Source: a virus. From it: a stretch of DNA of 32,658 nucleotides. Both the position numbers and the translations under genes were made by a program. Location: IMG/VR virus record IMGVR_UViG_3300013137_000068, positions 1 through 32,658 of that record. One strand, given 5' to 3'. Below are positions 1 through 32,658 of this stretch, in pieces (the first letter of the stretch is position 1; each line of letters begins with the position of its first letter). Below the pieces are notes generated by a model. The model saw only the letters and a program-made list of their open reading frames with translations. It searched no databases and had not been told where the DNA came from.

Positions 1-190
1 AACCTAATGGTTCACTTTGTGCAACGCTGGGCTTGTTCCTAAGTCCGAATCTTTTTATATTTTTGCTTGCATTAACATCTCTATCATGTACGGTATTGCA
101 TTGGGGGCAAGTCCATTCCCTATCTTTAAGAGCTATGCCTTATATTTTGGACATGGAATTTTGTTGTTCTTTATTCGGAAATATCCTATA
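1..190 (-). pseudogene. tnpB: TnpB (IS200/IS605 OrfB) C-terminal relic, runs off left edge
   Basis: On the minus strand, 139 down to 1 reads ALKDREWTCPQC, then HDRDVNASKNIKRFGL, the zinc-ribbon and RuvC-III end of TnpB, the RNA-guided nuclease of IS200/IS605 elements. The second Cys pair (CPQC) and the HDRDxNA motif are intact. Just upstream, at 142-140, there is an in-frame TAA. The sequence before it (to about 190) still resembles the FPSS...CS.CG part of the family but in shifted frames and without the first Cys pair. So this is a decayed copy, not a gene with a start. The true C-terminus and the element end lie outside the window. An active 5' part is excluded because nothing TnpB-like is found between 190 and 437. 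Confidence 0.72.
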
Positions 191-268
191 TTTATATGCT
201 TTTAACATCTATTTTTTTATATGTTCTATATATAAATATATAAAAATTTTATAAAATTGAATTTATTC

Positions 269-295
269 GTAACTATTTTAAAAAATTTTCGTATA
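269..295 (+). promoter_or_regulatory. Orphan promoter-like motif GTAAC-N16-CGTATA
   Basis: GTAAC (269-273) and CGTATA (290-295) are separated by 16 nt, exactly as at 384-410. The -10-like part reads TATATTTG (292-299), which also fits the Bacteroidetes -7 consensus TAnnTTTG. A start at about 302-306 would be followed within roughly 20 nt by the hairpin at 321. No start codon lies at the 27-30 nt spacing seen for the other copies. Confidence 0.5.
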
Positions 296-320
296 TTTGC
301 AAAAGCAAACACCAATTCAT

Positions 321-353
321 CCCATCCGCACTTCGTGACGAATGGGTTTTTTT
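321..353 (+). terminator. Rho-independent terminator-like hairpin
   Basis: The left arm is cccatccgcac (321-331), the loop ttc (332-334) and the right arm gtgacgaatggg (335-346). One mismatch and one bulged A interrupt the stem. Seven T follow (347-353). The orientation is plus, so it would stop transcripts from the orphan motif at 269-295 before they reach the gene at 438, which has its own promoter-like motif downstream of the hairpin. Confidence 0.6.
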
Positions 354-383
354 GGCGAAAACTTTATAAAAAGACAAAAAAAT

Positions 384-410
384 GTAACTTTTTGCTTAAT
401 TTTCCGTATA
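384..410 (+). promoter_or_regulatory. Promoter-like motif for the secreted-protein gene
   Basis: GTAAC (384-388), 16 nt, CGTATA (405-410). Beyond the two boxes the sequence continues TTTAGTAGAAACGA (412-425), nearly the same as CATTAGTAGAAACGA downstream of the motif at 14548-14575 before the gene at 14517. The ATG at 438 lies 27 nt after the second box. Shared sequence around start sites of two unrelated genes supports a real promoter. Confidence 0.65.
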
Positions 411-437
411 ATTTAGTAGAAACGAACACTTTGAGCT

Positions 438-824
438 ATGAAAAAGATTTCTTTAATTTTAACGGTTTTTTTGACTTTTTTGGTTGTATTTTCCTCCTTT
501 GCTCAAATAAAAGAACAAAATATCATAAAAAAGTCTAAGGATAATAATGATATTATTTATCCATACTTCATTAATGAAAAGAATTCAAATCAATTGAATT
601 CTTTAGTTGATTCTTGTCTAAAATCTTTGGATATTGAATGCAACAACTTTTTAACCATTGAAGAATACAAGATTATCAAAAATACCGAAAATTTATTGGT
701 TATACAATTTAAGTATAGGATTTACATGAGTTGTATTACCATGAGATGTGTTTATCACAGAGAATTGTATATAAACACCAAAACTAACAAGTTAATTCAA
801 GTCAAAAACTTTGAAGAAGGTTAA
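438..824 (+). CDS. Small secreted protein with Sec signal peptide, function unknown
   Basis: Protein of 128 residues. It starts MKKIS, followed by a hydrophobic core (about residues 6-20) and SSFA-Q, a signal peptidase I site of the Bacteroidetes type with glutamine as first mature residue. The mature part, about 105 residues, is rich in Lys/Asn and has four Cys (around residues 59, 68, 99 and 103), enough for two disulfides in the periplasm. I recognise no family. It is one of two plus-strand genes in a minus-strand structural block and has its own promoter-like motif. Its stop overlaps the stop of the converging hub gene (TTAA at 821-824). Context fits a lysogenic-conversion or superinfection-exclusion type accessory gene, but that is inference only. 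No SD sequence precedes the ATG. Confidence 0.75.
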   Translation: MKKISLILTVFLTFLVVFSSFAQIKEQNIIKKSKDNNDIIYPYFINEKNSNQLNSLVDSCLKSLDIECNNFLTIEEYKIIKNTENLLVIQFKYRIYMSCITMRCVYHRELYINTKTNKLIQVKNFEEG

Positions 825-3800
825 TTTTTGTTATATATCTCCATTAAAGTGTTGCAAATCTGCGCAACCCTCAAATAATTATTATTTCCATATATACGGT
901 CAGACCACATTGGTGTCATACATATGCTTATTGTTTTAGATTTAATTGCTTCTAAGCTATAATCTAAGTTAATTATAACTTTATTGCGGTCAATAGAATG
1001 TGTAGCACTATGGTTTGTCAAATTACGTTTATAGGCAATAGCTGGAACTTCTGGATATGAAAATAAAGTATCCCACTCATCGCTTCTTGATACACTTAAT
1101 AAAGCTTCATTGAGTGAAGAGCTTGCAGCAGATTTCCATGTTTGTAACATAGTATTTACCTTATCGATTGAGGCATTTTTTAAATCAGTTAACAAATTAC
1201 CATAAGTATTTCTCCACGTTAATTGAATATAACCCCTTCCTCTAAATTTACAGAAATCGCAATGATAAACTATATTTGTTGCATATCTTCCTTCATATTT
1301 TACTGGGAATCCAACCTGTTGACCTGTCCAAGCTGGAAGTTCTGCAAATAAATTTCTATTATAATATCCAAGTGCTTGGAATCTTTTCTTAAAGAAAGGA
1401 TCTTTAAGACATTCCTTAACTGTTTTATTTGGAGATTTGTTATATGATTGTTTTGATGTTATTTTTAATCCGTTTCTTTTTATTGCTTCTCGTCTGTTAA
1501 AAAAGTAAGATAAATAGCCATCTTCAGAAGCACTGCCATTACCCACAGACTCTGACAAAGTTGTTTCCCACATAGATAAAATTTCTAAAACATTAAGACT
1601 AGCATCAGCTTTAGTTGATAATTGTGGAATAGCATCAAACAATTGAACACTTGTTCTTAACAATTTTCCTTTTACTGGATTCAAATTTTGATTATTTGTT
1701 CCCCTTTCCACTGCAAATTGTCCAATACCAGCCTGTGTCTTGTTGAAAAAGTCTAAAAATGTAGAATATTTTCCCTTTGTAATATCTGTTACAAAATTGT
1801 CCATATCAGCCAGGCTTTCTATTTTGTAATCTTTGATAAAATCAATAAAATTTTGTGTAATATCACCATCTGTAATTGTTTCTGGGCTTGTACCTGCGCC
1901 ATTTCTGGTAGCGTCTACGAGCGAACCTATGCTTGTTGTTATACCAACAGTCCTTGGCGCAGAAACTCCAGAAAGGGCTTCTAAATCGTCAAGTGTAACA
2001 GGGGGAATTCCTCCATATCCACCTTTTGTATTGAATCTCATTCTAATCCCCTCAATGCTAGTTGACATATCATTTGGGGTTATACTATGACTTACTTTTA
2101 AAATTTGATATAACCCTCCAAACATTGGCATTTTTTGAATAAAGAAATATTGCATTGGGTAAACCTGAGCATTTCCAAGCATTTCTATTTTAGCTTTATA
2201 ACTTCTCCCCTCATAAACTGGAAGCATAGAACAGTCCATAGATACCTTATGGTCTGAATTTTCTTTATCTACAAGTTTTTGTAAATTTAATATACTTTCT
2301 GCGGTTGGTTTTGTAGAATCTGTTCCAACATTAACCGATTTTATAATTTGGTTATCTACCGCTCCAAAATTAATGGATATGGCATTATTTCCAAATTGTT
2401 CATTATTCATAAAATCAGTAATATATTCAGTACTATCATTACTTAGTTTTGTCCTTGTTTCTGGAGTAGGAGTAAAAATTACATGAAAATAATTCCTTAT
2501 TTGATCATCTCCAGCATATGTAGGATATGGCTTATAAATTTCATTTATATTATCACTATTAGCATCTCCTGGAAACGGAACAAACACAAAATTGTTTTTT
2601 GTACAGAGTTGTTGTATTAAATTCAAAGTTGTTGTATTTCCATCGGGCTTATATAGTGGTTGAATATTAATTATAGATTTTTTAACATTAACTTTTTTAC
2701 CTGTTTTATTAACTGACGCAAGTGGATAATCATACACAAAAAGAGTAGCACCATCCTTTTCTCCCAAATCAAAATTTTTTAATGCCTTTGTTCCATCTCC
2801 TCGCTCTTGATGATTCTCACACAAACCATATTCTTTTTCTAACAACAAACCTAAATTTTCTCCATCTTTGGCCTCATATCTCGAACACATTTTCTTGCTA
2901 GAAACAGATGATGCAATAATTTGCCACTGATGAAATATTGTATGCATTTGTTTATAAAGAGCTTCCCTGGCTTCACTTGCTTTTCCAAAAACACTTGCTA
3001 TTATTTCACTTTTTTCGGTTTCAATCTCATCAAATTTTTCTAATATAGCTGTACACATTGTTTTTAAGGCTATTCTTTGATTTAACGGCCTTAAATCTCC
3101 CGCCAATGAATTATATCCAGTCTTAAAGAATGGTCCAAAAACTATATCATGTGCATTTGGTGCTATATCAACAGAAGACGGCACATGCGTATAAACTGCA
3201 AAAGACAAATTCTTAGCAGCCACCTCTCCTGATGGTTTTGTTGCTGATGATTGAACTTTTTTTGTTTGTAAATATTCATCAGTATTTACTTCTCCATTAA
3301 TTTCACGAAAAGTTTTGCAAATTGAATAATTTAAACACCTGTTTGCTTCTATTTGTTCATTAATCAACTCCACAGAATGTGAAGTGTCTCCGCCCTTATC
3401 ACTGCTTTGCCAATCTTGTATTGGGACATAACCAATTGGTTCGTCTTCATCTTTCAAATCTTCTTCCGAAGTTGCATCCTGTACCATTATTTCTTTTGTG
3501 CTCGCAGCATCAGATGCATTATCAAATAAAACAAAATAATATTCATTTGTAGAAACTTTAGGAATTGACCAGTATAACCCATTGTTTATTACTACTTTTG
3601 CCGTAAGTGTCGAGGGGTCTATTAGCGCAGAATTGCGAAAAGCGGGGGAATCACCAGTTGAAGAAAAATCACTCATTGGAGTTGAATTATATAGTCCACT
3701 TCCAATTACACCTGAGTTTGTTGCCGTGGTTGCCGTTTTTTGTACTGGCAACAAATTAGTAATTAATTGTGCAAGAGTTAATGTTGTTGATGCTGATGTA

Positions 3801-5719
3801 ATTCCAACTTCACCAACAGGGACTGGAAAACTCATTAAACCTGGTGCAACGGCATGTCCAAAACCGTTTAAAACATCTTCAAACTCTTTATATTTTTTCC
3901 CATCTTTTAACACTTGCTCGCCTATATCAGTGTGTAAATTATCATCAGAATCAGAAATAAGTCTATGGAAAAAATAACAGAACCTTTTCAAACTTGCTTT
4001 GTCTTCAAAAGACATTTCCCCTAATATATCTTTTGTTAAATTTTCCATATCTAACTTTGCCAAAGAAGCTATTGATTCTGCGCCATCTCTGTCATTTTGA
4101 AAAAGGTTTGTGTTATAATCTCCAGGCACAGCAGGGTCATTGCTCCTTGTAATGTAAGCAATTATTCCAGAACGAATCAACACATTTTCTGCAATATTCG
4201 AGTAAAATGGTTTATAAGGATTTGGTCTTATTCCTTCTAGGTTATTTATCCTATTTTTTATTTTATCATCCGAACCTGCTGCGACTTCATCGCTCAAAAG
4301 ATTATCTGCAATTCCTTCTCCTATTGCCTCGATAAATTTTTCAACAAATGCCATTTCACATTCTTTAACTCCATAATCCTGAGATGGTCCACTCCCAAGT
4401 TTTTTTGCATCGACCATATCCATTGCTGGAATTTCTTCTCCATCATCATTTATATAAAGAGGAAAGCATTGACCTATTAATTCTTTTTTTCCATTATCTC
4501 TTACGTCTTGATTTTTTACATAACCATCAAATCCTGCTTGCAAAATACTTCCAAGAATAAATCCAGAATCTCTTGCAATTTGTCTAAAAATTTCTCCTAT
4601 TGTTAGTTTTGATATTTGAGATTTTGTTGATGAGTAAACCCTTCTTTTAATCTCAGTATCTATTGCATCTATATTTGCTTCAACTATATTAAAAAGTTGT
4701 TTTTTATATGCTGCTATTTGGGTATCTTTTTTTCCGTCTATATCTCCATTTTCTTTTACACTACTTAATTGAATTTTTCCACCACCTAGAATAAATGTAT
4801 TTGGAACACTGTCGGCATTAGAATCTGCAGCTTTTTTTATGTTAAATTGCAAATAGGAATCTAACTTTTTATAATTATTTGTATTCTTGTACTTTCTTAT
4901 TAATTCATCTTCGTTTTCCGTAGCTCCTTCTGGAATACATACAGTTAAATTTGTAAAACCTTGTATTGGTATGTTATTTACATAACCTTTAATTGGGTCT
5001 CCAAGTGTTATATTCTTTGTTCCAAGTGTTGCCATGCTTAATCCATACTTTATACTCCCCATTTGTTTTAACAGCAATTCGAAATCCTTTGTTTCTTCTG
5101 TAGTTTTTGTTTCAACCCTTTTTCCAACTCTGATAAAAGAAAAAACACTATCAGTTTTAAAAACACTATCAGTTTTAGAAATACAATTAGAACCCATATC
5201 CATGGATTCTTTATTCCCATAGGCTTTATAACGCAATTTTTTACATGCAAGCAAATATAATGCTGGCAAGTCTGCCAAAAACCCCCATTGATTTGGAACA
5301 AAAGAACATTTTATTTCATAACTTCCATCAGAAGGTGTATATGTAACATTTGTAGTTTTTAAATTTAATAACCATGTAACTTTTCTTCCCAGGTAGCCTT
5401 TGAAAGAAAAAATAAATTTTGGTGGTGGCCAGTTAAATAAAACTGATGTATCTATTTCATCATCTGAACCTCTTTGAGTTCCAAAAAGTGTGTTCCCATA
5501 TAAATCCTTAAAAGTTATATCAATAACAGGCTGAAGGGAGGTACTTATTTCTATGCTAACATCGGTAATTCCGAATCCAATATTCTTCCTATAGAAAGCA
5601 GTATTAAAAGTCTTTCTACCAGTAAAATCATATGATGTGCCATCAATACAAGTCATAAGATTTACACTTAAGTATAAATCTCTCATATTAAAGTTGTCGG
5701 GTGTTTGTAGGGTTCCCAT
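821..5719 (-). CDS. Giant baseplate hub protein with C-terminal GH19-like lysozyme domain
   Basis: Protein of 1632 residues. The N-terminal about 1200 residues look like a tail hub of the gp27/gpD type. The clearest sign is the stretch around residues 1160-1215, with FGGLYQILKVSHSITPND and then SIEGIRMRF, typical of the last barrel of such hubs. A Ser/Thr/Gly linker follows. Residues about 1370-1632 resemble GH19 chitinase-type lysozymes: WETTLSE near residue 1386 (candidate catalytic Glu, as in the family's HETTGG) and RGRGYIQLTWRNTYGNL near 1495 (family GRGxIQLTGRxNY). The role would be tail-tip hub and local peptidoglycan cutting during infection. In T4 the hub (gp27) and lysozyme (gp5, a different fold) are separate proteins. 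It is the last gene of the tail block, 1 nt after the gp53-like gene. The hub assignment is moderate, the lysozyme domain good. Confidence 0.72.
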   Translation of the reverse strand: MGTLQTPDNFNMRDLYLSVNLMTCIDGTSYDFTGRKTFNTAFYRKNIGFGITDVSIEISTSLQPVIDITFKDLYGNTLFGTQRGSDDEIDTSVLFNWPPPKFIFSFKGYLGRKVTWLLNLKTTNVTYTPSDGSYEIKCSFVPNQWGFLADLPALYLLACKKLRYKAYGNKESMDMGSNCISKTDSVFKTDSVFSFIRVGKRVETKTTEETKDFELLLKQMGSIKYGLSMATLGTKNITLGDPIKGYVNNIPIQGFTNLTVCIPEGATENEDELIRKYKNTNNYKKLDSYLQFNIKKAADSNADSVPNTFILGGGKIQLSSVKENGDIDGKKDTQIAAYKKQLFNIVEANIDAIDTEIKRRVYSSTKSQISKLTIGEIFRQIARDSGFILGSILQAGFDGYVKNQDVRDNGKKELIGQCFPLYINDDGEEIPAMDMVDAKKLGSGPSQDYGVKECEMAFVEKFIEAIGEGIADNLLSDEVAAGSDDKIKNRINNLEGIRPNPYKPFYSNIAENVLIRSGIIAYITRSNDPAVPGDYNTNLFQNDRDGAESIASLAKLDMENLTKDILGEMSFEDKASLKRFCYFFHRLISDSDDNLHTDIGEQVLKDGKKYKEFEDVLNGFGHAVAPGLMSFPVPVGEVGITSASTTLTLAQLITNLLPVQKTATTATNSGVIGSGLYNSTPMSDFSSTGDSPAFRNSALIDPSTLTAKVVINNGLYWSIPKVSTNEYYFVLFDNASDAASTKEIMVQDATSEEDLKDEDEPIGYVPIQDWQSSDKGGDTSHSVELINEQIEANRCLNYSICKTFREINGEVNTDEYLQTKKVQSSATKPSGEVAAKNLSFAVYTHVPSSVDIAPNAHDIVFGPFFKTGYNSLAGDLRPLNQRIALKTMCTAILEKFDEIETEKSEIIASVFGKASEAREALYKQMHTIFHQWQIIASSVSSKKMCSRYEAKDGENLGLLLEKEYGLCENHQERGDGTKALKNFDLGEKDGATLFVYDYPLASVNKTGKKVNVKKSIINIQPLYKPDGNTTTLNLIQQLCTKNNFVFVPFPGDANSDNINEIYKPYPTYAGDDQIRNYFHVIFTPTPETRTKLSNDSTEYITDFMNNEQFGNNAISINFGAVDNQIIKSVNVGTDSTKPTAESILNLQKLVDKENSDHKVSMDCSMLPVYEGRSYKAKIEMLGNAQVYPMQYFFIQKMPMFGGLYQILKVSHSITPNDMSTSIEGIRMRFNTKGGYGGIPPVTLDDLEALSGVSAPRTVGITTSIGSLVDATRNGAGTSPETITDGDITQNFIDFIKDYKIESLADMDNFVTDITKGKYSTFLDFFNKTQAGIGQFAVERGTNNQNLNPVKGKLLRTSVQLFDAIPQLSTKADASLNVLEILSMWETTLSESVGNGSASEDGYLSYFFNRREAIKRNGLKITSKQSYNKSPNKTVKECLKDPFFKKRFQALGYYNRNLFAELPAWTGQQVGFPVKYEGRYATNIVYHCDFCKFRGRGYIQLTWRNTYGNLLTDLKNASIDKVNTMLQTWKSAASSSLNEALLSVSRSDEWDTLFSYPEVPAIAYKRNLTNHSATHSIDRNKVIINLDYSLEAIKSKTISICMTPMWSDRIYGNNNYLRVAQICNTLMEIYNKN
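5143..5176. repeat. Tandem 18-bp duplication inside the hub gene
   Basis: The sequence aaacactatcagtttt occurs at 5143-5158 and again at 5161-5176. It encodes KTDSVF twice in a row around residues 182-193 of the hub protein. In-frame slippage expansion is the simplest explanation. Confidence 0.8.
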
Positions 5720-5720
5720 A

Positions 5721-6032
5721 TTATCCCAAATTTTTCCTTGTAATTATTTTTTTCTGTACTTCTTCTAATACATCTAATTTAGGCCAAGGAATTCTTATAG
5801 TTGTGTTGTCTGGAATATCAAATTCACATTCATATTCTGGATTCGCCCACAATATCAATTTCCAAAAACTTTCATCATTATAAATGTCACCAGCCAATCT
5901 ATCCAATCTGGTTAAATTTTTATTATATACAATTTTCTTATCAGTTAATCTATAGTCAATATCAACTGGTGGCATACTATCTAATGAAGATTGCCTTGAA
6001 TTTAATAATAATGTGCTAAAATTAAATGCCAT
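5721..6032 (-). CDS. Baseplate wedge / tail protein X-like (T4 gp53-type) protein
   Basis: Protein of 103 residues. The core RLDRLAGDIYNDESFWKLILWANP (residues about 41-64) is the signature of small LysM-like tail proteins (gpX of P2, gp53 of T4): a ligand-like aromatic segment where xYxDxxxW is followed by a short loop and an Ile-Pro pair, here DNTTIRIPWP (residues 75-84). These proteins sit in the baseplate and link wedges to the hub. The gene lies directly upstream of the hub gene (1 nt gap) and downstream of the repeat protein, the usual neighbourhood. A TATTTATAA motif sits 8 nt before the ATG. I see no second domain; length fits the family's short members. Confidence 0.7.
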   Translation of the reverse strand: MAFNFSTLLLNSRQSSLDSMPPVDIDYRLTDKKIVYNKNLTRLDRLAGDIYNDESFWKLILWANPEYECEFDIPDNTTIRIPWPKLDVLEEVQKKIITRKNLG

Positions 6033-6040
6033 AATCGTTT

Positions 6041-6049
6041 TTATAAATA
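6041..6049 (-). promoter_or_regulatory. TATTTATAA late-promoter-like motif
   Basis: The minus strand reads TTATATTTATAAAAACGATT before the ATG at 6032. The core is identical to the motif before the tape measure, terminase and 596-residue protein genes. Spacing to the ATG is 8 nt, shorter than the 15 nt seen elsewhere. Confidence 0.45.
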
Positions 6050-6077
6050 TAATAAATAAAAAAATTAAACAAAATAG

Positions 6078-9000
6078 TTATTTACCATATGTTGACATAT
6101 TGCCAAAAAATCCATCTTTGTCAGTTGATGTTAATGGAACGCCACCAGAAGCCCCAGCTGGACCAACAATGTTAAAGTTTATAGTTACACTTGCCCACAT
6201 TGGTTGATTTTTTCCCTCAACCAAAGTCCATGGAGCGTCTGTGTAATCATAACTTACGCTATTAACAATAATATCATGGTTAAACCAATCGCCCAACTTT
6301 AAGTGACAGACTGGGGGTCTTGTAAATGAAAATCCACTTCCTTTATACGTTCCAGTTGCTTCATTGTATGATACATTAATAGTATTTTTAGCTGGCCTTG
6401 TAAGTTTTGCGAGAAATTCCATTTTCTTTTTGAAGTCTACCAAATTCCCAGAAAAATAAGCTGGTTGAAATACTAGATTCTTTATCATCTCTTTAATTCT
6501 TTTAACGTTATCTGATGGTTTAGATTCAACATAACCATCTACACCATCCTTTTCTTCATTCATTAAATAATCATACACATTAGTTACTGAATTATTAGAT
6601 TCTGAATAATTAATTTTAAAAGAGTTCCTATAAGCCTCTTCTTTTGCAGAATTCAGAGCATTTGTAAATTTTTTATTTGTAGAAGAAGATTCACTGCTAT
6701 CTGCTTGTTCTTCTTCTTTAGAATCGCCGCTTTTAGAATCACTCGATGATGTTACAGAAGTTTCTCCATTCTTAACTTCTCCGTCAGTTCCTCGTGCAGC
6801 ACTTGAATCATTAGAAGTTGAATTTTCTTTTTTGCTTTTTTCTTTTTCTTTTATATCTCTTTCAGAATCTTTTGATATGCCTTCTAAAAATGAGCCCACA
6901 AGTTGTTTGTAAGAAGATATATCTGTAAAGTTTCTATTTATTGGAATTTTAATGTAATCCATATTTGCATCTTGAGTTCTTCCAAGTAAAACACTTTCTG
7001 CATAATCTGTAAGAACATAAAAAGATATACCTCCGTCTCTTGATGAATTATTATAAGTATAAACAGCCTCTGGTCTTCCAAGAAAATTAGTAGAATTCCA
7101 ATTTGCAGAATCAGAATTGTGAAAACTATTAATATAAGGGGGGAAGAACATAACTCCATCTTCCCCACCAGATTCAGTTATAGCATAATTTTGAATACTG
7201 AACAAGAGACTACCCGCTTCCCTCGGAGCATAAGGATTTTGTATTGTATATTTTTGATAACCTATTCTTAAATTGCCTTTATCCACTTTATCATATCCTA
7301 ATATATAAGACTTGGGTGTATGTGTATATGGTATTCCTTGGATGTCTTTATAATTGTCTGAAAACTTAACATCTTTTGAAAATGCTATATCCCTTAATAT
7401 CTTTCTTACCCCTTTTGTTGGCGTAGCAGAATCAAATCCACCATCTTTTTTTGTTGGCGTAGCAGAATCAAATCCACTATCTTTTCCATGTACTGGGTTT
7501 CCAGGAATTGTTTTTGCTGCGATACTTTTATCTTTTGACCCATATTTTTCATCAAATTGTGTTTCAACATCTTTTTTAAAATAAGGAACGCCAGGTGATG
7601 TTAAAGATTTTGCAGAAATATTTGTAATTCTTTCCATTCTTTTTGTATTGAATAGGTCAAAATATAACTTCAATTCTTTAATGGTTTGCATATAATCAGC
7701 TCCTCCAGTTTCGTTTGGAGAAGTAAGATTGTTTATTTGGTCAGCTATAGTAACTATGGTTTTCGCTGGTCTTTCCGTTTCAAGTCCTCCAGTGTCGCTA
7801 AGAGAGAATGGGTTTGAATATTTTAAATACTGTCTTATTAGATTGTTGACATTGTTTTCAGGCAATTTTTGGCCTTTTTCGTCTTCGGGTTTGGATTTAT
7901 CAAAATTAAAATTTTGTCCAGTAATTCTTTGGTTGTTGAGATTATAATCAATTTTTTCATTTAAGGTATTATATACTACTGTTCCCTCAGAATCATAAAT
8001 AGAATAAGGTTGTAAGATTCTTTTATATGCCAACGCATTATCTGTTGCCATCATAAGGTTTCTTAAAATTGGAGAAGTTATGTTTGAATAATTTTTAACG
8101 CTAGAGTTTATAATATCTGCAGTATTCATTGGAAGTGCATCCTGTTCTGTAACGTCAGAAACAGAAGGCACTTTCATTGTATTGCTCAAAAGCATTCCCC
8201 CTTGACCATATTCTAAGTTTCTTCCTTCAGTATAATAATTAGATTGACCTTTATATTTGTTTCTCATTGTTAACAAATTTCTAAAGACCAATCCTTGAGT
8301 CCAAACTCCAGATACACCAACAAATAATGATGTTCCACCTGGTCCAAGAACATTAACTCCTAACATTCCCATTCCAGTATTTTTATTTAAATTTCTTATT
8401 CTTTCATTTTCTGCACTGTTTGCACTTCCATATTCATCATAATGTCCATCAATAGTTTGATGCGATGGAACATTTTTTGATAAATTAAAATCTCTTTCGC
8501 CGTCGGAAGAACTTTGTTGACCATATTGATTTTGATGTGTGTCAATAGTTTCATCACCTGGTACATTTGCAGCTAAATTATTGTTGTGATACTGAGTAGA
8601 ATCAGTTTGTAAATCAGATGTACTTGGAACATTGCTTGTCAAGTTTGCATCATGGTATGGAACAGAATCAACTTCCAAATTTGAAGTGCTTGGAACATTG
8701 TTTGCCAAGTTTGTATCATGATATGGGACAGAATCAACTTCCAAATCCGAAGTGCCTGGAACATTGTTTGCCAAGTTTGTATCATGATATGGGACAGAAT
8801 CAACTTCCAAATCCGAAATACTTGGGACATTGTTTGCCAAATTTGCATCGTGGTATGGAACAGAATCAACTTCTAAATCCGAAGTACTTGGAACATTATT
8901 TGCCAAATTTGCATCGTGGTATGGAACAGAGTCAACTTCTAAATCAGATGTGCTTGGAACATTGTTCGCCAAGTTTGCGTCATGATATGGAACAGAATCA

Positions 9001-10544
9001 ACTTCCAAATCGGTTTTTATTGAAACATTGTATGACAAATCACCATCCCTATAAGGCTGAGAATCCTTTTCTAAATCGGTTACAACAGGAGTATTATATG
9101 ACAAATCGCCATCCCTATAAGGAACAGAATCTTTTTCCAAATCTAAATCTTTGATTACATTATTTGATAAATCTCCGTCCCTGTATGGTTTTGATTCTTT
9201 TTCTAAGTCATGTTTTATTTCAACATTATTAGACAAATTTCCTTCCCTTGTTCCTTTTAAATCTTTCTCAAGGTCTGTTTCTTTGGGAACATTAAATGAC
9301 AAATTAAGTTTTTGATAATTTGTTGAATCAGTTGCTAAATCAGTTATTCTTGGTGTATTGTTTGATAAATTTTCTTTTTTAAATTCAACAGAGTCTGTTT
9401 CTAAGTCTGATTTTTTGAATTTATTATAAGATAAGTCTCCATTTCTAAATTCTTGAGATTCTTTTTCTAAATCATGCTTAATTGAATTATTATTGGATAA
9501 ATCAGCTTCTCTAAAAACTTTAGAATTTTTTTCAATATTACTTTCTTTTGGAGCATTATAGGATAAATCCGATTTCCTAAAATAAATAGAATCTTTCTCT
9601 AAATCAGAAACACCAGGAACATTATTAGATAAATTGTCCTTTCTGGTTCTTTGAGAATCAATTTCCAAATCGGTGTTTTTTGAATCATTGTTGGATAAGT
9701 TATTTTTTCTAAACTGTCCCGATTCTTCTTGTAAGTCGGTTGTTCTTGAAACATTATTAGATAAGTTTTTGTCCTTGAAATTTTCAGAATAAAGGCCAAT
9801 GTCCATTTCCTTAGTGTCATTATTGGATAAATTTTCTTTTCTAAATTGAACAGAGCCTGTTTCCAAGCTTGAGCCTTTAGATTTGTTTGCAGATAAATCA
9901 CCTTCTCTAAATCTTCTGGAATCAACTTCTAAATCGGTTTCTTTCGAATCGTTTTTCGATAAAGCATCTCTTCTATAATTCTTAGAATCATCAATCAAAT
10001 CAGAATTATTTGAAGAATTGTTACTTAAATTTGCTTGTCTATAAGATTCTTGTTTTTCGTTAATTTCTTTGTCAACATTTGGATTCGCTACATTTTTAGA
10101 AATGTTTTTTCTTCTTACCAGTTCTGATTCTTTCATTAAATCAGTAGTTGAACTTATGTTTTTGCTTAATAAATCCTTACGTTTTTTCTCAAATAAAGTT
10201 AATAATTCTACATTATCATTGTGCATTTTTTCTCTGGCCAACAAAGATTTTCTAAAATCTTCAGATTGTTCTTCCAATGAAAAATTCTTCTCAACAGCCT
10301 TTGCAAGTTGCTGTTCTCTTATATCTTCAGAAACTTCATTTAACTCTTGTTTAATTGGAGTTTCATTTTTGCTTAACAATTGACTCCTTACGGAAGGGTA
10401 AAAAACATCATATAGACTCTGGGGTTTTACCAGATTCTTAGACATAAGTTTATTTCTTATTTCAGACGAAAACTCACCAAAGAAATGGTTAATTTTGTCT
10501 TCCATGTTTTGTCTTTCTTCTTCGTAATCAAAATTTGTATACAT
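6078..10544 (-). CDS. Baseplate/tube-initiator-like protein with 22-residue repeat array
   Basis: Protein of 1488 residues, directly after the tape measure gene (1 nt gap). Residues about 21-665 are about 29 imperfect tandem repeats. The last 22 (182-665) are exactly 22 residues each, consensus DLExDSxxYRxxNLSNNVPxxT. The early units are more basic and diverged (RxxLLSKN). A Gly-rich stretch (about 720-750) and an Asn-rich region follow. The C-terminal part, about 1100-1488, contains GGEDGVMFFPPYINSF, a Ser/Glu/Lys-rich linker (about 1215-1290), and GDWFNHDIIVNSVSYDYTDAPW with a final ASVTINFNIVGPAG. That end resembles T4 gp48/gp54 baseplate tube proteins, which also follow the tape measure gene in T4. 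So the C-terminus probably docks in the baseplate and the repeats form an extended fibre or inner element. The function of the repeats is unknown. Confidence 0.62.
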   Translation of the reverse strand: MYTNFDYEEERQNMEDKINHFFGEFSSEIRNKLMSKNLVKPQSLYDVFYPSVRSQLLSKNETPIKQELNEVSEDIREQQLAKAVEKNFSLEEQSEDFRKSLLAREKMHNDNVELLTLFEKKRKDLLSKNISSTTDLMKESELVRRKNISKNVANPNVDKEINEKQESYRQANLSNNSSNNSDLIDDSKNYRRDALSKNDSKETDLEVDSRRFREGDLSANKSKGSSLETGSVQFRKENLSNNDTKEMDIGLYSENFKDKNLSNNVSRTTDLQEESGQFRKNNLSNNDSKNTDLEIDSQRTRKDNLSNNVPGVSDLEKDSIYFRKSDLSYNAPKESNIEKNSKVFREADLSNNNSIKHDLEKESQEFRNGDLSYNKFKKSDLETDSVEFKKENLSNNTPRITDLATDSTNYQKLNLSFNVPKETDLEKDLKGTREGNLSNNVEIKHDLEKESKPYRDGDLSNNVIKDLDLEKDSVPYRDGDLSYNTPVVTDLEKDSQPYRDGDLSYNVSIKTDLEVDSVPYHDANLANNVPSTSDLEVDSVPYHDANLANNVPSTSDLEVDSVPYHDANLANNVPSISDLEVDSVPYHDTNLANNVPGTSDLEVDSVPYHDTNLANNVPSTSNLEVDSVPYHDANLTSNVPSTSDLQTDSTQYHNNNLAANVPGDETIDTHQNQYGQQSSSDGERDFNLSKNVPSHQTIDGHYDEYGSANSAENERIRNLNKNTGMGMLGVNVLGPGGTSLFVGVSGVWTQGLVFRNLLTMRNKYKGQSNYYTEGRNLEYGQGGMLLSNTMKVPSVSDVTEQDALPMNTADIINSSVKNYSNITSPILRNLMMATDNALAYKRILQPYSIYDSEGTVVYNTLNEKIDYNLNNQRITGQNFNFDKSKPEDEKGQKLPENNVNNLIRQYLKYSNPFSLSDTGGLETERPAKTIVTIADQINNLTSPNETGGADYMQTIKELKLYFDLFNTKRMERITNISAKSLTSPGVPYFKKDVETQFDEKYGSKDKSIAAKTIPGNPVHGKDSGFDSATPTKKDGGFDSATPTKGVRKILRDIAFSKDVKFSDNYKDIQGIPYTHTPKSYILGYDKVDKGNLRIGYQKYTIQNPYAPREAGSLLFSIQNYAITESGGEDGVMFFPPYINSFHNSDSANWNSTNFLGRPEAVYTYNNSSRDGGISFYVLTDYAESVLLGRTQDANMDYIKIPINRNFTDISSYKQLVGSFLEGISKDSERDIKEKEKSKKENSTSNDSSAARGTDGEVKNGETSVTSSSDSKSGDSKEEEQADSSESSSTNKKFTNALNSAKEEAYRNSFKINYSESNNSVTNVYDYLMNEEKDGVDGYVESKPSDNVKRIKEMIKNLVFQPAYFSGNLVDFKKKMEFLAKLTRPAKNTINVSYNEATGTYKGSGFSFTRPPVCHLKLGDWFNHDIIVNSVSYDYTDAPWTLVEGKNQPMWASVTINFNIVGPAGASGGVPLTSTDKDGFFGNMSTYGK
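7413..7484. repeat. Tandem 36-bp duplication
   Basis: Two copies of ttgttggcgtagcagaatca plus flank start at 7415 and 7451, period 36. They encode SGFDSATPTK and GGFDSATPTK in the 1488-residue baseplate protein. It is unrelated to the 66-bp array in the same gene, so short in-frame expansion has happened there more than once. Confidence 0.85.
8550..10001. repeat. Tandem array of twenty-two 66-bp units
   Basis: Twenty-two units of exactly 66 bp encode the 22-residue repeats (residues 182-665). Six adjacent units at 8616-9011 are nearly identical at DNA level (DLEVDSVPYHDANLANNVPSTS with few changes). Units toward 10001 have drifted. Older, irregular 22-24-residue units extend to about 10480. 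The gradient points to recent growth of the array at the 8.6-9.0 kb end. Confidence 0.92.
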
Positions 10545-10545
10545 A

Positions 10546-13500
10546 TTAACTTGCTTTATCTATGTCTTTTACTATGTGTTCTTCTAATATTCTACCGTTA
10601 GGCATTTTTAATTGAACGATTAAAGTTTTTGTTCCGCCTCCGCCAGCTCCGCCAGCCCCACCTCCACCAGAAATTTTTCCAATTGCATCTATTACTGCAA
10701 CCATTGCTGTTATTGCCCCACCAGCCAAAGAAGCCAATGCCATTTTTTCTGCAAATTCTTCTACTTTCGCTAGTTTTTCAAAATCTAGTTTTCCAAGTGT
10801 ATCACTAAGTTTTAATATACCAGAAGCCATTGTATCCAACCCTTTTCCTCCCATTTCAAGCGCAAGCGCCAATGGTATCAAAACTAATGAGATTGCCAAA
10901 AGAGTCCCAATCATCAACATCATTCCAATAAGCATTATTGGATTTAAAAACAACATTCCAGCCAAAGCAAATGCCATAAGCCCTGCACTTACCGCCAACA
11001 AACCAACCATCATTGTTGGAAATACACTCCAATCTATTTCAGATAAAAGTTTAAGCCCTTGACCAAGTAAAAGCATTGATGCTGCGAACCCCAACAATGC
11101 GAGTCCAACCAATGCGAGCGCTGCTGCACCAATTAATAACCCAATCAATTGTGGTCCAGTTAACATAATCCCAATTGCCATTAAACCTATTATGATGAGC
11201 GCTAATATTCCAACTGCTATTAATACACTACCCCAATCAGCAGCACCCATAAACTGAGATATTGCATAAGCAAATGGAATCATTGCAAGTCCAACAAGTC
11301 CCATTGCAAGTGCCGTCTTTGCAACATCTTTTAATTTAATTTCACCACCTATCGTTGACATAATTTTTAATGCAATAGCCAATTCAATTATGGCACCACC
11401 AAAAGCCAATAATGCAACTGGGTCTGTTTGAGATAATAGCCAAGCAACCAAGGCAAGAGATGCTCCAATCATGGCAATCGTAAGAGATAATGCAAGTGCA
11501 CCCCTAAGGACTTTTGCAGTTTTTTGTCCAAATCTTTCTAATCCTTCAGCTAAATTTGTTAAAAAATCCTTAAGCCCAGTACCAGATTTTGGCTTAATTT
11601 GTTCAGTTTCTCTAGCCGTACCAGTAGTTTTTGTCAAATCTTCTTGTGCACCACCAGTTTTTCCCATCATTGCTTGCTTAATACCGCCTTTTTTAAATAT
11701 TGCTCCCCAATTTTTTGGATTCATGGCAAATGTTGCCTTTCCTAAAGCTGCGGTTAACATTGGCATTAAAGCAAATGCTGCTATCAATGCAACAATCCAT
11801 GGTCCGAATGGTCCTAAAAACTTAATAAGCTTAATAATACCTTGAACTACCCATGTTAGCTTCTCAACAACTGGTTCTAAATAGCCCATTAAATTTACTA
11901 AGGAATCTTTAAGCGCTGTTACTGCTTTTTCAAAATTTTGATTTTCTTCCGCCTGGTCTTTAAGGTTTTCTGCGTTAGCCGCCTGTTCATCCAATTTTGC
12001 TTTAATATCTTCTTTGCTCATTTTCATCAATTCATCCACACTGCTTGCTCCAAAAATATTTCCTTCTTTAACCGTAAGTTTTCCATCTTTACCAATTTCT
12101 ATGGCATCACTAATTTGTGCTTTTACAGCGTCCGAATCCAACCCTTTTACTGAGAACATATCCTCTGGAAACATTTCCAACTTCTTGTTGTCTTCTGCGT
12201 TTTTTTGAACCATTTTCTGAATTGAATCCAAAGATTGTCCTGTTGCATCGGCCACAATTTGTAAACGGTCTACATCCACTGGGTCAAATTCATATTCTCC
12301 AGTTTCTTTATTGAAGCTTCCAACATCTGCCCCCATTTTTGTTAATATTTTTTGCAATTCTTCTGGACCCTTTCTAGCTGATGCCAACAAATCCATTGGG
12401 TTAATATTTGCAAAGGAACCTCCAGCAAGTTGAAGTTCTGCAGCCATATCCATTGCACCTTCAATTGTTCTAGCTTTTTTCGCAACATCAAAAATTTCAT
12501 CAACATTCATTCTAAGTCTTTCTGCTGTAGCAACCATTTTGGCCAAACTTTTTTCTCCGCCAACAAAACCCATTGTACGCATTTTTGTAATGTTCTTGGC
12601 CATCCCATCAAGAATTTTCTTCGAACTTACTCCAAATTTTTTAGCCTGAACATTGGCAAATTTCATTGTATCTGCGACATCTGCAGAAGAATGTCCAGCC
12701 CTCATCATTTCACCAGCTATGGTACCTAAATTTTCTGCCGAAACTCCTGTTGCCAATTGAACTTCTTTTAAGTCGTCTGCAGCCTTTGCCAAAACATCAA
12801 AATCAGTAGTTCTTAACTCCTCACCCATTGCACCCATAAACTCAGCAGTATCTTTCACACTCATACCAAACTCTGCTGTTTTTACTGTAAGCTCTGTCAT
12901 TTTAGCGGAATTTTGAGTGAACATTATCCCAGTATCCTTCTGAGTTTGGTGGATTACAGCGTCAAACTCAAGAAGTTTGGGAATAAGAGTTGAGGCCAAA
13001 TTTTTTCCTATTTCAATTAAACCCTTTTTGATATTTGCAGCTTCTTTGGTAGTTTCAGATAGCACTTTCTTTGTCTCTTCAGCTTCTTCAGTAAAGGCAA
13101 GCATGGCCACAGCATCTTGTCCAATAACTGCATTTATCTTATCGCTTGTTGCTAATATATCTAAAGCTTCATATCCATATTCTTTTAAAAGTTCATTAAT
13201 CTTCCCTTCTCCAATTGCAGTCAAAAACCTCATTTTTTTGTTTTCATCTTCAATTTCATTTATAAACAATAAATCCCCAGACAATTCCTGGGCACCTTTT
13301 TGCTTAATATCTACTTCTTCTTCAAAATATTTTTTTGCTTTCTCCATCAGCTTTTCGCTGTCTTTTAATTCTTTAGGAATATTTTTAAAAACATCGTCCC
13401 ATTTTTTTGATTCTTTTGCCCCCTCTTTTAAATCTTTAACCATTTTGCTTAACGATTCTTGATTTTTTTTGCTTGGAGTGAGATTTATTTCTTCAAAATC

Positions 13501-13878
13501 TTGAGAAATAAAATCTGATTGTCTTTTAAACGAATCTCTAAAGGATTTAGAAGCATCTTTAGCGGCCTTTTGAACGTTGGAGAATGCATTTTGAAATTTA
13601 ATGTCCAAAGTTTTTCCTGCGGCTTTTAATTGAGCATCTATCTCTCTTATTTCAGCACGTTGTTTTGCCAATTCTTCGGTAGTTTTCGGAACTTTTTCAA
13701 ACCAGTCTGCCCCAGAAATTCCAAAGATAGAAGAAGAAATACCATTCCAAGCATCTTTTTGCATTTGTGTCTGTTCAGATATTTTTTTGGCTGATTTATA
13801 GTATTGGTCAACAAGTGCTAATGCTTTTTTCATTTTTTCTACATCAACAGTGCCTAAGTTATTTTTATTATCTGCCAT
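10546..13878 (-). CDS. Tail tape measure protein
   Basis: Protein of 1110 residues. The N-terminal half is charged, helical and Lys/Glu-rich, with coiled-coil character. The middle (about 300-650) has the Ala/Met/Lys-rich helices of phage tape measures (for example TAEFGMSVKDTAEFMGAMGEE). From about residue 680 to 1060 there are many hydrophobic stretches, the first being GPWIVALIAAFALMPMLTAAL. Such segments in tape measures are thought to enter the host membrane at DNA injection. The C-terminus has a Gly-rich turn, then KTLIVQLKMPNGRILEEHIV. With about 1.5 A per residue, a tail of about 165 nm would be expected. It opens a transcription block: TATTTATAA lies 15 nt before the ATG and a terminator precedes it. 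The baseplate protein gene follows after 1 nt. Confidence 0.85.
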   Translation of the reverse strand: MADNKNNLGTVDVEKMKKALALVDQYYKSAKKISEQTQMQKDAWNGISSSIFGISGADWFEKVPKTTEELAKQRAEIREIDAQLKAAGKTLDIKFQNAFSNVQKAAKDASKSFRDSFKRQSDFISQDFEEINLTPSKKNQESLSKMVKDLKEGAKESKKWDDVFKNIPKELKDSEKLMEKAKKYFEEEVDIKQKGAQELSGDLLFINEIEDENKKMRFLTAIGEGKINELLKEYGYEALDILATSDKINAVIGQDAVAMLAFTEEAEETKKVLSETTKEAANIKKGLIEIGKNLASTLIPKLLEFDAVIHQTQKDTGIMFTQNSAKMTELTVKTAEFGMSVKDTAEFMGAMGEELRTTDFDVLAKAADDLKEVQLATGVSAENLGTIAGEMMRAGHSSADVADTMKFANVQAKKFGVSSKKILDGMAKNITKMRTMGFVGGEKSLAKMVATAERLRMNVDEIFDVAKKARTIEGAMDMAAELQLAGGSFANINPMDLLASARKGPEELQKILTKMGADVGSFNKETGEYEFDPVDVDRLQIVADATGQSLDSIQKMVQKNAEDNKKLEMFPEDMFSVKGLDSDAVKAQISDAIEIGKDGKLTVKEGNIFGASSVDELMKMSKEDIKAKLDEQAANAENLKDQAEENQNFEKAVTALKDSLVNLMGYLEPVVEKLTWVVQGIIKLIKFLGPFGPWIVALIAAFALMPMLTAALGKATFAMNPKNWGAIFKKGGIKQAMMGKTGGAQEDLTKTTGTARETEQIKPKSGTGLKDFLTNLAEGLERFGQKTAKVLRGALALSLTIAMIGASLALVAWLLSQTDPVALLAFGGAIIELAIALKIMSTIGGEIKLKDVAKTALAMGLVGLAMIPFAYAISQFMGAADWGSVLIAVGILALIIIGLMAIGIMLTGPQLIGLLIGAAALALVGLALLGFAASMLLLGQGLKLLSEIDWSVFPTMMVGLLAVSAGLMAFALAGMLFLNPIMLIGMMLMIGTLLAISLVLIPLALALEMGGKGLDTMASGILKLSDTLGKLDFEKLAKVEEFAEKMALASLAGGAITAMVAVIDAIGKISGGGGAGGAGGGGTKTLIVQLKMPNGRILEEHIVKDIDKAS

Positions 13879-13893
13879 TTACAAAATATTTTA

Positions 13894-13902
13894 TTATAAA
13901 TA
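13894..13902 (-). promoter_or_regulatory. TATTTATAA late-promoter-like motif of the tape measure block
   Basis: The minus strand reads TTATATTTATAATAAAATATTTTG before the ATG at 13878; the motif ends 15 nt before the ATG. The same 15-nt spacing is found before the terminase and portal genes. Confidence 0.55.
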
Positions 13903-13928
13903 TAACGGCAAAAAAATATTTTATAAAC

Positions 13929-13966
13929 AAAAAAAAAGGAGATGCATATACGCATCTCCTTTTTTT
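13929..13966 (-). terminator. Rho-independent terminator after the membrane-protein gene
   Basis: A perfect 8-bp stem, GGAGATGC (13938-13945) and GCATCTCC (13952-13959), has a loop of 6 nt. It is flanked by an A-run on one side and a T-run (13960-13966) on the other, so it could work in both directions. On the minus strand it ends the transcript of the gene at 14517-13981, separating it from the tape measure block. Confidence 0.88.
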
Positions 13967-13980
13967 AAAGTTAATGAATT

Positions 13981-14517
13981 TTATTTTTCACCTTTTAACC
14001 ATTTGTATGAAGTTTCATTATCCATTGTGGAAAGTTTCGAATTGATGTATTTTTTAGCTTTCGAGGCATTTTTTGTGCTGTTTGAATCTAAACTATCAAT
14101 CCAAGCAGTCTTTCTATAATCGTTAGCCATTTCTTCATTACTCATGGTTGAAAATTTGGAATCTCTATATTTCTTTGCCTTTTCAATATTGTTATTTTTA
14201 CCAGAACCTGAAGAATTAGCAAGGTGACTTGAAATACTTCCACTGAACGTTATTTTTGCCCATGGCGTTCTAGCGTATTCTTCTTTAGTTAAACCACCCA
14301 TAATGAATGTAAAGCTTAATCCTTTAAAGAAATAAAGAAGCACCACGATTCCACATACAAGCAGGAGAATTGTAACAAAAAAATCCAGCGTTGGATTTGT
14401 TGAAGCCCACTTTTCAATCTGTGGAATCCATTCATTTCCACTTTTTGGAGTGCCGAATTCATGCCAAATAAGGAGTGAACTCAAAGCCAAATAAATTATA
14501 CCTTTTAACCGTAACAT
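13981..14517 (-). CDS. Small membrane protein with duplicated C-terminal motif
   Basis: Protein of 178 residues, no family recognised. Two hydrophobic segments are likely membrane helices: about residues 4-20 and about 45-75 (FFVTILLLVCGIVVLLYFF). The C-terminal part has a twice-occurring motif: KAKKYRDSKFSTMSNEE (about 112-128) and KAKKYINSKLSTMDNE (about 152-167). These would lie on one side of the membrane, probably the cytoplasm given their positive charge. It stands alone between a GTAAC/CGTATA promoter-like motif and a strong terminator, so it is a single-gene transcript inside the late block. Together with the promoter shared with the secreted protein at 438, this suggests an accessory, perhaps early, gene rather than a virion part. 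No SD sequence is seen. Confidence 0.72.
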   Translation of the reverse strand: MLRLKGIIYLALSSLLIWHEFGTPKSGNEWIPQIEKWASTNPTLDFFVTILLLVCGIVVLLYFFKGLSFTFIMGGLTKEEYARTPWAKITFSGSISSHLANSSGSGKNNNIEKAKKYRDSKFSTMSNEEMANDYRKTAWIDSLDSNSTKNASKAKKYINSKLSTMDNETSYKWLKGEK

Positions 14518-14547
14518 AACAATTTCGTTTTATCGTTTCTACTAATG

Positions 14548-14575
14548 TATACGGTATGCTACATAAAAAAGTTAC
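14548..14575 (-). promoter_or_regulatory. Promoter-like motif GTAAC-N17-CGTATA
   Basis: On the minus strand GTAAC (14575-14571), 17 nt, CGTATA (14553-14548), then CATTAGTAGAAACGA (to 14533). The ATG at 14517 is 30 nt after the second box. The match with 384-425 spans both boxes and the start-site region. Confidence 0.65.
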
Positions 14576-14596
14576 ACTTTCTCTTTACTTTTTTAA

Positions 14597-16387
14597 TTAT
14601 TTTGCAGCTTTTTTTATAGTAGCCACCGTTTGAGCAATCTTTTCTTTCTCATCAGGTTCTGATGTAGTTGGCTCTCCTTGAGGCTCTTCTTGGGAAGTTT
14701 TTGCCATATATTTGTTAATTTCCAATATTTTTTTCAATATATTTATAATCCACTTAAATGTTTGATTTTCAGCCTCTTTTAAAACATTTGAATTAAAAGC
14801 TAACAACCAAACTAAATCATTAAGTCCAGCCATTATTTTTTGAACATCTGGGTCAAAAATAAACTTACCTTTTTGATTATTAAACAAAGTTTTAAGATAC
14901 TTCCAATTATCATCAGAATAACCAGTTATGGAACCATTTTGGATAAAGTATTTTAATTGAAGCAAACTGCTATAAAGTGAACCATCACTTATAGATTTCT
15001 GCAAATCAGCAACCTTTTGTTTAATTTCTGGGGTTTTTACAGATACTTGAAATTTTATTGGAACACCCTTAAGTGAAAAATATTTTGCTAAATTTTTGTC
15101 TTTAGAAAAATCTATTACATTTATTGCTTTTTGTGCCCTTGGAACAACTGGAGCAATAAATTTATTAACATCCAACGCTTTTTTCATGTTTTTTACCAAA
15201 GCATTATAAACTCCCCCATCAGCCTCTTTAATTACTTGTGAATTAAACGAAATGAGCTCCAACAAATCATTTAGTTCTCTCATCATATTCATAACATTTT
15301 GATTTTTTAATATGATATTTATCTTTGCTTGCGAGCCTTTATTGTTATTAAATACTGGCTTTAAGTAATATAAATTATCATCTACATATCCATCAAGTTC
15401 CCTTTTTTGAATCAAATCTTTAAGAATGGTTATGGTTTTTTCAAGAACTCCATTGTCTATTTTTCTCTGGAATTCTTTTGCTCTATTAATATCATTTACA
15501 TCACTTAAAACAATTTGAACTTTTCCAGGAAGAATTCCAGATAAATTAGAATCCTTACTAAAATCTAAAACGTTTACATTTTGCGCTTTTACTGCAGGAG
15601 ATTCGCTTACGAGAGAAACAGATTCAACATCAGATATTTCATATTCAGGACGACCAAGCAAGCGAAAAGTTCTTCCTTTAATGACAAATCCATTTTGTAA
15701 ATAATTTGACCTGATAGTTTCCCAATCAACAGTATATTTCTTTAAATCTTCTAATACCTGAAATTGGAAATCAGTACTAATGTTATCTATTTTTTTAAGA
15801 ACTTTTAGATTAATCTTTTTGTTACCGTCTCCAGATATTACAACAGTCCAGCCAACTGGAACAGAAATTAATGCTATATCACTTACATTTTCTTGTTCTG
15901 ATGTATAATTTGTTTTACCTAAAATTCCGTTTTTATAATCAACCCATTTTCCTGATATAAAATTATCCTCTATGGCTTTAAAATTCTCATTCGGTGCACT
16001 ATATACTTCTCCTTGGAATATTCCATCTTCCTCAAAGTATGACCTTTCTCCAGAAAAGTTTGCACCCTTAAAAGTTCCATTATTCCAGGTGCCCTGAAAT
16101 TCTATTTTTCTCTTTTTTATGACAATATAGGAAGCTCTAAATTTAACATCTGGCTCAAGAATCCATTTCATGTCTGGCTCATACCAAGTATCTTCTATAT
16201 ATGGATTTGCAGTTCCATCAGTGGCAAATGTATAAACAAAATTTCCATTGATAAAATAATTACCCTGGTTATTTTTTGCAAGTGTTCTGACTTTTGGCGC
16301 AGCGTGTCCAAAAATTTTATCAAATAATGCTTCGTTTTGTTGAGAAATTTCTTCTATTTTTTTTAATGAATCCATGACTTTTTTCAT
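14597..16387 (-). CDS. Virion-associated protein with internally duplicated domain, unknown function
   Basis: Protein of 596 residues, family not recognised. The N-terminal third contains short Gly/aromatic repeats around residues 95-150 (FQGTWNNGTFKGANFSG, IFQGEVYS) that resemble MORN repeats. Residues about 267-412 and 418-563 are two copies of one domain. Each begins VNVLDFSKD / INVIDFSKD and continues with LDGYVDDNLYYLKPVFNN / ITGYSDDNWKYLKTLFNN, ending NALVKNMKKALDVNKFIAP / KWIINILKKILEINKYMAK. The tail is charged (Glu/Pro/Lys). It lies between baseplate assembly genes and the tape measure, so a tail or chaperone role is possible. A TATTTATAA motif lies only 3 nt before this ATG but 15 nt before the second ATG (16375, residue 5), which may be the real start. 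Confidence 0.7.
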   Translation of the reverse strand: MKKVMDSLKKIEEISQQNEALFDKIFGHAAPKVRTLAKNNQGNYFINGNFVYTFATDGTANPYIEDTWYEPDMKWILEPDVKFRASYIVIKKRKIEFQGTWNNGTFKGANFSGERSYFEEDGIFQGEVYSAPNENFKAIEDNFISGKWVDYKNGILGKTNYTSEQENVSDIALISVPVGWTVVISGDGNKKINLKVLKKIDNISTDFQFQVLEDLKKYTVDWETIRSNYLQNGFVIKGRTFRLLGRPEYEISDVESVSLVSESPAVKAQNVNVLDFSKDSNLSGILPGKVQIVLSDVNDINRAKEFQRKIDNGVLEKTITILKDLIQKRELDGYVDDNLYYLKPVFNNNKGSQAKINIILKNQNVMNMMRELNDLLELISFNSQVIKEADGGVYNALVKNMKKALDVNKFIAPVVPRAQKAINVIDFSKDKNLAKYFSLKGVPIKFQVSVKTPEIKQKVADLQKSISDGSLYSSLLQLKYFIQNGSITGYSDDNWKYLKTLFNNQKGKFIFDPDVQKIMAGLNDLVWLLAFNSNVLKEAENQTFKWIINILKKILEINKYMAKTSQEEPQGEPTTSEPDEKEKIAQTVATIKKAAK

Positions 16388-16390
16388 TTT

Positions 16391-16399
16391 TTATAAATA
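16391..16399 (-). promoter_or_regulatory. TATTTATAA late-promoter-like motif
   Basis: The minus strand reads AACTATTTATAAAAAATG. The distance to the second in-frame ATG (16375) is 15 nt, the same as at three other genes. If the motif is a promoter, translation from 16375 is more plausible than from 16387. Confidence 0.45.
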
Positions 16400-16400
16400 G

Positions 16401-17471
16401 TTAAAATTTTCCCTTACTTGACTTCGCTTTATTCATTGCTTTTTTTTCAGCTTCATTTTGTTTATCAATCTCTTCTTTAATTCTTCTAATGTGCCATTTT
16501 CTTTCTACAACAGGCATTAACATAGCATCGGCTCTTGTAATTCCTTTGCCATAATAAGTAATTAAAAACATTTCCTCGTATATGGTTTGCTTGTAGTTTG
16601 AAGGGAGTGAAAGAAAACCATATCCAACCAATACGGTTTGTTGGAATTCTTCTCCACAAAATGAACATTCCATTGTAATTTTTTCTTCTACGCCGACTTC
16701 ATTTTCTTTTATAAATTCCATTATTGAATCTACATGTTTTTTGGGAAGTTTCCTTATGATTTTTTTAATTTTTTCTTTATCTGTAATTCCATTAATAGAA
16801 TCTATGTTATAGACAAGAGACAGCGTTTTCTCTTTTTTTACCTTTGTTTCAATCCCATCATCACTTTTAAACACAAAAAAGTCTTGTTCCGTCTCATTTT
16901 CATATTTTTCTATTTCTTTTGCAAAAGTCATCGGAGATATTATAAACTCCATCTCAATTTCTGGAATAAAAATAACATATTTTCCATCATCATTTGGGGC
17001 AACCTTTTGCTTTTTAAACTCTAAGCCAGAAAGCTTAAATTCAGTTTCAAATTCTTTATCACAATGAGGACAGGTGGGTTTTAGTTCTACAACGTCTCCA
17101 TAAGATGTAGACCTTAAAAATATCAATATTGCTTGGAAATCACTTAGAAGAAGTTCTCTAACATTAATGTCATCCAGTATTAAATCTCCCAAAATAAGTT
17201 CAATGCCCCTTCCAGACTCCATTAACATTGATTCGCATAATATGTGTTCTTCAACTGCAGTTAAATATCGTATTAACAAAGATTTGTTTTTTCCAGCATA
17301 ATATACTCCCTTGGAAGGAAGATTAATTATGCTAAATTGACGGGATAAGTCAAATTTCTTTTTATTAAGCTTCTTGACTTCTTTTTTTAAATCATAAAAT
17401 CCTTCCAAAAGAATATTCGCATTTTTTTTAAATTCTTCAAATGCTTGTAAATATTCTTTTTCTTCGAACAT
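16401..17471 (-). CDS. T4 gp26/gp51-like baseplate assembly protein, zinc-ribbon paralog 1
   Basis: Protein of 356 residues. It shows the layout of the T4_baseplate family (T4 gp26 and gp51, hub assembly factors). There is an N-terminal strand with LPSKGVYY (about 52-59), a helical part RYLTAVEEHILCESMLMESGRGIELILGDLI, and a pair of CxxC knuckles, CPHC (about 134) and CSFC (about 265), each followed by a beta hairpin; together they probably bind zinc. The C-terminus is a helix and a Lys-rich tail. It would help assemble the hub in the host cytoplasm. The ATG overlaps the stop of the next gene upstream (TAATG), indicating translational coupling. A second copy of the family lies directly upstream, unlike a single-copy arrangement. 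Confidence 0.68.
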   Translation of the reverse strand: MFEEKEYLQAFEEFKKNANILLEGFYDLKKEVKKLNKKKFDLSRQFSIINLPSKGVYYAGKNKSLLIRYLTAVEEHILCESMLMESGRGIELILGDLILDDINVRELLLSDFQAILIFLRSTSYGDVVELKPTCPHCDKEFETEFKLSGLEFKKQKVAPNDDGKYVIFIPEIEMEFIISPMTFAKEIEKYENETEQDFFVFKSDDGIETKVKKEKTLSLVYNIDSINGITDKEKIKKIIRKLPKKHVDSIMEFIKENEVGVEEKITMECSFCGEEFQQTVLVGYGFLSLPSNYKQTIYEEMFLITYYGKGITRADAMLMPVVERKWHIRRIKEEIDKQNEAEKKAMNKAKSSKGKF

Positions 17472-18322
17472 TATAGGTCTGCGTTAGGATAGAATAGTCT
17501 ATAAGTCATTGGAACATCATCTTCATAATGATGGCCACAATTTGTACATTCTAATTCGTAATTAAAGTCAATTCCTGGAGAAATAAGTCTTGTATATTCT
17601 CTAAAAACCAAAGAATCTTTCATTGGCATAGCAGAAACAAGTTTAGAAATATAAAGTTTATCTCTATTTCCTTCTACTTCCATAATCTGCAACCTATATC
17701 TTTCGGTAACGCCCTTTGAAACTTTGTAAGTTGAATTTCCACTCTTTTTGGTAGTTTGAGTGGCTTTAGAAATTTTATTTTCATCCTTTCCATTCAAAAG
17801 TCTAAATTTAATATTCTTTTTTATAACTGGAAGGAAAAAGTCATATTCTCCCTTCCCATCAGGCTGGTTTTCCAAATATTTGAGTTTTAACTTGCTTAAG
17901 TCAATAGTTGGCTCATATTGTTCTCCACAACTTGGACAGGTCATTTTTCCAGGTTTATATTCTTCTCCCATACCAGTTCTTCTGACATGGATTAAAACTG
18001 TATTTCTATCACCAACAATCATATCATCTGGTTTCAAATCCTTATCTACTACAACGATTTGAAGTAATGCGTCGAGTACTCTCCCACTTTTAATAAGTTC
18101 TGGAGAAAATAATACGTCATCTTCTTCAGCAGTAAGATATTTAATTTTTACGGTTTTCTTTCCATTTGGATAAAAAACACCTAAAGAAGGGAGTTCAATT
18201 TCTTCGGTTGGTACAATAAATTCGTTATCAATAAATTGCTGTGGAAGATTTTGTTCAACAGGTTTATTTTCTACTTTGTTTTGTCCAACAATGATTCTTT
18301 TGTCTTGATTTTCGTTTTCCAT
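17471..18322 (-). CDS. T4 gp26/gp51-like baseplate assembly protein, zinc-ribbon paralog 2
   Basis: Protein of 283 residues with the same plan as its neighbour: ELPSLGVFYPNGK (about 43-55), KYLTAEEDDVLFSPELIKSGR, first knuckle CPSC (about 129), second knuckle CTNCGHHYEDDVPM near the end. An extra N-terminal segment of about 35 residues rich in Asn/Gln/Glu is likely disordered. Family knowledge: such proteins act as baseplate-hub assembly factors in T4-like phages. The gene couples to its paralog by TAATG. Upstream, 18323-18421 holds no gene. Sequence identity between the two paralogs is low, so the duplication is old. Confidence 0.68.
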   Translation of the reverse strand: MENENQDKRIIVGQNKVENKPVEQNLPQQFIDNEFIVPTEEIELPSLGVFYPNGKKTVKIKYLTAEEDDVLFSPELIKSGRVLDALLQIVVVDKDLKPDDMIVGDRNTVLIHVRRTGMGEEYKPGKMTCPSCGEQYEPTIDLSKLKLKYLENQPDGKGEYDFFLPVIKKNIKFRLLNGKDENKISKATQTTKKSGNSTYKVSKGVTERYRLQIMEVEGNRDKLYISKLVSAMPMKDSLVFREYTRLISPGIDFNYELECTNCGHHYEDDVPMTYRLFYPNADL

Positions 18323-18421
18323 AATTATTTAACTTTACATTAGTTTCTAATAATTATAGAAAAATAAAAAAACAAAGTAAATAGAAAAACTTTTTTTGTT
18401 TTCCTAAGTTTTTATAAAAAA

Positions 18422-18928
18422 TTATGCAACAGGTGCGGTTGGAGCGCCTGGAGCGACTGGACTTGCTGCGGTTTTAGATGATGCAGATGTATTCTTTACC
18501 ATATTATCAATATTGGTAATGTTTTCTTCGGCCTTTTGTATCTGGTCTTCTAATTCTTTCACACTATCAACAAATTCTTTTGATTGTTTATTATATTCAG
18601 CCCTTTTCATTGTTTTTATCTTATTGTCTTCGGCTTTTCCTCCTGGTGCCTGTGCCAATTCTGGGTCTTGAACTTGTGAAAATGTTTTATTTAACTTTAA
18701 CATTTTATCTTTATTTAAAAGCTGCCTTGCCTTTTCTCTTTTTAGATTAGCTTGCAGTGCGTCTAATTGAGCAATTTGCTGAGTTTTAATATCTTCATAA
18801 TTCTTTATGGTTTCCGCTGCATTTTGCTCAGCAATTACTTTTGTTGTTGCTTCAACTTCTCCTTGAGAGTTCAACTCAAATAGCCTTTCTATTTGTTCTC
18901 TGATATATTTTCTTAACAAATTTTTCAT
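18422..18928 (-). CDS. Coiled-coil protein with Ala/Pro-rich tail, unknown function
   Basis: Protein of 168 residues. Residues about 15-140 are Glu/Lys/Gln/Ala-rich and would form long helices or coiled coils. The end (about 148-168) is low in complexity: Ser/Ala/Pro/Gly, with PVAPGAPTAPVA. No family recognised; no signal peptide or membrane segment. It starts 1 nt after the stop of the nuclease gene, so both are in one transcript. The nearby baseplate genes suggest a structural or scaffolding partner, but that is a guess from position. Confidence 0.65.
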   Translation of the reverse strand: MKNLLRKYIREQIERLFELNSQGEVEATTKVIAEQNAAETIKNYEDIKTQQIAQLDALQANLKREKARQLLNKDKMLKLNKTFSQVQDPELAQAPGGKAEDNKIKTMKRAEYNKQSKEFVDSVKELEDQIQKAEENITNIDNMVKNTSASSKTAASPVAPGAPTAPVA

Positions 18929-18929
18929 A

Positions 18930-19379
18930 TTATAGTACTATTTGTTTCATTCTTTGTTTAACCTGATTATAATTATGTTTTAAATCATTTTCCCAAATTC
19001 TTTCTATTTCATATCCCAACCCTTTGGCTAAAACATTTTTATAAGCATCATTTTTTGCAGCTCTTCTTTGCATGGCATTTTGCTCTTCAAACACCTCTGG
19101 GTTTCCATGCCAATAATCGCCATCTATTTCTATAAGTATATTTTTTGAGGGAATGTAAAAATCATAAATTTTGCCTCCAACAATTTTTTGGGGAAGAATT
19201 TTAATTCCTAATTCTCTCATCATTTTTTTAAACTCCCTCTCTGGCCAAGTCATTTTTCTTGACATTTTTTTTGCCTGCTTTTCAACAAACTTTGTTTTTT
19301 TAGCTGCATACAAAGGAGAATATGCTTGTTTTTTAATTCCCCTTAATATTCGAGCAACCTTTTTCTTATCACTGTCCAT
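18930..19379 (-). CDS. Vsr/DUF559-like PD-(D/E)XK endonuclease
   Basis: Protein of 149 residues. A basic N-terminus (about 1-43) is followed by the core of the Vsr/DUF559 nuclease group. Visible are E47 in TWPEREFKKMMRELGI, D73 in KIYDFYIP, E84 and D86 in ILIEIDGDYWHGNP (where Vsr proteins have a DGxxWHG motif), and the closing helix-strand pair KNDAYKNVLAKGLGYEIERIWENDL. All expected acidic residues are present, so it is likely active on DNA. Possible roles: a free-standing homing endonuclease, mismatch-linked nicking, or recombination. The position among structural genes, away from replication genes, favours a mobile homing type. TATTTATGA lies 12 nt before the ATG, back-to-back with the plus-strand gene at 19466. 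Confidence 0.72.
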   Translation of the reverse strand: MDSDKKKVARILRGIKKQAYSPLYAAKKTKFVEKQAKKMSRKMTWPEREFKKMMRELGIKILPQKIVGGKIYDFYIPSKNILIEIDGDYWHGNPEVFEEQNAMQRRAAKNDAYKNVLAKGLGYEIERIWENDLKHNYNQVKQRMKQIVL

Positions 19380-19391
19380 TGGTTTGTTTTT

Positions 19392-19400
19392 TCATAAATA
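19392..19400 (-). promoter_or_regulatory. TATTTATGA late-promoter-like motif
   Basis: A one-base variant of TATTTATAA, 12 nt before the nuclease ATG (19379). It lies in the 86-nt divergent intergenic region shared with the gene at 19466. Confidence 0.4.
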
Positions 19401-19410
19401 TCACAAAAAA

Positions 19411-19437
19411 GTTATAGTTTTAAATTTTAGACTGTAT
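19411..19437 (+). promoter_or_regulatory. Promoter-like motif GTTAT-N18-GTAT
   Basis: GTTAT (19411-19415) and GTAT (19434-19437) with 18 nt between, as in the 14548-14575 copy. The ATG at 19466 is 28 nt further on, matching the 27 and 30 nt at the two other genes. It overlaps a TATTTATAA (19435-19443) on the same strand, so either or both could act. Confidence 0.5.
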
Positions 19438-19465
19438 TTATAAAAAACGTCTTATTTTAATAACT

Positions 19466-20047
19466 ATGGACTCAAAAACTGTATTAATTGGAACAATTAT
19501 AGTCTTTATAACATTTTGTATAATTTACGAATTTCTAAAAGAAAGAAGTAAAACTAAAAAAGAAAAAGCTAACAGAGACGAACAAAATGATTTTTTTAAA
19601 AAAATTGGAGTACAATTACTTGAAAATTCAGCGGTTAATAAAGAATTACTAAGATACTTAAAGGTTTCCAGTCAAAAGTATACAGAGGAAATTACTGAAT
19701 CTCAAATGAGAATAGTGATAGAATCAATATTTGATAATTCTCAAAATGAAATTCTGAATTATGTCTCAAAAATTATGAAAGAGAACCATATTAAAGGAAA
19801 CGAAAAAGAAATTGTAATTAAAATAAAATCATTCGTAAGTAATAGATACCACAAAGATTCCTTGTTACTAAAAGAATTTAAGTTCAGAGAAACAACATTG
19901 TATGAACAAATGAAGTCCGAATGGAAAGATTACGTAAATGAAATCGTTATTGGTTGCGTAATTAAAGAAAAGGGGGAAAAAGCTCTTCAGGGAGCTTTAC
20001 AAAATGCTTTTGACAGTTTCAAATTCGATATTATAGACCGTTGTTAA
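19466..20047 (+). CDS. N-terminally membrane-anchored protein, unknown function
   Basis: Protein of 193 residues. One hydrophobic segment (residues about 5-23, VLIGTIIVFITFCIIYEFL) followed by Lys/Arg-rich sequence implies an anchor with the rest in the cytoplasm. The body is helical and charged, no family recognised, with one late Cys pair (about 168 and the last residue). It is on the plus strand, divergent from the nuclease gene, and is followed at once by a decayed IS200/IS605 end. It shares the promoter-like motif with the other accessory genes. A membrane-located accessory role is plausible; nothing in the sequence names the target. Confidence 0.7.
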   Translation: MDSKTVLIGTIIVFITFCIIYEFLKERSKTKKEKANRDEQNDFFKKIGVQLLENSAVNKELLRYLKVSSQKYTEEITESQMRIVIESIFDNSQNEILNYVSKIMKENHIKGNEKEIVIKIKSFVSNRYHKDSLLLKEFKFRETTLYEQMKSEWKDYVNEIVIGCVIKEKGEKALQGALQNAFDSFKFDIIDRC

Positions 20048-20307
20048 CATATACTTCAATTTCTTAATTATCTGTTTCTAACACCAGTGTATTCTGTCGC
20101 CTTTACTCTCTTAATACTTACAGCAAACCTCCATAATCGTCCAAAGTCCATTATATCGAGAAACTGAACGTCTCTCCAGTGACACAAACCAAAAAGGCGA
20201 ATCTTCTCTTGGTATAGACAGTGTAAGACAGGGCAACAGAAATGCGGAACTGCAACCGTTATTTTAAAACCAGAATCCCACGTGCTTCAGCCGTGGGAGT
20301 ATGTCAA
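20048..20307 (+). mobile_element. Decayed IS200/IS605-family element: tnpB tail and right end
   Basis: No intact gene is present. On the plus strand one frame at about 20160-20265 reads ETERLSSDTNQKGESSLGID, then RQGNRNAELQPLF and a stop, and resembles the 3' end of a tnpB gene. It is followed by gaatcccacgtgcttcag, then ccgtgggagtatgTCAA. The hairpin (stem TCCCACG 20276-20282 with CGTGGGA 20292-20298) and the final TCAA (20304-20307) are typical for the right end of these elements, where the omega RNA's last stem and the cleavage site lie. The element's 5' part is lost. Its orientation is opposite to the polymerase/nucleotidase genes. The identification rests on the end motif more than on protein similarity. 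Confidence 0.62.
20276..20307 (+). ncRNA. Omega-RNA 3' stem and right-end cleavage motif (remnant)
   Basis: A 7-bp stem, loop TGCTTCAGC with an inner GC/GC pairing, then AGTATG and TCAA. In active IS200/IS605 elements the RNA scaffold ends here and the flanking DNA supplies the guide; the flank is ATCAAATAATTTAATACAG. With tnpB lost at this locus, activity would need a TnpB from elsewhere. Confidence 0.45.
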
Positions 20308-20741
20308 ATCAAATAATTTAATACAGATTGCCAGCTGGGAAATTTTGCACTTCCAAAAGGAATGATTTCCCAGATTGGAGTAAGCAAACCATGTTGTGGT
20401 AAATCATCTATCAAATAATCTCCCCTCAATAAAGTTTTATCGCATGACAATATTAATCGTTCACATTCTTTAAAACCAAAATACTTTTCAATCCAAATTC
20501 TTTTTTCCGTATAAGAAAGAGGATTATGCACAGACGGACGGCTTAATATAAAAACCTCGTATTTTTCTTTAAGTTTTTTGTAGGATTCAACAGCGCCGTC
20601 AATAGGTGGAAGGTTTTCAAAAAATTTAAACTGACTCTGTGGGAATAAAATTCTTGGTTCTTTGGAGAGTGCCCTTTGTTTTGACCCCTCAAAGTCACAC
20701 AAAACATCATCCATGTCAATATATACCGTTTTCTTTTCCAT
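20304..20741 (-). CDS. 5'-nucleotidase of the NT5C family (HAD fold), 3' end touched by IS end
   Basis: Protein of 145 residues. HAD motif I is DMDDVLCDF (residues 9-17), with Asp9 as nucleophile and Asp11 as acid/base. Motif II is the Ser in ILSRPS. Motif III/IV is K (in CDKTLLRGDYLIDD), with the closing Asp pair. The typical end FPSWQSVLNYL is present. Family members remove phosphate from dNMPs or NMPs; a phage copy would tune nucleotide pools for its own polymerase, whose gene ends 1 nt upstream. The stop codon TGA (20306-20304) is part of the TCAA at the end of the decayed IS element, so the last one or two residues may be altered from the ancestor. The IS hairpin just downstream may also end this transcript. 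Confidence 0.85.
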   Translation of the reverse strand: MEKKTVYIDMDDVLCDFEGSKQRALSKEPRILFPQSQFKFFENLPPIDGAVESYKKLKEKYEVFILSRPSVHNPLSYTEKRIWIEKYFGFKECERLILSCDKTLLRGDYLIDDLPQHGLLTPIWEIIPFGSAKFPSWQSVLNYLI

Positions 20742-20742
20742 A

Positions 20743-23700
20743 TTACTTTATACGTTTAATCTTAGCGTTTTGTTTAAAATTTATAAAACCTTTTGCATTT
20801 TTTACAAATTCAGAAATGTAAACCCCTTTATTTTGTGCATTTGCTTTAATAAAGTCATACATATCTCCTTCGACTTTTTTCCTTGCTGGAAACACTCTAA
20901 GACTTGTTAAACTAATTCCATCCCCAACTCTTAAATTCAAATAGGTTCCTCCCTTTTCAGACATAGCACCTTGCACTGTATCTAAGTAAAAAAAGTAATA
21001 ATCATTTTCAGAAAAATTAAGAATACTTTCAATGATTCTTCCAGTTTTTTGATAAAGTTCATTTTTTAGTGCTGCTACTTCTTCAATCTTTTTTAAATCA
21101 AAATTACAGACCTCAACAAATTCTCTTGTTTTTTGAATTGGGGTTGTAGGGGCAAATGAATCACTTTTTACCACTGTGTTAAACTCCACCGAATTCAAAT
21201 CAAAAAGTGCCAATTGCCCTGGAATTTCTTTCTTTTTCTTTTTAGACTTTAGTTCAATTAAATAATCTCTCGATTCTGACCAATCATCAAAAACCCCAGC
21301 CTTAGCACAAACCTCAAATGCCTTTTTATTAAAAGTTGAGAAGGGTAAACTAAAAAACTTGTGTAATTTTATTGTTTCGAATTTTTCTCCTGCTCTTTCC
21401 AGAAGTTCTGTTAATTCTTTATATGCCTTATCTCCCAATCCATTAATTCCAGAAAAACCCATAGAAATTTCTTTTTCTCCAGTCATAGTCCAATTCCACC
21501 CAGACCTTCTCGAAGGGGGGGCAATTGTAATTCCCTTTGACATTGCTGATGCAATTGCAGATGCAATCCACTGTTTTTCTTTTTCTTTATCGTTGTTTGA
21601 TTTTATATGATTTAACAACGCTGTATAAAATTCTGTGGAATAATAATGTTTTAAAAACAATGTTTGGCATGCAATATAACTATAACAAACGCAATGACTT
21701 TTATTGAATGAGTATCCCAAATATTTAATCATCCAATTTTTAATTTGTTCCATTACTGCAACGTCATATCCATTTTTGGATGCTCCTGTTAAAAATGTGC
21801 CCCAATATTTTGAAAAATTTTTATATGCTCCACTGTTTTTTTCATCATCAGTTAATGTTTCACCCCTCGCTTCTTTGTCAATAAGTTTTGCAGCCTTATC
21901 CATATACCTTCTCAACATATCGCCTTCCCCAAGACTCATTCCGCCAATTTTGTTGGCGATAAACATTACTTGTTCTTGAAAAATAAGCACTCCGTTTGAT
22001 TCTCCCAAAATTGACTCAAGACTGGGATGAAGATATGTAATTCCTTTTGGGTTAAATTTATTTTTTACATAATCGTGGTGAGCCCCGATACCCATTGGCC
22101 CTGGACGATAAAGAGCATTGGCGGCAACCAATTCTTGAAAATTTTCCACCTTAATCCCTTTAATCAAAGCATTCATCCCAGGACTTTCAAACTGAAACAC
22201 GCCCTGATTAAGTCCCAATCTAAGTTCGTTATAAATATTTTGGTCAGATAAATCCAAATAGTCTACTTGGTCTGTTACATCAATTCCTTTGCTTTTTTTA
22301 ATCAGCTCAACAGTATCTTTAATAACGTTAAGGGTTTCCAATTTAAGCATATCAAGCTTTAATATGCCAAGTTCTGATAAATCTTTCCCGCTACCATCAG
22401 CTTCTGAAAATGCCGTTACAATACTTTTGTTAGAAGCAATTATGTTTGTTGGAATGTCATTCCAACATTCAGACGGAGTAATCACAACACCAGCGGCATG
22501 CTGTCCTATTCCCCTAATTTGCCCTTGAAGTTTTAAAGTTTGTTCGAGGATTCTTTTATTTGATGAGTCAGTTAACCATTGGCGCACTGCTGGGGAACAA
22601 TCTTTTTCATTTGGCCATTGTTCGAACCAATCTTTGAGAGTAAAATCAACTTTTGACCACTCTGGCATTTCTCTGGTTACTTGAAATACAACAGAGTTAT
22701 ATCCAGTTGCGTCTTCACCGTGATGAGCTCTTACAACATCTTTTATGCATCCCTTTTCATTAAAAGTTGAAAATGTAGATACGTGCAAAATTCTATTCCT
22801 GCCATATTTTTGAATAAGAAATTCTTCATTTATATGGTCTGTACCAGTCATATAATCTATGTCAAGGTCAGGGGGGGACATTCTCGTTGGATTAAGAAAA
22901 CGTTCAAAATAAAGTCCAAATCTTATGGGGTCAACTTTTGTAATATCAAGGCACCATGTAAGAAGACATCCTGCAGCTGAACCACGTCCAGGTCCAACAT
23001 CATATCCTTGATTTCGATAATTCCTAATTATTTCCCAGTTAACAAGAAAATAATCCAACATTTTCTTGTCTTCAATTACGCCAATCTCATAATTTAAACG
23101 GTCTACATATTCTTTAATTTTATCATTGTCAAGTTGAACAATGCCGTTTTCTCTATATTTATTTAGTTTCTGTTTTAACTTTGAAAAGGCAATCTTTTTT
23201 ATAATTTCTGTAACTTCGCTGGAGCCACAAATTTTTACAACATCTTCTGTTGGTTCATATCTTGGATATTTTTCAATTCCTGTTTCAAAATCAAAATCAC
23301 ACTTGTTTGCCACCTCAAGCGTGGTCTCTAAACAAGAATCAATAAAGTCATGTCTATAGTCATATCCAAATTGATAATTGAAATTATATATATCTCGACT
23401 ACTACTATAAAATAAACTCCTTGTATTTAATTTGAAGGAGTTACCAAGTTGACTTTTCTGATTTATTGCTATTAATGTATCTTGAAGTTCTGCATCTTCT
23501 GGAAATGCATAATGAACGTCTGCGGTTATAATAATTTTAACACCATATTTCACAGACATTTCAATAATAAAACTATTATAATATTTTTGAGCACTGAGTT
23601 CATTTAGTTGAATTTCAGCATAAAAATCTTCTCCAAATGCTTCCTTAATTTTCTTAAAATATACTTCAGCTTCTGCGGCTTTTTTATCCATTAAAAGCTT

Positions 23701-24246
23701 TCCGAAATAACTACCTATACAAGAAGTTGTAACAATTAAACCCTCCTTGCATTCCAACAACCACTCGGTTTTTATTCTTCCCCTTTTGTAAAATCCTTCC
23801 GTAAAAGCTCTATATGCTAATTTATTTGCATTTATAAACCCTTGTTTATTTTTTACGAGAATAATCTGGTGGGAATTTCCGCCCTCATATTTCTTTTCTT
23901 CAAAATCCCCCATATTATCATTTACATAAGCCTCAAATCCTATTATTGGCTTTATGCCAGCTTTTTTGCACTTCCTCCAAAATTCAAACGTTCCAGATAG
24001 TGTTCCGTGGTCAGTAATGGCAATAGCTGGGTGATTATATTTTTTCGCCAACTTAATGTAATTATCAATACTTCCACACCCATCCAGGATACTATGAAAA
24101 GTATGAAGGTGAAGATGAACAAATGATTTAAAAGCATCCCTATCATAGCTTGCCCCAGTTGCAGCCCTAACATCAACTAATTGATTCTTATCTATTTGTA
24201 CATTGGAGTCTCTGAGGTCAATCTTATCTATATCAATTTTACCCAT
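20743..24246 (-). CDS. dnaE: DNA polymerase III alpha subunit (DnaE-type, family C)
   Basis: Protein of 1167 residues, close to bacterial DnaE length. Residues about 42-270 form a PHP domain. Its metal-binding set looks complete: H44, H46, D55, H80, E105, H126, C176, D243, H245, so proofreading by this domain is plausible (it is degenerate in E. coli). The polymerase core has GPGRGSAAGCLLTW (418-431), the catalytic PPDLDIDY (458-465, Asp 460/462), and a third Asp in GILKLDMLKLETL (around 630). Finger motifs such as GIGQHAAGVVITP are present. The C-terminal part (about 1040-1167) looks like an OB-type domain. The first 40 residues are an extra leader. Phage DnaE proteins replace the usual PolA/PolB of phages. 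It ends 1 nt before the nucleotidase gene. Confidence 0.93.
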   Translation of the reverse strand: MGKIDIDKIDLRDSNVQIDKNQLVDVRAATGASYDRDAFKSFVHLHLHTFHSILDGCGSIDNYIKLAKKYNHPAIAITDHGTLSGTFEFWRKCKKAGIKPIIGFEAYVNDNMGDFEEKKYEGGNSHQIILVKNKQGFINANKLAYRAFTEGFYKRGRIKTEWLLECKEGLIVTTSCIGSYFGKLLMDKKAAEAEVYFKKIKEAFGEDFYAEIQLNELSAQKYYNSFIIEMSVKYGVKIIITADVHYAFPEDAELQDTLIAINQKSQLGNSFKLNTRSLFYSSSRDIYNFNYQFGYDYRHDFIDSCLETTLEVANKCDFDFETGIEKYPRYEPTEDVVKICGSSEVTEIIKKIAFSKLKQKLNKYRENGIVQLDNDKIKEYVDRLNYEIGVIEDKKMLDYFLVNWEIIRNYRNQGYDVGPGRGSAAGCLLTWCLDITKVDPIRFGLYFERFLNPTRMSPPDLDIDYMTGTDHINEEFLIQKYGRNRILHVSTFSTFNEKGCIKDVVRAHHGEDATGYNSVVFQVTREMPEWSKVDFTLKDWFEQWPNEKDCSPAVRQWLTDSSNKRILEQTLKLQGQIRGIGQHAAGVVITPSECWNDIPTNIIASNKSIVTAFSEADGSGKDLSELGILKLDMLKLETLNVIKDTVELIKKSKGIDVTDQVDYLDLSDQNIYNELRLGLNQGVFQFESPGMNALIKGIKVENFQELVAANALYRPGPMGIGAHHDYVKNKFNPKGITYLHPSLESILGESNGVLIFQEQVMFIANKIGGMSLGEGDMLRRYMDKAAKLIDKEARGETLTDDEKNSGAYKNFSKYWGTFLTGASKNGYDVAVMEQIKNWMIKYLGYSFNKSHCVCYSYIACQTLFLKHYYSTEFYTALLNHIKSNNDKEKEKQWIASAIASAMSKGITIAPPSRRSGWNWTMTGEKEISMGFSGINGLGDKAYKELTELLERAGEKFETIKLHKFFSLPFSTFNKKAFEVCAKAGVFDDWSESRDYLIELKSKKKKKEIPGQLALFDLNSVEFNTVVKSDSFAPTTPIQKTREFVEVCNFDLKKIEEVAALKNELYQKTGRIIESILNFSENDYYFFYLDTVQGAMSEKGGTYLNLRVGDGISLTSLRVFPARKKVEGDMYDFIKANAQNKGVYISEFVKNAKGFINFKQNAKIKRIK

Positions 24247-24265
24247 TGATTTATTTTTAATTTTA

Positions 24266-24286
24266 GCAAATATAAGGAAAAGTTAC
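24266..24286 (-). promoter_or_regulatory. Possible polymerase promoter, TATATTTG with GTAAC
   Basis: Between the terminator (24297) and the ATG (24246) the minus strand reads TTGTAACTTTTCCTTATATTTGC. TATATTTG fits the Bacteroidetes -7 box TAnnTTTG. GTAAC is only 7 nt upstream, unlike its place in the other motifs, so the assignment is weak, but a promoter is needed here because the terminator closes the previous block. Confidence 0.4.
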
Positions 24287-24296
24287 AATATTTCAT

Positions 24297-24320
24297 AAAA
24301 AAACCAGAATAAAATCTGGC
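24297..24320 (-). terminator. Rho-independent terminator after the portal block
   Basis: On the minus strand CCAGA, a short T-rich loop and TCTGG (24319-24304) are followed by seven T (24303-24297). It begins directly after the stop of the small basic protein, so it ends the terminase-portal transcript before the polymerase gene. Confidence 0.82.
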
Positions 24321-24533
24321 TTAACTATAATCACTTTTACAATCCTGTCTTTGTCGGATAATGTTTTTTTTAATTTTCTTCCCCAACTTTTCTATGTTTT
24401 TCGACTTTTTTCTGATAAGAGAACTCCACTTTCTTGATGTGGGTCTTTTTATAAATTTCTCTACATCTTTTTCTAGTTCGTCAATTAACAATTTACATTT
24501 TTCCCAATCATTTTTTAGGTTATAAAAATCCAT
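24321..24533 (-). CDS. Small basic helical protein, unknown function
   Basis: Protein of 70 residues, Lys/Arg-rich, mostly helical: DELEKDVEKFIKRPTSRKWSSLIRK and a basic C-terminal half. No family recognised. Its ATG overlaps the portal stop (TAATG), indicating translational coupling to the portal, and a terminator follows directly. In T4-like phages small proteins beside the portal are often prohead core or assembly parts (such as gp67/gp68), so a scaffold role is a reasonable guess from position. Confidence 0.65.
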   Translation of the reverse strand: MDFYNLKNDWEKCKLLIDELEKDVEKFIKRPTSRKWSSLIRKKSKNIEKLGKKIKKNIIRQRQDCKSDYS

Positions 24534-26620
24534 TATTCTTCTTTGTTGATTATTTTATCCAAGTCATCGAATATTTCTTTAGTTTTCTGATTGTTCTTTT
24601 CATTATTTTCAAATAAAACATCAGTTTTTGGTTCTTCGCCTTCTTCTTTAATGATTGCTTTTTCTTTTGGAATGTTTACGCTATTTATGGTTTTATCAAG
24701 AGACTCCAATAATTGTTTGGTTTTTATATTCATTGATTTGTTCTTTTTAACCAATACATTATCTTCTTTTTTCTGTTTCTCTCTCATTAACTGAATAATT
24801 TCTTCATCAGGGCCAAGCAGTTCATTAATAAAGCCATTCATTCTTTTGTCAGATTTTTTCATAAATCTAACAATTTTACCTTCTGCCAAAGGAGCTTCTG
24901 CACCACCTTCTGCACCACCTTCTGGAGCACCAGCTTCTGCACCAGCTTCTGCACCAGCTTCTGCACCACCTTCTGGAGGTGCACCAGCACCAAGGTCTAA
25001 TCCTCCGCCAAGACCGCCGAGGCCACCACCTCCGCCACCTTCTGCACCACCTCCTGGTGATTCTTCGCCTGGGGCACCGCCACCACCTGCTGCTGCAGCT
25101 GCGGCTGCATCTGGGTCTTCATATCTTTCATCCAATTCATCAAACAACCCAATTTTCTTATATGTTTCAACAGCACTGTCAATCTCAGCAAAAATTTTCT
25201 TTTCAACTTTTTTCTGCTTCAACATAAGTTTAATATCAGATTTTGAAAATCCTAAAACATTTTCCATAGCCCATGTATAAGACGCAGGAGCTGTAGCTTC
25301 AGTATTAAAGAATTCTTTGAAAACTTCTAACCTAGCCTTCATTGTTTCCAACTTTAACAATTCCTGTTGTGTTGAAGGGTTGGTTAATGTAAGGTGGAAA
25401 TTATCTAAATCGTCTTCAAATCCCAAAAAATACAAATGAACATTAGCAATTCTTCTAAGCTCTAATAAAATAGCTTCCTGAATTGAATTGATTGTTCTTG
25501 AAAATCTGATGTCTGCCTGAGAAAGTGTACTTCCACCTGGCATTGATTCACCAAAATTCAAATATGGTTTGGGAACCTGAAGTGCTGCAAATAATTTATT
25601 TTGTAAGTATTCAATATCATGAATGTCTCCTAAATTTGATGCACCTGGTAATGTTTCAATTTTTGAAGATTTATCTCCTCTGATTGGAATCCAGTAATCT
25701 TCCGTTACGTTTTCTGGGTCATATTTTTGAGCCATATTCCCAGTTTTAACATCAATAATTGGTTGTTTCTTAATTTGATTCTGAACTTTACTTATGTATT
25801 GTTTTACATCAGTATCAGGCAAATTACCAACTTCAACGTAGAACACTCTTCTTTCTGGAGCCCTTGTAATACGATAAACCAACATTGCATCTTCTGCAAG
25901 CTGAAGTTGTTTCCATAATTTTCTGCTGGAATCAAGAATTGAACGGCCGTATGGGAGTTTTCTGCTATCTTCTAATAATCTAAAATGTGCTACTTGCCAT
26001 TCTTCAAAATAATCGCCAGTAGTTTCCCACCTAAATCTTATAGAGCTGGTTCTTCCGTCATACCCTTCTTCTCTGTGAACTTCTTCCATTGGAAGTGTAA
26101 GGAAATCATAAATTCCAACTTCTCTATCAATTTGCAGTAAAACGAAATAGTCACCATATTTTACAAGGTCTCTAATCCAGAGTCTCATATTAAAGTCAAC
26201 ATTCAAAACGTTTTTAAATAAATCATTTAAAACTTGTTTGACTCTTTTGTTCTCTGAATAAATTTCAAGAATATTTCCTCTTTCACTTCTTGTCAAACAT
26301 TCATCTCTGATAATGTTTAATGCTGCTGCTATTTCTGGAGTTCCGTCCATAGCTCTGAAATCCTGATAGGCACTTATTCTATCAGTGTCATAATAAATTG
26401 TTCTTGTGTATAAATCATGAGCAATTTTGGTAACCTGCCAATCCAAGAATTGCTGTTGCATAGTTTCAACCCCAGATTTTGGGTCAAGACTTGGCATGGT
26501 TTGGGTAATGCTCATACCTGGAGCATTTGGGTTTATTGTGTCTTTTTTCCTTCTATTGGAACTTATCGCATCTAATACCCCCCCAAAAATACTCGCTCTC
26601 TTTTTTTTATTGTCCGCCAT
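24533..26620 (-). CDS. Portal protein (T4 gp20-like)
   Basis: Protein of 695 residues. The start is the ATG at 26620 (MADNKKKRASIFGG); a reading from a TTG at 26668 would add 16 residues and overlap the terminase. The body matches T4-type portals: RTIYYDTDRISAYQDFRAMDGTPEIAAALNIIRDECL, GDYFVLLQIDREVGIYDFLTLP, and YLQNKLFAALQVPKPYLNF with the typical helix after it. The portal forms the DNA-entry ring of the head and the dock for terminase, whose gene lies directly upstream. Around residues 503-577 there is an unusual insert rich in Gly, Ala, Glu and Pro, probably disordered; a conserved C-terminal part follows it. TATTTAATT lies 15 nt before this ATG. Confidence 0.9.
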   Translation of the reverse strand: MADNKKKRASIFGGVLDAISSNRRKKDTINPNAPGMSITQTMPSLDPKSGVETMQQQFLDWQVTKIAHDLYTRTIYYDTDRISAYQDFRAMDGTPEIAAALNIIRDECLTRSERGNILEIYSENKRVKQVLNDLFKNVLNVDFNMRLWIRDLVKYGDYFVLLQIDREVGIYDFLTLPMEEVHREEGYDGRTSSIRFRWETTGDYFEEWQVAHFRLLEDSRKLPYGRSILDSSRKLWKQLQLAEDAMLVYRITRAPERRVFYVEVGNLPDTDVKQYISKVQNQIKKQPIIDVKTGNMAQKYDPENVTEDYWIPIRGDKSSKIETLPGASNLGDIHDIEYLQNKLFAALQVPKPYLNFGESMPGGSTLSQADIRFSRTINSIQEAILLELRRIANVHLYFLGFEDDLDNFHLTLTNPSTQQELLKLETMKARLEVFKEFFNTEATAPASYTWAMENVLGFSKSDIKLMLKQKKVEKKIFAEIDSAVETYKKIGLFDELDERYEDPDAAAAAAAGGGGAPGEESPGGGAEGGGGGGLGGLGGGLDLGAGAPPEGGAEAGAEAGAEAGAPEGGAEGGAEAPLAEGKIVRFMKKSDKRMNGFINELLGPDEEIIQLMREKQKKEDNVLVKKNKSMNIKTKQLLESLDKTINSVNIPKEKAIIKEEGEEPKTDVLFENNEKNNQKTKEIFDDLDKIINKEE
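24890..25112. repeat. GC-rich short repeats encoding the portal's Gly/Ala/Glu insert
   Basis: Repeated caccttctg / caccagcttctg triplet-like units encode strings of AGAEAGAEAGA and GGGAEGGGGGG. The G+C content is well above the AT-rich surroundings. It interrupts the portal between the clip/stem region and the C-terminal end. Confidence 0.8.
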
Positions 26621-26635
26621 TTTTTGTCTATTTTT

Positions 26636-26644
26636 AATTAAATA
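26636..26644 (-). promoter_or_regulatory. TATTTAATT late-promoter-like variant of the portal gene
   Basis: TATTTA is kept, the last three bases differ from TATTTATAA. It ends 15 nt before the portal ATG (26620), the same spacing as at the tape measure and terminase genes. It supports 26620 as the start. Confidence 0.4.
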
Positions 26645-26664
26645 TAATAAATTTGATTTTAAAA

Positions 26665-29658
26665 TCAAGTCTTTTTAACAGGAGATAATAACCAACTAAT
26701 ATCGTCGCTATCATCCTGATTATTTTGTTCTTTAGATAAATCATTAAAGAATATTCCTCCAGCATCTGGGGGAATATCTGAAACATTTTCATTTGTATGA
26801 TTTGAGGAAAAATCATTTCCAACAATTGTTTTACTTATATAGCCTATTGCATCAAGCATTCCTTTATACATTTCTTTTGTTGCAGCAGCATTTTGATATT
26901 CAGTATCTCTGATAAACAGTCCAATTGCCAAAGCAAAAATTAAGTCATCATTTTTTCCTCTTTCGGCTTCTGGTCTATCACCATTTTGAATAAATGTTCT
27001 AAACTCATTCATTATATGTTTAGAATAAATTTTCAAAGTTCCTTCTCTTAAGTGAACTCGTAAATTATTCACAACAAGCGGTCTGGTTCTTTTTGTTGTT
27101 TGGAATCCTGGGATAACTTCATTTTCCCCAACTTTATAATCATAAGGTCTAACATATATTTCCTGAATATTCTTTGAATAATACATTCTACCGTAATTCA
27201 TTTTTCTATTTAAATCAATAGCTGTAGCTAAACCAAAACTATTGCACTCAACAACAAGATATGCTTCTCCGCAATCCATTGCTGAATTAAAAATTACATG
27301 AGCAAATAAATCAGGGGCAACTTTATCTCTGTATTCTCCCGCTATTTCTAATGTGTCTATATCAATTATCTCAATAGTAGAGTAGTCCGTGCCATCGCCC
27401 CTTGCTACGTCACAATTATGAGTAGTTATATGGTGACACATAAAAGTATGAGTATCACATTCAAAATTATAAACTTTTCCTGTAAACTTACTCTTTTTAA
27501 TATCTTTTATTTTAAAATAAATAAATTCTTCATCATTACTAAAATGACAAGAACTTATAATTCTTTTATTTTTATTATAAAATTGTGAAATATCAAATTT
27601 ATTTAATTTTATATCAGTTTTATCATTTAATAATTTTACCAGCATTAAGCTATCAAAATTAAACAAATTTAAACTATAACATTTTTTAGAACAAACTTCT
27701 CTTTCTTTAATTATTTGTATTTTAGCATCTCTTAATTTGTGTATCCCAGAAATTATTCCAATAGAAAATAAAATGTCCTGAAAAGATTCTAATAATGTCA
27801 AATTTATACTTATAAAAGATATTTTTGAATTTTTCTTATTATTTTTTGTTGTTTCCACCCAACATCCATCACTATCAAAATATCCTTTAATTAATTCTAA
27901 TTTGTATTCTTTTGAAATATATTTAACCCATTCGCTTATTTTTTTTCCATCTGAATATTGTCCAAAATTTTCCAATAAAAAATAATACAATTCTTTACTA
28001 TTAAAGGTGATTTCATATGCTGAATCTTTTTCTGTTATTGAAATTGTTCTATTAAAAAGCTCATTAATTATTTTTTCAATTTTTTCAACATAAAAAAATT
28101 CTTTTTTATTAAAACATAATAATATAGAATAACTATCTTTATATTTACCTATCCACCCATCTCCCAACCACATACCAATAAACCACCAAAAATTTTTGTT
28201 GTCTATAGGAGAATTTATCACAAAATCTTTTCTTACATTATTATTAAGACACCATTTTTCATTTATATTAATATCTAATTCTTTTTTATATGTATTTGGA
28301 ACTTTAATCCAATCTCCTGTTTTTAAGTTTTCAGTTTTAGTGTATTTAAAATTAAAATCCCAATATCTTTTCCCTTCTTTTTTTGTAGCTGAATCATATA
28401 ATCTTTTAGTTTTGTTATTTTGACTAACTAAAATTGGGTGTTCTTTAGTAAATGTTGTTGTCCTATATGTATTATCAACTTTAATTTCAAACACATCTTC
28501 ATCAACAACATCATATATTTGTTTATTTATTACATTAATATAATTGCCATTTTCATCAACTAATTTATCACAGAAAGTAACATCTTGAATTTCTTTAAGT
28601 CCATCATTTGTTAAAACCATTTCTTCTGGTAAAAGACATCCAAAAATGTATTTATGTCCTTCCACATATGGTTTATATATTACAAAATTGGTTTCATATG
28701 TAACAAACCTTTCTCCAGGTTTATTCTTGTAATCATAATATGTTTTATTTTTTTCAATTAATTTGTATTCGTCTAAAAGTAAACGTTTTTCATATTTACT
28801 AATGAGTTCATTTTCGATAGCCAAACGTTTTGACCCCTCAAATGATAAGTCAAGTTCTTGTGAAATCTTAACCCTATCAAACTGCATTCTTTTGCATTCA
28901 GACTCATACCAAGGACTCCAATAAGTCTTTTCTCCACTTTCATTTTCTCTTAATTCAAGACCTTCTGCACAATATGGGTTTTGTGTCCAATGTACTTTCG
29001 TTGGCACAAAATCATCAGAATTAAAATCATTTTCCTTTTTTTCAGCTTCAGACCAAATTGAATAATATAAATTAGAAGTTCCATTTGGGGTAGAAACCAT
29101 GATACATTTTCCTTGAGTTGCAGATAAAGCTAAACCAGCTGCCATCCAAATTGTATCAGCATTTTCAATAAAAGCAGTTTCATCAAGAACAAGAAGTGTT
29201 AATGAGTCTCCACGACCAGCTTCTGGACTACTTGCTTTAGCTTGGGCGTATGAATTATTTTCGAGGCTAACGTATTTTTGATTGCAAATAACAGTGTTCC
29301 CCTTACCAGGTTTTAACCATTTTGGAGTATAGTTTATAAATTGTTTTACTATAGAAAGGAACCTAATAGCACCGTCTCCGTCATTAGCAATAATTAATAT
29401 TTTTTCATCTTTTCTAAACATTAATCTCCAGGCAACATATCCCGCAGTAATTACCGACAAACCAGTCTGGCGACTTTTTAAAACAACATTATTTCTATGT
29501 TTATGGAATTTGTAAACGCAGTCTTCTTGATACTCGAAACACGTCATTTTTTCAACACGCTGTTTGTGTGCATCAAAAACGTACCCATAATTGTTTAAGA
29601 AGTATATGGGGTCAGAAGCACAATAAATAAATTCTTTTTGATAATTATTAAAATCCAT
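26665..29658 (-). CDS. terL: Terminase large subunit interrupted by an intein
   Basis: Precursor of 997 residues; after splicing about 589. The N-extein (1-340) holds the ATPase: Walker A SRQTGLS (62-68), Walker B LLVLDET (155-161) with the catalytic Glu, and a coupling motif STPNGTS (189-195). The C-extein (749-997) opens with CDVARGDGTDYS, the RNase H-like nuclease strand with the first metal-binding Asp (750), and continues with VVECNSFG and KNDDLIFALAIGLF carrying the other acidic residues. It packages DNA into the head and cuts the concatemer, working with the portal encoded next. TATTTATAA lies 15 nt before the ATG. The intein splits the protein one residue before the catalytic Asp; without splicing the nuclease cannot form. 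Confidence 0.93.
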   Translation of the reverse strand: MDFNNYQKEFIYCASDPIYFLNNYGYVFDAHKQRVEKMTCFEYQEDCVYKFHKHRNNVVLKSRQTGLSVITAGYVAWRLMFRKDEKILIIANDGDGAIRFLSIVKQFINYTPKWLKPGKGNTVICNQKYVSLENNSYAQAKASSPEAGRGDSLTLLVLDETAFIENADTIWMAAGLALSATQGKCIMVSTPNGTSNLYYSIWSEAEKKENDFNSDDFVPTKVHWTQNPYCAEGLELRENESGEKTYWSPWYESECKRMQFDRVKISQELDLSFEGSKRLAIENELISKYEKRLLLDEYKLIEKNKTYYDYKNKPGERFVTYETNFVIYKPYVEGHKYIFGCLLPEEMVLTNDGLKEIQDVTFCDKLVDENGNYINVINKQIYDVVDEDVFEIKVDNTYRTTTFTKEHPILVSQNNKTKRLYDSATKKEGKRYWDFNFKYTKTENLKTGDWIKVPNTYKKELDININEKWCLNNNVRKDFVINSPIDNKNFWWFIGMWLGDGWIGKYKDSYSILLCFNKKEFFYVEKIEKIINELFNRTISITEKDSAYEITFNSKELYYFLLENFGQYSDGKKISEWVKYISKEYKLELIKGYFDSDGCWVETTKNNKKNSKISFISINLTLLESFQDILFSIGIISGIHKLRDAKIQIIKEREVCSKKCYSLNLFNFDSLMLVKLLNDKTDIKLNKFDISQFYNKNKRIISSCHFSNDEEFIYFKIKDIKKSKFTGKVYNFECDTHTFMCHHITTHNCDVARGDGTDYSTIEIIDIDTLEIAGEYRDKVAPDLFAHVIFNSAMDCGEAYLVVECNSFGLATAIDLNRKMNYGRMYYSKNIQEIYVRPYDYKVGENEVIPGFQTTKRTRPLVVNNLRVHLREGTLKIYSKHIMNEFRTFIQNGDRPEAERGKNDDLIFALAIGLFIRDTEYQNAAATKEMYKGMLDAIGYISKTIVGNDFSSNHTNENVSDIPPDAGGIFFNDLSKEQNNQDDSDDISWLLSPVKKT
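27415..28638 (-). other. Intein with LAGLIDADG homing endonuclease in terL
   Basis: Residues 341-748 of the precursor, 408 residues. Block A: CLLPEEMVLTNDGLKEI with Cys1 as nucleophile. Block B: TTTFTKEHPILV with the Thr and His. LAGLIDADG helices: FIGMWLGDG (493-501) and LIKGYFDSDG (589-598), each keeping an acidic catalytic residue. Blocks F/G: GKVYNFECDTHTFMCHHITTHN with terminal His-Asn, followed by Cys+1 of the extein. All residues for splicing and for DNA cleavage are present, so it is probably a full, mobile intein. AT-content is even higher than in the extein parts. Confidence 0.92.
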
Positions 29659-29673
29659 AGAACTGCTATATTA

Positions 29674-29682
29674 TTATAAATA
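29674..29682 (-). promoter_or_regulatory. TATTTATAA late-promoter-like motif of the terminase block
   Basis: The minus strand reads TACTATTTATAATAATATAG; the core ends 15 nt before the terminase ATG (29658). It is identical to the tape measure motif in core and spacing. Confidence 0.55.
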
Positions 29683-29699
29683 GTATAAATTTATTGAAT

Positions 29700-30050
29700 T
29701 TATACATATACAGCACTTTCCCACCCACTTATTCCTAAAATGGCCTGATGTAAATAAGGCAGAATATCAGCTGATAATCCCATATCTTGAGGTATTGGAA
29801 GAATAATTTCAATAGACTGTAATGGCATCTTCCCATCATTAAAAGTTTCTTTGTTTAAATATCCATTTAATATTACGTGTATTCCATCTGATACAGTTTC
29901 TGGTATAACTCCATCAATCAGTGGCATATTATTCTCAGCTCGCTGCTGAATCCACTCTTTTCCTATTTGTAACATAACCGAATATGCCGCAAATTCCCAG
30001 TGTGTAACTATTACACCTGTGTTCATTGTTTTTTCTAAATGTAATCCCAT
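29700..30050 (-). CDS. Small phage protein following the tail fibre, unknown function
   Basis: Protein of 116 residues. It begins MGLHLEKTMNTGVIVTHWEF, a start pattern I associate with small proteins near tail-fibre genes in large myophages. There is no signal peptide or membrane segment. The middle is a beta-rich stretch (VILNGYLNKETFNDGKMPLQSIEIILP) and the end is Trp/Tyr-containing. It lies between the fibre and terminase genes with separate spacing on both sides. A virion or fibre-assembly role is possible; I cannot name the family. Confidence 0.6.
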   Translation of the reverse strand: MGLHLEKTMNTGVIVTHWEFAAYSVMLQIGKEWIQQRAENNMPLIDGVIPETVSDGIHVILNGYLNKETFNDGKMPLQSIEIILPIPQDMGLSADILPYLHQAILGISGWESAVYV

Positions 30051-30062
30051 AATTATTAAATT

Positions 30063-30152
30063 TTAAATTCCTGTTATTGTAAAATAATTCATATTACCTA
30101 CACCACAAAGTCCCCCAGTAATAATTTCTTTTCTTACAGTTGCTAAATCCAT
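30063..30152 (-). CDS. Possible tiny ORF or displaced fibre tail
   Basis: An open frame of 29 codons from ATG (MDLATVRKEIITGG... ending NYFTITGI). The same frame stays open upstream without ATG to 30194, where a TAG lies. It follows the fibre stop by 50 nt and is in another frame. It reads like protein rather than noise (mixed hydrophobic and charged residues, one Cys, GGLCGVGN turn). It may be a small separate gene or the leftover end of an older fibre gene. Evidence is weak. Confidence 0.35.
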   Translation of the reverse strand: MDLATVRKEIITGGLCGVGNMNYFTITGI

Positions 30153-30202
30153 CCACGGAAAATGATAAAGTAATCCAGAAGTATCTGATATATTCTAGTT
30201 TA

Positions 30203-32658
30203 TTATATTTCTTCAATATCAATGACTGAATTATAAGGGTTTGATGCTGGTGTACCAGTTCCTATGGTTAAATTTTTTCCATTTCCTGATATATCAATAC
30301 CAATATTATTATAGCCAGTAAGTGGATAAGAAGCAAATAAACTGCTTGTATCAAATGAGTTGTAAATTTTCATATTTCTAAAACCGAACTGAGCTGAGTT
30401 CCAGTAAGAACCTCGAAGTGACATAACAGCTCCAGCTGTTGTTCCACTTGCTTTTGCTGATGTATCTATAATTGACGTACTTTCAACTCCATTAACAGAT
30501 TGATACCAATTTACACCGTCAGTAGCTACTGTAATTTTATATGGAGTATTAAGAGCCATAGTTGGAATTACTGTTTTTGAAACAATTATAGTTGTGGTAT
30601 TACAAATGGAAAAATCAAGGGTGTGAGTTGAATAAAGTACTCTAAATGAAACACCTGGATAATATGTTAAGTTTCCTGGTATACCAGTGAATAAAAGATT
30701 ATCACCGCCTCCAGTACCTACACCCCAGCCATAAGCAATCATTTCAAAATCCCACCTAAATACACAAGTTTGATGTATCCAGTCGTACATAGCTTTATTT
30801 GGTGCGGCAACTAATAAATATTTTGACCAAGGATTATATGTTTTTAAAGCATTCCTATTATTGTTTTGAACCGTAATATCTTTAAATATATTAGTTGATA
30901 TGCCATTAACAATATTAATTTTATTTTGATTAGTCATTGGTAAAGATAAAAATGGAACAGTGAAATTGCTATCACTAAAAATTTTAATATTTCGCATATT
31001 ACAATTTGCAGCATATGATGAAGACCCCGCATATGCCCCAATCCATAATAAATATGTTGTTGTTGCTCTGGGGATAAATGTACAATTAACCCACCCACTA
31101 TCATATATTTGGGTATTTGTGTCCATATTAAATTGAATATATCGAACTTGAGTGCCATTAGCTTGTACTGTCATTCTATATCTTGTACCTAAAGTTATAG
31201 TAGCGCCAGCAATATTTGCCCCATATGCCCCAGAACCATTACAAATGTAAAAACGAATTTGAGTGGTGTTAAAATAAACAAAAAAACCAAAATGTGAAGG
31301 ATTACCTGCTGTTGACAGCGGTCTTCTTATAATTGTTAAAGCAAATGGTTGAATTTCAAAACTTATTGAGAATATTCCATCATTCATCCAACCAAATGTG
31401 GATGTTGTTCCATAGCTACACATAGAACTCGTCCCATTAAAATATGACCAGTTTTCACTCTCTAATTGATTAACCACAACTGGCAAAGTACCTGCATTAT
31501 GAACTAATCCTCCAATTACATCAGTGCTTACCGCATTTGTGTCTTGAAGTGGCGTAAAGAATACTAATTGATTGTTCTTTGTTATTTTGAGATTGCGGAG
31601 ATAGTGATATCCATAAGAACCGATATAATTACCTATTCTTAGTGTCGAATTTCCATTAGTCATTCCGTTGTATATACCACGTGAACTATGTGTATGAGAA
31701 GTGTTTAAAATGTTATTAATGTATAAATTCATTCCTGAAAAGGTTTTTGAACCATCATAAGTAAATCTTATTTTATAAGGAACATTAACTATAAGTGTGG
31801 GGCTTATTAATTGTATATAAGCTGATATATTCGGATTAGTTAATAAGAATAATAATTTTGCGGCATTCGTATAGACAACCCATTCTCTAGTTGATATACT
31901 ATCAGATTTACTTATAACTCCCCTTGAAATAGCTTCATTTTTATTAATAACAATGTTGAACTCAATCTCAAACGGAATATCATTAACTCCATCAGTAAAA
32001 CTAAAGATGTCATCATCAGCATATTCAATGTATGAAGTTGAACCATTGAAATATGACCAAGTATTATTTCTAACTAAGGCATTCTCCGATTGATTAACCA
32101 CAACAGGCAAAGTACCAGCATTATGAACCAATCCCCCAATAACATCTGTACTTACAGCATTTGCATCTTGCAATGGGGTAAAGAATACCAGTTGGTTATT
32201 TTTTTTTATTTTGAGATTGCGAAGATAACAACCTGTAAAAAAATTATTGTAGGTTTTTGCAATACGTACAGGTATATTTCTATTTACCATTCCCGTATAT
32301 GTACCGAAAGTATTTGTCGTTGTAGATTGTAAAACATTATTCAGATAAATATTCATTCCAGCAAGTGTTTTACTAGCGTCATAAGTAATTTTAACTCGGT
32401 ATGGAGTATTTAAAGTTAAAGATGATACAGTAGTTTTTTGAATTCTGTTAAGAGCGGATGTATTGGAAATAAAAAATACAATGTTTTTAGTCGAATTAGT
32501 GGCAACAGTCCATTCACTATCAGATGCACTTGCAACTTTACTTACAATATAGGTAAAATTTCCAAGTGGAGTTAAAATAATATCAAACTCAATCTCAAAT
32601 GGTAAATCATTTACACCATCTGTAAAACTAAATATGTCATTATCAGCATATTCAATGT
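30203..32658 (-). CDS. Tail fibre/adhesin with tandem LamG-like lectin domains, 5' end outside window
   Basis: The frame is open through the right edge, so the protein begins beyond it; an ATG at 32356 is internal. The 818 visible residues form at least four concanavalin A/LamG-like units. Each has WSYFNGSTSYIEY, FEIEFNIV, a run like PYKIRFTYDGSKTFSGMNLYINN, and LRNLKITKNNQLVFFTPLQD. Between units comes the conserved joint GGLVHNAGTLPVVVNQ. The last unit has NTPYKITVATDGVNWYQSVNGV and a final SLFASYPLTGYNNIGIDISGNGKNL. Such folds bind glycans, so this is likely a receptor-binding fibre. Two neighbouring units are recent copies at DNA level. Family assignment is by pattern only. Confidence 0.75.
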   Translation of the reverse strand, partial: IEYADNDIFSFTDGVNDLPFEIEFDIILTPLGNFTYIVSKVASASDSEWTVATNSTKNIVFFISNTSALNRIQKTTVSSLTLNTPYRVKITYDASKTLAGMNIYLNNVLQSTTTNTFGTYTGMVNRNIPVRIAKTYNNFFTGCYLRNLKIKKNNQLVFFTPLQDANAVSTDVIGGLVHNAGTLPVVVNQSENALVRNNTWSYFNGSTSYIEYADDDIFSFTDGVNDIPFEIEFNIVINKNEAISRGVISKSDSISTREWVVYTNAAKLLFLLTNPNISAYIQLISPTLIVNVPYKIRFTYDGSKTFSGMNLYINNILNTSHTHSSRGIYNGMTNGNSTLRIGNYIGSYGYHYLRNLKITKNNQLVFFTPLQDTNAVSTDVIGGLVHNAGTLPVVVNQLESENWSYFNGTSSMCSYGTTSTFGWMNDGIFSISFEIQPFALTIIRRPLSTAGNPSHFGFFVYFNTTQIRFYICNGSGAYGANIAGATITLGTRYRMTVQANGTQVRYIQFNMDTNTQIYDSGWVNCTFIPRATTTYLLWIGAYAGSSSYAANCNMRNIKIFSDSNFTVPFLSLPMTNQNKINIVNGISTNIFKDITVQNNNRNALKTYNPWSKYLLVAAPNKAMYDWIHQTCVFRWDFEMIAYGWGVGTGGGDNLLFTGIPGNLTYYPGVSFRVLYSTHTLDFSICNTTTIIVSKTVIPTMALNTPYKITVATDGVNWYQSVNGVESTSIIDTSAKASGTTAGAVMSLRGSYWNSAQFGFRNMKIYNSFDTSSLFASYPLTGYNNIGIDISGNGKNLTIGTGTPASNPYNSVIDIEEI
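31460..32658. repeat. Tandem duplication of a LamG-encoding unit, period about 625 bp
   Basis: The stretch starting gattaaccacaact at 31468 recurs at 32092 (624 bp later). The stretch aactcaatctcaaa at 31959 recurs at 32586 (627 bp later), and the sequence ending in agcatattcaatgt at 32031 recurs at the window end. Identity is clearly high, about 85% by eye in the joint region, and the array continues past the right edge. Confidence 0.85.

Follow-up and report, generated by a model that had tools for sequence, protein, structure and literature searches.

An IS200/IS605 right end at the stop codon of a phage nucleotidase gene

How does a hairpin with the hallmarks of a transposable element come to lie exactly where a phage gene ends, and what did the element leave behind? 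The question arises in virus record IMGVR_UViG_3300013137_000068, whose 32,658 nt form the window analysed here, at the 3′ end of a nucleotidase gene. An earlier note, made from the sequence alone, had described this place as the well-kept right end of a TnpB element whose body is lost, with a terminal TCAA that doubles as the stop codon of the nucleotidase on the other strand.

The hairpin and its relatives

The plus strand at 20273–20307 reads GAATCCCACGTGCTTCAGCCGTGGGAGTATGTCAA, an order of GAAT, a stem of 7 bp that is extended inwards by two pairs (GC/GC) and has one extra T, a 5-base spacer, and TCAA (Table 1). The hairpin TCCCACG...CGTGGGA with its terminal TCAA is therefore present as the earlier note stated, with GAAT preceding it, and the last 50 nt are predicted to form a stable structure (−15.7 kcal/mol). 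The cleavage code of IS608, an IS200/IS605 element from Helicobacter pylori, consists of right cleavage site TCAA, right guide GAAT, TTAC as target and left cleavage site, and left guide AAAG (PMC5934647). Common to IS608 and the window are the GAAT guide, an imperfect palindrome, the TCAA site and insertion 3′ of TTAC (PMC5934647), but the window keeps the right end only and lacks the left end, tnpA and tnpB.

Table 1 Features around the hairpin in the window.
Feature	Position	Strand	Basis
orf193, convergent neighbour, same place in relatives	19466..20047	+	gene context
Relic of methyltransferase-like gene, C-terminal ~47 codons (about residues 178–224 of 225–226)	20071..20211	−	similarity to intact genes
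IS200/IS605 remnant, right-hand ~95 nt	20213..20307	+	right edge: empty-site comparison; left edge approximate, end of methyltransferase-like similarity
Right guide GR = GAAT	20273..20276	+	sequence; same tetranucleotide as IS608 GR; invariant in nine tnpB-linked right ends, which were chosen for starting with GAAT, so that the invariance is a selection criterion
Right-end imperfect palindrome TCCCACG-T-GC-TTCA-GC-CGTGGGA	about 20275..20298	+	sequence, fold, covariance model
Right cleavage site CR = TCAA	20304..20307	+	sequence, empty-site comparison, IS608 CR = TCAA
NT5C-type nucleotidase, stop codon inside element	20304..20741	−	PF06941, E 6.8e-14
Would-be TnpB guide flank, 16 nt	20308..20323	+	sequence; guide placed as in ISDra2 reRNA

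The exact hairpin is absent from the viral and genome collections searched, and neither the region nor the 26-aa frame upstream of the hairpin found a match among phages and plasmids. A degenerate hairpin pattern matched 21 viral-contig stretches, many of them directly after tnpB; the version with the extra T led to a 319-kb phage contig, L043 (IMGVR_UViG_3300024239_000013), and degenerate versions to L043, L044 and L045. Because such loci are retrieved through the hairpin itself, a more independent test was made with 42 tnpB loci fetched via a coding pattern. Nine distinct GAAT...TCAA right ends downstream of these genes were aligned into a covariance model; as they had been selected for GAAT and TCAA, those eight bases cannot count as independent evidence, whereas the hairpin between them can. 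Across the window and five loci of relatives from its phage group (L046–L050; 107 kb in all), the model gave a single match, at 20273–20307 (35.4 bits, E 3.2e-6), and none in the relatives. The right end of L043 and those next to tnpB that the hairpin pattern had retrieved are matched by the model as well. In Rfam the region matched no family, either at the gathering score or with the limit relaxed to E 5.

L043 carries a complete element, with a full tnpA (PF01797) followed by tnpB (PF01385, PF07282), and ends in GAATCCCACGTGTTTCAACCGTGGGAGTATGTCAA. This right end is identical to that of the window at 41 of 46 positions, the extra T of the stem and the tail TATGTCAA among them; the ~50 nt that precede it in the window relic do not align, leaving only the last ~46 nt alignable with this nearest full element. 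We also count towards an IS200/IS605 origin the GC content (41% at 20048–20300 versus 32% for the window) and the very short hairpin elements of other phages that share the tail TATGTCAA and in most cases follow a TTAC. In its strict form (GAAT, stem of 7 bp or more, 5-nt spacer, TCAA), the grammar is absent from the five relative loci and occurred 11 times in 1000 dinucleotide-shuffled windows, both strands included, and a loose version occurred 28 times in 100 dinucleotide shuffles of the window. The bare grammar thus arises by chance with a probability of about 1% per window, and the case rests on the evidence of sequence and context. The earlier note had pointed to a hairpin in relatives with no IS history as the observation that would speak against its reading, and no such hairpin occurs in L046–L050. 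On the strength of the model match and the near-identical end of a complete tnpA–tnpB element, its assignment holds, and the sequence comparisons firmly identify 20273–20307 as an IS200/IS605 right end with IS608-type grammar.

The nucleotidase stop codon and the empty site

Read on the minus strand, TCAA is a TGA stop (the complement of TCA at 20304–20306) plus the third base of the last nucleotidase codon, ATT. The nucleotidase and its neighbours are conserved among related large phages, four of which have the site in its empty form: L002, a 372-kb contig whose nucleotidase is 64% identical to that of the window, and L101, L103 and L104, whose nucleotidases are 48% identical to it and near-identical to one another. 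In all four the gene ends TAC TTA ATG TAA TG (protein YLM*), giving TTAC/ATTAAG on the plus strand, where the window has TGTCAA/ATCAAA. Between the empty and the filled form, ATG TAA becomes ATT TGA and YLM* becomes YLI*, at the same position. The IS608 rule of insertion 3′ of TTAC puts TCAA exactly at the former TTAC and so yields ATT TGA, as observed. These relatives set the right boundary of the element between TCAA and the flank, and they agree with insertion without target duplication, as the empty sites read TTAC/AT; the window's own left TTAC has been deleted. Since L101, L103 and L104 appear to represent one lineage in near-identical copies, only about two of the four empty sites count as independent. 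At the site in L002, the closest relative, TTAC overlaps the start of an RNase H gene.

Both points that the earlier note had raised here, the TCAA as stop codon and the value of relatives without the scar, are borne out by this before-and-after comparison, by which the right end supplies the nucleotidase stop codon. We also considered whether the insertion had shortened the protein. The nucleotidase C-termini of L047 and L048 are longer, by 3 residues, and these loci have no TTAC at that position; others too have a few more residues and lack the TTAC. The YLM* relatives nonetheless make an unchanged ancestral length the likely one.

What remains of the element and what was lost

The earlier note had assigned all of 20048–20307 to the right end. 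Much of this stretch has another source: ~20071–20211, on the minus strand, is the relic of a methyltransferase-like gene (63% identity, E 4e-17; further matches at 56–58%, E 2e-17 and 3e-16), which limits the element to about 20213–20307. The match ends at 20211 and a gapped BLAST match extends to 20232, fixing the left junction to within ~20 nt. L047 and L048 have the intact gene (225–226 aa; weak PF02005 similarity, E 2e-4, under the cut-off) between the nucleotidase and orf193, and its first ~177 codons are missing from the window. L002 has no methyltransferase-like gene, with the RNase H gene at the site, and it lost the gene by a different route from the window. No relative shows the exact ancestral arrangement, the closest, L002, being the one that lacks this gene.

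To the left of the element remnant there is no left end with an AAAG guide and palindrome, the methyltransferase-like relic lying there instead, and between 20047 and 20304 there is neither room nor an open reading frame for a Y1 transposase TnpA. The locus has no TnpB similarity, and the 32.7-kb record, itself a fragment, contains no intact tnpB. One candidate for a TnpB C-terminus, the frame at 20187–20264, proved unsupported: its first ~25 nt belong to the methyltransferase-like gene on the other strand, and the back-translated pattern of its GNRNAELQP segment had no matches.

The arrangement is best accounted for, with a probability of roughly nine in ten, by an IS200/IS605 insertion at the nucleotidase stop followed by deletion into the methyltransferase-like gene. 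An element with IS608-type ends would have inserted directly 3′ of the TTAC that overlaps the nucleotidase stop (coding strand ...ATG TAA), so that its 3′ terminus, TCAA, came to abut the nucleotidase and the gene now ended in ATT TGA, a change of Met to Ile at equal length with the stop inside the element. One or more later deletions, with one end within the element and the other within the downstream methyltransferase-like gene, would then have removed the left end, the transposase, tnpB if there was one, and the first ~177 methyltransferase-like codons, leaving ~95 nt of right end fused to ~47 codons of the gene. One deletion reaching from inside the element to inside the gene is enough to produce the arrangement, with insertion presumably the first event and deletion the second, and we count in favour of this history that the relic sits where L047 and L048 have the intact gene. 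The survival of the right end may be due to the stop codon in its last bases, or simply to the short time that has passed. Having no left end, the remnant cannot move.

The lost element plausibly carried tnpB, as the nearest full element does. Of the lost tnpB body in the earlier note, the loss of the element body stands; tnpB itself would have to be supplied from the L043 comparison, no tnpB-coding sequence being recognisable in the relic. It is rather unlikely that the element never had tnpB and was a tnpA-only (IS200-like) or minimal non-autonomous (PATE/MITE-like) derivative cut by deletion, an account that departs from the insertion and deletion set out above only in what was lost. It would fit a relic free of tnpB-coding similarity and the hairpin-only derivatives, very short and ending in the same tail, that are known in other phages, but those carry the left guide AAAG before the hairpin where the window has the right guide GAAT, like tnpB-adjacent ends, and the nearest full-length match has both tnpA and tnpB.

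The short derivatives are an observation in their own right. They span about 40–55 nt and consist of TTAC, 9–18 nt, AAAG, a CCCACG..CGTGGG hairpin and the tail TATGTCAA; they occur in L004, L007, L008, L012, L016, L017, L018, L019 and L021 and, where TTAC is not clear, in L006, L009, L011 and L014. No tnpA or tnpB similarity was found within up to 2.5 kb on each side. They look like hybrids of a left guide and a right tail; the two hairpins of a single element may have recombined to produce them, and some of them could be mobilised in trans. One of them, at about 3020–3200 of L021, lies at a TTAC directly after an open reading frame, PCSPRKAKKLLKEKRANVIKRSPFTLK, which we take to resemble the start of an IscB-type RRXRR protein, and may interrupt an iscB-like gene.

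A second tnpB relic occupies positions 1–207 (minus strand) of the window and runs off the record end. Its first ~16 TnpB codons (MLKAYKYRIFPNKEQQ) are joined to a C-terminal stretch with the zinc ribbon (PF07282, E 5e-11), with an in-frame stop; the two halves have their counterparts about 1 kb apart in the intact tnpB of L082 and L093, which marks an internal deletion of about 1 kb. Other features of the record are a terminase large subunit with an intein at 26665–29658 (minus strand; LAGLIDADG_3, E 2e-9; Intein_splicing below cut-off) and, at 6078–10544 (minus strand), a protein of 1488 aa whose N-terminal half contains a long run of ~22-residue repeats (DLEVDSVPYHDANLANNVPSTS). The DnaE genes of L047 (about 7272–7400) and L048 (about 8663–8770) contain inserts at different gene positions, with ends resembling intein C-termini (NGICVSNSH, GIGVHNSA).

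A guide RNA, a terminator or a scar

The ISDra2 reRNA is about 150 nt long, including about 16 nt of guide (PMC8612924), which leaves a scaffold of ~134 nt. The window resembles this and the TnpB omega-RNA in having a right-end hairpin followed by a flank in guide position; it differs in that the relic is shorter than the ISDra2 scaffold and without tnpB. The element remnant comes to ~95 nt at most, against ~134 nt by the ISDra2 yardstick, and only ~46 nt align with the full element of L043, so that by this analogy a working omega-RNA is unlikely, and the RNA-guided role that the earlier note had read into the right end finds no support.

Selection could in principle have kept the truncated end as a small stand-alone guide RNA, served by a TnpB elsewhere in the phage or host and aimed at the empty TTAC of sister phages, or as a regulatory hairpin, and we consider either very improbable. 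The guide version gains from the well-preserved terminus, from a flank in guide position whose match would be the empty-site allele with TTAC as TAM, and from the TnpB-bearing elements of other large phages. The flank is antisense to the C-terminal codons of the nucleotidase. It agrees with the empty site of L002 at only 11 of 16 positions, however, and against this version stand also the shortness of the alignable end, the gene debris on its 5′ side, a fold of the 260-nt region 20048–20307 that is no better than shuffles (z −0.99) and the missing intact tnpB of the record. A native, bidirectional terminator of transcription that separates the nucleotidase operon from the convergent orf193 would suit a stable hairpin at a gene's 3′ end, but is the least credible account and seems largely refuted by the IS matches: the hairpin is near-identical to the ends of complete elements and missing from L046–L050, 19400–20800 has no intrinsic-terminator-like site on either strand and no T-run, and GAAT and TCAA would go unexplained.

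The right end at the nucleotidase stop is thus most readily seen as a scar, probably without function. It is a new and well-resolved example of a known, ordinary and well-documented kind, and it leaves the understanding of how IS200/IS605 elements work unchanged. What it adds is a case resolved to the base in which a TTAC-targeting element inserts where a gene ends and leaves that gene unharmed, because the target holds the complement of the TAA stop (GTAA) and the TCAA of the element provides a new stop, TGA. It is also a case of IS-associated gene loss in a large phage, in which the neighbouring methyltransferase-like gene was truncated.
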